Assembly: GCA_030431255.1 (NCBI GenBank)
Contig: JAUIJL010000002.1
Span: 62,001 to 126,000 of the forward strand
Reading direction: 5' to 3'
Source of the DNA: Thermoanaerobaculia bacterium
Lineage (GTDB): Bacteria > Acidobacteriota > Thermoanaerobaculia > Multivoradales > J023
DNA length: 64,000 nucleotides
The position numbers and the translations under genes were made by a program. Below, one piece after another: positions 1 through 64,000 of this stretch. The notes beneath the pieces were generated by a model that had not been told where the DNA came from, ran no database searches, and saw only the letters and a program-made list of their open reading frames with translations. Numbering within the stretch: the first letter of the stretch is position 1; each line of letters begins with the position of its first letter.

Positions 1-1230
1 ACGGGGACATCCGTCGGGACATTCCGAGGAGCCGGCCGCCATGATGGTGCGGAATTGATGCACCGGGTCGGTATAACCATGGTTGAAGGTGAACGGGGAA
101 TTTTCCACCGGCCCCGTCCACTGATGCAGACCCGCCTGAATATGACCCAGCTCATGCTGGAACGTATAGCCGGGTGACACACAAAATTGATTGACGTAGC
201 AGAAGGCAAAGGCCGCGTGGGCTGTGGATACCTCTTCCATGATGAAAGCCCGCCCACAACCGCCGCCGTTCTCATTGCTGACGATGAGCATGACCAAGTC
301 CGCCGCCACGAGATCACGGATCCCGTGCACCTCGTCCATGAATCCGTCGTCTTGGCCTTGGAGCAAATCCCTGGGGTCGCCGGCGCCGGACGTCTCGTCG
401 AAATCGGTCTGCCCGCTGTGGACCAAGCGCAAGCGGTGATCGATCCCGCTGGTTTCATAGCTGAGATTGGTCTCGGTCACACCCAGGTCCAACAAATTCT
501 CCATGGCCACCACCCCGCCCACCTCGGCGAGAGAGTCAGGAGTGTAGACCACCATCAGATCTTGAATCGAGCCGTCGTCCTCGGCTCCGAGCGACGCTTC
601 GGCATCCGCCCGCCGTTGGGCTCGCGCCCAATCCGGATGGTCCAGAGGAATGGGAGCAGTGGGAAGCTCCGCGAGATTCGGGGAGCTCTCATCGACCTGG
701 TAGAGGGTGTGGACACCGTTTGCCGAGGGTCCGGCAAACGCGAGCATGAAGAGCTCACCGGCGGTACGAATCGAGCCGACCGTCACGCCGTCGCGGCTGA
801 CCAGGACCACTAGACCGATCGCGTCTCCCCGTACCCTGCCCACCCACGACAGGCTGCCCGACGGATTCTCGAAGACTTTCCAGGGCTCGGCGACGATGGT
901 TTTTCCGTCCAACAGCTCGAGCTCGATCGGTTTGCTCTGGATCAGCGCGTCGAGCCCGAGCGGATCCAATCGGACGGCCCGCCATGGGGTGCTTCCCCAA
1001 GGAGCCTCGGTGAGATAGGTCGGTGGAGCCGCGGCCTCCGCGACCGGAGCAAGAAGAGACCTAGGGCCCGTCGAGCTCGCCGCGGACACAAGGGCCGGCA
1101 CCAAGAGGGCGGACCACACGATCCACCGCAATCGACCGGCTGTGATTCTGGGGCCCCGTGATGGTCTCGTCCGTGATCCGGTCTCCGGGGACAATCCGGT
1201 CTCTAGCGAAAGCCGAGATACCCGTTTCAT
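1..1230 (-). CDS. Secreted metzincin-type zinc metalloprotease, C-terminus cut by the window edge
   Basis: The frame is open from an ATG at 1230 to base 1, so at least 410 residues are present and the C-terminus is missing. A strong Shine-Dalgarno (GGAGGAG) sits just upstream of the ATG. The N-terminus has a basic stretch followed by a hydrophobic segment (about residues 34-50), consistent with export. A long pro-region precedes the zinc motif HELGHIQAGLH at residues 359-369, with the three histidines at metzincin spacing (359, 363, 369) although the usual glycine at position 8 is alanine. A Met-turn candidate (TIMAAG) follows. This layout resembles reprolysin-like (M12/M72) peptidases; role probably extracellular protein degradation. 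It is transcribed divergently from the BNR-repeat gene, with only 14 bp between the start codons. Confidence 0.8.
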   Translation of the reverse strand, partial: MKRVSRLSLETGLSPETGSRTRPSRGPRITAGRLRWIVWSALLVPALVSAASSTGPRSLLAPVAEAAAPPTYLTEAPWGSTPWRAVRLDPLGLDALIQSKPIELELLDGKTIVAEPWKVFENPSGSLSWVGRVRGDAIGLVVLVSRDGVTVGSIRTAGELFMLAFAGPSANGVHTLYQVDESSPNLAELPTAPIPLDHPDWARAQRRADAEASLGAEDDGSIQDLMVVYTPDSLAEVGGVVAMENLLDLGVTETNLSYETSGIDHRLRLVHSGQTDFDETSGAGDPRDLLQGQDDGFMDEVHGIRDLVAADLVMLIVSNENGGGCGRAFIMEEVSTAHAAFAFCYVNQFCVSPGYTFQHELGHIQAGLHQWTGPVENSPFTFNHGYTDPVHQFRTIMAAGSSECPDGCPR

Positions 1231-1244
1231 GACAAGCTCCTCCT

Positions 1245-2765
1245 ATGATTTTCACCAGTGTACTGCAATCCCCCCTGCTCATCTTGCTCCTAGCCCTGCC
1301 TTCGGCTGCCGAGCCCAGCGCCGGTCCAGCTCCAGGAGCCGGCGCCCCGAGCTTGCCGACTTCCAACCCACAGGTCCGTCAAGTTGAGAGCGATGCCGAA
1401 GAGCGCCCGGACGATCCCTATGTCGCCGTTCCGCGATCGAGCATGGAGGTCAGCTCCGGCCGGCGGATCGACTTTCGAGGACGGGTGAGCGTGCAAGTCA
1501 ATGTGGATGACATGGGCAACAACATCGTGGGTGACGCCGCAAACGAGCCGTCCATCGCGGTGGATCCCGCAAATCCCCTACGCATGACCGCGGGCTGGCG
1601 ACAATTCGACACCATCGCTAGTAATTTCCGTCAAGCCGGCTACGCCTACACCACCGACGGAGGTCAATCCTGGACCTTTCCCGGCGTCATCGAGCCCGGC
1701 GTCTTTCGCTCGGACCCGGTGCTCGACTTCGACGCGGACGGGCAGTTTTATTACAACAGCCTCACCGGTGACCTCAGCTGCGACGTCTTTCGATCCGCGG
1801 ATGCGGGAACCAGCTGGGACTCCGGCGTCGACTCCTTCGGCGGCGACAAGCAGTGGATGAGCATCGACCGCACCTCGGGTATCGGCCGAGGCAATATCTA
1901 CCAAGTCTGGTACAACGGGGCCGGGTGCTGCTTCCCCAACAGCTTTACCCGCTCCTCCGACGGCGGAGCCTCCTTCGAGTCGCCGATTGAAATCGGCGAC
2001 GGCATTCGCCGAGGCACCACCTCGGTCGGACCCGACGGCGCGGTCTATGCGGTCGGACACCTGCCGAGCGATCTCTCGTCCTATGTGGTCGCCAAGTCCA
2101 CCACCCTCGCCGATCCCAAAGAGCCCGCCGCCTTCGACTCCGTCACGGCTGTGAATCTCGGCGGACCCATCGCCCGGGCCGTCGGGCCCAACCCCGCCGG
2201 CATGCTCGGGCAGATCTGGATCGTCGCCGACCCCGTAGACGCCGACCGCGTCTACATCCTGGCGTCCATCGACCCACCGGGCACGGACCCACTCGATATC
2301 CATTTCAGCCGCTCCACGGACGGCGGCGCCACCTGGAGCGCCCCGATCCGGGTCAACGACGACCCCACGGACAACGATGCTTGGCAATGGTTCGGCACCC
2401 TCTCCGTGGCCCCTGACGGTCGGCTCGACGCGGTCTGGAACGATACCCGCGACGACCCAAAAGGTTTCGATTCCGTCTTGTACTACGCCTCCTCCACCGA
2501 CGGAGGTCTGACCTGGTCGGCCGGTGAGCTCCTGACCCCGGCCTGGGATCCCCTGCTCGGCTTTCCCCAACAAAATAAAATCGGCGACTACTACGACATG
2601 GAGTCCCACAACGACGCCGCCCACTTGATCTACGCCGCCACCTTCAACGGCGAGCAAGACGTTTACTACCTGCGCATCGATCAAGGCGGTCTTTTCGCGG
2701 ATGGGTTTGAGGCCGGCGATACCTCGGCTTGGTCGTCCCGAACCGGCATGGCGCTTCCGAGGTGA
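1245..2765 (+). CDS. Secreted BNR/sialidase-like beta-propeller protein with DGFEAGD tail
   Basis: The 506-residue product starts with a signal-peptide-like segment (ILLLALPSAA). The body carries several Asp-box (BNR-type) signatures, for example YTTDGGQSWTF, SADAGTSW, SSDGGASF, STDGGATW and STDGGLTW, as found in sialidase-fold propellers. Asp boxes alone do not prove glycosidase activity and no sialidase catalytic Arg triad was verified, so the substrate is unknown. The last 20 residues hold a short tail (FADGFEAGDTSAW) that recurs in other exported proteins of this window and looks like an anchoring or sorting signal. The ATG at 1245 has no convincing ribosome-binding site; the neighbouring CTCCTCC is the complement of the divergent gene's Shine-Dalgarno. 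Start moderately certain. Confidence 0.8.
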   Translation: MIFTSVLQSPLLILLLALPSAAEPSAGPAPGAGAPSLPTSNPQVRQVESDAEERPDDPYVAVPRSSMEVSSGRRIDFRGRVSVQVNVDDMGNNIVGDAANEPSIAVDPANPLRMTAGWRQFDTIASNFRQAGYAYTTDGGQSWTFPGVIEPGVFRSDPVLDFDADGQFYYNSLTGDLSCDVFRSADAGTSWDSGVDSFGGDKQWMSIDRTSGIGRGNIYQVWYNGAGCCFPNSFTRSSDGGASFESPIEIGDGIRRGTTSVGPDGAVYAVGHLPSDLSSYVVAKSTTLADPKEPAAFDSVTAVNLGGPIARAVGPNPAGMLGQIWIVADPVDADRVYILASIDPPGTDPLDIHFSRSTDGGATWSAPIRVNDDPTDNDAWQWFGTLSVAPDGRLDAVWNDTRDDPKGFDSVLYYASSTDGGLTWSAGELLTPAWDPLLGFPQQNKIGDYYDMESHNDAAHLIYAATFNGEQDVYYLRIDQGGLFADGFEAGDTSAWSSRTGMALPR

Positions 2766-2791
2766 TGAATTGGTAGGTCTGAAATCCGAGC

Positions 2792-4684
2792 TCAGCCCGC
2801 CGATCCGCATCGAGTCGGCGAAAGGCTCAGGTTGATGCCTGACATGGACTCGAAGAGCAGGCGTTCTTCGTCCTCGGTGAGATGCTCCACGGTGATCGTT
2901 TCGAGGAAGAGAGTCAGGAAGCTCGAACGGAAACAGCCCCCCGCCTCCGAGAAGTCGGCGAGGGCGGCTACCAGCTCGTCGCCAATCCGGATCAGGGCGG
3001 GACGGATCTCCGCGTTGAGGTCTTTCGCGGGCTCGGCCAACGCTTCCGGCCTCGACGCCCAATCCGCCAAATAGCGGGATTGAATGGCTTTGGCAGCCTC
3101 GATCTGCATCCGATAAAACGAAGCCACCGATTCGGGATCGAGCCCGGCCGCCGAGGCGCTCTGCTTCGCTTTTTCGAGCACCACCTTCTCCCGTTCCTTA
3201 TCCTCCACCGCCAATCCGTTTTGCGCTTTGAACAGCGCGACGTCTCGCATATGGGAAAGCCGCTCGTGGATCAGCTGGAAGGCCGGCATCGGCGAGGGCC
3301 CGGCCGTCGGCTCGGCGAGGGCGTATAGGAAGGAATGGCCCCGCAGATAGAGATCTCTGCCCGCGAGCACCGCGGAGGCGCTGAAGCTGTCGTCCAGCTG
3401 GTTGCGGGCCAAGACCTCGGGCTCGTCGCTGTGGCTCAAAACGACCGTGGTGCCGTGGAGGTCGGTGACGTAAACCCTACCGTCCGCGGCGACCGGCGAG
3501 CCGTAGACATTTCGAATCCCGGGCAGGCGCATGGGTCCCGGCCGCTCGTGACCCTCGGCGGCGTCGACGCGGGTCAGCACGCCTTGGTAGTGGTTGTGGA
3601 AGTAGAGCACCCCATCGTAGAGCAAGGGTGAAGGCACGTAGGGAGTGCCCCGGGACCGGCTCCACAGCACATGCTCGGTGCCCGTGAGATCGCCCTGAGC
3701 CCCCTCGGTCTCCACACCAAAGAACACCTGATGCTCATAGCTGCTGCCGGCATAAACCCGGCTGCCGACCGCCACCGGCGACGCCACCACATTGGCCGAC
3801 AGCCCACCGACATGCCACAGCTCACGGCCGGTGGCTAGGTCATGACCCCGCAGCTGATCGGTTCCCGCCACCACGACGGTGGCTTTCCCAGATCCCCGGC
3901 CGTCCGTGTCGATCACGATCGGAGTCGACCACGACGTCCCCTGCTCGCGTTGGATTCTCCACCGGTCGACTCCGGTTTTCCGGTCCAAAGCGACCAAGAA
4001 CGACGGACCTTCATGGTCCCAAGCCAGCACCACGGTATCCCCATACAAAGCCGGCGAGCCCCCTTCCCCGTGGGCGTGTTTGATTTGCATCACCCCAAAG
4101 TCTCGCTCCCAGAGCACCTCGCCGTCGAGACTCAGGCCGTAGATGCCCTGGGAGCCGAAGGGCGCGACCAGCACCTCGCCGTCGGTCACCGGAGAGGGTG
4201 ATGCGAAGCTGCCCGAGAGATGGCGTCCTTGCCAGGGGATTTCGGTGCGCACGGTGCGGCTCCAGGCGGTAGCGCCGTCTGAGCGACGAATCGCGGCAGC
4301 TTTGAATGCATAACGTCGGCTGACTTCGGCATTGTCGTGGGCTCCCGCTGCCTCGGCACGGACCGGCTCAAAGGCGTCGCCTACCGGTACTGCCAGGGTC
4401 AGAAAGAGGTGCTCCCCCCAAATGACCGGCGTGGAGTGACCCTGCCCGGGCAGGTCTACCTTCCAACGGACGTTCTCCGTCTCGCTCCAGGTCACCGGCG
4501 GTCGCGCGTTCGGCGCCACACCCGAAGCCAGCGGTCCGCGCCATTGAGGCCATTGATTTCTGAGCTCCGAGAGCTCATCAGCCCCGGCGATCCGATGCTT
4601 CGAATCCCCCGGGACGGACGCTTCCGAGAAAACCGGCCCGCCGAAGGCGAGCCCCACACAAAAAAGTAAGCAGCTGATCCACAT
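2792..4684 (-). CDS. Exported PQQ-like beta-propeller protein (BamB-like fold)
   Basis: The 630-residue product begins with a signal peptide (CLLFCVGLAFGGPVFS). The next segment, with QWRGPLASGV and WKVDLPGQGHSTPVIWG, is the standard opening of PQQ-like/outer-membrane assembly factor BamB-type propeller proteins of Acidobacteriota and Planctomycetota. Repeated blades follow (GEVLWERDFG, TGVDRWRIQ, TGRELWHVGG, YASSPV-like strands) to about residue 460, then a helical Glu/Ala-rich C-terminal region of about 170 residues without a recognised family. No dehydrogenase catalytic residues were identified, so a binding or scaffold role is more likely than PQQ enzyme activity. It converges on the BNR gene. 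A damaged relative lies at 44963-45535. No Shine-Dalgarno is obvious at the start. Confidence 0.82.
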   Translation of the reverse strand: MWISCLLFCVGLAFGGPVFSEASVPGDSKHRIAGADELSELRNQWPQWRGPLASGVAPNARPPVTWSETENVRWKVDLPGQGHSTPVIWGEHLFLTLAVPVGDAFEPVRAEAAGAHDNAEVSRRYAFKAAAIRRSDGATAWSRTVRTEIPWQGRHLSGSFASPSPVTDGEVLVAPFGSQGIYGLSLDGEVLWERDFGVMQIKHAHGEGGSPALYGDTVVLAWDHEGPSFLVALDRKTGVDRWRIQREQGTSWSTPIVIDTDGRGSGKATVVVAGTDQLRGHDLATGRELWHVGGLSANVVASPVAVGSRVYAGSSYEHQVFFGVETEGAQGDLTGTEHVLWSRSRGTPYVPSPLLYDGVLYFHNHYQGVLTRVDAAEGHERPGPMRLPGIRNVYGSPVAADGRVYVTDLHGTTVVLSHSDEPEVLARNQLDDSFSASAVLAGRDLYLRGHSFLYALAEPTAGPSPMPAFQLIHERLSHMRDVALFKAQNGLAVEDKEREKVVLEKAKQSASAAGLDPESVASFYRMQIEAAKAIQSRYLADWASRPEALAEPAKDLNAEIRPALIRIGDELVAALADFSEAGGCFRSSFLTLFLETITVEHLTEDEERLLFESMSGINLSLSPTRCGSAG

Positions 4685-4811
4685 GGGGACAGTTTCTCAT
4701 CATTTGCCCCGAAGGCGTCCCCACGACCCGGACGGCCGGAGGAAGCGTCTCGATTCGCCAGTTTTAAGATTCCGTGAATTCTCTTTCTCGGCGTGTGAGT
4801 GCCGTTGGCTT

Positions 4812-4841
4812 CCTCATACAATCCGGCCTCATACGACCCGG
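4812..4841. repeat. 15-bp tandem duplication (two copies)
   Basis: CCTCATACAATCCGG is followed directly by CCTCATACGACCCGG, two mismatches. It lies in the 233-bp gap between the divergent PQQ-propeller and aquaporin genes. Confidence 0.8.
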
Positions 4842-4917
4842 CCGACTTCGCAAGCAGCTCGGCGGATTGCTTCGCGGACAACTCAACGGACATGGATGCG
4901 GAGAGCCCAGCCAGATC

Positions 4918-5553
4918 ATGAACAAATACGCCGTAGAGCTCATCGGCACGTTCTTTCTCGTCCTGACCGTGGGCTTGGCCGCAGGGGCCGGGCTAGCCGG
5001 TGATTTTGCTCCCTTCGCTATCGGCCTCGTGTTGATCTCGGTGATCTACGCCGGCGGTCACGTCTCGGCGGCTCACTACAATCCCGCGGTCACGCTCGCT
5101 TTTTGGCTTCGCGGGCGATGCCCATCCTCGGACGTCCTCGGATACGTCGTCGGACAGCTTCTGGGTACGGCTCTGGCCGCCGGAGCAACCCTGGTGCTGG
5201 CCGACGTCCAACGGCCTGAGCCGGCGGTTCCCGGCTTGGCCGCGATCGCCGTCGCCGAGGTGATCTTCACCTTCGCCCTCACCTGGGTCATCCTCAACGT
5301 GGCCACCGCCAAAGGCACCGAAGGCAACGGTTTTTACGGCTTGGCCATCGGCGCCGTGGTGATCGGCGGCATCTTCACCGTCGGCCCGATCTCCGGTGCG
5401 GTCTTCAATCCGGCGGTGGCGCTCGGGCTGTGTTTGCTGTCCCTGTTGGATTGGAGCGTTCTGTGGCTCTACGTGATCACTACCAGCGCCGGCGCCGCCC
5501 TGGCCGCCGTTGCGTTTAGGGCCCTCGTCACCACACGCGATAGTCTTCGGTGA
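4918..5553 (+). CDS. MIP-family aquaporin-like channel
   Basis: The 211-residue integral membrane protein has six hydrophobic segments and the two NPA boxes of the major intrinsic protein family (HYNPAV with Asn55, VFNPAV with Asn164), so it is expected to form a water or small-solute channel in the inner membrane. The ATG at 4918 was preferred to an upstream in-frame start at 4774 because MNKYAVELIGTF aligns with the normal first-helix start of aquaporins. The second NPA box is followed by Val rather than the Arg that normally forms the aromatic/arginine selectivity filter, so selectivity may differ from canonical water or glycerol channels. The stop overlaps the next start (TGATG), suggesting coupled translation. 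Confidence 0.9.
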   Translation: MNKYAVELIGTFFLVLTVGLAAGAGLAGDFAPFAIGLVLISVIYAGGHVSAAHYNPAVTLAFWLRGRCPSSDVLGYVVGQLLGTALAAGATLVLADVQRPEPAVPGLAAIAVAEVIFTFALTWVILNVATAKGTEGNGFYGLAIGAVVIGGIFTVGPISGAVFNPAVALGLCLLSLLDWSVLWLYVITTSAGAALAAVAFRALVTTRDSLR

Positions 5554-5945
5554 TGGAACCTCGAAAGGCCGAAACCTACCTCGCCCGCTTCACCCTCTTG
5601 CTGCTCGTTCCCTATGTGCCGCTCGAAACCTGGACATCCATGCCCTACGGCCTGCTCCACCCCATGTATTTGGTGGACGTGGTCGCCATGGTGTTGATGT
5701 TCTTCGGCGCTCGTCGCTCGCTCCAGGCACGACCCCGATGCTCGCCCGGCTTATTGGCCGCCGCATGGGGCTGGGCGGCCGCCAACGGCTGGCGGGCCAC
5801 CTCCTGGCGCCGGCTCGAGCTGGCGGAAGGCGGCAAGCTCGACCACGGCCGTCCAGAGCTGTGGCTCACCGGCGTCGGCACTCTCATCGCCCTGAGCTGT
5901 TTTGCCCTCAGCCTGTGGCTGGTGACCCGGGAAAGCGCCGCCTAG
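5553..5945 (+). CDS. Small integral membrane protein, unknown function
   Basis: The product has about 130 residues and three hydrophobic segments (around residues 10-25, 40-55 and 105-125) separated by a basic/aromatic loop. No family recognised. Its start (ATG at 5553, or GTG at 5550 one codon earlier) overlaps the aquaporin stop codon, so the two genes are probably co-transcribed and translationally coupled. Function could be related to the channel, but this is only inferred from position. Confidence 0.65.
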   Translation: MEPRKAETYLARFTLLLLVPYVPLETWTSMPYGLLHPMYLVDVVAMVLMFFGARRSLQARPRCSPGLLAAAWGWAAANGWRATSWRRLELAEGGKLDHGRPELWLTGVGTLIALSCFALSLWLVTRESAA

Positions 5946-5973
5946 ATTGCACGCCGGCAGATCTGCTCGACGG

Positions 5974-6564
5974 TCAGGAATTGCCGACGTCGGACACCCG
6001 AATCAAGATCCCGTTGTGGTCCTCGCAGGAATCCGTGAGGGTCGCGTATTTGGTGGTGCCCCGATCGTCCGCGGCGCACCGCTTGTCGATATCCTCTTGG
6101 CTGTGCTCCGGACCGTATTCCGTCCACCTGAAGGTGCCGTCGAGGAAAGCCGTGCGATCCGCGGCGTTGTAGTGCTGATGGGGCTCGGAATCGTGCTCAT
6201 CCGGATCCGCTTCTCGTTCCCAGGTGTGGCAAGGGTCGCCGACCGGGAAATCCAGAGTCATCTCGGTTCCGTCGGGAATGGTCAGCAGAATCGTGACGTT
6301 GAGACCGGTCCCCGAGTCTCCGGGATCTCCGGATTCCGGCACCTCTTGGCAGGACCTACCAGATCCGTCCGAGCTACCAGCGTCGCCCGAGCTCTCGCCT
6401 CCTGAGCCTTCATCGCCGGCGCTGCCACTCTCGGAGGGACCATTCTCGGAAGCACCACTCCCTGAGGTTCCGTTGTCGGTGCCCGGGCTCTCCGTGCCGG
6501 CACCTCCTCCACATCCCGCCAGCAGAAGACTCACCACACAGAGGAAGATCCACAGCAGTCGCAT
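5974..6564 (-). CDS. Lipoprotein with Ser/Gly/Glu-rich linker, unknown function
   Basis: The start was placed at the ATG at 6564, six bases after AGGAG, instead of the far upstream start of the open frame. The 196-residue product opens with a lipoprotein signal peptide and lipobox (LLLAGC), so it is probably lipid-anchored. The lipobox is followed by a low-complexity linker of roughly 60 residues made of Glu, Ser, Gly and Asp. The C-terminal domain of about 120 residues contains conserved-looking Cys, His and Trp (DPCHTWEREAD, KRCAADDRGTTK, DSCEDHNG). No family recognised. It is convergent with the small membrane protein. Confidence 0.75.
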   Translation of the reverse strand: MRLLWIFLCVVSLLLAGCGGGAGTESPGTDNGTSGSGASENGPSESGSAGDEGSGGESSGDAGSSDGSGRSCQEVPESGDPGDSGTGLNVTILLTIPDGTEMTLDFPVGDPCHTWEREADPDEHDSEPHQHYNAADRTAFLDGTFRWTEYGPEHSQEDIDKRCAADDRGTTKYATLTDSCEDHNGILIRVSDVGNS

Positions 6565-6689
6565 ATCCGGCTCCTTTGTTTTGACAGCGCTCTTCCCGGC
6601 TCGGTGCCTAGAGCAAAGCTCACGATAAGGGTCAGTGTTGGCGGAGAATCTAACACGTCCGCGCCCAACGGTTATGCTAAGTTTCACCC

Positions 6690-7376
6690 ATGAAATCGGT
6701 TCTCATCTTTTCCGTGCTGCTCGCTTGCTCAGGTGCAGCACCTGCTATCGGCCAATCGGCGCCGCCCGGCCCAACGGAGGCCGGGGTCAAACCCGCTCCA
6801 CCCTCGCGACCGTCCAGTGCCCCCACATGAGCCGGCTGACCCGGTGAGGGTGCGCCGCTCCGGGGGAGTGGCTTCGACGATCACAAATTCAGCTTTTCTC
6901 TCCGGTGGGTCGACACCGAGCTGGACCGACCGCGGTGGCGCAGCACCTTCAATTACAGTCTGCACCCTCGGCTGCAGATCGGAGTCGAGGTCAATCCGGA
7001 AGCCGACGAGGTGGGTCCCTTGCTCACTTGGTTCTTGCTCACTGAGGGCGACCGGCGGCCGGCACTTTTCTTCGGCACCAGCTCCGATCGCATCGGCTCG
7101 CCGGCGGGTGAGCAGTCCTATTTTTTGACCGCTTCCAAGCACCACCCCAGCCGACCGGTCTCCGCCTATGTCAGCCTCAACTACTCGGAATGGGATTCAG
7201 ACTTTAATTTTCCCTTCGGAGTCGAGGTCGCGCTCGGGGAGCAATTCTCCATAAGACCGATGTATGACGGCCAACGCACCCATCTGACCCTGAGCTATCA
7301 AAAGGACCGACACAGCTTTACCCTGCTGTGGGTTTGGCTGGAACGGGTCGGTGTCGCCTACTCCACCCGCTTTTAA
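6690..7376 (+). pseudogene. Disrupted secreted beta-barrel-like protein
   Basis: From an ATG at 6690 the frame gives a signal peptide (SVLIFSVLLACSGAAPA) and a Pro-rich linker, then meets two in-frame TGA codons at 6828 and 6837. The same frame then stays open from 6840 to a TAA at 7374. The downstream part has alternating hydrophobic/polar strands (SFSLRWVD, HPRLQIGVEVNP, PLLTWFLLT, YVSLNYSEWD, HSFTLLWVWLERVGVAYSTRF) ending in Phe, as in outer-membrane barrels. The stops lie between C5 and G5 runs, so paired compensating indels or sequencing error are possible. A shorter product could start at the GTG at 7011. The stop is 5 bp before the TlpA-like gene, so the two probably form an operon. 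Confidence 0.55.
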
Positions 7377-7381
7377 TCGAG

Positions 7382-8080
7382 ATGACTATGAGAACCCAAC
7401 GCCTGATCACACTGCTCGCGCTCACGTGGCTCCTCGGCACCGCCCCGTCCGCCGTCGCCCATGACGACGATCACAAAACCGAAGGCGGTGTGGACACCGC
7501 GATTTGCCATGTGTGCCGTGTGCACGAGGGCGAAACCGATGCCGAAAAGGTGGCCGCCACCGCGGTGCACGACGGCCATACCTACGGTTTCTGCTCGGTG
7601 CAATGCCGGGATAAATTCGTCAAGGATCCGGTCGCTTACCTGCCACCAGTGCTACCCCGACCGGCACCGGCTTTCCAAGCCGTGGACCTCGAAGGCGCCA
7701 CCTTCTCCTCGGAGTCTCTCCAAGGAAAATGGATATTGCTCGACTTCTGGGCCACCTGGTGTCCCCCGTGCGTCGCGGATTTGCCGAAGCTGACCGAGCT
7801 GCACCATCGCTATGCCGACCGGGGTTTTTCGGTGGTCAGCGTGTCGATCGACGAAGGTGAGAAGGCGGCCAAAAAAGTCGGGCGCATGGCGAAAAAACGT
7901 AAGGCCGGGCATCCGATACTTCTCGATTCGACGGCTTCCCCGGCTTGGTCGGCCTACCAGGTACGGGTGGTTCCGACTCAATTTTTGATCAGCCCCGAGG
8001 GGCAGATCGTGGCCCAATGGTCAGGAACCATCGATTTGGCCAAAGTTGAGGCCGAAGTGGCTGCAGCCTTTACCGACTGA
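7382..8080 (+). CDS. YHS-like metal-binding domain fused to TlpA-type thioredoxin
   Basis: The 232-residue product has a signal peptide (LITLLALTWLLGTAPSAVA) and then a His/Asp-rich patch. Residues 42-90 resemble a YHS/TRASH domain: CHVC at 42-45 and FCSVQC at 70-75, ending in the KDPVAYLP signature, probably binding a metal such as copper. Residues 93-232 form a TlpA/ResA-like thioredoxin with the redox motif WCPPC (Cys127, Cys130) and cis-Pro region VVPTQF. It is expected to act outside the cytoplasm as a thiol-disulfide reductase, perhaps in metal delivery or cytochrome maturation. It is preceded 5 bp upstream by the disrupted barrel gene and followed by the methyltransferase 10 bp downstream. 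Confidence 0.88.
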   Translation: MTMRTQRLITLLALTWLLGTAPSAVAHDDDHKTEGGVDTAICHVCRVHEGETDAEKVAATAVHDGHTYGFCSVQCRDKFVKDPVAYLPPVLPRPAPAFQAVDLEGATFSSESLQGKWILLDFWATWCPPCVADLPKLTELHHRYADRGFSVVSVSIDEGEKAAKKVGRMAKKRKAGHPILLDSTASPAWSAYQVRVVPTQFLISPEGQIVAQWSGTIDLAKVEAEVAAAFTD

Positions 8081-8090
8081 GATTCGCAAA

Positions 8091-9077
8091 ATGGACCCCG
8101 ACTTCAATTCCGACCTAAAGCTGATGCGTTTGGCCAACGCCTTTCAGGTGTCGTGCGCCATGCACGCCGCCGCGCGCCTCGAGTTGGGGAAGTATCTGAA
8201 TCCGACGGGAAGCACCGTCAACGACCTGGCCGAGCTCACGGGCACCCAGGCTCGAAGGCTCGGTGCCTTGCTCGGATTCCTGGCGCAATTGGAGGTGGTG
8301 GCGGAGCTCGAGCCCGGGATCTACGGATCCACAAACCTCACGGATCGTCTGCATCTGGTAGACAACATCGCCCAAGGGCCGGAAGGATTGGCCGCGTGGA
8401 CGGGTCTCGAACAAGCCTTGCGCACGGGTCGGACGCCGTTCGAGGCCGTGCACGGTGAGAGCTTCTACGACTACGCGGCTAAGCAGTCGGAGCAGAGCCG
8501 TCGTTGGAATGCGTGGAATTCCAACGCGTCGAAGGCCATGGCCCCCGCCATGGCGGCAGCGGTCGAGCTGCAGGGCGATGAAACCGTGGTCGACATCGGC
8601 GGCGGCGAAGGCTTCGTGCTGGCTGAGCTGCTCACCTTGCATCCCAAATGCCGAGGTGTGCTTTTCGAGCTGACGTCAGCGACCGGACACGTGCATCCGA
8701 TCTTGCTCGAAGAGCCGAATCAAGTCGTAGAGGGCAACGCCTTGGAGGGGCTTCCGTCTCTCGGAAACGTGTATTTGCTGTGCCGTGTGCTGGTCAACTG
8801 CGACGACGAAGCAGCCGAGCTGTTGCTCAGCCACTGCGCCCAGGCACTGCGCCCGGGCCACCGGCTGATGGTCTTCGAGCCCCTGCTTCCGGAGCCCGGG
8901 GATCCATTGCGCAACGCCCAAGCCGCCTCGGACCTCAACCTTTTCGTGCTCTGGGGCGGTGGACAACGCACCCGAGGCGAGCTGCTGGATCTATTCCGCC
9001 GTGCGGGCCTGCCGGAAGCGAGGGAGCTACCGAGGACCTCCGTGGGCATCACCGGTTTCGAAATGCGACTGGATTAG
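8091..9077 (+). CDS. SAM-dependent O-methyltransferase-like protein
   Basis: The 328-residue protein shows the two-part layout of plant-type/hydroxyneurosporene O-methyltransferases: an N-terminal winged-helix dimerisation region (LMRLANAFQVSCAMHAAARLE, DLAELTGTQARRLGALL) and a C-terminal Rossmann fold with the SAM motif VVDIGGGEGF at residues 166-175. In this family the catalytic His usually lies in a motif like RVLHDWDDE; here the equivalent reads RVLVNCDDE, so the His is absent and the protein may be inactive or use another mechanism. Substrate unknown. The start at 8091 follows the TlpA stop by 10 bp, implying co-transcription. Confidence 0.85.
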   Translation: MDPDFNSDLKLMRLANAFQVSCAMHAAARLELGKYLNPTGSTVNDLAELTGTQARRLGALLGFLAQLEVVAELEPGIYGSTNLTDRLHLVDNIAQGPEGLAAWTGLEQALRTGRTPFEAVHGESFYDYAAKQSEQSRRWNAWNSNASKAMAPAMAAAVELQGDETVVDIGGGEGFVLAELLTLHPKCRGVLFELTSATGHVHPILLEEPNQVVEGNALEGLPSLGNVYLLCRVLVNCDDEAAELLLSHCAQALRPGHRLMVFEPLLPEPGDPLRNAQAASDLNLFVLWGGGQRTRGELLDLFRRAGLPEARELPRTSVGITGFEMRLD

Positions 9078-9126
9078 ACGGCCCGGCCCGGCTCGCCGAG
9101 GCTGAATCAACCGAAAGGCACCCGCC

Positions 9127-10464
9127 GTGATTTCTTCTAGAGTAGCCTCGATCTTCTGCACAGTCTTCATGACCATCGCCCTCGCTGCCCCGCTCAAGGC
9201 CGACGAGCCCTTCGTCGTGCCGTTCGGCGATCAATTCCCGATTCTCGAGGAGCACATGGATCGCAACCGCATTCAACCGGATGTGGGTGTGGATGCCCAG
9301 GGCCGTTTCGTGGTGGTTTGGTCGACCCGATCCGACGAAGACGGCGATGCCGGCTACGGCATCCGCGGTAAGACATTCGATCAAAACGGCGTGGCCGTCG
9401 GCACCGAATTCATGGTGAATACCTACACCACCGGCGACCAGCTCATACCGCGGGTGGCCATGGGCGCCGACGGCGGATTCAGCGTGGCTTGGATGAGCGA
9501 GGGATCCGCGGGTACCGACAGCTCTGAAACCAGCATCCAAGCACGCCCTTTCAACGCCGCAGGCGTGCCCAAGGGCCCTCCGATGCAAGTCAACACCTTC
9601 ACCTCCGGCCGCCAAGAAAGCCCGGCCATCGCCGCCGATGACCAAGGCAATTTCGTGGTCACTTGGGCCAACCACTTCAACGCCCCCGACGAAAAAGACG
9701 ACAATCGCACCGTCCAGGCCCGCCGATTCGGCTCCGACGGCACCCCCATCGGCGACGCCTTCAGGGTCGGCCCACCCGAATTGGATCACGACCTCACACC
9801 GGCCATCTCCATGACCGCCGATGGATCCTTCGTCGTGGCCTGGTCGTCGGTCGGCACCAACGGCTCTTTGGAAGTCTACGGCCGACGATTTCACGCCAAC
9901 GCCGACCCCGCGGGAGCGACCTTTCTGGTCAACTCCGAAACCTCCATGAACCAGAGCTATCCAGACGTGTCTCACCTCTCCGACGGGAGCTTTACGGTGG
10001 TCTGGAGAAACGAAGGCTCCGACGCCGATCCATTCGAGGAGAGCATCGAAGGCCGACGTTTCGCTTCCGACGGCACCCCCGTCTCCAGCCAATTCCAAAT
10101 CGACACCAACCCGTCCTCGGAGGCCTTCAGCCCTCAAATCGCCACCGACTCCGACGGATTCCTGGTGGCCTGGGGCGAGGGGTCCTTCAGCCCCTTCAAC
10201 ATCTTCGCGAGATCCTTTGAGCCCACCGGCCAGCCCTCCGGCGATGTGTTCGACCTACCGACCTACACGGTGCAAAGCCAGCGCGGCCAACGGCTGGGCA
10301 TCAACGCCGATCGGCAGCTGGTCGGTGTTTGGACCACCCAAACCGCCCCGGGGCAAATGGTGTCCTCCAGCATCCAAGCCCGAATCTTCCGCCACCCCGT
10401 GATCTTCACCGACGGCTTCGAAAGCGGCGATGCCTCGGCCTGGATGGTCGTGCCGGCTCCCTGA
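9127..10464 (+). CDS. Secreted repeat protein with DGFESGD tail, unknown function
   Basis: The 445-residue product starts at a GTG with AAAGG about nine bases upstream; the N-terminus is a signal peptide (CTVFMTIALAAPLKA). The body consists of about six or seven repeats of roughly 55 residues. Each has a strand such as GRFVVVWSTRS, GGFSVAWMSEG, GNFVVTWAN, GSFVVAWSS or GSFTVVWRNEG, followed by a second strand of the type RRFGSDGTPIGDAF. This looks like a beta-propeller or beta-helix. It ends in the tail IFTDGFESGDASAW. Function unknown; the export signal, repeats and tail suggest a surface or extracellular protein. Confidence 0.8.
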   Translation: MISSRVASIFCTVFMTIALAAPLKADEPFVVPFGDQFPILEEHMDRNRIQPDVGVDAQGRFVVVWSTRSDEDGDAGYGIRGKTFDQNGVAVGTEFMVNTYTTGDQLIPRVAMGADGGFSVAWMSEGSAGTDSSETSIQARPFNAAGVPKGPPMQVNTFTSGRQESPAIAADDQGNFVVTWANHFNAPDEKDDNRTVQARRFGSDGTPIGDAFRVGPPELDHDLTPAISMTADGSFVVAWSSVGTNGSLEVYGRRFHANADPAGATFLVNSETSMNQSYPDVSHLSDGSFTVVWRNEGSDADPFEESIEGRRFASDGTPVSSQFQIDTNPSSEAFSPQIATDSDGFLVAWGEGSFSPFNIFARSFEPTGQPSGDVFDLPTYTVQSQRGQRLGINADRQLVGVWTTQTAPGQMVSSSIQARIFRHPVIFTDGFESGDASAWMVVPAP

Positions 10465-10766
10465 GGCGGGCCGGCGGCCGACCTGAGCCGATCGGTTCAT
10501 AGGTACACCGATCACCCGGAAGCTCGCCGCCCCCCATCCGAGCGCTCGGCCGCGCTCCGGTCTCCAGACCAGAGCATGAAGGGATTCGCCCTAAAAAGCG
10601 GGCTTTCGGCCGACTCCTACCGTCGGTCCGTCGTCGATCCATCGTCGGCCCACGGAGCTGAGCCGGCATGGCACACACCTTGCGATAGATGCATGGACGG
10701 CCAAAACGGCCGGCGCCATTGCGGCCAGATGCCGCCGCTGACTCATTTCAAGCAAGGAGACCCAAT
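10465..10766. other. 302-bp intergenic region with sigma-54 promoter and structured leader
   Basis: No gene was found here. It contains the sigma-54-type promoter described separately, and a predicted leader of about 72 nt rich in GGCC/GGCGCC segments that could pair, ending in AAGGAG at 10754-10759. Confidence 0.6.
10669..10683 (+). promoter_or_regulatory. Candidate sigma-54 promoter for the LamG gene
   Basis: TGGCAC, five bases, TTGC matches the -24/-12 consensus of RpoN promoters exactly at the conserved positions with the required spacing. Transcription should start near 10695, giving a leader of about 72 nt before the ATG at 10767. A sigma-54 activator gene is present at 24908-26497. 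Confidence 0.65.
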
Positions 10767-11738
10767 ATGCCGACCTACCCCTACTCCAGCACCCTCATCA
10801 TGAGCCTTGGCGGAGAAGCGCAAATAGATTGTGGAACCGGGCTGAGCAGCGTCTTCGCCGGCGATACCTCCTTCACCCTCGAGGCATGGGTCCGAGTCAG
10901 CGACACCAGCGGGACCCAAATGATCATGGCCGACTACGATCCTTCGACGAGCTCCGGCCTCGCGGCCTTGGCGATTCGCAACGGAAAATTCGCCGCTAGG
11001 AGACTCCATTGGCTGGCCTCGGTCACTGAGCCCGAAAAGAATCAGTGGTACCACGTGGCCTTTTCCTACAGCGCCGTCACCGACCAAGCTACCCTCTACA
11101 TCAATGGTGTGCTCGAAGCGGCTCAGCCCGAGATTGCTCTCAACAGTGGACCGTCCGGTAGCCTTTGGCTGGGCGGCGCCTCGGGCGATTCCAATCGTCT
11201 GCAGGGCGACCTTCGGAACGCCGCCGTGTGGAGCGTCAGTCGAAGTCAAAGCGAAATCAAGCAAGACATGACCGCTGTTCCCTCAGCGGGCACGTCGGGT
11301 CTCGCGGCTTGGATCAGCTTCGATCAAAATCCGATCGCCGATGTTTCCGGCAACAACGTGCCGGCTCAGGTGACGGGCGCGCTCAGCGGCACCGTTGAAA
11401 CGACATGCCTGAAGCTTTCCGGCTCGGAATATGGAACGACCGGCGATTCGTCGAGCCTCGACTTCTCGGGCACCCAGCCATTCACCATCGAAACCATGGT
11501 GCTTCTGAACGAGGTCCCAGGGTCCTCCACCGCCGATACCGTGCTCGGCCGATTCGCTTCCGACGGCTCTGTTTGGTCGCAATATCTTTTGAAAGCACAG
11601 GCCGGGAGCTGTGGATCTGCTGGAAGAGGACCCCAACGATGCGGACCGCGAGGTCATGCTGGCGCTCGACATCATCCTCACGCTGATCCTTGGAATCCTC
11701 AACCTGATCGGTATTGTGGTCCTATCCAACAGCGCTGA
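10767..11738 (+). CDS. LamG/concanavalin A-like protein, shifted out of frame from a membrane domain
   Basis: The ATG at 10767 follows AAGGAG by seven bases. No signal peptide is present. Residues about 15-160 form a LamG-type jellyroll (FTLEAWVRV, WYHVAFSYS, ATLYINGVLE, GSLWLGGAS, LRNAAVWSVSRS), and a second LamG domain begins near residue 215 (CLKLSGSEYG, FTIETMVLL) but stops half way near residue 278. After that the frame turns into low-quality Arg/Gly/Pro sequence to residue 323, while the overlapping frame beginning at 11593 encodes membrane helices. An indel or internal deletion around 11590-11610 therefore probably split one longer protein. Expression is likely sigma-54 dependent. Ligand and role are unknown. 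Confidence 0.65.
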   Translation: MPTYPYSSTLIMSLGGEAQIDCGTGLSSVFAGDTSFTLEAWVRVSDTSGTQMIMADYDPSTSSGLAALAIRNGKFAARRLHWLASVTEPEKNQWYHVAFSYSAVTDQATLYINGVLEAAQPEIALNSGPSGSLWLGGASGDSNRLQGDLRNAAVWSVSRSQSEIKQDMTAVPSAGTSGLAAWISFDQNPIADVSGNNVPAQVTGALSGTVETTCLKLSGSEYGTTGDSSSLDFSGTQPFTIETMVLLNEVPGSSTADTVLGRFASDGSVWSQYLLKAQAGSCGSAGRGPQRCGPRGHAGARHHPHADPWNPQPDRYCGPIQQR

Positions 11739-12096
11739 GAAATTGGTCAAATTCTTGGCAAACCAACGCAAGCTCATTCAAAGGATCATCGAAATCCTCG
11801 TTGCCGCGGTGACCGCCGGAACCATCACCGGAGCGGTGCTGGTCGATATCTTGAAATTTATGTCAACCGCCGGTTGGCTCGAAAAAATCCTATATATCGT
11901 GGCGGACTTCGGTTTTTGGGGCATGGCACTCTTCTTGAGCAACCTCGCGGCGACCATCTTCTTCCCGGGAGTCAAGCTGGCACAAATGATCGCGTCCCTC
12001 GCCGTGCTCGCCATTCATGTGGCTGTGCTCATTGGCGAGCTCATTGCCCTGGCCTCAGAGGGCGACGAAGACACGGCTCAGCCTGTCGCCGTCTGA
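11611..12096 (+). CDS. Multi-helix membrane protein, probable C-terminal part of the LamG gene
   Basis: About 161 residues from a GTG at 11611; the frame is open from 11593. It has an acidic lead-in (EEDPNDAD), then four hydrophobic helices (around residues 18-42, 60-85, 95-120 and 125-150) and an acidic C-terminus. There is no plausible independent ribosome-binding site, and the frame begins exactly where the LamG frame loses sense, so it is better read as the displaced C-terminal region of that protein than as a separate gene. It ends 8 bp before the convergent giant kinase gene. No family recognised. Confidence 0.5.
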   Translation: MDLLEEDPNDADREVMLALDIILTLILGILNLIGIVVLSNSAEKLVKFLANQRKLIQRIIEILVAAVTAGTITGAVLVDILKFMSTAGWLEKILYIVADFGFWGMALFLSNLAATIFFPGVKLAQMIASLAVLAIHVAVLIGELIALASEGDEDTAQPVAV

Positions 12097-12104
12097 CGAT
12101 GGAT

Positions 12105-15100
12105 TCACTCGTCGGCGGAGGTTTCGGACGGGCCGCCCGGGGCTAGCTCGGAGATGCCTTCGCCGGCTGCCGAACCCGAGCAGGCCAGAGCTCGCTCGGC
12201 GAATCGAGCGAGTGTCTCCCGAAGATCCTGCAAGCGAAAGGGCTTGCGAATGTAGTCGTCCATGCCTGCCTCAAGGCATTGACGGCGATCCTGGATCGTC
12301 GCGTTGGCGGTCACGGCAATGATGTAAGGCTGGGGAATTCGAGGGTCGGAGCGAATCCGCCGGGTGGCCTCCAAGCCGTCCATTTCCGGCATTTGCACAT
12401 CCATCAGGATGAGGTCGAAGGACTCCCGTCGTAAGGCATCGATCACCTCCGCCCCGGTAGCGACCTTCTCGGCACACACTCCCAATTGCTCCAAAGTCGC
12501 TTCGGCGACCATCTGGTTGATGGGATTGTCCTCGGCCAACAACATCTTGAGGTCGCTAGCCACCTCGAAGGCGAGATCTTTGCTCGGGCACGATCCTGGA
12601 GCTTCCACCGTCGGCTCGTCATGTTTTGAGCCGAGGATCTGCACCAGCAAATCGTAGAGCCGCGCCGGCACCACGGGTTTGGTCAATATCCTGCTCTCGG
12701 GCTTTGCCGAAGGGCCGGTCGTCTCCAGGAGCTCCGCTATTGGATCCGGGATGTCGAGCATCGACTTCAAGGTGATCAATGCCGCCTTCTGGCAAGACGG
12801 CTGTCGTCGCAGGTCTTCGAGCTCGTCCAGGGATTTTTCATCGACGATGATGACGTCGAAGCTCCGATCCGAGTCTCTCGCCAGCGCCTTCGCTTGCCAA
12901 TGATCGATCGGCGCTTCCACTTGGATCGCCCAGGATTCCAATTCATATCGCAACACGTCGCGACAGCTCTCCAGACCGTGCAAGACCAACACCTGAGATC
13001 CCTGAAACGCCGACGGATCGATGGCCAAATGGGCTGGGGCCGGATGGGGAGAAATCGGAGCTTCGAAGGTGAAGGAAAACTTCGAGCCGACGCCGGGCTT
13101 GCTGGAAACACGGATATCCCCGCCCATCGCCTGCACCAGACGGCGGCTGATCGAGAGCCCCAAACCGGTGCCTCCGAATCGGCGAGTGGTGGAGGAATCC
13201 TCCTGGGAGAAGGCTTCGAAAATGTGATCTCGGGCTTCGCGCTCAATGCCGATTCCGGTATCGCGAACCGCGCACTCCAAGACGACGTGATCCGATCTAC
13301 CGTCGACCGGAGCACAAGCCATGGAGACGAAGACCTCACCTTGCTCGGTGAACTTCACCGCGTTGCCGATCAGGTTATGAAGCACCTGCCGTAATCGAGC
13401 GGCATCGGCGAGGACCGCCACCGGCACCTCGTGGTCCACTCGAAAAGCCAGCTCAATGCCCTTCTCCGCGGCCTCGACCGCCAACACCTCCACCGATTGC
13501 TGAAGACACTCGCGGGTTTTGACCGGCGCCTCTTCGAGCACCAAACCCCCGGCTTCGATTTTCGAAAAGTCGAGGATGTCGTTGATCAGGGCGAGCAGGG
13601 CCTCACCACTGCCGCGCACGGTTTCCGCGAAGCGCATTTGGCGGGCATCGAGGGGGGTTCTGAGCAAGAGCTCGGTCATGCCGATTACCGCGTTCATCGG
13701 CGTCCGGATTTCGTGGCTCATCTTGGCCAAGAACTCACTCTTGGCCTGGTTGGCGGCCTCCGCTTCCCGATGATGTTCCAAAGCCTGTCTCGCTGCTTCC
13801 GCCAACTCGGCGGTTCTGCGCTCGACCCGCCCTTCCAACTCTTCGTTCAGGTCGTTGAGACGGCTGTAGAGCCTTGCGTTTTCCAACGACACCGCGGCTT
13901 GGGCCGCCAGGATGTCCAGGATCTCGAGCCGCGCCCCGGTGAAGGCGTCGGCCAGCTGCGAGTTTTCGAGCACCAGAAATCCGACGATCTCCTCTTGTCG
14001 ATACATCGGCATGCACAGCAGGGATTTCGTTCGCCGGGACTCGACGAAGGGATCGGCCCGGAAGGTGGCGTCTCGGCGGGCGTCGCTCAGCACCACTCGC
14101 TCGCCGGTTCGGCGGACAAAGTTCAAGATTTGCTCCGGCAGCGGCTCCGACTCGGAACCTGACGCAAGGTCCGAATCGACCCGCGCCCGCAACACCAGAG
14201 CGCCGTCTTGCTCTTCCTGAAATAAATATCCCGTCTGAGCCCCGGCGCTTTCCACCATGATCTGCAGGATGGTGTGAAAAAGGGAGTCGACTTGCAGCTC
14301 TTCCGAGATCGCCCGGGTCGCCTTCACCAGGGTCATGGCATCGAGACGCGCGGCTCGCTCCCCGAATGTCGCGCCGCCTTGCTCGCGATCACCGATCGGC
14401 CGAATCTCAGGACAAGCTTTCTCGAGATCCTCCACCCGGCTATTCGCTCCCCATCGGGCATAGAGATCGCGCGCGCTCCGCAGATGGGCGATCGCGGCGG
14501 TCGACAACCCGAGGGATGCATTGAATTGGCCGACCAACACATGGGCCAGGGCCTCGTTGTGCACGAACCCATGCTCCCGGGCCTGGCCGACGGCCGTTTC
14601 ATAAAGAGCCAGAGCGTCCGCCACCCGGTTTTCCAGTCCCGCGACCTCGGCTTCGATCAAGAGTTTTTTGTGCAGAAAATTTTCGGGGCTGGAAGCGGCC
14701 CAGCGTTCCAGCCTTTGCAAATGGGACGCGATGAGACCACGCGCGCCGGCCTGATCGCCTTCGTCGAAGGCGTTCATCCGCCGACAGAGGGCGATGGAAT
14801 AGTAGAAGGAGTGCTCCGCCAATAGGGGTTGCGCGGTTAGGAACCCGAGAGTCTTCTCCGACTGCGCACCGAGGTCACTGGCCTCTCGATACCGTTCGTG
14901 GATGCAGAGCACCATCATTTTGAGCACGTGATAACGAGCGACCCCGGCGCCGTGGCTGCGCGCTCGCATGTCCCGAATGCAGGACTCCTCGTCGAAACCT
15001 TCTTGGCTCAGGGAGGTGCGGTCGGCGGTCTTGCCTTGCAGATTCAGCACCACATTGCGAACGATCTCTTCCAAGTCGGCATAGGTCTGATTCTTGGTTC

Positions 15101-18100
15101 GGCGAAAAAACGTCAGGGCTGAGTCGGCTTCTTCCAGAGTGGTCGACAGTCGGACGCCGGACAGCAAGGAGCTGATCACCAGGTAGTAGTAGGCCCAGCT
15201 GGTGAACACGTAGTCGCCCGACTCCAAGCCGTGGTCGATGCTGCGCCTGAGCAGCGGAATATTGGTTTGGATCGGCCGAGCCCAATGGTTGTTGAGGCCA
15301 CCCAAAATCCAATAAAGCTTGCAATAGAGCCTCGGCACGGCCAATCGTTCCGCAAGCTCCAACGAAATATCTCCCAGCCGACGGCCGGTTTGATATTGCC
15401 CGCGAAAGGTTCCGAGAATCACGCCGAGATAGCCGTAGGCGAAAGGCGTAGCCTGGGAGCTGCCGTGCTCCAAGGTGAGCTGCACCATTTTGGTGACGAT
15501 CCACGGAAACCATTCCTGATCCGCGATATAGGTCTGGGTGGTCAGGTTCATCATCAGCTGCATGCAATCTTCCAGCGCCTGATCTTCCATCGGCGGCAGG
15601 TCGAGCAGCGTCGACAGATCACGCCCGCCGAGCTGGGCATCGATCCCCTCCAACCCGCGCTGGATGGCCCCGGGCAAGTCGTCGGCACCTTCTCGCAAGT
15701 CGATGCCGTAGAGCTTGAGCCCTTCGAATCCGGCGGCCATGGATTCTTTGAAGTTGCCGAGGCTCGAATAGAAAGCAATGCGCAGATTGTAGACCTGCGC
15801 TTTCTCGTGCCGTCCTGAGGCTCTGCCCAGGAGCATGTGGGACAGCTCTTCGGCCCGGCCGAGCTCGCCCATCAAATAGGAGCATTCCGTCTCCGCCCGA
15901 TAGAGCTCGAAGGTCAAGCTGTGAGCGACCTCCCAGGCGTTCTCAGGTAGAAATCGAATACCGGCTTGCAAGTAGGCCGAACCCGAGTCGTAAGCAGCGG
16001 AGGCTTTCGCGCGATTTCCCGCCGACAGGTTGAGCCGCGCCATGGCCAGCTCTTCTTCCGGGTCGCCGACCAGCTCCGCGCCCAGATTGACGTGGTTGAC
16101 GATGTCGAAAAGGTGCTCTTCCCGCGACGATCGGTCGTTCAAGAGCCGCCGTCCGATCTGGAGATGCACCCTTTTCCGTTGGCTCGGCTCGATCAAGGAA
16201 TACGCGGCTTGATGCACCCGATCATGGACGAATTGGAAGGAAACACCGGAAAAATCGAAGGCATCGGAGATCACCAATTCCTTTCCGGTCCGGCCGAGCA
16301 TTCTGCTCGCGTCTCCCCGAGGAAGGATCAATCCGTGTTTCAGGGCCGGCCACAGCCCGCTCATCGCCTTGGCGATCGACTGAGCGGCCACCGTGGCGAG
16401 GGTCTCGGCGTCGAAGCGATTGCCGATGCAAGCCGCCAGGGTCAGCAGATCCTGGCTCGGCTTGGCCAAGCGTTGGATTTTCTCGGCCATCAAATCGACC
16501 ACGTCGTCGGTGATTCCGACGGTCCGAATCTGTTCCAGATCCCAGGACCATGCTTGCTCATCGAGATCTTGTTTCAACAGCCCGGACGCGTGCAGCTCAC
16601 GCATCAGCTCGCCGACGAAGAAAGGATTGCCTTCGGTCCGCTCATAGACGAATTGAGCGAGCCGGCGGAGCTCCTCACCCTCTTGACCCAACGTATCGGC
16701 CACAAAACGCTCGACGTCCTCTGCTTTCAGGGGCTCGAGATGGATCGATTCGAGCTTGGCCCCACTCTTTTCGATCTGCCGGATCGTTCGGCTCAGGGGA
16801 TGGGCGGCATCCACTTCTTGGTCCCGGTAGGCGCCGATCAAAAAGACGTGGCGGCTGTCCGGGTCCGTGCACAGCAAATCCAGCAGCTTGAGCGTCGCGG
16901 AATCCGCCCATTGCAAATCGTCGAGGAAAATCGCCAGGGGATGCTCGGGTCCGGCAAATACGCGGACGAAAGCCTGTAGCGAGCGGTTCAGTCGCCGCTC
17001 GGCCTCGGCGGGCTCCAGCTGCGGAATCGGGGGTTGCTCGCCGACGATCAGGGAAACGTCGGGGATTACCTCGGCGATCATTTGCACGTTTTCGCCCAGC
17101 GCCCCGAGGATGCGTCGACGCCAGGCCTGAAGCACCGCTTCCTTCTCCGTCAGCAACAATCGAACGAGCTCTCGGAAGGCCTGGATCAAGGAATCGTACG
17201 GAATATCCCGCTTGAATTGATCGAATTTGCCCGAAATGAAGAATCCTCGATGACGCACGATCGGCTCTTGGATCTCAGCGATCAGCGAGGTCTTGCCCAC
17301 CCCCGGATGGCCGGTGACCAACAGCATCGCCGTGGTGCCGCGATGCACGGACTCAAACGCTTTGCGAAGGGTTTCGACCTCCGCTTGTCGTCCGTACAAG
17401 GCTTGGGGTAGGTGGAATCGTTCCGATCGATCCCACTGCCCGGGCACGAAATCTTGATCTTCGTCGGGCCCGAGCCCTTCGCACGCCGTGAGATCACGCA
17501 GCAACCCGTTGGCGCTTTGGTAGCGCTCCTCCGCCACTTTGGCCATCAGCTTCATGATCACCCGGTCGAGCGCCGCGGGGCATTCCGGCCAGGCCTCGCG
17601 CAATGGAAGCGGTGTCATGGCGATGTGGCAATGCACCCATTCCAGATCGTCTTCCGCTTGAAAAGGAAGCCGACCCGCCAGCATCTGATAGAGCGTGATG
17701 CCCAGCGAGTAGAGATCCGAACGAGCATCGATGGTCCGATGGGTGCGACCCGTTTGCTCGGGCGAGATATAAGGCAAGTCGCCTTCGAGGGCATCGGGCC
17801 CAGCGAGATCTTGAATCTCCCCCTGTAAACGGGAAGAGACGCTGAAATCCGCGAATCGAACAGTGAGGTCGGGCTGAACGAGGATGTGTCGGGGGTTGAG
17901 GTTCTTGTGCACCACTTGAGCCCCGTGGAGCTCCGCCAGCTTTTCCGCTGCTGAGCGCGCGACACTGTAGAAGTCGGCGAGGTCCGACCGTCCCGACTCC
18001 ATCCACTCACCCAAGGTTTGACCGCCGAGATCGTCCAAGACCGAGAAGGAGCGCCCTTCGTGATGCCCCATCTCTCGGGCCTTCGGAGCTGCCGAAACGT

Positions 18101-18293
18101 CCAGCCGGCTCAATATCCGATGCTCATGGCGGAGACGCCCCGACACCTGCGGGCTCGAATGAGGATCGAGCAAGATCTTGATCACCACCGGATCGCCGCC
18201 GATCACCTCCCGGGCGCGGCACACGACTCGCGAGGCGCCCTTGCTCAACACCGCTTCAAGCCGATAGCCGGGGGGCAAGACTTCCGTCAACAC
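12105..18293 (-). CDS. Giant kinase-like/ATPase/GAF/histidine kinase/receiver hybrid (2062 aa)
   Basis: Domains in order: a Ser/Thr kinase-like domain (about 8-275); an AAA/MalT-type signalling ATPase with Walker [10 protein letters not shown] at 328-336 and Walker [13 protein letters not shown] at 453-464; a long helical TPR-like region to about 1290; a GAF domain (about 1325-1490); a HisKA domain with phospho-accepting His1527 (SHEIRTP) and a HATPase; and a C-terminal receiver with Asp1965 (MDVQMP). No membrane segment was seen, so it is probably cytoplasmic. In the kinase-like domain the catalytic HRD Asp is replaced (HKNLNP at 129-134), although the ATP lysine (VVIK) and the DFG-position Asp (DFS) remain, suggesting a sensor or pseudokinase. 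The output partner is unknown; the receiver could feed a phosphorelay. A 24-bp palindrome lies about 100 bp upstream. Confidence 0.92.
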
Positions 18294-18393
18294 TACACCT
18301 CCTCGAAGGTCTCTCCGTCGACCGTACCCTCACACCAAGCCGGCATCCAAGCCCCGGCACGGCCGACTAAGAATCAGTCTATACGGCGAAACT

Positions 18394-18417
18394 TTAACGG
18401 TAAAGCTTTACCGTTAA
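18394..18417. promoter_or_regulatory. 24-bp perfect palindrome, candidate operator
   Basis: The half-site TTAACGGTAAAG is followed immediately by its exact reverse complement. It lies 101-124 bp upstream of the giant kinase start and about 230 bp upstream of the amine oxidase start, in locally AT-rich sequence. A dimeric repressor or activator site is the simplest reading; the cognate regulator is not evident. Confidence 0.6.
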
Positions 18418-18467
18418 CCTGCATCCAACGCGGGGCAAAACGGTTCTCAAGTAGCCGAAACCCGATA

Positions 18468-18493
18468 TTTTCCTTCAGCATTTTCCTTCAGCA
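18468..18493. repeat. 13-bp perfect tandem duplication
   Basis: TTTTCCTTCAGCA occurs twice in direct succession in the gap upstream of the amine oxidase gene. Confidence 0.9.
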
Positions 18494-18645
18494 TCTTCTT
18501 TCGGCGATTTCGGCCGCCCGATGCTTTCTGGAGAGGACGATGCTCCTGGACAAGACCTCTTGTCCGATAAACTCAAGGCGCGAAATAGAGAGCTTTCCGA
18601 CGCAAGCTGCCGGCCGACCGGCCATCCAACCCAGAGGGACCCTGC

Positions 18646-20172
18646 ATGCCCAAGAAATACGTCCACCGAGCCGGTGCCGAATTCACCGGCTTGAACCGCC
18701 GCCGATTCATGGGTTTGACCTCCGCCGGCCTGTTCGGCACCTGGGCCGGACGCCTCGGGGCCGACAGCGATCTCGAGTCGGAGATCGTGCCCGGCTGTGA
18801 AGCGATTTTTTCCGAGAGGGTCTTGGTGATCGGCGCGGGCATCTCAGGGCTGGCAGCTGCCCGCCGGTTGAAAGACGCGGGCTTCGACGTCTTGATCCTC
18901 GAATCGCGGGAACGCATCGGGGGTCGAATCGAAACCAGCTCTCATTGGTCGGACGCGCCGGTGGATCTGGGAGCCTCCTGGATCCACGGTACGGACGGCA
19001 ATCCGATCGCCCAGATCGCCGAAAGCATCGATGCCCCGACGGTAGCAACCCACGACGACAAAGCGAAGATCTACGACGCAGACGGACGGGTGTTGAGCCA
19101 AACGGAAAGCCACCGGCTTGAGCAGCTCACCGACCGAGTCCAGCAGATCATCGTCGATGGACAGGATGCGGATTTGGACCGTCCTCTCCGGCAAACCGTG
19201 CAAGACGGCATCGGATTCGAGCAGTTGTCCCTTCAGGATCAGCGCTTGGTCAACTTCATCATCCATGAGATTGAGCAGGACTCGGCGGGCAGCGCCCAAT
19301 CGCTTTCAACCTATTGGTTCGACCAACCCGACGTTTTCACCGGCTCGGAGGTCGTTTTCCCATCCGGTTATCGGGCGATCACCGATCACCTGGCCACCGG
19401 GCTCGCCATCGAGCTCGGACACACGGTGCGTGAGGTTTCCGTCGGCTCGGACGGCGTGACGGTGACCTCGCAACAAGGGGTTTTCGCAGGCAACCTCGCG
19501 ATCGTCACCCTCCCCCTCGGCGTGTTGAAATCCGGCGCCGTGCAATTTTCGCCGAAACTTCCAGCGCCTATGTTGCAAGCGATCGACTCCCTGAAAATGG
19601 GAATATTGAATAAGGCCTATCTTCGGTTCCCGTCGACTTTTTGGCCAGGAGATCTGGACTGGATCCAACAAGTGCCTGGGGACCCTGGCGAGTGGCTCAA
19701 TTGGGTCAATATGAGCCGGGTGACCGGTGAGCCCATCTTGGTGGCGCTCAACGCCGCCGATTTCGGCCGAAACCTCGAGTCTTGGACCGATCAAGAGATC
19801 GTCGCGGACGGCGTGGAGAAGCTGCGCGGCATATTCGGCAACGCTATCCCCGATCCCGTGGATTTCCAAATCACCCGCTGGGGATCGGACCCGCACACCT
19901 TGGGCTCCTATTCTTACATCCCGGCAGGCGCCCATCCGTCCGCCCGCGACGCCCTTGCCGGCAGCCTCGAGGATCGTGTCTTTTTCGCCGGCGAGGCCAC
20001 CCATCGCCAGTATTACCCCACCGTCCATGGAGCTTATCTCTCAGGTCTCGCCGCGGCGGATCGGGTGCTGGAAGCTGTCGCTGAGCAAACAGAGAGCTCG
20101 AGATCGGCAATTCGGGTCGACAAGAAGGCCCTGCCGGGACGACGTCCCCCGAGCGACCCGACAGCGCCTTAA
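18646..20172 (+). CDS. FAD-dependent amine oxidase, probably Tat-exported
   Basis: The 508-residue protein has a twin-arginine signal (NRRRFMGLTSAG at 17-28), so it is likely folded with its flavin in the cytoplasm and exported. The FAD-binding Rossmann motif GAGISG is at 63-68, followed by the Glu and RIGGR signature of the monoamine/polyamine oxidase family near 90-97. The C-terminal FAD contact region (FFAGEATHRQYYPTVHGAYLSG) is intact. It should oxidise a primary or secondary amine, or a polyamine, to an aldehyde with H2O2 release; the substrate cannot be read from sequence. It is divergent from the giant kinase. Confidence 0.9.
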   Translation: MPKKYVHRAGAEFTGLNRRRFMGLTSAGLFGTWAGRLGADSDLESEIVPGCEAIFSERVLVIGAGISGLAAARRLKDAGFDVLILESRERIGGRIETSSHWSDAPVDLGASWIHGTDGNPIAQIAESIDAPTVATHDDKAKIYDADGRVLSQTESHRLEQLTDRVQQIIVDGQDADLDRPLRQTVQDGIGFEQLSLQDQRLVNFIIHEIEQDSAGSAQSLSTYWFDQPDVFTGSEVVFPSGYRAITDHLATGLAIELGHTVREVSVGSDGVTVTSQQGVFAGNLAIVTLPLGVLKSGAVQFSPKLPAPMLQAIDSLKMGILNKAYLRFPSTFWPGDLDWIQQVPGDPGEWLNWVNMSRVTGEPILVALNAADFGRNLESWTDQEIVADGVEKLRGIFGNAIPDPVDFQITRWGSDPHTLGSYSYIPAGAHPSARDALAGSLEDRVFFAGEATHRQYYPTVHGAYLSGLAAADRVLEAVAEQTESSRSAIRVDKKALPGRRPPSDPTAP

Positions 20173-20181
20173 CCGACCAGC

Positions 20182-21348
20182 CTATGGCCTGCTTCGAGCC
20201 TCGGATCGCGGAGGGGCGGTGCTCAAGAGCTCGGCCGCGGCGGCGATTCGACGAGCAGCGCACGTCATATTGTCCGCTCCCGCGGGGCACCATTTCCTGA
20301 ACGTGTGGAGGGAGCTTTGCTCGCAATCGCCGAGATTGTCGAGCACCCGGTAGGCGCTGCCCGGTTGGTAGATCTCCGCCACCAGGGCGTCGATGGCCAG
20401 TCGAGCGGCGTTGGCCATGCAGAGGTCCGACGAGAGATCCGGCAAGGTGGGCGAAGGCTCTCCGGGATGGCTCTCGTAGTGACAATATTGATGGTCGATG
20501 CCCTCCACGCCCAAGGTGCCGAGCAAATCGCCCACTTGGCGACCGAGAATCCAGGCGGCGTGCTCGCCGCCGTCGAAGGGCAAAGTCAAAGCCTGAGCCG
20601 AAAGCTCCGGGTCGATCTCACCACCTCCGGCTTCCGCCGGTTGGAGCAAAGCCTCGGCCCACATCTGCACGCCCCTGGCCACCAACCCTTTGTCTTCCAG
20701 TCCCAAGGTGGAGCCGAGGGACGACTGGGTGCAGATGCCGTCGCAAATCCCGGAGGTCCAATCAACCCCTGGAAAATCCACGTCGCAACCGGCGCCGGGC
20801 ACGCCGTTGGGTTTGTTCTCCCGCCACAAACAATTGTTTTCCTCGGTCAGGATGCCCCAATTGCAAAACTCTCCCGCGCCGGCGCAATCACCGGAAAAAT
20901 AGCAATGGCAATTGGGAAGCTGCGAGCTTTGAGCACTCCAAGCCGTGGCGTCACCGGTTTCCATGTCGTCGCCGAAAATACCCTCGACAATAATCGTGTG
21001 GGTCGGTCCCTGGCCGAAATGAACACTGCAGGTATAGTCCCAAGTACCCCCCTCGTGAAAAGTGAAGGAGTATTGCCACGGGTCCGACGACGGGACGCCG
21101 CTATCGAAGGTACCGTCGATGGCGACCACACTGTGCGCGCCGCTATCGACATTGACCCAAGTGACCGTATCCCCCACTTGAATGGTCAGCTGAGCGGGAA
21201 CGAAGCCCACTTCGGTGGTTTCGACCATATGCTCCTCCCCATAAAGGGCGATAGCGACGAGCAAGCTCAAGATCGACGACAGGACGAGCCCACGCCGAGC
21301 TCGCAGCGCGGTGGACGGCAGAGACGCATTGGGGGCAGGAAGAAGCAT
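20182..21348 (-). CDS. Secreted cupredoxin-domain protein with Cys-rich region
   Basis: The 388-residue product has an N-terminal hydrophobic export segment (LVLSSILSLLVAIALYG) after a basic lead. Residues about 40-125 form a plastocyanin/azurin-like domain (FVPAQLTIQVGDTVTWVN, GAHSVVAI, YTCSVHFG), supplying the His, Cys and His copper ligands; the usual axial Met is not evident. A DGFESGD-like element (IFGDDMETGDATAW) follows internally rather than at the C-terminus, then a Cys-rich stretch (CHCYFSGDC, CNWG, CDVDFPG, CDGICTQ) and a helical C-terminal half with further Cys. Role may be copper binding or electron transfer outside the cell. The ATG at 21348 follows GAGGAG. It converges on the amine oxidase. 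Confidence 0.8.
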   Translation of the reverse strand: MLLPAPNASLPSTALRARRGLVLSSILSLLVAIALYGEEHMVETTEVGFVPAQLTIQVGDTVTWVNVDSGAHSVVAIDGTFDSGVPSSDPWQYSFTFHEGGTWDYTCSVHFGQGPTHTIIVEGIFGDDMETGDATAWSAQSSQLPNCHCYFSGDCAGAGEFCNWGILTEENNCLWRENKPNGVPGAGCDVDFPGVDWTSGICDGICTQSSLGSTLGLEDKGLVARGVQMWAEALLQPAEAGGGEIDPELSAQALTLPFDGGEHAAWILGRQVGDLLGTLGVEGIDHQYCHYESHPGEPSPTLPDLSSDLCMANAARLAIDALVAEIYQPGSAYRVLDNLGDCEQSSLHTFRKWCPAGADNMTCAARRIAAAAELLSTAPPRSEARSRP

Positions 21349-21653
21349 GATTCTCCTCGCGTGTTGGGGCTGAAAAGGAAGGTGTAGCCCCTAGTTTACA
21401 CCGCGTCCACACCGTTTCTACACCGCGTCTTCACCGTCACTTTCGGAGCCGTCCCAACCGCGAGCGCGACCCAGCCGAGCGTCGATCTCGCCCAACCAAC
21501 CTCGATATGACCGTCGCGCCACTCGTCTTGTCGTCCCCCGGCCTTGAGCCGACTCATCGACATCGCTAAGATTCGCCCAGTCAAAGACAATGACAAGATC
21601 GGAATCCGAGATGGTGAGCGATCGGTGATCGCGGAGATGGGTGAACCGGGTAT
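21349..21653. other. 305-bp divergent intergenic region
   Basis: No gene or RNA recognised. It contains an imperfect tandem duplication of about 20 bp at 21395-21436 (TTTACACCGCGTCCACACCG and a close copy). It must hold promoters for the cupredoxin and TPR-kinase genes, but none matches consensus clearly. Confidence 0.5.
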
Positions 21654-24053
21654 ATGACCACGAGCGACGGTTTCGAGGGCGACGGCCAGGGTGAGAGCGC
21701 GAAGAGTGACCGGGGCCGGGTGACGCTGTCGCTGCCCTTCCAGCTCGGCCCCTATCGGCTCGAAAAAACCCTCGGCCGAGGCGGCATGGGTATCGTTTAC
21801 CTCGCCTACGACCAGCGGCTCGAGCGCCGGGTGGCGATCAAGCGCATGCTCAAGGGCTCGGAAGACTCGAAGGTGCGCGAGCGGCTGCGGCGCGAGGCCA
21901 AGACCACCGCCCAGCTTACCCACCCCGCCATCATCCAAGTCTTCGACCTGTTGGAGGATTCCGCCGGCGACTGGATCGTCATGGAGCTGGTGGAAGGCAC
22001 ACCCCTCTCGACGCTGTTGAAAAACGGCCCGATCGATATTGATTCGACTCTGAGCTTTGGCCATCAGATTGCCCAAGGCTTGGCCGCCGCCCACCGCTTG
22101 GGCATTGTGCATCGGGATCTCAAAACCGAAAACGTGATGGTCTTGCCCGACGGACGGATCAAGATCCTCGACTTCGGCATTGCGAAACGTCTAGACCTGG
22201 TCACCGAGGGAACCGGCGAGCACACCCTGTCCCGCACCGGCGAGGTCATCGGCACCAGTCGGGCCATGGCGCCCGAGCAAGCCCGCGGTCGCGAGGTCGG
22301 TCCCCGTTCGGACCTCTTTTCCTTGGGTGTCTTGCTCTACGAGATCACCACTGGAACCTCGCCGTTTCGCGCGGAGTCCGCGATCGAAACCTTGACCCGC
22401 GTGGTCACCCACCGCCCCAAACCCGTCGATCAGCTGAGGGAGGGGATCCCCCCCGGTTTCTCGGCCTTGGTGGAGCGTCTGATGCGCAAAGCCTCGGAGC
22501 TGCGCCCGGAAGGCGCCGACTGGGTGGCCGGCGAGCTGAGCCGGATGATCGAGTCTCGACGCCTCGCCGGCGCTCCGGCCGACACCGCGGAGGCGGAAGA
22601 CGCGGATGCCACCGTGGCCGGCACGAGCTGGCTGGAAGAGACGTCATTCCAAGACCCCACCCACTCTTACGACCATGGATTCGGACTCTCGGGTCGTCCC
22701 GGCAGGAAGTGGATCTGGGGTCTTTCAGCGGCGCTGCTGGTCGGGATCGCCGGGGCTGCGGCCATGCTCGTCCCCAGGGGCGGAGGATCCGAGACCCACG
22801 AGCCCGATCCGCAGATCAGCTCCCTAGGCTCGGCACCGGCGGTGGTCGTCAACGCCTTGGAAGATCCCCTGGGCAGCTATGAGCACGCCATGGCGATTCT
22901 CCGTCGCATTGATCAGCCCGAGAATATCGAGCGGGCGATCGAAATCTTCGAGGCCTTGCTCGAACGGGATCCCCACTCGGCCGCCGCCCATGCCGGACTG
23001 GCTCGCGCCTATTGGGAAAAATCCCGCAATACCTCGACCGGCGGCGACCCGGTCTTCTTGGACCAGGCATTCGCCATGGCCCAAGAGGCCGTGCGCCTCG
23101 ACGGCTATCTCGCCGACGCCCGAACCAGCCTCGGCCTGACCTATTTTGCGAAAGGTCAGTATGGCCAGGCCGTGGAGGAGCTGGAGATGGCCCTCAGCTT
23201 GGGACCTCTCCACCCGGATGCTCTCTACGGCCTCGGCAAGGTGGCCGACGCTGAGCGCAAAGCCGACGACGCCGAAAAATACTTTCAACAGGCCATCGAT
23301 CAGCGTGCCGCTCCTATTTACCTCGATGCCTTAGGCTCCTTGCTTTACGATCTCGGACGTTACGATGAAGCCGAGCAAACCTTCCTCCAGAGCCTCGAGC
23401 AAGCTCCCGACAACGTGCATGCTTTGCGCAATTTGGGCGGCGTCTACTATGCCCAAGGCCGGTTGGACGAAGCCGCGGCCCAATTTCAATCGGCCCTAAA
23501 AATCCATCCCAACGCTTCCCTTTATTCCAACTTGGGCACCCTTTTCTTCAGCCGCGGCCTCTACCTCAAGGCTGCGGCCGCATTCGAAGACGCCTTGACC
23601 CTGGGCGGCGCCTCGAACCAATATATTTTCTGGCTCAACTTGGGCGACGCCTACCGCCAAATTCCGGGGAAAAAGACAGACGCTGAACGCAGCTATCGCC
23701 GGGCGCTGCAAATGCTCGACAGCTCGCTCAAGGCCTCACCGGACAACGTCCGGGTACGTAGCCGACGGGCCTTGGCTCGGGCTCGCTTGAACCGATGCGC
23801 CGACGCCTTGAAGGATGTCGACCAGATCCGGCAGGCGGGGACCGGCGGCGATCTCTACTCTTTATTCCGCTTAGCGGTCTCTGAAGAGATCTGCGGAGAG
23901 AGGGAGCAGGCCCTCATCCACCTGGAAGAGGCTTTTCTCGCCGGGCTCCCCCTCTCTGAGGCCAGAAATGAGCCGGATCTCGAGGAGCTGCGCGCCGACT
24001 TGGGCTTCCACCATATTCTCGTGGCTGTCGACACCTCCAAAGATCCGGACTAA
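21654..24053 (+). CDS. Transmembrane Ser/Thr protein kinase with C-terminal TPR repeats
   Basis: The 799-residue protein has a complete PknB-type kinase domain (about 33-300): glycine loop GRGGMGIVY at 41-49, Lys63 in VAIK, HRDLKTEN with catalytic Asp155, and DFG at 173-175. A Pro/Ala/Asp linker leads to one membrane helix at about 353-373. The region from about 405 to 790 is built of TPR repeats (for example AAAHAGLARAYWEKSR, PDALYGLGKVADAERKADDAEKYF, VHALRNLGGVYYAQGRLDEAAAQF). This fits a membrane receptor kinase with a cytoplasmic catalytic domain and external TPR sensor or scaffold. Unlike the giant hybrid at 12105-18293, all catalytic residues are intact. It ends 5 bp from the convergent unknown gene. 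Confidence 0.93.
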   Translation: MTTSDGFEGDGQGESAKSDRGRVTLSLPFQLGPYRLEKTLGRGGMGIVYLAYDQRLERRVAIKRMLKGSEDSKVRERLRREAKTTAQLTHPAIIQVFDLLEDSAGDWIVMELVEGTPLSTLLKNGPIDIDSTLSFGHQIAQGLAAAHRLGIVHRDLKTENVMVLPDGRIKILDFGIAKRLDLVTEGTGEHTLSRTGEVIGTSRAMAPEQARGREVGPRSDLFSLGVLLYEITTGTSPFRAESAIETLTRVVTHRPKPVDQLREGIPPGFSALVERLMRKASELRPEGADWVAGELSRMIESRRLAGAPADTAEAEDADATVAGTSWLEETSFQDPTHSYDHGFGLSGRPGRKWIWGLSAALLVGIAGAAAMLVPRGGGSETHEPDPQISSLGSAPAVVVNALEDPLGSYEHAMAILRRIDQPENIERAIEIFEALLERDPHSAAAHAGLARAYWEKSRNTSTGGDPVFLDQAFAMAQEAVRLDGYLADARTSLGLTYFAKGQYGQAVEELEMALSLGPLHPDALYGLGKVADAERKADDAEKYFQQAIDQRAAPIYLDALGSLLYDLGRYDEAEQTFLQSLEQAPDNVHALRNLGGVYYAQGRLDEAAAQFQSALKIHPNASLYSNLGTLFFSRGLYLKAAAAFEDALTLGGASNQYIFWLNLGDAYRQIPGKKTDAERSYRRALQMLDSSLKASPDNVRVRSRRALARARLNRCADALKDVDQIRQAGTGGDLYSLFRLAVSEEICGEREQALIHLEEAFLAGLPLSEARNEPDLEELRADLGFHHILVAVDTSKDPD

Positions 24054-24058
24054 TCCCC

Positions 24059-24703
24059 TCAGAGTCGGCCGCCGCCCTTGCCACCTCCGCCGTCACCTTC
24101 GCTCTCGGTCTCGCTGACGATCATTTCCGGGTCGAACACATAGTGGTTCATCCAGCCACCATCGGCCATTTTGATCGCGACCGTCAGCTCAAAGGCGCGG
24201 AATTTATGGTGACCCTCGACTTCTTCTAAGGTCGAGAAGTCTGCGAATTTCAAAGTTTCATATTCTTCTCCCGCGCCACTGCGGCCGACCAGATCCCACG
24301 TTGGAAGCAGATGCTCCGCATTTAGGCTGTAGACCGGGCTGCGCTGATCCTCCAACCGATCGGAGAAGCGCCACTCCACCACGTCTTCTTCGAAGGGATT
24401 CGCTGGTCGACCCGTGACCGGATTGTTGAAATAGAACTCCGCCAACGCCATGCTCGGATAATTCGGCTCGTGCCCCGGAACCCTCAAGCTGCTGATATCC
24501 ACAATGCGAAAACAGATCTCGTCTCCCGCCCGCAGGTGTGAGTACCAAGCTGCTCTGGCGTGTTCCGGCGCTTCTCCTCGGGTGATGTCGACCAAGGCAT
24601 TTTGCAGCGGAAAGATCCGCATATTCGGATTGGTTTGCGGCACCGGGGCTGCGTGCAAGTTGATCCCGAGCTCGATACGAAATTTTTTGGAGGTACGCTT
24701 CAT
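24059..24703 (-). CDS. Unknown protein behind a sigma-54 promoter
   Basis: The 214-residue protein starts at an ATG preceded by AAAAAGGAG. It has no signal peptide or membrane helix. The first two thirds alternate short strands and turns (FRIELGINLHAAPV, GDEICFRIVDISSL, MALAEFYFNN), ending in a Gly-rich tail (DGGGGKGGGRL). No family recognised. A sigma-54-type promoter lies about 80 bp upstream on the same strand, and the divergent neighbour encodes a sigma-54 activator, so regulation by that activator is likely. The promoter, leader length and absence of a signal peptide parallel the LamG gene at 10767. Confidence 0.7.
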   Translation of the reverse strand: MKRTSKKFRIELGINLHAAPVPQTNPNMRIFPLQNALVDITRGEAPEHARAAWYSHLRAGDEICFRIVDISSLRVPGHEPNYPSMALAEFYFNNPVTGRPANPFEEDVVEWRFSDRLEDQRSPVYSLNAEHLLPTWDLVGRSGAGEEYETLKFADFSTLEEVEGHHKFRAFELTVAIKMADGGWMNHYVFDPEMIVSETESEGDGGGGKGGGRL

Positions 24704-24781
24704 CTGAGTCTCCTTTTTGGGAGTGAGCTGATAGTAGACCGTGGCAGGTCAGTAGATCGCTGAAGGCCACAGGTCAGTTGA

Positions 24782-24796
24782 GCAAACAACGTACCA
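24782..24796 (-). promoter_or_regulatory. Candidate sigma-54 promoter for the unknown gene at 24059-24703
   Basis: On the minus strand the sequence reads TGGTAC, five bases, TTGC: one mismatch to TGGCAC-N5-TTGC, with the invariant GG and GC retained at correct spacing. Predicted start near 24770 gives a leader of about 67 nt. It lies in the gap shared with the divergent sigma-54 activator gene. Confidence 0.55.
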
Positions 24797-24842
24797 GCTT
24801 CCAGGAGCGGCACTGAGGCGCAACGAGGCCCTTAAATCCACG

Positions 24843-24903
24843 GATTCGACGAAGCTCGATAAAGATTCGACCCAAGTCGACCAAGCGCGACGAAGTAGAA
24901 TCC
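24843..24903. repeat. Degenerate 21-bp tandem repeat, about three copies
   Basis: Units begin GATTCGACGAAGCTCGAT, GATTCGACCCAAGTCGAC and GCGCGACGAAGTAGAATC. They directly precede the start of the sigma-54 activator gene at 24908 and could include binding sites for it. Confidence 0.55.
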
Positions 24904-24907
24904 GGCC

Positions 24908-26497
24908 ATGACGAGCTCACCTTTCCAAGCCGACGACACCGCTGCCACCCAAGCCGCTACCCAAACCGGAACCGGCGAGTGGGAAGGCATGGCCTCCGAC
25001 TTGCGGGTCCATGGGGTGACGGTGCTCTATCATCCGGAGCTCGACCGGATCGGTGAGCGGGCGGTGCTCGACGGCCTCGGTGCCGGGCAAGAAGAAATGC
25101 TCTCCCGCCAAGCTCCGGAGCTGGCGGCACCTGGCTCGGAGGTCTGCCGTCCATTGGCTGATCAACGCCTCAGCCGGTCTCCGATCGTGTTGCGCCCGAC
25201 GTCGAGCGGTGTCGAGATCGACCGCAGCCGAACCAGCACCCGTCTTTCGGTCGACGGTTGCGAGGTGCGGGACCGACACACCGTGCCCGATTCGAAGCTC
25301 GACGAAGGCGCCGTGTTGCTCTTGGCCGGCCGGATCGTGTTGCTTCTGCATCGATTGGATCCGGTGACCGACATCTCTACCCCGCGCTTCGAGCTAGTCG
25401 GCGACAGCCCGGCCATGGCTCGGCTGCGTCGAGATATCGTGAAGATCGCAGATCTGCGGGTGCCGGTCCTGTTGCGTGGCGAGTCGGGCACGGGCAAAGA
25501 GCTGGTGGCCCGCGCCATCCACGAAGCGGGGCCCCAACGTCGGCAGCCGTATCTTGCGGTCAACATGGGAGCGATGCCCCCGACCTTGGCCGCCGCGGAG
25601 CTCTTCGGGGCCGAAAAAGGGGCCTACACCGGCGCCGAGCGTCGACGGGCCGGTTACTTTCAGCGCGCTCAGGGCGGTACCCTCTTTCTCGACGAGGTCG
25701 GTGAAACGCCGCTCGAAACCCAAGCCCTCTTGCTCCGATCCCTCGAGACCGGAGAAGTCCAGCCCGTGGGCGGGGAGACCGTGCTCAAGCCCGACGTGCG
25801 CATCGTGTCGGCCACCGACGCGGATCTGGAATCGGCTATCGCCGCCGAGAGATTTCGCGCTCCGTTGTTGCATCGTTTGAGTGGATATGTGCTTCGCCTG
25901 CCGCCTCTGCGATCGCGACGCGAGGATTTCGGCCGACTGCTTTTCCACTTCTTACGCCGCGAGCTGGCGGCATTGGACCAATCCCATCTGATCGCTCCAC
26001 GGCCGCGACCTTGGCTGCCGGCACCATGGATCGCACGATTGGCGGCCTGGCATTGGCCCGGCAACGTGCGTCAGCTGGCCAATGTGGTGCGTCAATTGGT
26101 AATCGCCAATCGCGACGCGGATCCGGCCAACCGATTCGAGGAGGTCGAGACCCTTTTGCAAGAAGCTCCCCCGGCCGCGGCGGTTCCGGTCGCGGCGCCC
26201 TCACCTCAGGCCCCGGCTCGTCGGCAGGCGGCTCAGCTGAGCGAAAACGAGGTGGTTGACGCGCTCCGGGCCCACCAATTTCAACCCGCCGCCGCCGCCG
26301 ACGCCCTCGGCATTCCCCGCTCTTCGATCTACGACCTGATGAATAAAATCCCGAGCCTGCGCAAAGCCTCCGAGCTCAGCCTGGAGGAGATCGAAGCCGC
26401 CCGTGCCCGGGTCGGCCCGAGCTTGGAAGCCATGGCCGCCGACCTCGAGGTCTCCAAACGGGCTCTGCTTCGACGCTTGGGGCAGCTCGACGCCTGA
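24908..26497 (+). CDS. FHA-domain sigma-54-dependent transcriptional activator
   Basis: The 529-residue protein has an N-terminal region (about 75-150) resembling an FHA domain (SRSPIVLRP, IDRSRTSTRLSVDG, GAVLLLAGRIVLLLH), then a sigma-54 activator AAA+ domain: Walker A GESGTGKE at 191-198, the sigma-54 contact loop GAYTGA at 238-243 (Tyr in place of the usual Phe), Walker B TLFLDEVGE near 258-266. The C-terminus carries a Fis-type helix-turn-helix (QPAAAADALGIPRSSIYDLM) and a second possible HTH (EAMAADLEVSKRALLRRL). FHA activators are typically controlled by Ser/Thr phosphorylation, so the kinase at 21654 is a plausible partner by proximity only. Probable targets: the sigma-54 promoters at 24782 and 10669. 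Confidence 0.9.
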   Translation: MTSSPFQADDTAATQAATQTGTGEWEGMASDLRVHGVTVLYHPELDRIGERAVLDGLGAGQEEMLSRQAPELAAPGSEVCRPLADQRLSRSPIVLRPTSSGVEIDRSRTSTRLSVDGCEVRDRHTVPDSKLDEGAVLLLAGRIVLLLHRLDPVTDISTPRFELVGDSPAMARLRRDIVKIADLRVPVLLRGESGTGKELVARAIHEAGPQRRQPYLAVNMGAMPPTLAAAELFGAEKGAYTGAERRRAGYFQRAQGGTLFLDEVGETPLETQALLLRSLETGEVQPVGGETVLKPDVRIVSATDADLESAIAAERFRAPLLHRLSGYVLRLPPLRSRREDFGRLLFHFLRRELAALDQSHLIAPRPRPWLPAPWIARLAAWHWPGNVRQLANVVRQLVIANRDADPANRFEEVETLLQEAPPAAAVPVAAPSPQAPARRQAAQLSENEVVDALRAHQFQPAAAADALGIPRSSIYDLMNKIPSLRKASELSLEEIEAARARVGPSLEAMAADLEVSKRALLRRLGQLDA

Positions 26498-26582
26498 CCA
26501 GCTCGCTCACCCAACCGACCGACGGTATAGGATCCTGCTGTCAGGTCACGGACTAAGAAACCTTTACGACGCAGGAGATCCC

Positions 26583-26921
26583 GTGGAAACCATCGCTTGG
26601 AACGATTTCACCCGAGTGGAGCTGAGAGTGGGCCGCATCGTGCGAGCTGAGCCTTTCCCTGAAGCCCGCAAACCCGCCTATATCTTGCACGTGGATTTCG
26701 GGGACGAAATCGGCATCAAGAAATCGAGCGCTCAAATCACGGCCCACTATCAGCTCGAGGAGCTGCCGGGTCGGCAGGTGGTGGCGGTCGTGAACTTTCC
26801 CAAGAAGCAAATCGGCCCGCTGATGTCGGAATGCCTGGTGACGGGTTTCTACGACGAAAACGGCGATGTCGTGCTCTGCGTGCCCGACAAGGAGATGCCC
26901 TTGGGCGCCAAGCTCGGCTGA
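26583..26921 (+). CDS. csaA: CsaA-like tRNA-binding-domain protein
   Basis: The 112-residue protein matches the whole CsaA family: a single OB-fold tRNA-binding domain (DFTRVELRVGRIVRAEPFPEA, ILHVDFG, KKSSAQITAHY, VAVVNFPKKQIGPLMSECLV, LCVPDKEMPLGAKLG). CsaA proteins are dimers with chaperone or export-assisting activity proposed in Bacillus. The start was taken at the GTG at 26583, because it follows AGGAG at good spacing and the family begins at this position. It stands alone, 85 bp after the sigma-54 activator. Confidence 0.9.
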   Translation: METIAWNDFTRVELRVGRIVRAEPFPEARKPAYILHVDFGDEIGIKKSSAQITAHYQLEELPGRQVVAVVNFPKKQIGPLMSECLVTGFYDENGDVVLCVPDKEMPLGAKLG

Positions 26922-26979
26922 GCCGGGCATGACCGCCCGTCGCGACCGCGAGAAATCCAACTCCACAGCCCCTCCGGGC

Positions 26980-28422
26980 TCAACGCAAGGGCGGCTTCCC
27001 GGCACATGAGGTATCCAGACCGCGGACACTTCCCGATTCGAGAAAAGCCGCGACCACGGAAGTCTGACAGCTCGTCCAGCTGGGGAAGTGGCCGATGCCC
27101 GGGGTCACCAAGTGGAGGCTGCTCGAAAGACTCTTCGAAATTTCTTCAGCGGTTTCAGCCGGTGTTGCCGGGTCATTGGCACCGGAGAGCAAAAGCGTGG
27201 GCGCCTCCGAGAAAACCGGTTTTCGAAACGCCGGATCCACAGGCGGCACGGACCACGCTCGACACAGAGCCAGCGCGTTGCGGTGAATGAGGGTCGGTGT
27301 AAACGGCTCGTGCGCATCGTCCCCACTAGGGCCGGCGGAGGCGTGGCCCTCGGACGGCTGATCCACAGACGACTCCCCACGGGTCACGGTCCAAAACGGG
27401 ACGTCCTCCGCGCACAGCACCCCCAACAGAACCGGAATGCTGAACCGTCCGATGATCTGCTCGACTCCACCCAAGACCTGAGCGAGCGGACCGAGCTGCC
27501 CTTTCACCGTAGCTCCGATCACCGCAGGCACGGATTGAGCAGTCTGCGGGCTATAGAGAAGAAAGCGGATAATGGCGTCGAGCTTGGCGTGATCCACGGG
27601 AATCACTTCGCCTCCTGTGCCTGTGCTTGTGCCGGTGCCGTTGCCGGTGGCCGGGACCCGAATCTCAACGGGATGTTTCTCGAGCTGTTTCGCCAACTGA
27701 GCATGGGATTCCAGAAGATGCGGAGTCGAGGCTCCGAGGGCGGCCAGCTCATTTCGAGCGCCGGCCATCAACTGAGCCAGAACGTTCTCGGCTGGAGACG
27801 ACACCCCCCGAAGCACCGAAGCCCGCAAGCGATCGGGATAGAGGCGTGCGTATTCAAGCGCTAAGCGAGTGCCGTAGGAAACACCCATCAAGTTGATTTT
27901 TTCAGCCCCGAGAGCCTTCCTCACGCGATCGATATCGTGGGCAAAAACCGTCGTTCGAAGAGTCTCCCGACCTTTGAGGTGCCGCGCGCACTGCTCCAAA
28001 CCCGCGGACGAGCGGAAGCTGAGCAAGACATCTCGCCTTTCGGCAGCGGAGAGCTTGCAATCGAAATCGCCGGAAAATCCCGTGCCCCGCAGATCGAATA
28101 GGACGACCCGTCGAGTCTGCTGGAGCGCCTGCATGCTGTCACTGAAGAAGGGCACGCTTTCCGTGGCGGCGGTGCCGGGACCGCCGACGAGATAGAACAC
28201 GGGATCCGGCGCGAGGGATTCTCCACGGGCCGGAAGCACGACGACCTTCAGCTTCAGGCTGCCTTGGTCGGGTGAGTCGTAGCTCAAGGGCACGGTGACG
28301 AAACCGCAGTGAGCGCCGGCAGGAAGATCGTTGAGCCCCTTCTCGACACAAGGGGCGAGGTCGGCCAAAGTGGGAAAAGCCACGAGCGAAATCAGGGCAA
28401 AGAAGAAGATTCTCTCGAACAT
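26980..28422 (-). CDS. Secreted alpha/beta hydrolase, proline-iminopeptidase/TAP-like
   Basis: The 480-residue protein has a signal peptide (IFFFALISLVAFPTLA). The fold shows the oxyanion segment YLVGGPG (77-83), FDLRGTGFS, the nucleophile elbow GVSYG with Ser182, a TAP-like C-terminal region with the acid in LLSGANDPATP, and His in GIGHFPSW. This is the arrangement of tripeptidyl aminopeptidase/proline iminopeptidase-like hydrolases, which remove N-terminal residues from peptides outside the cytoplasm. A Gly/Thr-rich insertion (GNGTGTSTGTGG) lies near residue 270. It follows the TetR gene by 56 bp on the same strand and is probably in its operon. Confidence 0.85.
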   Translation of the reverse strand: MFERIFFFALISLVAFPTLADLAPCVEKGLNDLPAGAHCGFVTVPLSYDSPDQGSLKLKVVVLPARGESLAPDPVFYLVGGPGTAATESVPFFSDSMQALQQTRRVVLFDLRGTGFSGDFDCKLSAAERRDVLLSFRSSAGLEQCARHLKGRETLRTTVFAHDIDRVRKALGAEKINLMGVSYGTRLALEYARLYPDRLRASVLRGVSSPAENVLAQLMAGARNELAALGASTPHLLESHAQLAKQLEKHPVEIRVPATGNGTGTSTGTGGEVIPVDHAKLDAIIRFLLYSPQTAQSVPAVIGATVKGQLGPLAQVLGGVEQIIGRFSIPVLLGVLCAEDVPFWTVTRGESSVDQPSEGHASAGPSGDDAHEPFTPTLIHRNALALCRAWSVPPVDPAFRKPVFSEAPTLLLSGANDPATPAETAEEISKSLSSSLHLVTPGIGHFPSWTSCQTSVVAAFLESGSVRGLDTSCAGKPPLR

Positions 28423-28440
28423 CGTGATGTGCTCCGCTGT

Positions 28441-28488
28441 CGGCAGTTATTGGGATCGGCATCTATTGGGATCCGCAGTTATTGGGAC
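28441..28488. repeat. 16-bp tandem repeat, three copies
   Basis: CGGCAGTTATTGGGAT, CGGCATCTATTGGGAT and CCGCAGTTATTGGGAC follow each other. The array overlaps the TetR stop codon and ends 18 bp before the hydrolase start, in the TetR-hydrolase spacer. Confidence 0.85.
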
Positions 28489-29099
28489 GGAAGGTGCTCA
28501 TCGGCTGCGCGGGTCTTCAGGAAGGCGATCACGGCGTCGACGACCCGTTCCGTGAGCACGGCGGCATCCGTGCCTTGTTGCGACCAAACCTCTCTTTTGA
28601 AGTGAAGCTCTCGCAGCGGCAAGATGAGCATCAAAGCCGCTGCCTCGAGATCGACCCGAGGCAATGGATAAGCTCTGCCGAGGGTCTCGATCACAAAATC
28701 GATAATCTTGAAGCGGATGGCTTCCCCCTTCGAGGCGAGGTCTCCATCGAACCGTGACGCGCTCTCGAGCAGCCGGAATCGCCCGGCATGCTTGGTGTAC
28801 GCCCTTGAGAACAAGGCCGCGAGCCGACCGACCAGCTCAGGGTCGGGAGCCACGGCGTCGAGCTCTTGTCTGGCTTCGTCGATCATCCCCTCATATCGAT
28901 CCATCAACGCCTGCAACAGCGCCCCCTTCGAACGAAAGCGCGCGTAGAAGGCGCCGATCGTGAAACCGGCGCGGGAAGAGATTTCCTGCACTGAGATCTG
29001 ATCGTAGGTGCTGTCAAAGCCGAGCTCTTCCGCCGCATCGAGCAGGGCTTCGTAGGTCTTCTGACTCCGCTTCTGGCGTGGGGTAGGCACCGTTTTCAT
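28479..29099 (-). CDS. TetR-family transcriptional regulator
   Basis: The 206-residue protein has the TetR N-terminal helix-turn-helix (KTYEALLDAAEELG, ISVQEISSRAGFTIGAFYARFRSKGALLQALMDRY, about residues 12-60) and a helical C-terminal ligand domain. The start was placed at the ATG at 29099 rather than the longer open frame to 29231: it is where TetR proteins normally begin, and a consensus promoter with a palindromic operator ends six bases upstream, leaving no room for a leader. It is followed by the alpha/beta hydrolase gene, the likely regulated partner. The effector is unknown. Confidence 0.9.
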   Translation of the reverse strand: MKTVPTPRQKRSQKTYEALLDAAEELGFDSTYDQISVQEISSRAGFTIGAFYARFRSKGALLQALMDRYEGMIDEARQELDAVAPDPELVGRLAALFSRAYTKHAGRFRLLESASRFDGDLASKGEAIRFKIIDFVIETLGRAYPLPRVDLEAAALMLILPLRELHFKREVWSQQGTDAAVLTERVVDAVIAFLKTRAADEHLPSQ

Positions 29100-29102
29100 T
29101 TC

Positions 29103-29134
29103 AAAATAATAGTGATCACTATTATTTTTGTCAA
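29103..29134 (-). promoter_or_regulatory. Consensus promoter overlapped by a 26-bp palindromic operator
   Basis: On the minus strand TTGACA (29134-29129), a 17-bp spacer and TATTAT (29111-29106) form a near-perfect sigma-70 promoter. A perfect 26-bp palindrome (half-site AAAATAATAGTGA, 29103-29128) covers the spacer and -10. The TetR ATG begins only six bases after the -10, so the transcript is predicted to be leaderless. Autorepression by TetR is the obvious inference. Confidence 0.8.
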
Positions 29135-29322
29135 CATCCCGGAAACGAGCCCAACTCGTCTTGAGCTCAGGGAATCGTCGAGATCTTTCTTTGATGGACT
29201 CCCATTCATCACTGCGCTTTACGGATAACACCTAGCCCATTGGCCGCCATGGTGCGCTGGACGGCGCACGTGCTTTGCGGGCCAAGCCAAGACCTGACGA
29301 TCATCCCAAAGGAATCCACGAC

Positions 29323-32300
29323 ATGAAGACCAAGCTCTCCTGGCTTTTGCTTCTTCTGCTCCTGAGTGGCTCAGCCGGAGCCGCGACCGGCCAAAACGAC
29401 CCACCGACGGGTGCTCCTACCGACCCGCCGTCTCCTCCCGGTCTGGCAAAGGCCATGGAATTTGGTCCCAGCAAAGCCTTCCAAATTCGCTCCACCCAAA
29501 AGGACTCCGTGGGATTCGCCCTCTACGCGGGCTGGAATTTGATCTCCCTGCCCCTGGAGCCCTACAACACCGCCATCGACAGCGTGCTCGCGTCGATCAG
29601 CGGCAGCTACGACCAAGTCTGGGCCTACGACGGATGCGACGCCGCCGATCCGTGGCGCTTTTACGACCCAGCCGATGCCACCGCCTCGAATTTGACCACC
29701 CTCGACCACCGACACGGTTTTTGGATCCACATGACCGCCGACGCCACCCTCACCGTCGACGGCGATCCGCCGACCAACACGGACACACCGATCTGCGCGG
29801 GTTGGAATCTGTTGGGTTATCCCCACAATGCTCCCCTGCCGGTGACCGGCGCCCTGGTGTCGATCACCGACGCCGTCGATCGCGTCTTCGGCTTTGTGCC
29901 CAGCGTCGGCAGCTCCTGGCGATTCTGGGGATCCGCTGAGCCCGATTGGGTCAACGACCTCGACGCCATGGAGCCCGGTCACGGCTATTGGGTGCTCGCC
30001 AATGCCGACGCCCTTTTCAGCTCCGTGGCCCCCGAGCCGCCGCCGGTGATCGGCACCCTCGATTTGCTGGAAGGCCAAGAGATCACCGCGCCGACCCCGA
30101 TCACCGCCACCGTCAACACCTCCTCCGAGGTGTCGTGGACCCTGGCCCTGCGCCCCGAAGGGGAGGGCCAATGGATTGAATTTGCCGCCGGTGACGGACC
30201 CAACGTGGACGCGGAGCTCGACCCGACCCTATTGCTCAACGGCATCTACGAGGTCCGTCTCGAAGTATTTGACGTCTTCGGTCAATCCACCTCCGCCGAC
30301 GGCAATGTGATCGTCGACGGGGCGATGAAACCCGGCGTGGTGACCCTGACCTACCCCGACATGATCGTGCCCATGGCCGGGCTGCCGATCACCGTCATCC
30401 GCACCTACGACAGCCGCGACAAGGGTCAGGGGGATTTCGGGGTGGGTTGGCGCCTCGAGCTGGCCAAGGGCACGTATCGCAACAATCGTCCGCCGGGCGA
30501 AGGTTGGAACATCACCTTGAGCGAAACCGTGGGTCAGCCGCCTTGCAGCAGCGCCGTGGAGCTGCTCACCCACTTCACCGACATCCGCTTGGGCGACCAA
30601 GGTTTCTTCCGCTTCGCTCTCGCCGTCGACGCTTTCGGTTACGCCAGCCAAGTCAATGGTGGCTGCTCCGGCGAAGCCTATTTCGTGCAGACCGGCGGAC
30701 GTCCCGGCGCCACCCTGCACATTCTGGGCAACACGGAGGTGTTCAGCGGCGGCTTGACCACCAACCTGGTCGACGCATCGACCTTCGAGCTCTACGAGCC
30801 GCAAAACGTGCTGCTGACCACCCCCGAAGGCACGGAATTCGTGCTCAACCTCGAAGACGGCGTGCGTCAAATCAGCGAGCCCAGCGGCGCTACCGTCACC
30901 TTTGCCGACAACGGCGTGCACCACTCCGACGGTCGCAGCATCTTCTTCGAGCGTGACGCCGAGGGTCGCATCCGCTACCTCATCGACCCCGCCGGCCAGA
31001 CCGTCAGCTACACCTATGACGACGCCGGGGATTTGGTGTCGGTCACCGACCTGCTCGGTGAGATCACCCGATTCGAATACCTGACAGCCATCCCGCACCA
31101 CCTCGCCACGATCCTCGACGGTGAGGGAAACGTGTCCCATGCGTTCGACTACGACGAAGGCGGTCGCCTGGCCTTCACCTGCCCGGGGGGTGGTGATTGT
31201 GTGGAGCTGCTACACGATGTGGACAATCGCACGGAGGTTCTCTACGACGCCACTGGACGGCCCAGCACCTACAGCTACGACGAATGGGGCAATGTGCTGA
31301 CTCGGACCGATGCTTTGGGACATGTCACCACCATGACCTACGACGACTACGGTCGGATGACGTCGATCACCGACGCCTTGGGTGGAGTGACGTCCTATGG
31401 CTACGACGAGCGGGGCAATCTGATCACCATCACCAACCCCCACGACCCGGCCGATCCAGCGGCCGACTACACCATCACCCGTACCTACGACGCTCTCGAC
31501 CGGGTCACCGCCATTGATCTGCCGACCAGCGGCGGTTACCGATTCACCTATGCGGGTGGTGATCGAAAGGCGGAGATTACCGACCACGACGGCAATGTGC
31601 TCGCCTCCCTCGGCTACGACGCCTCAGGGCGTTTGATCTCCGAAACCGGCCCTTTCGGAACCATCAGCCACGTGCTCGACTCAGCGGGAAATGCCGTTCA
31701 GACCACCGACATTTTCGGCCGCCAGGCCTCCATGACGTTCGACGACCTCAGCCGACTGACCAGTATGGTCGATGCCCAAGGTAGGGTCTCGACCTACGAA
31801 TACGACGCGACCGGTCGCGAGACGCGAGCCGACTACGGCGACGACATGGTCTTTCACTTCGAGTACGACGGCACGAAGGGGCAGTCTTGGACTCATGCCG
31901 ACGGACCGACGACTGGACCCATGGACCGACTTGTCGACGACCGAGGTCGACTGGCGGGCTGGCACATGCCTTCGGGCGCCGAGGTTCTCTTCCAGAGGGA
32001 CGGAACAGGTCGATTGCTGGTCCAACAGGAGCCCATGGGCGGCGAGCTCGGTTTCTCCTACGATTCCGTGGGCCGCTTGCAAAGCCGAACCGACGCCCGG
32101 GGCGCCACGACCACCCTCACCCGCGACGCTGTCGGGCGGATCATCGAAACCCTCGACGCTCTCGGCCATTCCAGCCATACGACCTATGGTGCGGATGGGA
32201 CCATCCAGAGCCAGACCGACAGCCTCGGCCGGACCTACACCTTCTCGTCGACACCGACGGAAACGATTGCTACCGATCCTCTTGGTCGCGTCTCTCGGAT

Positions 32301-34791
32301 CCTCTACACGCCCCTCGGCTTGCCCGAAACCTGGATCTACCCGGACGGCTCACAGATCTCGGCGGAATACCTTCTCGGCAGCTCGTTGATCGGAGCCGAT
32401 GAATTTCCCACCAGCGCCACCAACGAGGCGGGGGTGCAGCGAGGGCTCAGCTACGACAACTTCGGCCGGCTGGTGTCGGTCACCGACGAGCTCGGAGCCA
32501 CGACGACCTTTGCCTATGGAGAGGAGCTGCTGGTCTCGATCACCGGCCCGACCGGCGCGAGCCGAAGCTTTACCCATGACGGGCTGGGCAATGTCGCGAG
32601 CATCACAGCCGAAGACGGCGGCACGACCACCTACTCCTTCGGTGATGACAATCGGCTCGCCGCCGAGACCCGGCCTTCTGGAGCCGCATGGCAATACACC
32701 TACGATTCCGGTGGCCGTCTGGTGTCGAAATTGTCAAGCCAAGGCGAATCCGTGCAGCTGGGTTACAACCTTGCCGACCAGGTCATCTCCCTCCAGGACT
32801 CCACCGGCGTCACCAGCTACTCCTATGACGTCGGCGGATTGCTCACCGGAATCGACTTTGCCGACGGCAGCGCGATCACCTACGAACGCGATTTGCTCGG
32901 CCGGGTGACATCCCAGACCGTGAGCGCCCCCTCGGTCGCCGGCACCACCACGACCTACGCCTACGATGCCGTCGGCAATTTGGTCACGGTCACAGATCCC
33001 CTCGGCGGTCAGACCACCTGGACCTACGATGCTGTCCATCGACCGAGCACCCGAGTCTTGCCCAACGGCGTCACCACAGAATGGACTTACGACCTACGCG
33101 ACCGTGTCCTCTCCGTCACCCATCGTGACGCGAGCAGCACCGTGCTCGCGTCGGCGACTTACGAGCGAGACATCTTGGGTCAACCCACCCGGATCACCAG
33201 AGAGGACGGCTCGTGGGTCGAGGTGGCCTACGACGATGCCCGCCGGGTGACCGGCGAGCGGTTCCTGCATGCCGATGGAACCCTAGACGAGGAAATCCTC
33301 TACGGCTATGACCAAGCCGGCAACCGCGTCTCTCGGTCGGACGCCCAGGGCAGCAGCACCTACATCTATGACGCCGGCTACCGACTCGCACAGGTGACCG
33401 GACCGTCGTCCGAAAGCTACGTTTACGACGTCGATGGACGTCTAATCTCGCGCACGCGGGACGGAGCCAATCAAAGTCTCACCTTCGATGCCTCGGATCG
33501 CCTCGTCGCGGTCGCGGAAAATGGCCTTCCCATCGCCGATTACACCCACGACGGTGAAAAACGAAGGGTCTCGGCCGACCTAGGAGCGCGTCGATTCCTC
33601 GTCGCTCCCACCACCAGCGACGGCCTACAGCACACCCAATTGATCACCGACGCTCAGGGCAGTCTGGCGGCGGCCTTTGTGTGGGCTGGAGATGAAGCTC
33701 TGATGCGCTTCGGACCCTCCGGAACCGTCTACTACCTCACCGATGCTTCAGGCTCGGTGATCGCCCTGGCGGACAGTGCGGGCACGGTGACTGCGGAATT
33801 CCGCTACGACGGATTCGGTAACCACCGCTCGGCCAACGGCCCCGACGCCGAGGCTCCGACCGCCCTCGGAGGAGATTTCCGCTTCCATGGGCATTGGTTG
33901 GAAGAAAGCACGGGCATCTATCACGTCCGCGCTCGCGACTACGATCCGAGGACGGGTCTATTCCTGAGCCGAGATCCCGCGGAGCCGATCATCACGCGAC
34001 CCGAAACCTTGCACCCCTACCGATTTGCTGACGCCAACGCCTACACCTACGGCGATCCGACCGGGCTCTTCACCCTGATCGAGCTCAACGTTTCCATCAG
34101 CGCCATGGACAGCACCCAGGCCATCAAAGCTGCCCTGGCGCAGCAGGTTCGCAATATGGCCACCGAGGCGATCGGGGACATCTCTCGCAAGCTCATCTAC
34201 CGAGCCATCTCGACGATTGCCGAGAGTTTTCTGCCCGGAGACCCTACCTCCTTCATGAACGAGGTCGAGGGGCCGGGCAGCACCCTCAGCAATTCAGAGC
34301 GGGGAGGATTCTTCGAGGACCTGGCAAACGACTTGGTTTGCGGATTCCTGGGAGACAACAGTCTCGCGGACCACATCTTCCTGGAGGTTCCAGTGAATCG
34401 CGCCACGGGTAAAGCGATCACGAATGGGCAAAATTGCTCGCGGATGAACAATGACTCCTCGGGCTTCATTGACAGCCAAATTACCCCCGGACGGCCCCCC
34501 AGCAACCCGGACTTCATTTTGAGCCCGGTCCTGCCTTCCGATCAACAACATCTGGGAAAGAAAAGCTGGGTGGTGGGAGATTTCAAACGCACGGCTTCGT
34601 CGATCGGCGGCAACCTCAATCAAACCCAAGCCATCGTCAATCACGCGCGGCATTACGTGTACGGCAAAGGCATTCTCTTCCTGGCTTGGCGCCCAGGGAA
34701 TCCCACCGGAGGAGAGCTTGCGGCCGCCCGAGCCGCCGGCAGATTCTCCGGTACCTTCCCATTCATCATCACGATCAAGCACCAAAACTGA
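29323..34791 (+). CDS. Secreted Rhs/YD-repeat protein with candidate PD-(D/E)xK nuclease tip
   Basis: The ATG at 29323 follows AAAGGAAT. The 1822-residue product has a signal peptide (LLLLLLLSGSAGAA), then two copies of a surface domain (GWNLISLPLEPY...GFWIHM and GWNLLGYPHNAP...GYWVLA), then about 1000 residues of YD/RHS repeats (YDDAGDLVSVTD, YDEWGNVLTRTD and similar). The RHS core (RARDYDPRTGLFLSRDP) ends at GDPTGLF near residue 1580. The remaining 240 residues are unique to this protein in the window; PDF at 1729-1731 and GDFK with Asp1753 and Lys1755 fit a PD-(D/E)xK nuclease core, with Glu in ERGGFFEDLAND as a possible first acid. It is probably a polymorphic toxin. No small immunity gene follows; the next gene begins 38 bp later. 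Confidence 0.88.
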   Translation: MKTKLSWLLLLLLLSGSAGAATGQNDPPTGAPTDPPSPPGLAKAMEFGPSKAFQIRSTQKDSVGFALYAGWNLISLPLEPYNTAIDSVLASISGSYDQVWAYDGCDAADPWRFYDPADATASNLTTLDHRHGFWIHMTADATLTVDGDPPTNTDTPICAGWNLLGYPHNAPLPVTGALVSITDAVDRVFGFVPSVGSSWRFWGSAEPDWVNDLDAMEPGHGYWVLANADALFSSVAPEPPPVIGTLDLLEGQEITAPTPITATVNTSSEVSWTLALRPEGEGQWIEFAAGDGPNVDAELDPTLLLNGIYEVRLEVFDVFGQSTSADGNVIVDGAMKPGVVTLTYPDMIVPMAGLPITVIRTYDSRDKGQGDFGVGWRLELAKGTYRNNRPPGEGWNITLSETVGQPPCSSAVELLTHFTDIRLGDQGFFRFALAVDAFGYASQVNGGCSGEAYFVQTGGRPGATLHILGNTEVFSGGLTTNLVDASTFELYEPQNVLLTTPEGTEFVLNLEDGVRQISEPSGATVTFADNGVHHSDGRSIFFERDAEGRIRYLIDPAGQTVSYTYDDAGDLVSVTDLLGEITRFEYLTAIPHHLATILDGEGNVSHAFDYDEGGRLAFTCPGGGDCVELLHDVDNRTEVLYDATGRPSTYSYDEWGNVLTRTDALGHVTTMTYDDYGRMTSITDALGGVTSYGYDERGNLITITNPHDPADPAADYTITRTYDALDRVTAIDLPTSGGYRFTYAGGDRKAEITDHDGNVLASLGYDASGRLISETGPFGTISHVLDSAGNAVQTTDIFGRQASMTFDDLSRLTSMVDAQGRVSTYEYDATGRETRADYGDDMVFHFEYDGTKGQSWTHADGPTTGPMDRLVDDRGRLAGWHMPSGAEVLFQRDGTGRLLVQQEPMGGELGFSYDSVGRLQSRTDARGATTTLTRDAVGRIIETLDALGHSSHTTYGADGTIQSQTDSLGRTYTFSSTPTETIATDPLGRVSRILYTPLGLPETWIYPDGSQISAEYLLGSSLIGADEFPTSATNEAGVQRGLSYDNFGRLVSVTDELGATTTFAYGEELLVSITGPTGASRSFTHDGLGNVASITAEDGGTTTYSFGDDNRLAAETRPSGAAWQYTYDSGGRLVSKLSSQGESVQLGYNLADQVISLQDSTGVTSYSYDVGGLLTGIDFADGSAITYERDLLGRVTSQTVSAPSVAGTTTTYAYDAVGNLVTVTDPLGGQTTWTYDAVHRPSTRVLPNGVTTEWTYDLRDRVLSVTHRDASSTVLASATYERDILGQPTRITREDGSWVEVAYDDARRVTGERFLHADGTLDEEILYGYDQAGNRVSRSDAQGSSTYIYDAGYRLAQVTGPSSESYVYDVDGRLISRTRDGANQSLTFDASDRLVAVAENGLPIADYTHDGEKRRVSADLGARRFLVAPTTSDGLQHTQLITDAQGSLAAAFVWAGDEALMRFGPSGTVYYLTDASGSVIALADSAGTVTAEFRYDGFGNHRSANGPDAEAPTALGGDFRFHGHWLEESTGIYHVRARDYDPRTGLFLSRDPAEPIITRPETLHPYRFADANAYTYGDPTGLFTLIELNVSISAMDSTQAIKAALAQQVRNMATEAIGDISRKLIYRAISTIAESFLPGDPTSFMNEVEGPGSTLSNSERGGFFEDLANDLVCGFLGDNSLADHIFLEVPVNRATGKAITNGQNCSRMNNDSSGFIDSQITPGRPPSNPDFILSPVLPSDQQHLGKKSWVVGDFKRTASSIGGNLNQTQAIVNHARHYVYGKGILFLAWRPGNPTGGELAAARAAGRFSGTFPFIITIKHQN

Positions 34792-34829
34792 AGAGATCAA
34801 CCGACTTTAGAAATATTTAGGAAATCACC

Positions 34830-37800
34830 ATGAAGATATTGAACATTCGAAGAGCCGCTGCGGTGCTTTTTCTCGGGTCTATGCTTTTTGCAACCATCCT
34901 CTTCGCCGACGCCCCTCCCCTCCCCCTGCGGGTCTACGGTGAGCTGCCCGGCCTCGACGCCGGGGCGACGATCTCCGCCCGGGTGAACGACACGGAATTC
35001 GCCTCGTCCACCAGCTTCCTCGACGGCGACCGTACGGTCTACGTCGTCGACGTGCCCGGCGACGATCCCTCGACTCCGGAGGTCGAGGGGGCGGTCGACG
35101 GTGCCGCGATCAGCTTTCGCATCGACGGCATCGACGCCGAGGAAACCGTCAATTGGTCGGCGGGCCTTGCCATGGCCGCAGACCTGCACCGGGTGCCCAC
35201 GGCCGGCGGCCCGGAGGCCCAGGATCAATCCCTGGTCAGCCTTGAGGACGTGCCCCTGGCCGTGACCCTACGAGCCACCGATCCCGACGATCAGCCGCTG
35301 ACCTTTCAAATCGTCGGCGCGCCTCAACACGGCACGATCAACGGCACGCCGCCCGACGTGACCTATCGACCCGACGCCGATTGGAACGGCATCGACAGCT
35401 TCACCTTCGAAGCGAGCGACGGCACCGATACGGACCTGGGCACGATCACCATCACCGTGGATCCCGTGCCCGACGCGCCGCGCCTCGACCCGATCGCCGA
35501 TGTGGTGGTGGTGGAAGGCTCCGAGCTCACGATTCCGATCACCGCCGTCGACCCCGACGGCCATGTGATCACCCTGGAGGCCGCGGGATTGCCCGCTTTC
35601 GCCGAATTGACCGTCACCGGCAACGGGGTCGGTGAGCTGAGCTTCGCCCCGGCTATCGGCGACGCCGGCTCCTACGGTGCCTTGAGCGTCACCGCCACCG
35701 ACAACGTCTACGTGGACCAAGACTTTTTCGTGCTCGTGGTCGAGCCCCTGACCGGTCCACCGATCGCCGACGATCTCGGGGTGACCACCGCGGAAGACCA
35801 AGCGGTGGCCTTCGAGCTGTCGGCGATCGATCCCGATGGCGACCCGATCACCTACCAGATCACCGTCGCTCCGGAGCACGGCACCGTCGAGGGCACGGCT
35901 CCCAGCCTGACCTACGTGCCCGGCACCGACTTCTTCGGCACCGACACCCTCACCTACACCGCTTCCGACGCCTCGGAAACGTCCCAGCCGGCGACGGTCA
36001 CCTTCACTGTCGATCCCGTGGTCGACGCGCCCCGGCTCAACGCCGTGGGGGATCAAAGCCTCAACGAAGGAGAGACCCTCGATCTGACCATCATCGCCAC
36101 GGATCCCGACGGCGACCCGGTGCAGCTCTCCGCCTCGGGCCTGCCGGCCTTCGCGTCCTTCGTCGACGGAGGTGACGGCACGGGATCCCTGGAGATCCAG
36201 CCCGGCTTCGACGACGCCGGGTCTTACCCGGGCATCGAAATCACCGCGAGCGACGGCGCCCTGGTCGACACCGAGGTCCTCACCCTCACCGTCGACGACT
36301 ACCAAGCGCCGCCCACTGCTTCTTTCCGTCCGGCCAAGGGCATGAACGTGGCACAGCTCGGTTCCGCCACGGTGCAGGATTTTTCGAGCCAATACTCGGT
36401 CAACGGGCCGGAGCGGGCCATCGACGGCCTCGCCAACACCCTGTGGCGCTCCAACAGCAACGCCGACGAATGGATGCGTCTGCGCTTGCCCGGCGATTTC
36501 GCCCACGTGATCGGCAGCGTCGTGCTGCGGGGACGAGGGCAGAGCTCGGGGGCCCGCAACTTCGAGCTGTGGGTGTCGACCACCGACGGCACGGACAACG
36601 ACTTCGTGCTCGCCGGCAGCGGCGAGATTCCCCAAGACAACCTCGACCACGAGTTTTTGGTGGCGCCGGCGCAGGCGCGCCGGGTCGAGCTGCGCATCGC
36701 CGACAATTGGGGCCACGCCTCGGTCACCGACCTCTACAACTTCGAGCTTTGGACCCGCAACCGCGAAGGCGGCATCGTGTCCTTGGTGGCCGACGGAGTG
36801 CCCAACGGCGCGGCCGTGGCCGACTATTCCAGCGAGCGGCAGGACCCGGAACGGGCCTTCGACCTGAGCGACAGCTATCGCTGGGAAAGCGCCAACGGCC
36901 AGATCACCGACCAATGGCTGACCGTCGGGCTCACCGGCGGCCAAGCCCATTGGATCGATCGGGTCCGGCTGGTCGGCCCCTCCATCGCCAGCTCGCCCCG
37001 CCATTTCGAGATCCGTGTATCCACGGTCTCCGCCGACCCGGCCGGTCTGGCCACGGTCTTCACGGGCGAGCTGCCGGCCGGGGGCCAACCCCATTGGTTC
37101 TTCTTCGAGCCGGTGCAAGCCCGCTACGTGCAGCTTTTCATCCACGATACCCACGGCGACATCGGCTGGGTGGGGGTGGCGAGCTTCGACGTCTACTCGC
37201 CGGATCTCGGCTCGCCGACCGTGCCCTTCGACGACCAAAGCTTCGACGCCGACGGCACGATCGTGGATTGGAGCTGGGATTTCGGCGACGGCGCCGTGTC
37301 GACCGAGCGCCATCCCGTGCACACCTACTCGGTGCCAGGCACTTATACCGTCAGCTTGACGGTGACCGACGACCAGGGTCAAAGCTCGCAGCTGAGCCGC
37401 GACTACACGGTGCTCGAGCCGCCGACACCCGCCTTCACCTGGACCCCGGCGTCGGTGGTGGAAGGGGATCTGGTGCGCTTCGCGGACCTGTCCACGGACG
37501 CCGACGGACCGATTCTGGCCTGGCATTGGACCTTCCACGAGGGCTCGGTGCGCACCGCCGACGATCCCGCGTGGACCTATACCGACGACGGCTCCTGGCC
37601 TGTAACCCTGAGAGTCACCGACAGCCAATTGTTGACCGCCACCGTCACCCTGGAGGTGCCGGTCGCCAACGCCGCTCCCAGCCTCAACCTTATCCCACCC
37701 GCCGGACCGGTGGTCTGGGGCGAGATCTGGATTCCCGGTCAAGCCAGCGCCACGGACCCAGGGGCCGACGATCAAGCGAATCTGCTCTGTCATTGGGATT

Positions 37801-39806
37801 ACGGCGACGGCAATACCCTCGACATCACCGCCTGTTACGGCACGGATCCGCGGTTGGAATACGTGTACGACCTGCCCGGAACCTACACGGCGACCCTGAC
37901 GGTGACCGATTCTTCGGGCGAAAACGCGGTCGGTAGCTTTGATCTGGAGGTCCAACGTCGGCCGAGCCGCATCACCTTGATCGGCCACGGCGACGATCCC
38001 GCCAACCAGGAGTCGACGGTCCGCGCCCGCCTGCTCGACAACTTCGAGCTGGATCTGCCCCTCGAAGGTCGCACGGTGACCTTCCGTCGCGGCGCCCAAG
38101 CCGTGGACGCGGTGACCGACGCGAGCGGTGAGGCGGAAGCGGTGCTGACTCTGCTGCCCGACGACCCCGACCCGATCGTGGTCGAATTCGCCGGCGACGC
38201 CCTCTACCTGGCGGACAGCGGCGCCCTACAAGCCACGGGCACCGTGTTGGCCGGCATCGGCGATGGCGAGATCTTCGTCTACGATGCCAACGGTCAGCTG
38301 CTCGACGTGCTCAACACCACCAGCGATTCCAACGAGCAGAGCGGCATGTGCTTCGATCCGGACGGCCGGATCTTGACCACCAACTTCGCCACCATCGTCA
38401 ACGGCAACGCCTCGGTGACCTACGGCAGCATGAGCCGCTTCGACCGCTGGGGCAACCGTCTCGACGCAGTGTGGACCGGGGTGCTGAACAGCGAGCATCC
38501 GGAGAGCTGCGTGGTGGATTCCAACGGTTTCGTTTACGTCGGCTCCGTGGACGCCGACCCCGGGGATCCCATGCTGCGTCAATACGATCTGGAAGGTCAG
38601 CTGCTGGCGTCCTTCACCCCCGAGGTGGAAGACCGTGGCATCGATTGGATCGACCTGGCCGCGGATCGCTGCACCCTCTTCTACACCTCCGAGGGCAGCC
38701 GGGTGTTGCGGTTCGACGTGTGCACGGGTCAGCAGCTGCCGGATTTCGCATCCGGCCTCGACGATCCCCTTTTCGCCCTGCGCATTCGCCCCAACGGCGA
38801 GGTGATGGTGGCGTCGTGGGATCGCATCTACCGCCTCTCGCCCACCGGTCAGGTGATGGCCACCTACCTCGATCATCTCGGCGGATTCTTCGGCCTCAAC
38901 CTGGATCCCGACGGCACCTCGTTCTGGACCGCCGTTTACCACGGTGGCCAGATTTACCGGGTGGACATCGAGACCGGCCAGCAGCTGAGCACCTTCCAAC
39001 CCGGTCCGTTGGTGGGCCCCCTGTCGGGCCTAGCGGTCGTCGGTGAGCTGACCGCGGCGAGCAATCGCACCCCCGAGGCCGAGGCCGGCGACGATCAGCT
39101 GGTGACCGTCGGTGAAACGGTGGTGCTCGACGGCTCGGCCTCGTCGGACCCCGACGTCGGCGATGCGCTCACCTACACCTGGAGCCAGGTGTCCGGCCCG
39201 GCGGTCGGCTTGACCGGCGACGACACCGCGACCGCATCGTTCACGCCCAGCGAAGCCGGGACCTATGTCTTCGAGCTGACCGTGGACGACGGCTCGATCT
39301 CCGCCACGGACACTGTGACCGTCACCGCCGAGGCCGTGCCCGGCTGCGCGGTGTATCCCTTTGCCACGGATTGGACCCCCTTCCATGGGGTGGCCATCGA
39401 TTGGCAGGAGGTCCAGATCTCCATCGGCACCGCGCCCGGCCAATTCTCGTGGTTGAGCTGGCTCAGCGCCGAGGACAGCGCCACCCTGGCGAACAGCCTG
39501 ACCCCGCCCGGTGACAGCCACACCTACGTGCATCCCGTGGATCCCACCGACACGGTGCTCTCCACCGGGGATTGGGTGCACATCGTGGGTGATCAGGCAG
39601 ACGAGCAAATCCTGCGCGACGCCCTCGACGCCTTGATCGGTCAAGACATCGTGATCCCGATCTGGGATCTGTTCTACGACGGCGGCACCTACCAGAAATT
39701 CCGGGTCGGCACCTTCGTCGGCGTACGGGTGGTGGGTTACGACCTCACCGGCAGCGATACCTTGACCGTCAACTACCTGGGGGAGGTCAGCTGCCCGTCA
39801 CCTTGA
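34830..39806 (+). CDS. Giant modular surface protein: cadherin-like, discoidin-like, PKD and propeller domains
   Basis: The 1658-residue product has a signal peptide ([18 protein letters not shown]). In order: an N-terminal domain; cadherin/Ig-like tandem modules from about 130 to 490 ([40 protein letters not shown]); two discoidin (F5/8 type C)-like modules (about 505-790); PKD modules ([33 protein letters not shown]) from about 800 to 1040; an invasin/Ig-like module ([18 protein letters not shown]); an NHL-like propeller (about 1135-1405); a further PKD/REJ-like module ([19 protein letters not shown]); and a C-terminal domain without a known family. These modules bind carbohydrate or protein, so adhesion is likely. 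It follows the Rhs gene by 38 bp and may be co-transcribed with it. It lacks the DGFESGD tail. Confidence 0.87.
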   Translation: [1658 protein letters not shown]

Positions 39807-39828
39807 GCAGCAGACACGCAATCGACCT

Positions 39829-39852
39829 GGTCATTCTCTAGGTCATTTTCTG
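39829..39852. repeat. 12-bp tandem duplication
   Basis: GGTCATTCTCTA is followed by GGTCATTTTCTG, between the surface-protein stop and the terminator. Confidence 0.7.
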
Positions 39853-39889
39853 GGCCCGGGACGTCGTCCGACGGCGTCCCGGGCCTTTT
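39853..39889 (+). terminator. Intrinsic terminator of the Rhs/surface-protein unit
   Basis: An 11-bp perfect GC stem (GGCCCGGGACG at 39853-39863 with CGTCCCGGGCC at 39875-39885), an 11-nt loop and TTTT form a classic rho-independent terminator 46 bp after the stop. Its T run overlaps the stop codon of the convergent sensor kinase gene. Confidence 0.85.
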
Positions 39890-42800
39890 ACGGGGATGAG
39901 CGGTCCGCGCCCAGCTCAGCGGCTCTAAGCTGGGGTCGAAGCGGCAACGAAACGACGAATCGGGCCCCTTGGCCTCCGGGCCCCGATTCCGCCCACACCT
40001 CGCCGCCGTGGGCTTCTACAATCCGCGCCACCAGGGTCAACCCGACCCCGGTGCCGGAGTAGGAGACGTCGAGCCGCTTGAACAGGCCGAAAATCTGTTC
40101 CCGAAATTCGAGCGGAATACCGATGCCGTTATCGGTCACGGAGATCAGCAGACGATCCGGTTCCTCCTGAGCCTCTACGGTCACGACGGGCACCGTTGCG
40201 CGATTGAATTTGATCGCATTGTCCAAGAGCTGGCGCAACAAAATGCGCAATCGCTCCCGATCTCCCCACACCGCAGCCTCGCCGAGGCTCGTCTTCAGCT
40301 CGGCTCCCCTCCGCTCGAATTCGACTTGTAGCTGCTCCCTGACTTCCCACACCAGCTCTTCGAGCGGCACTCGCTTCGAGCGATGGACGGACTCGCCGAT
40401 GTGGGCCAAGTTGAACAGCTCCTTGAGCAGCCGCGTCATATGCGCCGCCGCGTCGTCGATGCGGGCCAAATCCTCGGTCGCCTGCTCTAGGCGGCCCTCT
40501 GCCAACGCCTGGCGCACGAAACCGGTAAAACCACGAATCGAAACCAAGGGCCCTTTGAGGTCGTGGGAAACGGTGTAGTTGAATCTCTCCAGCTCAATAT
40601 TTTGCGCTTCCAAATTGGCGATCAGCCGTTCCCGTTCCGCGGCCGCCTGTTGAAGCTGGTCGTTGATGCCTTGGAGCTCGGAGGCTCGATGGCGCATCAC
40701 CCTGACGTGAAGGAGATGGCCCCCGAAGGCCAAACCCAGAAGAGCCATGACCACGAGCCCTCGAAACACCGGAGCGTGCCAAAACGGCTGTTGGATGGTG
40801 ATCGGCATGGAGACTGCTTCTCGTCCCCAAGCCCCGTCAGACCAGCCCGCTTGAACACGAAAACGATAGTTGCCGGGAGCGAGGTGGCTGTATCGGACCT
40901 CCGACGGCGGGTTCGAGACCGCTTCGCCCGGGGAGGCCTCGAGCCCTTCGAGCCTCCATCGGACCTGGAGATCCGACTCGCGGCTCAAAGAAATGGCTTT
41001 GAATCGAAAGGTTAGAGCATTTTGACGATATCCAAATAACAAGGCCTCGGACATGGGATAAGTCTGCCCTTCAACCTCGACCTCACCCAATACGAGGCCG
41101 GGGGCCGGCAGCTCCCGATCGTGGCGCCGGCGATAGGTCGACAAACCCAAACCCGTGCCGACCCACACCGCGCCCGCGTGATCGACAAAACCGGCGCCAC
41201 GATTGGTTTCCCGCCCGGCGAGCCCCTGTCGCACACTGAGATGACGCAACCTGGAATCGTCCCAGATGCGCACACCGTCATTGGTTCCCAACCAAATACG
41301 GCCCTCGGGATCCTGGAAGAGAAAAAAAACCGGCACCGCCAAGGTCGGAAATCCGTCAATGGGAACCAGCTTGTCATTATGGAGTCGGACGGGACCGGCC
41401 ACCGTGCCCACCCACACCTCGCCCGACGGCAGGACCAGCAGCCCGAAGAGATTGTTGTGCTTCGGGCCGGGCGCACGGGCGATGCTCCATTCACCCTGGC
41501 GACAAGTCAACAATCCGTCTTCGGTGGAGACGAAGATATTGCCCTGGGCATCGATGGCGAGATCGCGCACGTTGTCGAGACCTTCCGGCCGAAAGCCCAA
41601 CTCGAAACCTTCGGAGGTCTGGACGAAGAGCCCGGTGGTGCCGGCCACCCAGAGTCGGCCTTCCGGGTCATGGGCAAAGGCGCGCGGGAACGGAAGCTCC
41701 GGCAGCTCCACCGTCACCCGGTGATCCGGGGCCACCCGCAACAACCCCGCTTCGTAGGTCGCCAGCCAGATCACGCCTTCGGGATCCGATACCATATTGA
41801 AGACCCGATAAGCGTTTCGTCCCATCTCCGGGTCGCGATCGAATTCTAGGGTCGTCATCTCTTCGCCTTCCATGAAGGTCAGCCCGAGATTGTGACCGAG
41901 CACAAGCTTACCCGGGCTCGGCTCAACGATGGCGGTCACCTCGTTTTCCAACAACCCGTCTTCCCGGTCGAAGGTGCGAAAACGTCGACTTCCAATACGG
42001 TCTAAGCTGCCGAGCCTGCCGACCCAAACTCCGCCTTCTCTTGCCGTCAGAAGCGCCGTGGTGCCGGCTCCGCGCAGACCGTGCTCGATTCCCAGCTCCG
42101 GGGCGGTAAGGGTGACCGGATCGAAGTAGAAGAGAGCGGCGGCGTTGCCGAAATAGAGACCGCCGGCAGCATCCAAGGTCATGGACATGGAGTAATCGTC
42201 GGCTACCCGGGTATTGACCTCCAGAGAAGGCAACGAAAGAGACTCCGCGACCACCTCGAGCTGCCCTTGCTCGAGATAACCGAGCCAATAGGAAGCCGAG
42301 TCTGGAAGCTCCGCATTCCGCCCGAGCATCCACAGGCGAGATCGAGAACCGTCGGTTTTTGGCTCAGACGGGATCTGTTGCTCCGCCAATGCGTAGATGG
42401 GCGTGGCTAGCCTGGGTTCCTTTTCGGCCGCTGAACAGTCGAGCTGCCCTGAAGGCAAGATAAAACACAAGCCGCTCTCACCCGCGACCGCAATTTGCTC
42501 CTGACCTTGAAGGTGAGCTCTCTCCAGAGCATGGATCGCGGGTGACGGCTCGGAGGTCTCTAGAAGCCTGGGTTTGTCGACCACTCCGGTTCTCGAGGGG
42601 TCTTTTTGCGCGGACCAAAGCCACAGCCGGCCAGTGGCGCTGGCCAGAACCACCAGGGTCTGTCCCGAATCACTTTCCTGATCATTTCCTTCGATCGCTT
42701 CCAGAAAAACCGGCGCGTCGGAAAACGGTAGGTCCGGAAGCTCCGGCAGCAAATGCCAGCCGTCCTCCACCATCCGATAAATCTGCGGCTTGCCCCAACC

Positions 42801-43112
42801 GAAGGCGACCCAAATCTGCCCGGAGCGATCGATGGTCAGCGCGCCGAGCCGGGTCGACACCAAGTCCTCGGAAAATGGCTCGAAGCTGTTGCCGTCGAAA
42901 CAGGCCACTCCCAAACGATTCAGGATCCACAGCCGACCCTCGCGGTCTTGGTCCAGATCGAGAATGTGAGAGCTCGGTAGGCCGTCACCCACGGTGTAAG
43001 TCACCACGGGTAGAGCCTGACCTGCCTGAGGCAGATCCCCTCGGGCAGCTTGTGAGAGACCCACCATGAAAAGCGAGACCCAAAATAAATGCAAAAGCCG
43101 GACGTTCATCAT
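39888..43112 (-). CDS. Two-component propeller sensor histidine kinase
   Basis: About 1074 residues. A signal peptide (LFWVSLFMVGLSQAARG) is followed by two-component-regulator propeller repeats across roughly 700 residues (REGRLWILNRLGVACFDG, PEGVIWLATYEAGLLRV, PSGEVWVGTVAGPVRL, PEGRIWLGTNDGVRIW), a Y_Y_Y-type domain (FRFKAISLSRESDLQVRWRLEG), one membrane helix (GLVVMALLGLAFGGHLLHV), then a cytoplasmic HisKA domain with phospho-accepting His850 (VSHDLKGPL) and a HATPase (DNAIKFNR, DNGIGIP, GTGVGLTLV). Such kinases usually sense periplasmic carbohydrate-related ligands. No receiver or regulator is adjacent, so it is an orphan here. Start codons GTG 43115, ATG 43112 or ATG 43109 cannot be distinguished. 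Confidence 0.92.
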   Translation of the reverse strand: MMNVRLLHLFWVSLFMVGLSQAARGDLPQAGQALPVVTYTVGDGLPSSHILDLDQDREGRLWILNRLGVACFDGNSFEPFSEDLVSTRLGALTIDRSGQIWVAFGWGKPQIYRMVEDGWHLLPELPDLPFSDAPVFLEAIEGNDQESDSGQTLVVLASATGRLWLWSAQKDPSRTGVVDKPRLLETSEPSPAIHALERAHLQGQEQIAVAGESGLCFILPSGQLDCSAAEKEPRLATPIYALAEQQIPSEPKTDGSRSRLWMLGRNAELPDSASYWLGYLEQGQLEVVAESLSLPSLEVNTRVADDYSMSMTLDAAGGLYFGNAAALFYFDPVTLTAPELGIEHGLRGAGTTALLTAREGGVWVGRLGSLDRIGSRRFRTFDREDGLLENEVTAIVEPSPGKLVLGHNLGLTFMEGEEMTTLEFDRDPEMGRNAYRVFNMVSDPEGVIWLATYEAGLLRVAPDHRVTVELPELPFPRAFAHDPEGRLWVAGTTGLFVQTSEGFELGFRPEGLDNVRDLAIDAQGNIFVSTEDGLLTCRQGEWSIARAPGPKHNNLFGLLVLPSGEVWVGTVAGPVRLHNDKLVPIDGFPTLAVPVFFLFQDPEGRIWLGTNDGVRIWDDSRLRHLSVRQGLAGRETNRGAGFVDHAGAVWVGTGLGLSTYRRRHDRELPAPGLVLGEVEVEGQTYPMSEALLFGYRQNALTFRFKAISLSRESDLQVRWRLEGLEASPGEAVSNPPSEVRYSHLAPGNYRFRVQAGWSDGAWGREAVSMPITIQQPFWHAPVFRGLVVMALLGLAFGGHLLHVRVMRHRASELQGINDQLQQAAAERERLIANLEAQNIELERFNYTVSHDLKGPLVSIRGFTGFVRQALAEGRLEQATEDLARIDDAAAHMTRLLKELFNLAHIGESVHRSKRVPLEELVWEVREQLQVEFERRGAELKTSLGEAAVWGDRERLRILLRQLLDNAIKFNRATVPVVTVEAQEEPDRLLISVTDNGIGIPLEFREQIFGLFKRLDVSYSGTGVGLTLVARIVEAHGGEVWAESGPGGQGARFVVSLPLRPQLRAAELGADRSSP

Positions 43113-43145
43113 CACACGCCGACCCGCTTTGATCTAGGTATCGGA

Positions 43146-43176
43146 CCATTCATAATGTCTAATCTAGCATGAATGG
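43146..43176. promoter_or_regulatory. Inverted repeat between divergent genes
   Basis: CCATTCAT and ATGAATGG, exact reverse complements, flank 15 AT-rich bases upstream of the sensor kinase and the divergent glycosyltransferase. It may be an operator; evidence is limited to the symmetry and position. Confidence 0.35.
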
Positions 43177-43279
43177 GTGGGCTATTCTTCGGCCTGATCT
43201 TCCATGCCTTTCGCCCGACCGAGCCGGGGCCCGCACCCCGCCCCAAAGAGCCTCCAGCCCACACGAGAGCTACTTCCCT

Positions 43280-44962
43280 ATGACCCAGTCGGGACCTGCC
43301 AAATCGTTGCCCCGGAAAGAATGGGCCATGGGCGATTCCGCACACCCCGGGCGAAAGCTGAACGCTTTAGCTGGGCTGGTCGTCGGGATGTGTATGCTGC
43401 TGGCGGCGAGCCATGCCTTCGTGGTCGACGACGCGTTTATTTCGTTTCGATATGCCACCAATTTGGTCGAAAGCGGTGAGCTGACTTGGAATCCGGGTGA
43501 GCGGGTACCCGTGGAAGGGTATACAAACTTCCTCTGGACCTTGCTTCTGGCGGCGGCCGTGGCCTTGGGTCTGGAGCCCGTTTTCGCCTCTCAAACGCTC
43601 GGCCTGATCGCCTTTCTCGGCACCCTGTGGGCAACCCATGGTCTGGCCAGGGATGTGCTCGAATCCCGGACCTGGGCCATCGCCGCCATGGGCCTTCTCG
43701 GCACCAACTACACCTTCATCTGCTTCGCCACCGGTGGCCTGGAAACCCAGCTTCAGGCCTTCTTGATCACCACCGGATGTTGGACGGCCAAGCGCATGGT
43801 CGACGGAGACTTGGAACCGAAAAGTCCTCTGCTCCTCTCGACGATCACCGGCGCCGCGATCTTGACCCGACTCGATTCGGCATTGCCGTTCGGGATCCTG
43901 CTGGCCTGGGTGGCCTCCAGCTGGGCCCGAAAGTGGAGGCAGCAGCGACCTTCGCTTCGCACCATGCTCATCGTGATCGGAGCCACGGTCGGTCCTGCCG
44001 CGTTGATGATCGGGCCATGGCTGGTGTGGAAGCTTTGGTATTACGGCGATGTCTTCCCCAACACTTATTACGCCAAGGTCCTGCCCATCTCCCTGGCCGT
44101 CTTCGGCCAAGGTTTGGGCTATGTGCTCAACTTTCTCTACTCCTACCAGCTCCTACCTTGCGTGGTGCTGGCCTTAGCCAAAGCGAAAACCCTGCGTCGA
44201 CCGGATCTTCTGGCCTGTTCCGTGTTGGTTTTGAGCTGGCTCGCCTATGTGACGCGGGTCGGGGGCGGGTTCATGGAATTTCGCATGTTGGTGCCGATCC
44301 TGCCCCTTTTCTTCCTTATCCTGACCTATTTGATTTGCCGACTGCCTGCCCGGCCCCGGGCCGCTCTTTTGGCTTTCGTAGTCTTCGGCAGCGCGTTCCA
44401 CGCGGTGAACTTCAAGGTGTCCGCCGAGGTCGAAACCATCGCGAGCCTGCGTTCACACCTCGAGCTGGACGGGGAGGCATGGCCGAGGATCGGCAAAACC
44501 TTGAGACGACACTTCGGTGGCGCGGCGGATCCAGTGACCATCGCCATCGGTGCCGCCGGCGCGATTCCCTACTATTCGGGATTGCCCACCGTCGATACCC
44601 TCGGACTCAATGATCGTCGGCTTGCGCGCCAAGAGCCGATGAAAGGAATTCGACCGGGTCATGCACAGCAAGCCGGCTTTGCCTATTTGATGGAGAGGCG
44701 GGTCCAGCTGGTTTTTGGGCATCCCATTCCGGGCCCCTTGGCTCGCCCTGAAGACCCCCAACCTCTTTCCGTTCAACAATTGGCTTATTACGCCCGAATC
44801 GACGTCGCAGCCCTTCCCGAGGGCGCACGGCTGTTGCAAATCCCTATCGACGCCACCCGGGGCATCAAAACCGTCTACTTGGTGCCCCACCCCTTGGTTG
44901 ACGAAGCCATATCCCGACACGGTTGGGTCACTTGGCCGATCGTCGATTCCGACGGAGGATAG
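43280..44962 (+). CDS. Multi-pass membrane glycosyltransferase-like protein
   Basis: About 560 residues with some ten hydrophobic segments. The first external loop carries DDAFISFRYATNLVESGEL and NPGERVPVEGYTNFLW, a signature of GT-C polyprenyl-phosphate-sugar-dependent transferases (AftB-like/ArnT-PMT superfamily), in which the DD pair is catalytic. It should transfer a sugar from a lipid carrier on the periplasmic face. A soluble C-terminal domain of about 150 residues follows the last helix (TIAIGAAGAIPYYSGLPTVDTLGLNDRRL). Start uncertain: ATG 43280 is listed; ATG 43328 (MGDSAHPGRKLNAL), after GGAAAG, is also good; the open frame extends to 43169. No glycan cluster surrounds it. Confidence 0.82.
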   Translation: MTQSGPAKSLPRKEWAMGDSAHPGRKLNALAGLVVGMCMLLAASHAFVVDDAFISFRYATNLVESGELTWNPGERVPVEGYTNFLWTLLLAAAVALGLEPVFASQTLGLIAFLGTLWATHGLARDVLESRTWAIAAMGLLGTNYTFICFATGGLETQLQAFLITTGCWTAKRMVDGDLEPKSPLLLSTITGAAILTRLDSALPFGILLAWVASSWARKWRQQRPSLRTMLIVIGATVGPAALMIGPWLVWKLWYYGDVFPNTYYAKVLPISLAVFGQGLGYVLNFLYSYQLLPCVVLALAKAKTLRRPDLLACSVLVLSWLAYVTRVGGGFMEFRMLVPILPLFFLILTYLICRLPARPRAALLAFVVFGSAFHAVNFKVSAEVETIASLRSHLELDGEAWPRIGKTLRRHFGGAADPVTIAIGAAGAIPYYSGLPTVDTLGLNDRRLARQEPMKGIRPGHAQQAGFAYLMERRVQLVFGHPIPGPLARPEDPQPLSVQQLAYYARIDVAALPEGARLLQIPIDATRGIKTVYLVPHPLVDEAISRHGWVTWPIVDSDGG

Positions 44963-45535
44963 GGCCAATCTCCCCTCCTCCAAATAGGTCTCGGCGTCGA
45001 GAAACCAGGTCTCTTGCTCGCCGCTGGGACGAATCAGCTCGAGCTTCGCCGGACTCCACCAACCAAATCTCCCTCCACCAGCACCGAGGTGAAAAACCCC
45101 CAAGTGGAAGCCTTCGAGCCGAAGGCCTCACCCACTTGCACGTGCCAAACCTCGGAACCGTCCGCCGCCTTCAGGGCGCGTAGATCTCCGTTGGATCCGA
45201 GGAAAAGCACCAGGTCCCCATCCACCGTGGGCGTCGACCGCGGGCCGTCACCGAATTCGTCGAAGAAGGTCTTGCCGATTTCCCGGCGCCGGCGTTCCTT
45301 CCCGTGGCCGCTTCATGGGCAACCGCCAGCTCCCGATCTCGACCCGCCAAAGCTCCTCCGGGCCACCTTCCGGCCACCTGCCGAGCAGCCCGCGATCGGT
45401 CGAGATTCCGTCTCGCGATGGGCCACGGAACTGAGCCCAGCCGCTCGGGCTCGAATCCTCGGGGCCGGAGGCCTCAGCGACGGAAGCCTCAGCGACGGCA
45501 CTACCGGCAAGATAAAAACATAGGGCTAGAGCCAA
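44963..45535 (-). pseudogene. Remnants of a PQQ-propeller gene and a second gene fragment
   Basis: From an ATG at 45535 the minus strand encodes a signal peptide and the PQQ-propeller opening (WAQFRGPSRDGISTDRGLLG, ELWRVEIGSW), then loses frame near 45320. A second frame (about 45225-45040) continues the same family (DGDLVLFLGSNGDLRALKAADGSEVWHV, STWGFFTSVLVEGDLV). A third frame (about 45060-44965) reads like the end of a different, LolA/outer-membrane-sorting-type gene (KLELIRPSGEQETWFLDAETYLEEG). At least two frameshifts and a large deletion are needed. The intact relative at 2792-4684 shows what a complete gene looks like. A 15-bp duplication (45471-45500) lies in the signal-peptide region. 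Confidence 0.7.
45471..45500. repeat. 15-bp tandem duplication in the pseudogene
   Basis: GCCTCAGCGACGGAA is followed by GCCTCAGCGACGGCA, giving the repeated VAEASVAEAS in the decayed signal peptide. Confidence 0.8.
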
Positions 45536-45689
45536 TCATCCCTTTGGGATGGAGGTAGACTCCGCTGGATTTCGGGCGGAAATAAGTCGCTGCATGATGA
45601 ATCGTATGCTCCTGATCGGAGCCTCATCGTCGGCTCCAGAATCGTCTCTTCGTTTAGGCCCAAAAGCCCCCGTCTGACGTGCGTCGGGC
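45536..45689. other. Gap with no recognised feature
   Basis: The 154 bp between the decayed propeller gene and the toxin gene hold no gene or clear regulatory element that I can see. Confidence 0.5.
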
Positions 45690-46076
45690 TCACACTTTCG
45701 TGATCGGTCCCGGATATCTGGCGAGCACCGAGTCGGCCGTGACGAGGGTCATTCCCTCGCCGATCGCCTGGGCCAACAAGATGCGGTCAAACGGATCTTT
45801 GTGAATCGGAGGAAGACTGTCGATGTTCACCGCGTGGAGGCCGCGGATCGGCAGCTCGAGATAATCGTTGTCGAGCAGCCCTTGTCGCAGAATTCGAGCA
45901 TCCAAATCGAAATCAAATTTCTTCGACGCGGACTTTGTCGCCACTTCCCAGAGGCTGGCAGCGCTGAAGTAGAGCACGTTTTCAGCATCTTCTAGAAGCC
46001 TCAGCGCTCCGGGTGGAAGCTCTCCGGGGTAGCCCGCGGCCCACAGCAAAATATGGGTATCAAGGAGCAGCTTCAT
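45690..46076 (-). CDS. VapC-like PIN-domain toxin
   Basis: The 128-residue protein is a complete PIN domain of the type encoded by toxin-antitoxin pairs: Asp6 in LLLDTHILLW, Glu44 in SLWEV, Asp94 and Asp97 in HKDPFDR, and a final Asp in VTADS. These acids hold Mg2+ for RNA cleavage. The ATG at 46076 was chosen because it aligns with family starts and overlaps the antitoxin gene by 17 bp. Expected role: site-specific ribonuclease inhibited by the upstream antitoxin. The target RNA is not predictable. Confidence 0.92.
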   Translation of the reverse strand: MKLLLDTHILLWAAGYPGELPPGALRLLEDAENVLYFSAASLWEVATKSASKKFDFDLDARILRQGLLDNDYLELPIRGLHAVNIDSLPPIHKDPFDRILLAQAIGEGMTLVTADSVLARYPGPITKV

Positions 46077-46311
46077 CGTCACCTTCAAATAGGGCCGAGA
46101 TCTCCTCTTCGCCCAAACGATCGAAGTCCGACGGAATGGTGAATTTCCCGGCCAAAAACCCAAGCCTGCGGGGTTTAGCGGGGGCTTCCAACGCCGTCAC
46201 CTTGACCAACGGCTTGCCGGCTTTGGCGATGATGAACGGCTCTCCAGCGGCCGCTTGCGCCACCAGCTTTGAAAGCTGGGTTTTGGCTTCGTGAATATTG
46301 AAGGTGCGCAT
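46060..46311 (-). CDS. Phd/YefM-family antitoxin
   Basis: The 83-residue protein begins MRTFNIHEAKTQLSKLVAQAAAGEPFIIAKAGKPLVKVTAL, the conserved Phd/YefM DNA-binding region; the acidic C-terminus (DRLGEEEISALFEGDDEA) should bind the toxin. The ATG at 46311 follows AAGGAG by six bases. Phd-type antitoxins pair with PIN toxins of this subtype and repress their own operon. A pair of 9-bp direct repeats immediately upstream is the probable operator. Confidence 0.92.
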   Translation of the reverse strand: MRTFNIHEAKTQLSKLVAQAAAGEPFIIAKAGKPLVKVTALEAPAKPRRLGFLAGKFTIPSDFDRLGEEEISALFEGDDEAAP

Positions 46312-46325
46312 CAAAATCTCCTTGA

Positions 46326-46363
46326 ACTAAGTCAATCAGACTAAGTCATAGAAACCTAGTCTG
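46326..46363 (-). promoter_or_regulatory. Iterated operator upstream of the toxin-antitoxin operon
   Basis: ACTAAGTCA occurs at 46326-46334 and 46340-46348, 14 bp apart, with a third degenerate copy (ACCTAGTCT) near 46354. Each core is nearly palindromic. Position just upstream of the antitoxin ribosome-binding site suits autoregulation by the antitoxin. Confidence 0.5.
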
Positions 46364-46568
46364 CCCCACGGTCCCTAGGCAGTCAATACAGACAGATCGT
46401 CGGCATCCGACCTGCGCCTTTCGGCACCGTTTGGCGCGTCCCCTGATATCGGCTCTCGAGCATAGACCTTCCGGAGGTCCTCGGCTGACCGGCTGAGGCG
46501 GATGGGGCTCTGGGTCCTTTGTAATGCCTTTGAATTTCATGATCCACTCTCCCGCACGTGAGGTAACC

Positions 46569-48971
46569 ATGCACCTGCACCCTGTGATCCCGAAAGTCCC
46601 CGTGAACCATTCCCATGTTTCGAGCCGGCTCTGTCGAGCCCTCGTGTCCATGTTGATCTTGTTGCCGGCCGCCGTTCCGACCATGGCTTGGCAGCCGACC
46701 ACCAACGGCCCGACCGCGGGCCTGCAAGAGGTTCGCTCCGCCGAGCTGGCCCCCGAGCCCGTCTTATTGCGGCCCGACGCGCTGCAATCCGACCAAAAAG
46801 CCGCCGCCTGGAATCGACTCGCCGCGCTCGGCTTGTCGAGTGACACCGGAGTCCTGGACGCCCGCAGCGGCAATTGGGCCTCCCTCTGGCTCAGTGAGCC
46901 GATCCTGCCCGGAGCCGGCAACTCTCTGACCTGGTCCGAGCTCTCCGCCCCGACCAAAGCCGCTCAAGGTGAGGCCGACGCCATCGCCGAGCTGGTTCAG
47001 AGCCGAGTGGCGGATTTCCTGGGATCCCATCGTGATGCCCTCGGCATCGACCCCGCCGAAATCGACTGGAGGATCGGCGTTCACGAGCAGGGACGGCTGG
47101 TGCAAATCCACGGCCGGCGGATGTTCAACGGGCTGGAGGTCCGTGACTCCTACCTCACCGCCTCGATCGTCGCCGGCAACCTCGTGCTGCTCGGCACCCA
47201 TCGCTGGGGTTTGATCGAGCTCGATCTGCAACCCAAAGTGACCGCCGACCAGGCTTGGAATCGTTCCAAAGCCGGTATCACCCGCGCCGAGACGCTCCAA
47301 GCCATGGATGAGGCACGGCTTGAGATCGTTCCCGTCGCCGCGGACGAGGGCTACGGTCACAAGCTGGTGTGGGTCACGCCCTTCAAGGCCCCCGGCACGG
47401 TTGAAAACTACCGCGCCACCGTCGACGCCCATTCCGGGGAGCTGATCGAGCTGATCGACACCAACCATTACGCCGATCATCCGGAGCACCGCGGAGCCGA
47501 GGCCCGCAACGTCAAAGGCGGGGTCTACCCCATCAGCAACGACGGCATGCTGCCCGACGGCGTGGAAATCGACGGTTGGCCCATGCCCTTTGCGGACGTC
47601 ACCCATACCGGGGGCACCGCGACCACCGATGCCGGCGGCAATGTGGAGGGGGTCACCGGCAACATGACCACCGCCCTTTCGGGTCCGTACATCAACATCA
47701 ACGAATCTTGCGGTGCGATCTCCGAAACGTCCGCCGCGGGCGACCTCGACCTGGGCACCAGCGGCGGCACCGATTGCACCACCCCGGCTGGAGGCTCGGC
47801 GGGCAATACCCACTCCGCCCGCACGGCGTTTTATGAGCTCAACCGCATGGCCGAGATGGGTCGTACCCGCCTGCCGGCCAACGTTTGGCTACAAGCCTCC
47901 ATGCCCGCCGGCCTGAACGACGACGCCTGGTGCAACGCGGTGTGGACCGGCGCCGGCGTGCAATTCTTCCAAACCGAAGCGCCTTGCTCCAACTTGGGCG
48001 AGCTCGCCGGCGTGCTCGACCACGAGTGGGGCCACGGCATGGACGACAACGGCACCAACGGCTCGGTGTCGAACCCCGGTGAGGGCATTGCCGACGTCTT
48101 CGCCGCCCTCCGTCTCGGCGATTCGTGCCCGGGTCGCGGAGCCCTGCCGTCGGTATGCAGCGGATTCGGCGATCCCTGTACCGCCGCCTTCGGCTGCACC
48201 GCGGCGCGGGATATCGACTGGGCGCGCCACGACTCCCAAGCACCCCACGACGTGGCCTGGGCCAACTCCAATTGCGGTGGCTCAGCCCACTGCCGAGGCG
48301 TGCTCTCGGCGGAGGCCATGTGGGACCTCTACAAGCGGGACCTGCCCGCCCGGCACGGCTTCGACGACAACACCTCGATGGAAATCGCCACCCGATTGGT
48401 CTTCCTCGGCGCCGACAACGTTGGGGATTGGAATGCCTTCAACAACGGCAACGAGGGTGGCTGCGCCGCCACCCACGGTTACCAGCAATTTCTAGTGGCC
48501 GACGACGACAACGGCAACCTGGCGGACGGCACGCCGCACATGCAAGCGATCTTCGACGCCTTCAACCGCCACGGCATTGCTTGCTCGACCCCGAGCGTGC
48601 AGGTCGCCGGTTGCGCGGGAGCGCCGTCTAGCGCGCCGACGGTCAACGCCTCGGCCGCGGATCGCGGCGCCAATTTGAGCTGGAACGCGGTGGCTGGAGC
48701 CACCCGCTACAAGATCTTCCGCACCGACGGTGTGCGCGGCTGCGGCCGCGGCAAGGCATTGGTGGGAGAGGTCACCGGCACGACCTTCGACGACACCGGT
48801 TTGCAAAACGGCCGTGAGTATTACTACGTGGTGGCCGGATTCACCGATTCGGACACCTGCATGGGACCCGCAAGCCCTTGCACCACCGTCACCGCTGGAC
48901 AAGGAAACGAGCTGTTCAGCGACGGCTTTGAGTCCGGAAATCTGACGGCATGGTCCAGCTCGTCCCCCTGA
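46569..48971 (+). CDS. Secreted zinc metalloprotease (M36/fungalysin-like) with Fn3-like domain and DGFESGN tail
   Basis: The 800-residue product starts at ATG 46569 after GTGAGG; a signal peptide (ALVSMLILLPAAVPTMA) follows a basic lead. A pro-region with an FTP/PepSY-like stretch (residues about 100-290) precedes the catalytic domain with HEWGH at 485-489 and the downstream Glu505 in GEGIADVFA, the gluzincin arrangement of M4/M36 peptidases. A fibronectin III-like module (ANLSWNAVAGATRYKIFRTDG, YYYVVAGFTDSD) precedes the C-terminal tail LFSDGFESGNLTAW. Many cysteines in the catalytic region suggest disulfides. Predicted role: extracellular protein degradation. Confidence 0.87.
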   Translation: MHLHPVIPKVPVNHSHVSSRLCRALVSMLILLPAAVPTMAWQPTTNGPTAGLQEVRSAELAPEPVLLRPDALQSDQKAAAWNRLAALGLSSDTGVLDARSGNWASLWLSEPILPGAGNSLTWSELSAPTKAAQGEADAIAELVQSRVADFLGSHRDALGIDPAEIDWRIGVHEQGRLVQIHGRRMFNGLEVRDSYLTASIVAGNLVLLGTHRWGLIELDLQPKVTADQAWNRSKAGITRAETLQAMDEARLEIVPVAADEGYGHKLVWVTPFKAPGTVENYRATVDAHSGELIELIDTNHYADHPEHRGAEARNVKGGVYPISNDGMLPDGVEIDGWPMPFADVTHTGGTATTDAGGNVEGVTGNMTTALSGPYININESCGAISETSAAGDLDLGTSGGTDCTTPAGGSAGNTHSARTAFYELNRMAEMGRTRLPANVWLQASMPAGLNDDAWCNAVWTGAGVQFFQTEAPCSNLGELAGVLDHEWGHGMDDNGTNGSVSNPGEGIADVFAALRLGDSCPGRGALPSVCSGFGDPCTAAFGCTAARDIDWARHDSQAPHDVAWANSNCGGSAHCRGVLSAEAMWDLYKRDLPARHGFDDNTSMEIATRLVFLGADNVGDWNAFNNGNEGGCAATHGYQQFLVADDDNGNLADGTPHMQAIFDAFNRHGIACSTPSVQVAGCAGAPSSAPTVNASAADRGANLSWNAVAGATRYKIFRTDGVRGCGRGKALVGEVTGTTFDDTGLQNGREYYYVVAGFTDSDTCMGPASPCTTVTAGQGNELFSDGFESGNLTAWSSSSP

Positions 48972-48988
48972 CCCGCCCCTGAGGCGAA

Positions 48989-49023
48989 GCGACCTCGCGG
49001 CTCGAAACGAGCGGCGAGGTCGC
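48989..49023. terminator. Long hairpin between convergent genes
   Basis: GCGACCTCGC at 48989-48998 pairs with GCGAGGTCGC at 49014-49023, and GCTCG/CGAGC extends the stem around an AAA loop. There is no T run on either side, so it may act as a bidirectional transcription block or RNA-stabilising end. Confidence 0.5.
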
Positions 49024-49055
49024 CGGCCTCCAATCCGCCGCCGGATCCGCTCCGA

Positions 49056-51698
49056 CTATCCGGCGGCTCCCGCGTCGAGGGGCAAGTCTGAAGCTCGCAG
49101 CAGGGCCTCCCTCAGCTTGTGGAGATCCGCCGGCTTGGACAAGAAATCATTCATGCCTACGGCCTCGCAGCGCTGCCGGTCCTCCTCCATCACGCTGGCG
49201 GTGAAGGCGATCAAATAAGGTCGCGTGCCGAATCTCGAGCGGATTTCGCTCGCCACTTGAAAGCCGTCCATGCCCGGCATGTGGAGATCGAGCACCACCA
49301 CATCAAAGGATTGCTCGGCCATGGCATCCAAGACCGAGGGGCCGTCCTCCACCAGCAGCGCGCTCTGCCCGAGCTCTTCCAGGAGCATTTGGACGACCCA
49401 CTGATTGATCGGATTGTCCTCTGCCAACAGAATCCGCAGCGGCTCGAGCACGGGCACCGAAAAGTCTAGGGGCTCCGGTCCGGATTCGGGCCGCAACTCT
49501 TTCGAGGTCCCCTCTTTCGACATCTCACACTCGATCGGCTCCGGGTGTTTGCACGGCGCCTCTGCGAGCTCAGCGGTCCATTTCAGGGTGAAACTTGAGC
49601 CCCGGCCCGGCTCGCTGATCAGCGTCAGCTCACCACCCATCAGATCCGCCAACCTCCGACAGATCGCCAGACCCAAACCCGCGCCACCTACGCGACGGGT
49701 GGACGTGCTGTCGACCTGCACGAAGGGATCGAAAAGGGCTTTCTGATCCCCTTCCGGAATGCCGATGCCCGTATCCCTGACATCCACCACCAAGTCCAGA
49801 AACCCCTCCGCAGCCGGAGCCCACCGGGCCTCCATGGCGACTTGCCCCTGCTCGGTGAATTTAAGCGCGTTGCCCACCAGATTGATCAGAATTTGGTAGA
49901 CGCGGTCGCTGTCGCCGACGATCCACAACGCTTCAGAGGCCCCGCTCGGCCCCTCGAGCTCGGCGGTCAGCTCCAAATTTGCTTGTCGAGCTCGACCGGA
50001 AAAAAGCTCGACCACGTCGTCGAGCACCTCTCGAACGTCGAATGGAGCCAAGCGCAGGCTCATGCTGCCCGCCTCGATGCGGGACAAATCGAGGATCTCG
50101 TCGATCAATCGCAACAGCGAAACCGCGCTGCGGCGCAAGGTTCCGGCCATTTTCCGTTCTCGGTCGGGGATGTCGGCTTGGTCCAAGAGCTCCGCCAATC
50201 CCACCACCGCGTTCATGGGAGTCCGAATCTCATGGCTCATCACCGCCAAAAACTCGCTCTTCGCCCGGCTCGCCGCCTGGGCCTCGCGTTTGGAGCGCTC
50301 GAGATCACGGGTTCGTTCCTGAACCCGCTGGTCGAGGTCCTGGGCGAAGGCCTCCAGCTCCTGCCCTTCGGCGGCGATCCGGCGGGCCAAGAAGCACGAC
50401 GCACCGCTCAAGATCAAAAAGATTCCGAGAGCAAATCCGCCCACCTCCTGAAGCTGTGACAACCACTCCAATTGTTTTGCGGTTTCGGTCATCAGCACCA
50501 CCGACACGCCGAGGGCCGAGAGCCCCAGCCAACGCCCGCCCTCGGGCTTCTCCCGCCAGGCGTCTCGGCCGACTCGGCCGATGGCGATGAAAAATACGGC
50601 CAGCCAAGTCAAGTAGAGCATCGCAAACAGACGAGGAGCCCAGGGGGTGACCGCGATCACCATCAAACCCAGCCAAGCGGCCGCCAAGGCCTTGTGCACC
50701 ACGAAATTCGGTCGCGATCTCAGCTGTGAGAGAAAAAACAACACCGAAAGCAGCAGCATGCCGGCGGCAAAGAGATTGAGCATCCGGAGCAGGGCAAATC
50801 CCCAAATGCCGTAGTGCCCCCAAAATTTGAGCAACGTGGTGCACAGACCGTTGACCGCCAGCCCGAGGGCGACCAGCGCGAACCAAAAATTGCCCGGATG
50901 ACGTCGGTAGTAGAAATAGATCAGCCCGTGCAGGAAGAAGAAACCCAGCGCCATGCCGCCCAGACCCAGGTTCGACATCACATTCAGGGTGCGGCTGTAT
51001 TCCAGCTCGTCCACGGCCCGTGTCGCCGATTCGATGGAGGCCACAAAGCCCGCCCCCTGCATGCGCGCCAACCAGTCCCCGATCCACGGCCGTGCCGCGT
51101 CGGCACAGGTGTAGCGAATGCTCAGGCGATGCGTACCTGAGCTCTCCAGACCTAGAAGCATCGGAATTCCACGGGGATTGAAAGGCTGCTCCCCACCCTG
51201 GGCCACGGCCAGGCGGCCGAAGCTCCTCAGCAAGCGGCCGTTGAGGTAGACCTCGGACGCCCCTGGGTGCTCTAAGAGCAGAGCGAGGTCTTTGAGATCC
51301 TCATCGGGCTCGACCTCGAAAAGCACTTGGAACCAGCCGCCGGCCCAGGGGCCGGGAGGCTTCTGTCCACGGCCGGAAAAGGTATGGTCGACGGGCTGCC
51401 AACGAGGATCCGAGGACAACGGAGGAAGGTCGAGGCTCGGGTCGGCAAGATACTGCCAGCTTCCGTCGAGCATGGCCCGAGGTACGGGATCGGGGCCTTC
51501 GGCCACGGGCGTTTCAGATCGCGGTGGCGATGGGTCGGTCTGCTGGCCCAAGACCGGCGAGGATCCGAAGATCGACGCGACCAAATAGAAACAGAGAACG
51601 ACCCAAAGCAGCCTCGTCGACGGCGAGGCGGCCGTCCGGAAAGGGCAACTTGGTCTAAGGCTGAGTCTGGAGCTCGGAAACTGCTGGAGGTCTATCAC
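49056..51698 (-). CDS. 7TM (DISM) hybrid sensor histidine kinase/response regulator
   Basis: The 880-residue protein starts at a GTG. An N-terminal hydrophobic segment (LLWVVLCFYLVASIFG) precedes a periplasmic jellyroll-like domain (about 75-225; GWFQVLFEVEP, LEHPGASEVYLNGRLL) of the 7TMR-DISM type, then seven membrane helices (about 240-430), a coiled coil, HisKA with His489 ([11 protein letters not shown]), HATPase (DTGIGIP, GGAGLGLAICRRL) and a receiver with Asp804 (VLDLHMPGMDG). DISM sensors usually bind carbohydrate-like ligands. No DNA-binding regulator is adjacent. It converges on the metalloprotease; a hairpin separates them. Confidence 0.92.
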   Translation of the reverse strand: MIDLQQFPSSRLSLRPSCPFRTAASPSTRLLWVVLCFYLVASIFGSSPVLGQQTDPSPPRSETPVAEGPDPVPRAMLDGSWQYLADPSLDLPPLSSDPRWQPVDHTFSGRGQKPPGPWAGGWFQVLFEVEPDEDLKDLALLLEHPGASEVYLNGRLLRSFGRLAVAQGGEQPFNPRGIPMLLGLESSGTHRLSIRYTCADAARPWIGDWLARMQGAGFVASIESATRAVDELEYSRTLNVMSNLGLGGMALGFFFLHGLIYFYYRRHPGNFWFALVALGLAVNGLCTTLLKFWGHYGIWGFALLRMLNLFAAGMLLLSVLFFLSQLRSRPNFVVHKALAAAWLGLMVIAVTPWAPRLFAMLYLTWLAVFFIAIGRVGRDAWREKPEGGRWLGLSALGVSVVLMTETAKQLEWLSQLQEVGGFALGIFLILSGASCFLARRIAAEGQELEAFAQDLDQRVQERTRDLERSKREAQAASRAKSEFLAVMSHEIRTPMNAVVGLAELLDQADIPDRERKMAGTLRRSAVSLLRLIDEILDLSRIEAGSMSLRLAPFDVREVLDDVVELFSGRARQANLELTAELEGPSGASEALWIVGDSDRVYQILINLVGNALKFTEQGQVAMEARWAPAAEGFLDLVVDVRDTGIGIPEGDQKALFDPFVQVDSTSTRRVGGAGLGLAICRRLADLMGGELTLISEPGRGSSFTLKWTAELAEAPCKHPEPIECEMSKEGTSKELRPESGPEPLDFSVPVLEPLRILLAEDNPINQWVVQMLLEELGQSALLVEDGPSVLDAMAEQSFDVVVLDLHMPGMDGFQVASEIRSRFGTRPYLIAFTASVMEEDRQRCEAVGMNDFLSKPADLHKLREALLRASDLPLDAGAAG

Positions 51699-51778
51699 CC
51701 TGCCAAAATATCACGCGCGGGCAGGCTTCCCGCGTCCCAAAGTCCGGGCCGCGCCTCGACGTCGCCGCTCCCTGCCGA

Positions 51779-54532
51779 TCACGACTCCCGAAGGATCTCC
51801 GCCGGATCGAGCTGGGTGGCGCGTCGGGCCGGCTCGAAGGCCGCGGCCACGGCCACCAACAACAAGACCCCGAAGGCGAAGAGCAAAGAAGTCGGATCCA
51901 GGGGCTCCACTTGGTAAAGGACCGAGCCCAGCCATCGGCTGACGAGCACCACCCCGCCGAGGCCGAGCACCGAGCCCAATAGGAAGACCCGCAACCCTTG
52001 GAGCAGCACCGAGCCGAGCACCGCGCCTCGATCCGCCCCGAGGGCCATGCGCACGCCGAGCTCCGCCCGACGTTGCCCCAGGGAGTACGCCATGGCGCCG
52101 AACAATCCCACGGCTGCCAAAACGATGGACATCACCGCGAAGATCATCATCAGCTGGGCCCCGAATCGTTGGCGGGCGATCGGCTCGGCAGCCACCTCCG
52201 CCATGGGGCGCACATCGTAGACCACCAACCGAGAGTCAAGGCGAGCCACCACCGACTCCACCTGATTGCGGATCGTCGTCCAGGGAGCAGTCGAGCCTTC
52301 CGGTCGGGACACCACGAAGCTCAGATCCCAATTCCGGCTGGTGGCGAATTGGGGCTGGGGCACGTAGATTTTGGGCACCACGGCCTCCCGGGGATCGTGG
52401 CGCGCATCGCCGACGACGCCGACGATCTCCCGTGGATCCCCACCTCCCACCTGCAAGCGGGTGCCGAGCACTTGCTCGCCCTCAAAGTAGGCGTCGACCA
52501 GAGCCTGATTGACCAACACCACCCGCGGAGCTCCCGGCTGGTCGTCGGATCGTAGGCCACGGCCGGCGAGCACCGGAACCGAGAGTGCTTCCAGGGCTTG
52601 CCCCGCCACACAACGAATCTCCGCGCCGGTGAAGGGCTCCCCTTCGGCCCGTTCCCGTCCCTCGATGCGGAATCCCCAATGGTTGCGATGCCCATTGCCG
52701 GGCAATTTGGACGTGGCCCCCGCGGCCTTCAAATCCTGTAGACGATCCAGCTCCGCAAAAAAATCACCGTAAAACGCGATCCGGTTGGCGGGATCGTCGT
52801 AGGCATAGTCGGGAAGCCGCAGCTGGAAGGTGAGGGCTTGATCCGGGTCGAAACCCATGTCGGTCTGATGCAAGCTCAGGAAGCTGCGGCCGAGGAGCGA
52901 GCCCGCGGTGAGCAACACCAGGGACAAAGCCACCTGTAGGCTGACCCCGAGGTCCCGAGCCCTTCGCTCGCGACGATCTCCCGACGCAAGGCTACGATCC
53001 CCGAAGGCTTGTCGCACATGGACCCGAGCGGCACGCAGCGCCGGCGACAAGCCGAAGATCAACACCGTGAGCAGCACCGCCCCGACACTGAACGCCACCA
53101 CCGGGAGATGCAGGCCGAGGGCGTCGTAACGCGGTAACGCCGCCGGACGCAGCAGGTGCAACCAGCGGACGGCCAGCCACGCCAAGCCCAAACCCAAGAG
53201 CCCGCCGGCAATGCCGACCCACAGGCTTTCGATTAAGGTGGAGGCAAAGATGCGGGCGCGTCCCGCACCGAGAGCGATCCGCAGACCGAGCTCTTGCCGA
53301 CGCCCGAGCCCCCGGGCCAGGAAGAGGTTGGCGACGTTGATGCAAGCGATGGCCAACATGGCGCCGACCGCCCCGAAGAGCAAGACGAGCATGGAGCGGC
53401 TGGGTCCGACCACCACCTCTTCCAGGGGCTCGGCGTGGAGGTGCACGTTCTCGTTGGTGCTCGGGAACGTCTCCCGCAACCAGGTTGAAGCCCTATCCAG
53501 CTCGGCCCGAGCTTGGTCCAGCGAAACCCCTTCCCGCAAACGGGCCACCACACTCATATATTGATTGCCGTGCACGTTGAGCCCACCGGGCGCCAAATCG
53601 TGGGGCAGCCAGAGATCCGGCGCGCCGCCGACGTGGCCACCCAAACGCTCCGGCATGATGCCGACCACGGTGAAAGGCTCCTTCTCCAGCTCCAGCGTCG
53701 CACCCAAAGCGTTCCGCTCTCCTGAGAAATGCCGTTGCCAGAATCGATAGGAGAGAATCACCACGGACGCGGGCGGTTTGGTGATCATGGCGAATTGAGT
53801 CGGATCTCGCTCGTGGGCGTTCGGCGGAATTTCTTCGTGTCGCTCGAAGGTCCGACCAAGGATCGGCGCCACCCCCAAGGCTTCGAAATATCCGGAGCCC
53901 ACCGGCAAGACCCGCACCCGCTCGACCTTCTCGCCGCCGGTGAGGTCGACCCCTTCCGGACGATAATCGTTGTAACCGGCCATGACCTCGAAGCTCTCGA
54001 GCCGCTCCCGCAGCTCGGTAAAATTGGGTCCTCCGAAGTGGCCGAAACCTTGACCCGGCGGGGATTGATAGAGCAACACCACGCGATCCGGATCGCCGTA
54101 AGGCAACGGCGCCAACAATACGCCGTGCACGACGCTGAAAATAGCCGTCGCCGCCCCCAAACCCAACGCTAGGGTCAGCACGCACAAGCTGGTGAACGAA
54201 AGCTGGCGGGTGAAGAGCACCCGCGCCGCCAACAAGCCTTCCCTCAGAAGGTTTTTCATCCAGAATTCTCCTCGACGGCGGGGAGCCCTGCCCGGCCGTC
54301 GCCATTCGTCTCGCCAGGTCAGCGGCGCGCCGATTAGGGTGTCTTTAAAGGTCGTGCCGGCCAGGGCCAGCAGATTTATCCTGGGACGCCTCCCCTGGAC
54401 CGTCGCCGCACGACGTCGCCCATAGAGGTCCAAGAGCTCTTCACCAAAAGCATCGCGGAAACGGCGGGGATATAGAGCCAGCAGCAAGCTCAGGATCCAC
54501 GTGTCCACCTCAGGCTTGCCCGAACGCTTCAT
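51779..54532 (-). CDS. ADOP-family permease (acidobacterial duplicated orphan permease)
   Basis: The 917-residue protein begins with a permease-prefix region (LLLALYPRRFRDAFGEELLDLYGRR), then two tandem MacB-periplasmic-core/FtsX permease halves: helix FTSLCVLTLALGLGAATAIFSVVHG near 115-140, a first FtsX domain near 385-520 (LLFGAVGAMLAIACINVANLFLARG), a second core near 545-780 and a final FtsX domain to the C-terminus (LMMIFAVMSIVLAAVGLFGAMAYS). It lacks an ATPase, hence 'orphan permease'. Such genes are abundant in Acidobacteriota and occur next to PadR regulators, as here (4-bp ATGA overlap). The transported substrate, if any, is unknown. Confidence 0.93.
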   Translation of the reverse strand: MKRSGKPEVDTWILSLLLALYPRRFRDAFGEELLDLYGRRRAATVQGRRPRINLLALAGTTFKDTLIGAPLTWRDEWRRPGRAPRRRGEFWMKNLLREGLLAARVLFTRQLSFTSLCVLTLALGLGAATAIFSVVHGVLLAPLPYGDPDRVVLLYQSPPGQGFGHFGGPNFTELRERLESFEVMAGYNDYRPEGVDLTGGEKVERVRVLPVGSGYFEALGVAPILGRTFERHEEIPPNAHERDPTQFAMITKPPASVVILSYRFWQRHFSGERNALGATLELEKEPFTVVGIMPERLGGHVGGAPDLWLPHDLAPGGLNVHGNQYMSVVARLREGVSLDQARAELDRASTWLRETFPSTNENVHLHAEPLEEVVVGPSRSMLVLLFGAVGAMLAIACINVANLFLARGLGRRQELGLRIALGAGRARIFASTLIESLWVGIAGGLLGLGLAWLAVRWLHLLRPAALPRYDALGLHLPVVAFSVGAVLLTVLIFGLSPALRAARVHVRQAFGDRSLASGDRRERRARDLGVSLQVALSLVLLTAGSLLGRSFLSLHQTDMGFDPDQALTFQLRLPDYAYDDPANRIAFYGDFFAELDRLQDLKAAGATSKLPGNGHRNHWGFRIEGRERAEGEPFTGAEIRCVAGQALEALSVPVLAGRGLRSDDQPGAPRVVLVNQALVDAYFEGEQVLGTRLQVGGGDPREIVGVVGDARHDPREAVVPKIYVPQPQFATSRNWDLSFVVSRPEGSTAPWTTIRNQVESVVARLDSRLVVYDVRPMAEVAAEPIARQRFGAQLMMIFAVMSIVLAAVGLFGAMAYSLGQRRAELGVRMALGADRGAVLGSVLLQGLRVFLLGSVLGLGGVVLVSRWLGSVLYQVEPLDPTSLLFAFGVLLLVAVAAAFEPARRATQLDPAEILRES

Positions 54533-54882
54533 TTCGCCCGCCCCGTCAAAAGACCCACCGCGAAGGCCCGGGCCACTCGCCGCTGCTGCCGCTCCATGCC
54601 GGCCCGCAAAGCCGCGCGACCTTCGTCGGTGATGCGATACAGGCGTTCCGGTCGCCCCGGGCCCGGACGCCCGTTGTGCTCGGATCCGTCATCCACGGAC
54701 GCCCAACCCATATCCACCGCCCGTTGTAAACGGCGATAGAAGGTGGCCAACGGAACCTCGCGCCCGCGCAAGGCGCCGAGGGCGTCCGCCAGGTCACCGG
54801 ATCCTTTGGGCTCCTCGAATAAAACCAAAAGGAGGTCGAGCAACAGCTCTTCGGGCAAAGGCTTGGAGAGTATTTTTCTCAT
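54529..54882 (-). CDS. PadR-family transcriptional regulator
   Basis: The 117-residue protein has a winged helix-turn-helix of the PadR type (ELLLDLLLVLFEEPKGSGDLADAL, VPLATFYRRLQRAVDMGWA, RPERLYRITDEGRAALRAG). Its stop overlaps the permease ATG, so both are translated from one message; it probably controls its own operon. The start at 54882 has no good Shine-Dalgarno. A 16-bp palindrome 37 bp upstream is the candidate binding site. Confidence 0.9.
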   Translation of the reverse strand: MRKILSKPLPEELLLDLLLVLFEEPKGSGDLADALGALRGREVPLATFYRRLQRAVDMGWASVDDGSEHNGRPGPGRPERLYRITDEGRAALRAGMERQQRRVARAFAVGLLTGRAK

Positions 54883-54918
54883 CTTGAGAGAAATACGACG
54901 GCCGCTTCCCCGGGTTTC

Positions 54919-54934
54919 AAATTCAGCTGAATTT
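54919..54934 (-). promoter_or_regulatory. 16-bp perfect palindrome upstream of padR
   Basis: AAATTCAGCTGAATTT is self-complementary and AT-rich in GC-rich surroundings, 37 bp before the PadR start. TTGAAA directly beside it on the minus strand could be a -35 element. Confidence 0.5.
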
Positions 54935-54955
54935 CAACGGATGGACCGAGATCGT

Positions 54956-54999
54956 GCTCGCTCGGAAATCACTCGCTTAGGAGTCACTCGCTCAAAAGC
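54956..54999. repeat. Imperfect 14-15-bp tandem repeat, three copies
   Basis: GCTCGCTCGGAAAT, CACTCGCTTAGGAGT and CACTCGCTCAAAAGC follow each other, the last overlapping the stop codon of the next gene on the minus strand. Confidence 0.6.
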
Positions 55000-57013
55000 C
55001 GCAGGTCGCAAAGGCCATGGTGTCGGAAATCGGCGCCGCGCTGTTGAGGTCGGGATTGGTATACGACTTGGTGCAGCCCGTTCGGGTGTCGCGCACGTCG
55101 ATGGTCATGCCGAGGGTGGTGCCCGCGGCACCGAAGACCCAGAAATGGTCGTTTTCGGCGCAGCCGTCGAGCACCTTGAGCAGCACCTCGGGATTATCTC
55201 GGCCGAAGAAATAGAAGACACCGCCCTGGGAAATGCCGAGACTGTCCAGGGCCACGACCCCGGCATCTCCGGACAGCCCCCCGCCGAGCACCGACTCGTA
55301 GCTCACTTTGACCTCGAATCGTCGATCACCGGGCTGGATGTCGATGCACAGGGTGCTCGGGCCATCGACACAGGCATCGGTGGATCCGGCGCACCCGCTG
55401 CCACCTCCACCGCCACCACCTCCTCCGCCACCACCGCCGGTGCCGGTCGGAGCGGGGATACGCACGAAATAGCGACCCAGATCCTTATTGAAACGCTGGA
55501 TCGAGGTGGAGCCGCCGGGAGCCCTGAACACGGCCTGTGCGGGCCCTCGAAGCGGGCCCATGTCCGGAAGATGGAAGATGCCGTTGACCACGTCCACGGT
55601 CGCGGACGGCATTTGACCGTCCAGCGGCTCCACGGTCACCGTGCCGAAGCTCTCTTCTTCCACAATGCCGAAGAGGCCGCCGAGAAAACCGCTCTCCCGC
55701 TCCGACATGCTGCTGATGCTCTGCCCACCGACTTGGGTGGTGGCCTCGATGGAAACCCTTCCGGAATAATTCGCGGTCCCGAGCGAAACGGTAAAGGTTC
55801 CAAAGTCGTTGGTGACCCCAACCCCGGAGCCCAAGGATCTGCCGTCGAAGCCGAACGCCGCCCATTCGACTTCCAAATCGGGCTGCATGGTTTCTGAGCC
55901 GAACGCATCGCGGCAGAAGACATCAATCGCGAATTGGTTGATCCGCTGATAGATGAAGCAACCGGCCGACGGGTTTCGATCGAACACCGCCTGCTCCCCG
56001 TACCAGGTCAAAAACGGCAATCCCTCGACTTCCGCTTGCACCGCCGCAGCGGCATCCAGCACCTTGGATTCCACCCGCGGTGTCGAATCGTCGTCGAGGG
56101 TCCTGGCAAAAAGCTCGGCATTGAAGTCGGCCAAAAAGCTCGCGTTTTCGAGCAAGGGTTTAGCCCAAGCATAGCCGGCCAGCTGGTAGCGCAAGAGGGA
56201 GAACGTATTCGGAGAGGTATTGAAAAAGCTTCCGAATGCGGATCCGATGACCGATTGGTTCAACGCCTCGTAGTGCACATCGTAGGTATATTGATGATTC
56301 TCATCCCAATGCTGGTAGTCCGCCAGACGGTTGAATACCTCGACCTCGGCGGCGCGGGTCGTGCCCTCCTCGAAGGAGCTGCCGGCCAGGATATTGTCGT
56401 CACGGAATGCGTGAATGATCTCGTGGCACAAGACATCCGCGCCGCCCAAACCCGGCAATACGATTTGATTGGAAGAGAGGTCGTAAAGCCCGGCATAGGG
56501 AAGCCCCGGGACCTTGCGAAGGTTCACCGTGATCTCAAAAGCGGGGTCGCCATAGACCTCTTTGATCACCGGATAGAAGTCACCGATCCAGGTTTGAAGG
56601 GTTTCGAGCTCCGACTCGGTCCACGGATTCTCGACGGAGTCGAAGCTGAAGCTCAGGTCGGTGGGGTCCTTCTCCGACCGGTCCCTTGCTCTCGCCGCCG
56701 CCAAATCCGGCAGGATCGGCGCACCCGTGGGATCCGTCCAGATCACGATGCGATCCATATGCTGAGCTTGCTCCAATGAGCCCGAGCCCATCTCGGCCTG
56801 GACCTGCCGCATGAGCAGGGTATCCAGCCGGTCGTCCTCGGATTTCGAGGCGAGCAGGAAGTCCTGCTTCGACATGCTTTCAGGAATGGGGAGGTAGAGC
56901 ACCGAATGCCCGACCTGGGCCCAAGAACCCACTGAAAACGCGGCAGTCGAAAGAAGCCATAGAGCAACCACCATCCACCGCGGCTCCAACCGACGACTCA
57001 TCTCTTGGCTCAC
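54992..57013 (-). CDS. Secreted HExxH protein with poly-Gly linker and C-terminal 'VKVLDGC' module
   Basis: Start at GTG 57013, six bases after AGGAG; ATG 57001 is an alternative. The 673-residue product has a signal peptide (VVALWLLSTAAFSVGSWAQ). A putative zinc motif HEIIH at 197-201 (VLCHEIIHAFRDD), followed by acidic EEGTTRAAEVE, indicates a metallopeptidase-like domain. After an Ig-like region, a run of about 13 glycines (DNA near 55395-55443) links to a C-terminal domain of about 120 residues containing VFYFFGRDNPEVLLKVLDGC and HFWVFGAAGTTL. The same module appears twice at the end of the giant repeat protein at 59812. Function of the module is unknown. Confidence 0.78.
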   Translation of the reverse strand: MSQEMSRRLEPRWMVVALWLLSTAAFSVGSWAQVGHSVLYLPIPESMSKQDFLLASKSEDDRLDTLLMRQVQAEMGSGSLEQAQHMDRIVIWTDPTGAPILPDLAAARARDRSEKDPTDLSFSFDSVENPWTESELETLQTWIGDFYPVIKEVYGDPAFEITVNLRKVPGLPYAGLYDLSSNQIVLPGLGGADVLCHEIIHAFRDDNILAGSSFEEGTTRAAEVEVFNRLADYQHWDENHQYTYDVHYEALNQSVIGSAFGSFFNTSPNTFSLLRYQLAGYAWAKPLLENASFLADFNAELFARTLDDDSTPRVESKVLDAAAAVQAEVEGLPFLTWYGEQAVFDRNPSAGCFIYQRINQFAIDVFCRDAFGSETMQPDLEVEWAAFGFDGRSLGSGVGVTNDFGTFTVSLGTANYSGRVSIEATTQVGGQSISSMSERESGFLGGLFGIVEEESFGTVTVEPLDGQMPSATVDVVNGIFHLPDMGPLRGPAQAVFRAPGGSTSIQRFNKDLGRYFVRIPAPTGTGGGGGGGGGGGGGSGCAGSTDACVDGPSTLCIDIQPGDRRFEVKVSYESVLGGGLSGDAGVVALDSLGISQGGVFYFFGRDNPEVLLKVLDGCAENDHFWVFGAAGTTLGMTIDVRDTRTGCTKSYTNPDLNSAAPISDTMAFATCGF

Positions 57014-57194
57014 TGCCGACTCCTAGATGTCCAATGGTGCGGATTCCCGACCCTGGCACGACCGATCTCCAGCACACACTACCACTATGCTACAGAAACA
57101 TCTAGAAGACGGTCTTGCGACTCCTTCGGCGCAACCCACGAGGGGGCCCATGCCCGGAGCTGGGTCGGCCTTGTGCCCGCCTCGGGTCCCCCGG
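57014..57194. other. Gap with no recognised feature
   Basis: The 181 bp between the HExxH protein and the PEP-mutase-like gene contain no gene that I can support. The promoter of the HExxH gene should lie here. Confidence 0.5.
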
Positions 57195-57962
57195 TCAACC
57201 GGCCAGGGCCTCCCGATACTTATCCGCGAGCCCGGCCATGGCCACGAAGTACGGAATGGGTCCGAAGCTGACCCGTGCCACACCGGCTTCTTTCAGCTCG
57301 GCCATGGACGGCGCCTCGGGCTTTTTCATGATGTTGACGCCGATCGGTGAGCCGTCGCAGATCTTCTCGATCAGGTCGCGGTCGACGAGGCCGGGCACGA
57401 AGAAGGAGTCGGCGCCGGCCTCGGCGAAGGCGGCACCTCGTTCGAGGGCCTCCGGCACCAGCTCGCTGTGGCGTGCCGGATCTTTTTCTTTGAGAAAGAG
57501 GTCGGTGCGGGCGTTGATCACCGCGGGAACGCCCTTGGCATCGGCCATGGCACGCAGGGCGGCGATCCGTTCTTGTTGACGTTTGATGCCGTGCAATCCT
57601 TCGCCACCCACCACTTGGTCCTCGAAGTTGAGCCCTACCGCTCCGGCGGAGAGCATGCGAGCCGCGTTTTCGGCCACTTGGTCGGGGGCCTCCGCGTAAC
57701 CGCCTTCGAAGTCGACGGTCAACGGGATATCGACGGTGGCTACGATGCGCTGTACTAGGGTTTCCACCAGGTCCAGGGGAATATGTTGACCATCCGGATA
57801 GCCTTGTGCTGCGGCGACCGACCAGCTGCCGGTGGCGACCGCGACGGCTCCGGCCTCGGCGACGGCTTTGGCCGTTCCCGCGTCCCAGATGTTGTAGAGC
57901 ACCACGGGGTCACCCTTGACGTGTAACGAGGCGAAATGACGTGCTTTATCAGCTTGGCTCAT
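57195..57962 (-). CDS. Isocitrate lyase/PEP mutase superfamily enzyme
   Basis: The 255-residue protein is a compact TIM barrel of the isocitrate lyase/phosphonomutase superfamily (VVLYNIWDAGTAKAVAEAG, LTVDFEGGYAE, GAVGLNFEDQ, VINARTDLFL, ADSFFVPGL, PIGVNIM). The metal-binding acids in VDFEGGY and NFEDQ are present, but the classical lyase KKCGH-type loop is not, so it belongs to the short uncharacterised subfamily; it probably acts on an alpha-keto acid or related C-C/C-P substrate in the cytoplasm. The ATG at 57962 follows CAGGAG. It precedes no obvious pathway partner. Confidence 0.88.
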   Translation of the reverse strand: MSQADKARHFASLHVKGDPVVLYNIWDAGTAKAVAEAGAVAVATGSWSVAAAQGYPDGQHIPLDLVETLVQRIVATVDIPLTVDFEGGYAEAPDQVAENAARMLSAGAVGLNFEDQVVGGEGLHGIKRQQERIAALRAMADAKGVPAVINARTDLFLKEKDPARHSELVPEALERGAAFAEAGADSFFVPGLVDRDLIEKICDGSPIGVNIMKKPEAPSMAELKEAGVARVSFGPIPYFVAMAGLADKYREALAG

Positions 57963-57988
57963 TGGAATATCTCCTGAATATCCCCAGC

Positions 57989-58020
57989 ACGGACCTGGGG
58001 TTGAACGGACCTGGGGTTTC
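57989..58020. repeat. 16-bp tandem duplication
   Basis: ACGGACCTGGGGTTGA is followed by ACGGACCTGGGGTTTC between the AdaA stop and the PEP-mutase-like gene start. Confidence 0.85.
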
Positions 58021-58034
58021 GGTATTTCTGCGGA

Positions 58035-58580
58035 TCAAGGCGTCTTGAGACTGGCGGGCGAGTGGCCGAGCACACGGGTAAACGACGCTCGAAAGCCGCT
58101 TCCCGAGTCAAAGCCGGCTTCGAGCTGGGCGTCGATCACGCGCCCCCCTTGGGCCAGGATCTCGGATCCCCGGCGCAGGCGGCGCAGCCGAGCCATCTGC
58201 AGGAAGGTCATGCCGAAGCATCGTTTGAATCCCCTCCGCACGGTCGATGGATCCAATCCCATGGCCACCAAATCGCGCTCGCTCCAACGCCGCGAGGGAT
58301 CGCGGTCGATGAGCTCGACGAGCTTCGTCAGTCCCGGATCCGGCTGGTCCACCGCTTCGAGGGGTCGGCAGCGCTTGCACGGACGGAATCCCGCTTCCAA
58401 ACAGGCGCCGGTGCCTTCCATGAAGCGGCAATTTTCCGACTTGGGCTTACGTGCCGGGCAAGTCAGCCGACAGAAAATGCCCGTGGTGGCCACGCCCACG
58501 AAGATCCGTCCCGCATAGGTCGGATCACGGGCCAGAAGCGCCGCGTAGTAGATGTCGTGTAGGTTCGGTCCGCTCGCCAT
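58035..58580 (-). CDS. adaA: AdaA-like methylphosphotriester-DNA methyltransferase/AraC regulator
   Basis: The 181-residue protein joins the Ada N-terminal zinc domain (GIFCRLTCPARKP with Cys37 and Cys41, RPCKRC with Cys68 and Cys71) to an AraC-type helix-turn-helix (SERDLVAMGLDPSTVRRGFKRCFGMTF, about 95-175). Cys37 is the expected methyl acceptor from methylphosphotriesters in DNA; methylation turns the protein into an activator of alkylation-repair genes. It lacks the C-terminal O6-alkylguanine methyltransferase domain of full Ada, as in AdaA. No alkylation-repair partner gene is adjacent. Confidence 0.92.
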   Translation of the reverse strand: MASGPNLHDIYYAALLARDPTYAGRIFVGVATTGIFCRLTCPARKPKSENCRFMEGTGACLEAGFRPCKRCRPLEAVDQPDPGLTKLVELIDRDPSRRWSERDLVAMGLDPSTVRRGFKRCFGMTFLQMARLRRLRRGSEILAQGGRVIDAQLEAGFDSGSGFRASFTRVLGHSPASLKTP

Positions 58581-58984
58581 GGGAAAGAGTATAGGCCCCT
58601 CCCCGAATCCAGTGCGCCGAAAATCGGGCGTTTATTTTCCGGCCCCGTCCTTGGAGGCTTGGAGAATCAGAGCCCGGGTCGCAGTCGCCCCGGTATCGCA
58701 GAGCCGTACGCTTGAGAAATGGAGGCTTCCCTACGCCTCCAATGAGGGGCTCGGGACGTCTTTTCCGCCTACTCAGTTGTGACACCGGATCCGGACCTCA
58801 TGGCCCGCCCGGGCTCGATGTCGGCGGAGTCCGACTCCACAGCGTGACCGGCATATCTAAGAACTTGCTTTCGTAGCATATCCAAAGCTATCCTTCGCGC
58901 CGAGTCGATACACAAACACCTCAACGGGAAGACCCACCTCTACGGGAACACCCACACCTACGGGAAGACCTACGGGAGATTCCA
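58581..58984. other. 404-bp intergenic region
   Basis: No gene seen. It holds a weak sigma-70-like promoter for the next gene (TTGCTT at 58865-58870, 18-bp spacer, TATCCT at 58889-58894), a GGAGGC/GCCTCC hairpin near 58722-58742 and the triplicated sequence described at 58921. Confidence 0.45.
58921..58983 (+). repeat. Tandem repeat of a Shine-Dalgarno-like unit
   Basis: Related units TCAACGGGAAGACCCACC, TCTACGGGAACACCCACA, CCTACGGGAAGA and CCTACGGGAGATTCC run into the start codon at 58985; the last contains GGGAG, the likely ribosome-binding site. Confidence 0.75.
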
Positions 58985-59602
58985 ATGGCATTCACCTCGA
59001 AATCGACACTCGAAAAGCACTCCAGCACATCTCCATGGCTTTGCATGGTGCTCGCCGCCTGCCTGACCTGCTCGCTTTCCGGTCTCGCCGCGGCCGACGA
59101 CCCCGACGCACCGCCGCCGGAGGCCCGCGGCGCCACCGACATCGCCTCCGGTCGCATACTCAGCTGGCCGGAATTCTCGTTGCTCTTCAGCTTCGACGAC
59201 CATGTGGACGTGGTCAGCGGCATCCAAAGCACGTGGTCCATCTCCAATACCAACGTGCCGACCGCCTTCTTCTACGCCGCCAATCATCCCGAAGCTGAGA
59301 TTGCCAACGCACCCGGATTGACCCACATTTCCGAAATGACCGACGCCTCCGCCCTCACCTACGAGATGGACTCGTCGTCGAGCGTCATCACCGTGGGAGA
59401 ATTCGTCTTCCTGCGCAACCCCACGACCGGCTTCTACGGCGCCCTTCGATTCGATCGGCTCCTGGAAACCCGCGGCCCGCAAAACGAAGCTGACGTCACT
59501 TGGTACCTACAACAGGACGGCTCCGCGGACTTCAGCTCATTCATCTTCTCCGACGGCTTCGAGTCCCAGGATCTCTCCTACTGGTCGTCCACGACTCCCT
59601 AG
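58985..59602 (+). CDS. Small secreted protein with DGFESQD tail, unknown function
   Basis: The 205-residue protein has a signal peptide (CMVLAACLTCSLSGLAAA), then a beta-rich domain of about 150 residues (ASGRILSWPEFSLLFSFDDHVDVVSGIQSTW, NVPTAFFYAANHPEAEI) of no known family, and the C-terminal tail IFSDGFESQDLSYW. The start is set by GGGAGATTCCA immediately upstream. It resembles an exported structural or binding protein; no catalytic motif is evident. Confidence 0.78.
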   Translation: MAFTSKSTLEKHSSTSPWLCMVLAACLTCSLSGLAAADDPDAPPPEARGATDIASGRILSWPEFSLLFSFDDHVDVVSGIQSTWSISNTNVPTAFFYAANHPEAEIANAPGLTHISEMTDASALTYEMDSSSSVITVGEFVFLRNPTTGFYGALRFDRLLETRGPQNEADVTWYLQQDGSADFSSFIFSDGFESQDLSYWSSTTP

Positions 59603-59650
59603 CTTGGGCCTGCACCACAGGTCGACGTCTCGAATCGGCAATACTTTGCA

Positions 59651-59716
59651 GGTTCGAGACGGTCGCCGGTTCGAGACGGTCGCCGGTTCGAGACGGTCGC
59701 CGGCTCGAGACGCTGA
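59651..59716. repeat. 17-bp tandem repeat, three perfect copies plus a partial fourth
   Basis: GGTTCGAGACGGTCGCC repeats exactly at 59651, 59668 and 59685, followed by a diverged GGCTCGAGACGCTGA. It lies in the 209-bp gap upstream of the giant repeat protein. Confidence 0.95.
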
Positions 59717-59811
59717 AATCAGGGAAATCTCAGGGACAGCGTTGCCGAGGTATTTCGATGGATTCGATAAGATCCCATCGATCTTGCTCAACACTGGAGA
59801 ACCTCGCCGCC

Positions 59812-62800
59812 ATGTCCCACAAGCCCGTCTCCTTCGGTCCCTTCGCCCTCGACAGATCCATCTCCCCAGTCCCTTTTCTCCTCTGCACACCTTGGATGAT
59901 GGTGGTGGTGTGGATCGCGGTATGGGCAGCGGTGTCTTTACCGGCCGCCGCCGATGAGCTGAGCGCTCCGCAAGCTCCGTCGGGATTGCAAGACCGTTTG
60001 AGCCGCTTGCAGGAACGAGCTGCAACCCCGCGGGATGTCGCGCCCGGGGACCCTGAGCTCGAGACGACGCTCCACTCCCTCTTCGACGAGCTCGATCGAT
60101 TGGAATGGCAGGTTCGCTCCGAGGGGCACCACCAGCTGCTGCAAGAGGTGGTCGAGCTGAGGCATCAGATGGAAGGTGAGCGGCTTGGACGTCGCCTCAC
60201 CTCCCCACCCAGCTCGTCCTTTGCCCAAATCCGCCGATCGGTGAAAGCGACGCCGATCGTGCTCAACGGCTCCGACTCCTGCGTCGACGCCCCCTTGATC
60301 ACCCCGGGCACTTATCTCGGCAGCACCGCCGGAGCCGGCGCCGACGGCCAAGACAGCTGCTCGATCGTCGACGGCTCCCCCGACGTCTGGTATCGCTTCG
60401 AACCTTCCCAGGAAGAGACGTTCTTTCGACTCGCTTCCGAGAGCTTTAGGCCGGTGATTTCTATTCACTTCGAATGCCCGACCGACGAGTCGACCTACTC
60501 CGTTTGCGCTTCCGACCTAGGCGAGGGCATCACCCGCTACCAGGATTATTTGGACGGCCCCTTCTGGGTGCGCATCGCCGGCTCCCTCGCGCAATCCGGT
60601 GATTATGAGCTGCAAATCGGCCGGGCGGGCATCATCCAAGGGCGGGTGACCGGCGCCGACACCGGCCAACCCCTGGAAAGCTTTGAGGTCGCCTCGAAGG
60701 ACCTTTCCAGAGATCAGCAGGACTTCTATCAATCGACCGACAGCACAGGTTTCTTTCTCCTCGATCGCCACTTCGACAGCATCCGCCAGGTGTCGGTGCG
60801 AGGTAGCGGCTACGTCAACGAGATCTTCGACGGCGCGGTCTGCTTGGAGGGTGACTACGAGTGCCAGGAATCCTCGGGCACACCCGTGGAGGTCGCCCTC
60901 AACTCCGTGCAGACCATCGACTTCGACTTGCAACCAGGTGGACGCATCAGCGGACGAGTGGTGGCCGCCGACACCTTGCTGCCAATTCAGACCCTAGTCC
61001 GTGCCGAAAACTCTCTGGGTTACACAGAGGCTTCCGTCGACACCGCCGGGGACGGCACCTACACCCTTTCCGGTCTGCCGGCTGGCACCTACACGGTCGT
61101 CGCCGGCGGGCTCGGCGAGTATGTAAGTCAGATCTGGGAGGGCATCAGCTGTCCATTCTCCTGCCCGAACGAGGACGGCCGACCGATCACCGTGGCCGAT
61201 GGCCAAACCGTGGAACCTATCGATTTTGCCCTCCAGCATTGGGGCCGGATCAGCGGCACCGTGCGCGACGCCGAAACCGGTACGCCCGTGAGCGGCGAGC
61301 CCGTCGACGTGAGATCGGAATCCGGCTACCCGGAACGCGGCGCCATCACCGACGAGAACGGCCGGTTCCAAATCAGCGGGTTGAGCCCGGGTTCCTACTT
61401 GGTCACCGCGGGTAGCGACAACGAATATCTGCGGGTCCTCTATCCCGACCTACTGTGCGAGCCACGGACCGAATGTGATTGGGATCAGGGCACGCGCTTC
61501 GAGCTGGGTTACGACTCCGAGATCACCGGCGTGGATTTCGAGCTCAGCACCGGAGGCGCCGTGGCCGGTCGGGTCACCGTCGGGTCGACGGGCCAACCCG
61601 CCCAAGGCACCGAGGTTTGGATCCAGCGCACGGATTCCTCGATCGGCAAGCGCGACTATCTCCAAGCCGATGGACGCTTCGAAATCCGCGGTCTTCACAG
61701 CGGCAGCTACTGGCTCTATACCCGGTCCTCGGGCAGTTTCGGCGCGGGGGTCGACGTGGTCTATCCAGACCTGGTTTGCGGCGAGTTTCAATGTCCGATT
61801 GAGGACGGAACCCCCGTGGCGGTGGTCTTCGGAGAAACCACTTCCGGAATCGACCTCAGCCTGCGGGACTTCAGCCGCCTCAGCGGCCGGGTCACCGAAA
61901 GCGGGAGCGGCCTGCCGCTCGGAGACGTCACTCTGCAACTGGAGGGCGAGCAGGGATTCTCCTTCCATTCGGCCACCGCCGACCCGAGTGGTTCTTATGC
62001 CTTCGAGCGCCTCTACCCCGGCACCTACACCCTAAGAGCGTCCAGCTCAAACCATCTCAGTGAGCTCTACGACAACATCCCCTGCCCATTTCTCGATCGT
62101 GCCTGCCCCCCGGCCACAGCCATCGAGGTCGCCGTCGAAAGCGAGGTTTCGGGCATTGGCTTCCAGCTCAATCGAGGCGGCCGAATCGAAGGTACCGTCA
62201 CCGATCGCTTCGGTGAGCCGATTTTCGGCAACATCGGCATTGAGATCCTCGATGCCGATGGGCTCACCGCGGGATTCGGTGGGGATCAAGACTTGGACGG
62301 CTCTTGGCGCAGCCCGCCCCTGCCCCAAGGTATCTACTCCGTTCGGACCCGGAGCTTTACCGACTACGAGAATATGGTTTGGAACGGCCGACTCTGCCCG
62401 ATGCCCTGGCAGGACTGCCCGACCGTGGGAGATCCCATCTTGGTGAACGACGGTGAGACCAGTAGCGGCATCCTCATGGACCTACCTCGGCTCGCCAGGA
62501 TCACTGGAAGGGTGATCGACGCCGACACTGGAGAGCCGGTCTCCGGACAGGTGAACCTCTGGACACAGGACGGTGAGCTTCACAGGACCGGCTCCATCGA
62601 TGATTTCGACGGTGTATTCGAGCTACGCTATCTCAGGCCCGACACCTACTACCTGACGACCCTAGCGGACGACGGCCATGTGGATCGCGTGCTCGGCGGC
62701 GGCATCTGCTTCGGGCCGGATTGTGATCCCGCCTCAGGCACTCCGCTGGTCGTGGACTACGACCAAACCATCGAAGGTTTGGTGATTCCGCTCGAGACCG

Positions 62801-64000
62801 GCGGCCAAATCGCCGGCACGATCGTCTCCGACACCGGAGATCCCGAATTCGGCGTGCCGATCCGGCTCTTCGATACCCAGGGACGACAGGTCAAGGAGAC
62901 AGAGTCCTACGATCAAGGCATTTGGGCCTTCCGAGGCCTTCCCGCCGGCACCTACTTCGTCCAGGCCCTGTCGAACGGCAGTCGCTACTACCATCAGATT
63001 TGGGGCGGAATCCACTGCTTCCACAGCTGCGTCCCGACCCAGGGCACAGCCATTCCATTGGACGAGCAAGGCCTGGTCACGGGCATCCATCTGGCGTTCG
63101 ACGAACAATTCGGCTCGGTGGAAGGTCGGGTCACCCGCGCCGGAAGCAGCGAGCCGATCCCCAACGTTCTCGTCCGAAGATGGTTCGAGAATCAGGTCCG
63201 CACCGCAGCCACGGACGCCGAGGGTCGCTACCGTTTCAGCCGGGTTCCCGACGTCCCCTTCCGGTTGTCGACGGACGCGGCGCCCCATTGGCAAGACCAA
63301 GTCTGGCCGGAGATTCCGTGTCCGCTCGGATGCGAGCAAGAGCTGGAGCAGGGCGAGGACATCGTGGTGCCGGCCGACACCGAGCTCGCGGGTTTCGACT
63401 TCGCCCTCGAGCCCGCCCAAGGGTGCGACGATCCCGCCGCCCTTTGCCTCGGCGGCGAGCGCTTCCGGGCCTACGCCATGTGGAAAACCGAAACCGGCCA
63501 AGGTGTCGGCACTGCCGTTCCTCTCACCGATGACTCGGGTTATTTCCATTTCTTCTCGCCCGACAACGTGGAGATCTTGGTCAAAGTGCTCGACGGCTGT
63601 GGCCTCAACGGTGCCTATTGGGTCTTCGCTGCCGGCTTGACCGACTTGGAGATAGAGTTACGGGTCCAGGATCTGAGCTCCGGCCAAGAGCGTCGATACA
63701 CCAACCCGAGCGGACGGATTTTTGAGCCGATTCAGGACGTCGAGGCCTTCTTCGAATGCTCAGGATCCGCCGTGGACAACCCATCCGAGAGCGTGGACGC
63801 GCCCGACCCGCTGCTCCCGCCCGAGCCGTCGAAGACTTTGACCTGCACCCCCGACGAAACCACCGTCTGCCTCACCGAAGGTCGATTCCAGGTCGAGATG
63901 ATTCGAGATACCCACGCCGAGGAACCGCGACCCGCGACCCCGGAGACGCTGACCTCCGACACCGCCTACTTCTGGTTCTTCAGCCAAAACAACGTGGAAG
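59812..64000 (+). CDS. Giant secreted carboxypeptidase-regulatory-like repeat protein, right end cut off
   Basis: The frame is open from ATG 59812 to the window end (at least 1396 residues). A signal anchor (FLLCTPWMMVVVWIAVWAAVSLPAAA) is followed by a short helical segment and a PPC-like domain (DSCVDAPLITPGTYLG, DVWYRFEP). From about residue 270 to 1200, nine units of about 90-100 residues repeat; each resembles a carboxypeptidase regulatory-like fold (GRISGTVRDAETGTPVSG, DENGRFQISGLSPGSYLV) and then a spaced cysteine pair before GTPV-type and DFxL strands. The C-terminus has one complete 'VKVLDGC' module (63457-63740) and the start of a second (from about 63870). Probably a long cell-surface stalk or adhesin; no enzymatic motif is visible. 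Confidence 0.85.
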   Translation, partial: MSHKPVSFGPFALDRSISPVPFLLCTPWMMVVVWIAVWAAVSLPAAADELSAPQAPSGLQDRLSRLQERAATPRDVAPGDPELETTLHSLFDELDRLEWQVRSEGHHQLLQEVVELRHQMEGERLGRRLTSPPSSSFAQIRRSVKATPIVLNGSDSCVDAPLITPGTYLGSTAGAGADGQDSCSIVDGSPDVWYRFEPSQEETFFRLASESFRPVISIHFECPTDESTYSVCASDLGEGITRYQDYLDGPFWVRIAGSLAQSGDYELQIGRAGIIQGRVTGADTGQPLESFEVASKDLSRDQQDFYQSTDSTGFFLLDRHFDSIRQVSVRGSGYVNEIFDGAVCLEGDYECQESSGTPVEVALNSVQTIDFDLQPGGRISGRVVAADTLLPIQTLVRAENSLGYTEASVDTAGDGTYTLSGLPAGTYTVVAGGLGEYVSQIWEGISCPFSCPNEDGRPITVADGQTVEPIDFALQHWGRISGTVRDAETGTPVSGEPVDVRSESGYPERGAITDENGRFQISGLSPGSYLVTAGSDNEYLRVLYPDLLCEPRTECDWDQGTRFELGYDSEITGVDFELSTGGAVAGRVTVGSTGQPAQGTEVWIQRTDSSIGKRDYLQADGRFEIRGLHSGSYWLYTRSSGSFGAGVDVVYPDLVCGEFQCPIEDGTPVAVVFGETTSGIDLSLRDFSRLSGRVTESGSGLPLGDVTLQLEGEQGFSFHSATADPSGSYAFERLYPGTYTLRASSSNHLSELYDNIPCPFLDRACPPATAIEVAVESEVSGIGFQLNRGGRIEGTVTDRFGEPIFGNIGIEILDADGLTAGFGGDQDLDGSWRSPPLPQGIYSVRTRSFTDYENMVWNGRLCPMPWQDCPTVGDPILVNDGETSSGILMDLPRLARITGRVIDADTGEPVSGQVNLWTQDGELHRTGSIDDFDGVFELRYLRPDTYYLTTLADDGHVDRVLGGGICFGPDCDPASGTPLVVDYDQTIEGLVIPLETGGQIAGTIVSDTGDPEFGVPIRLFDTQGRQVKETESYDQGIWAFRGLPAGTYFVQALSNGSRYYHQIWGGIHCFHSCVPTQGTAIPLDEQGLVTGIHLAFDEQFGSVEGRVTRAGSSEPIPNVLVRRWFENQVRTAATDAEGRYRFSRVPDVPFRLSTDAAPHWQDQVWPEIPCPLGCEQELEQGEDIVVPADTELAGFDFALEPAQGCDDPAALCLGGERFRAYAMWKTETGQGVGTAVPLTDDSGYFHFFSPDNVEILVKVLDGCGLNGAYWVFAAGLTDLEIELRVQDLSSGQERRYTNPSGRIFEPIQDVEAFFECSGSAVDNPSESVDAPDPLLPPEPSKTLTCTPDETTVCLTEGRFQVEMIRDTHAEEPRPATPETLTSDTAYFWFFSQNNVE

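Follow-up and report, generated by a model that had tools for sequence, protein, structure and literature searches.

Four exported proteins encoded in a 64,000-nucleotide stretch of an Acidobacteriota genome (the whole stretch analysed, hereafter the window) end in a short tail built around the residues FxDGFE. This tail is modular, terminal and conserved at the protein level, it sits on exported proteins, and it co-occurs with exosortase H (XrtH) in two phyla. It is likely a sorting-type signal, and our findings suggest a type of address label, previously undescribed, for the surface proteins of bacteria; a literature search with the motif strings, with most subscription papers outside its reach, found no paper. 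The best-supported mechanism, for which the evidence is correlational and to which we assign a probability of about one half, is that the tail would serve as a sorting tag at the C-terminus and be coupled to the XrtH system.

An earlier note on this sequence had described four exported proteins ending in a common motif, together with a diverged internal copy at about 20930-20982. All four open reading frames (ORFs), which lie on the plus strand, end as described, and their starts are signal-peptide-like. The internal copy is present as FGDDMETGDATAW (minus strand, 20976-20938) in the ORF at 20182-21348, where it comes after the cupredoxin domain (Pfam Copper-bind, over cut-off). The tails indeed lie close to the C-terminus, but the range of 20-26 residues from the end given for them was slightly high, the measured values being 23, 19, 18 and 18. 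A search for related loci found no relatives of one window protein, P0004. The features of the window are as follows.

1245..2765, plus strand: exported protein of 506 aa, tail carrier; BNR-like repeats slightly below the Pfam cut-off
2694..2762, plus strand: C-terminal tail FADGFEAGDTSAWSSRTGMALPR; F to last residue, 23 residues
9127..10464, plus strand: exported protein of 445 aa, tail carrier
10405..10461, plus strand: C-terminal tail FTDGFESGDASAWMVVPAP; F to last residue, 19 residues
20182..21348, minus strand: exported cupredoxin-domain protein; diverged internal motif copy FGDDMETGDATAW at 20938-20976, then a Cys-rich region
46524..48971, plus strand: P0003, exported putative metallopeptidase of 815 aa with HEWGH motif, tail carrier
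48915..48968, plus strand: C-terminal tail FSDGFESGNLTAWSSSSP, unstructured in the P0003 model; F to last residue, 18 residues
58985..59602, plus strand: exported protein of 205 aa, tail carrier, without family match
59546..59599, plus strand: C-terminal tail FSDGFESQDLSYWSSTTP; F to last residue, 18 residues

The genome to which the window belongs (Acidobacteriota, 10.19 Mb, 98.8% complete) contains 179 matches to the DNA pattern coding for F-x-[DN]-G-F-E and only 3 to the reversed pattern, which rules out a chance origin of the sites. The 103 distinct sites that we read come from 30 short loci and 53 fetched stretches as well as from the window; about 75 of those counted were left unread. 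Eighty-three of the 103 have a stop codon no more than 35 residues away, and in 45 of these the distance from F to the end is exactly 18 residues. The remaining 20 are not near a stop; some are internal and some apparently fall in a non-coding frame. Tail length is mostly 13-26 residues in this genome and mostly 6 to 26 overall.

Seventy-eight terminal tails have W at position 12, and their consensus is [ILV]-F-x-D-G-F-E-S-G-D-[TLV]-S-A-W-S-S-x-x-P. The search and the filter demanded F, [DN], G, F, E and W, which are therefore invariant here, whereas position -1 (I, L or V), S-G-D and the P at +17 are conserved although neither of the two demanded them. Columns -12 to -2, 11 in all, each hold 0.2-0.4 bits of information; the value rises to 2.7 bits at -1 and reaches 5.8 bits inside the motif. 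Codon choice in the motif resembles that of the protein bodies, and the contexts differ in all 78 tails. Evidently, it is the protein that is conserved; these two observations rule out an element acting at the DNA level, such as a recent mobile one.

The earlier note had seen the tail on four unrelated exported proteins, and the larger set of carriers bears this out. Over 48 carriers of the window's genome we counted 80 Pfam families, none of them in more than three carriers (25 of the 80 families listed). The folds include beta-propellers, FG-GAP, beta-helix, M36 peptidase and GH85 by Pfam, and NCBIfam adds arylsulfatase and more. Signal peptides were scored by a crude home-made rule, and several of the carriers it missed are cut at a locus edge; by this rule, a signal-peptide-like start is found in 42 of the 48 carriers versus 94 of 224 ORFs from these loci; for loci of other genomes the figures are 54 of 73 carriers versus 138 of 400 ORFs. 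A lipobox is present in one of the 48.

The tail itself is matched by no NCBIfam 20.0 or Pfam model in the scans made. Its carriers, in turn, are matched by M36 models named for other anchors (myxosortase-dependent in 4 of 48, rhombosortase-dependent in 3 of 48 and T9SS-dependent in 2 of 48) and also by the NCBIfam models for choice-of-anchor Q, I and J. Some of the anchor-named M36 matches are perhaps partial, since a scan of carriers from the gammaproteobacterial order described below showed such matches to short stretches, and therefore not all carriers hit by M36 models are whole M36 proteins. The matches to anchor-named models suggest that bodies which bear other C-terminal anchors elsewhere use the FxDGFE tail here.

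Our argument for modularity is based on homologous bodies that occur both with and without the tail. Homologues of P0003 were gathered across the window's order, and 53 complete C-termini were read, 39 from tail-rich genomes (15 or more sites, a cut-off chosen after the counts were seen) and 14 from tail-poor ones. In tail-rich genomes 26 of the 39 are tailed, of which 21 have the strict form and the other 5 variants such as GDFETGD, and 13 end otherwise. In tail-poor genomes none of the 14 is tailed, one of them (L278) having a stop flagged inside the match (p = 1.2e-5; 2.6e-4 for the strict form only).

P0003 has no Pfam or NCBIfam match; its model is weakly thermolysin-like (M4 peptidase type), with an FN3-like domain at the end. 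Assignment of P0003 to M36 is ruled out, there being no family match and its HEWGH family being distinct from the M36-like HEYGHGIS motif, which is found in two other carriers. Residues 791-815 of the model have a mean pLDDT of 51-57 and no secondary structure, as against 80-94 for residues 701-790; as modelled, the tail is outside the P0003 fold. The proposal of the earlier note that a short tail behaves like a sorting signal thus holds in so far as the tail is modular, terminal, carried by exported proteins, present or absent on homologous bodies and, in one model, outside the fold.

Next, we examined the distribution of the tail. In an even draw of 297 genomes from the phylum, high site counts occurred in the window's order; elsewhere the maximum was 20, with 16 for the reversed pattern. 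Counts range from 0 to 179 over all 72 genomes of the window's order. One genus, g4 (21 genomes), has 0-3 sites, and three other genera of its family have 65-114. When named contigs were scanned, most of the matches listed came from MAGs with the titles Acidobacteria, Acidobacteriota, Thermoanaerobaculia, Thermoanaerobaculales or Holophagae; among the sites listed (at least 109), 96 are no more than 50 residues from the stop, 50 of the sites lying at 18 residues and 11 at 13.

The gammaproteobacterium OFTM154 was also among the named-contig matches listed. Of 200 genomes drawn from its order, which we take to be Xanthomonadales (hereafter the gamma order), the site count is 0-7 in 118 and 15-113 in 75. 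Twenty-nine of the 32 sites read there are terminal. The tail is shorter in this order, [IL]Fx[DN]GFE-stop, and 14 sites end exactly at GFE-stop; the common core is therefore [ILV]Fx[DN]GFE, SGDxxAW being an extension of one lineage. DGFESGD, which the earlier note took for the common motif, accordingly proved to be a real tail that is shared only in this core.

Four families were tried against tail counts (secretin, rhombosortase, exosortase and XrtH), and all co-occurrence tests count genomes or genera without regard to phylogeny. A strong case of co-occurrence concerns XrtH (TIGR04177), which is over cut-off in 131 of the 200 gamma-order genomes, namely in 71 of 75 tail-rich genomes versus 60 of 125 others (p = 8e-13, kinship ignored). 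The median number of sites is 18 in the 131 XrtH-positive genomes versus 1 in the 69 XrtH-negative ones, and among genomes below 15 sites the mean is 3.9 in the 60 with XrtH versus 1.3 in the 65 without it. The association has the same direction in all four genome-size bins. The four tail-rich genomes in which XrtH was not detected are G417, G431, G510 and G540, G510 having a weak match in a 46-residue frame (an XrtH fragment); conversely, 60 low-count genomes carry XrtH.

In the window's order, exosortase PF09721 was detected in 26 of 33 tail-rich genomes versus 7 of 39 others (kinship ignored). At the genus level, 16 genera have both tail and enzyme, 2 the tail only, 4 the enzyme only and 6 neither (p = 0.011). 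No exosortase was detected by PF09721 in 7 of the 33 tail-rich genomes, and the exosortase-positive genomes with few tails are G246, G312, G322 and G349-G352. PF09721 is a poor detector, finding 76 of the 200 gamma-order genomes versus 131 over cut-off with TIGR04177 (36 of 75 tail-rich versus 36 of 118 with 0-7 sites, p = 0.02). Since it misses many, exosortase absences in the window's order are uncertain. All 7 exosortases typed in this order are XrtH over cut-off, including those of G246, G350 and the window's genome, the last being located as follows.

L333:6056-6628: exosortase of the window's genome, XrtH over cut-off

Cys, Arg and His, which have catalytic roles in exosortases, are invariant in 21 XrtH sequences. 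A membrane sorting enzyme that tracks the tail, of the kind for which the earlier note had proposed to look, was thus found in both orders. Among the loci listed, no XrtH neighbour common to both phyla was seen by eye; in the gamma order XrtH lies near shikimate-pathway genes, in the window's order near smc.

If the tail and XrtH belong together, XrtH-positive genomes with few FxDGFE sites might use variants of the tail. In 400 kb sampled from one such genome (G476, 3 sites), the endings FxDRF[EK] or FxDDFE occur on 5 of 332 ORFs; the expression for them was set after this genome had been seen. In G391, a gamma-order genome without XrtH, 0 of 414 ORFs carry a variant tail. In G350 (XrtH-positive, family f85 of the window's order) 0 of 240 ORFs are tailed, and this counts against the rule.

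Endings of the transmembrane (TM) type were found as well. A choice-of-anchor Q/D protein of G476 ends, without tail, in a TM helix followed by RRRR, and 2.97 Mb of sequence from the window's order contained two IPTL-CTERM-like TM endings (18.7 and 16.7 bits, cut-off 20.5), belonging to the following genes.

L138:5525-6550, minus strand: gene with an IPTL-like TM ending
L166:1-1293, plus strand: gene with an IPTL-like TM ending

One of the two adjoins a tail carrier and the other a P0003 homologue with a cut-off C-terminus. TM-type endings therefore coexist with the tail both in G476 and in the window's order. The L166 protein has the look of a multihaem cytochrome and gives a weak match to the NCBIfam model 'midcut-by-XrtH'.

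Taking the tail as a tag coupled to XrtH, we propose the following course of events. Carriers would be exported by their N-terminal signal peptide, as judged from sequence, and would then fold, keeping a short unstructured C-terminal tail with the core [ILV]-F-x-[DN]-G-F-E. A component of the XrtH system, presumably XrtH itself or an XrtH-dependent receptor, would read the tag in the periplasm or at the outer membrane, and the system would bring the carriers to the cell surface, their presumed destination, or release them to the outside.

Several known systems offer themselves for comparison. XrtH pairs with IPTL-CTERM (TIGR04174), likewise a C-terminal tag on exported proteins; XrtH (TIGR04177) occurs in the same genomes as our tail, and choice-of-anchor Q proteins bear either the FxDGFE tail or an IPTL-like TM ending. 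Unlike IPTL-CTERM, the tail has no IPTLxxWG-type motif (78-tail consensus), and it lacks the TM helix and the basic C-terminus that known exosortase substrates have. A search of 5 window proteins and 10 gamma-order carriers with TIGR04174 gave no match up to an E-value of 10. GlyGly-CTERM resembles the tail in its many carriers per genome and in the rhombosortase-dependent M36 model that matches 3 of 48; the tail differs in having no GG motif or TM helix, and rhombosortase is present in just 7 of 33 tail-rich genomes. MYXO-CTERM is similarly a lineage-wide C-terminal tag, with its myxosortase-dependent M36 model matching 4 of 48, but our tail lacks the invariant Cys. The signature motif and the TM helix of PEP-CTERM, MYXO-CTERM and LPXTG are both missing, and the tails read are without the terminal hydrophobic helix, just as the earlier note had remarked in setting the motif apart from LPXTG and PEP-CTERM. 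The C-terminal domain of type IX secretion is also a TM-less signal, and the T9SS-dependent M36 model matches two carriers (best 3e-222). That domain, however, is folded and about 80 residues long, whereas the tail mostly has 6 to 26 residues and is unstructured in one model.

The XrtH reading may be carried further, to a TM-less class of exosortase-system tag. XrtH, or a receptor anchored by XrtH, would then recognise a soluble C-terminal peptide on exported proteins, one enzyme serving dozens to well over 100 carriers per genome in two phyla. We put this forward as a tentative and rather doubtful extension; if true, it would contradict the rule by which the substrate of an exosortase must span the membrane, and exosortase H would gain far more candidate clients than the few TM-type endings found here. 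The tag bears on the question of how soluble exported proteins of diderm bacteria reach the surface without a membrane anchor. Being short, it can be searched for in any genome (up to 179 sites per genome, most of those read being terminal), it has a candidate partner enzyme, and it could be transferred to a reporter.

A somewhat unlikely alternative is that the tail serves sorting or retention by a different machine (type II secretion, a type IV pilus-type secretin or a surface receptor), and that XrtH shares its distribution only because both occur in bacteria rich in surface proteins. Such a view accommodates the lack of a TM helix for an exosortase, the presence of TM-type, substrate-like endings beside the tail, and the state of family f85, where exosortase is present and tails are few or none. 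A PilQ-type secretin, moreover, tracks the tail in the window's order, being present in 31 of 33 tail-rich genomes versus 14 of 39 others; its locus was typed in one genome and elsewhere taken from a GspD-model E-value under 1e-50, G326 with its GspD-like match being counted as lacking it.

L276:4426-12838 (syntenic in L274, L275, L291 and L293): pilM-pilN-pilO-secretin (PilQ-type) locus, then an IPT/TIG-PKD protein

This locus seems absent from all 21 g4 genomes. Against a machine other than the XrtH system speak the strength of the XrtH association in a second phylum and its persistence across genome sizes. A second secretin locus is also matched in a tail-less g4 genome, so that a secretin as such does not discriminate. 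Secretin in general was rejected as a candidate, the GspD model matching 72 of 72 genomes of the window's order. Rhombosortase was likewise rejected as partner: it is over cut-off in 9 of these 72 genomes (7 of 33 tail-rich versus 2 of 39 others, p = 0.07), with no match in the window's genome. Clustering of the ORFs of 154 loci yielded no partner gene by neighbourhood, the commonest non-carrier neighbour cluster occurring in 11 of the 154 and having no TM segment.

A further reading would make the tail an orphaned first beta strand, taken from a ConA-like jelly roll. By strand complementation it would dock into a receptor jelly roll in which this strand is missing, and so form a non-covalent tether. 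Among the strict named-contig sites listed (at least 109), 13 are internal, and 8 of these lie in contigs titled Chloroflexi/Anaerolineae, archaea or Acidimicrobiia. At least four of the 8, together with one from a Thermoanaerobaculia contig, begin one homologous domain.

L150:460-1200, L076, L121, L124, L120: ConA-like jelly-roll domains starting with the same 13 residues (Thermoanaerobaculia contig, Chloroflexota, Bathyarchaeota contig)

In the model of this domain, residues 8-13 form the first strand of a ConA-like fold, the beginning of the motif falling in this strand. The tail thus resembles ConA/LamG-like jelly rolls in that the same residues begin a domain in Chloroflexota and others, and differs from a complete ConA-like beta-sandwich in that carriers stop after the first-strand region. 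These domains, however, were fetched with the motif itself, so its conservation there is built in and proves nothing by itself; residues 14-45 of the model have a pLDDT under 50, and the gamma-order tail stops at GFE. Judging from the model, the tail may descend from a ConA-like first strand; docking by strand complementation we consider improbable. Foldseek matched the jelly roll to, among others, receptor-binding domains of clostridial neurotoxins, a likeness of generic fold only.

That in every carrier the motif should form a structural cap or belong to a longer folded domain, the latter being the finding that by the earlier note would have spoken against a sorting signal, is most improbable: beta-rich proteins are frequent among carriers, but the tail is common to unrelated folds, the 11 columns before position -1 have almost no shared signal, and the tail of P0003 stands apart from the well-modelled domain before it in pLDDT and has no secondary structure.

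Two further observations concern unusual forms and settings of the motif. In the gamma order, tails also occur in tandem or altered form, for example FLDGFEGDVIFKNGYD and DLIWSDSFGL (L258, C-terminus; L322:2-577). In the window's own genome, proteins that by eye are RHS-repeat-like carry an internal motif bordering their C-terminal part (L206:2589 and 4969, L224:1685, L019, L223 and L220).
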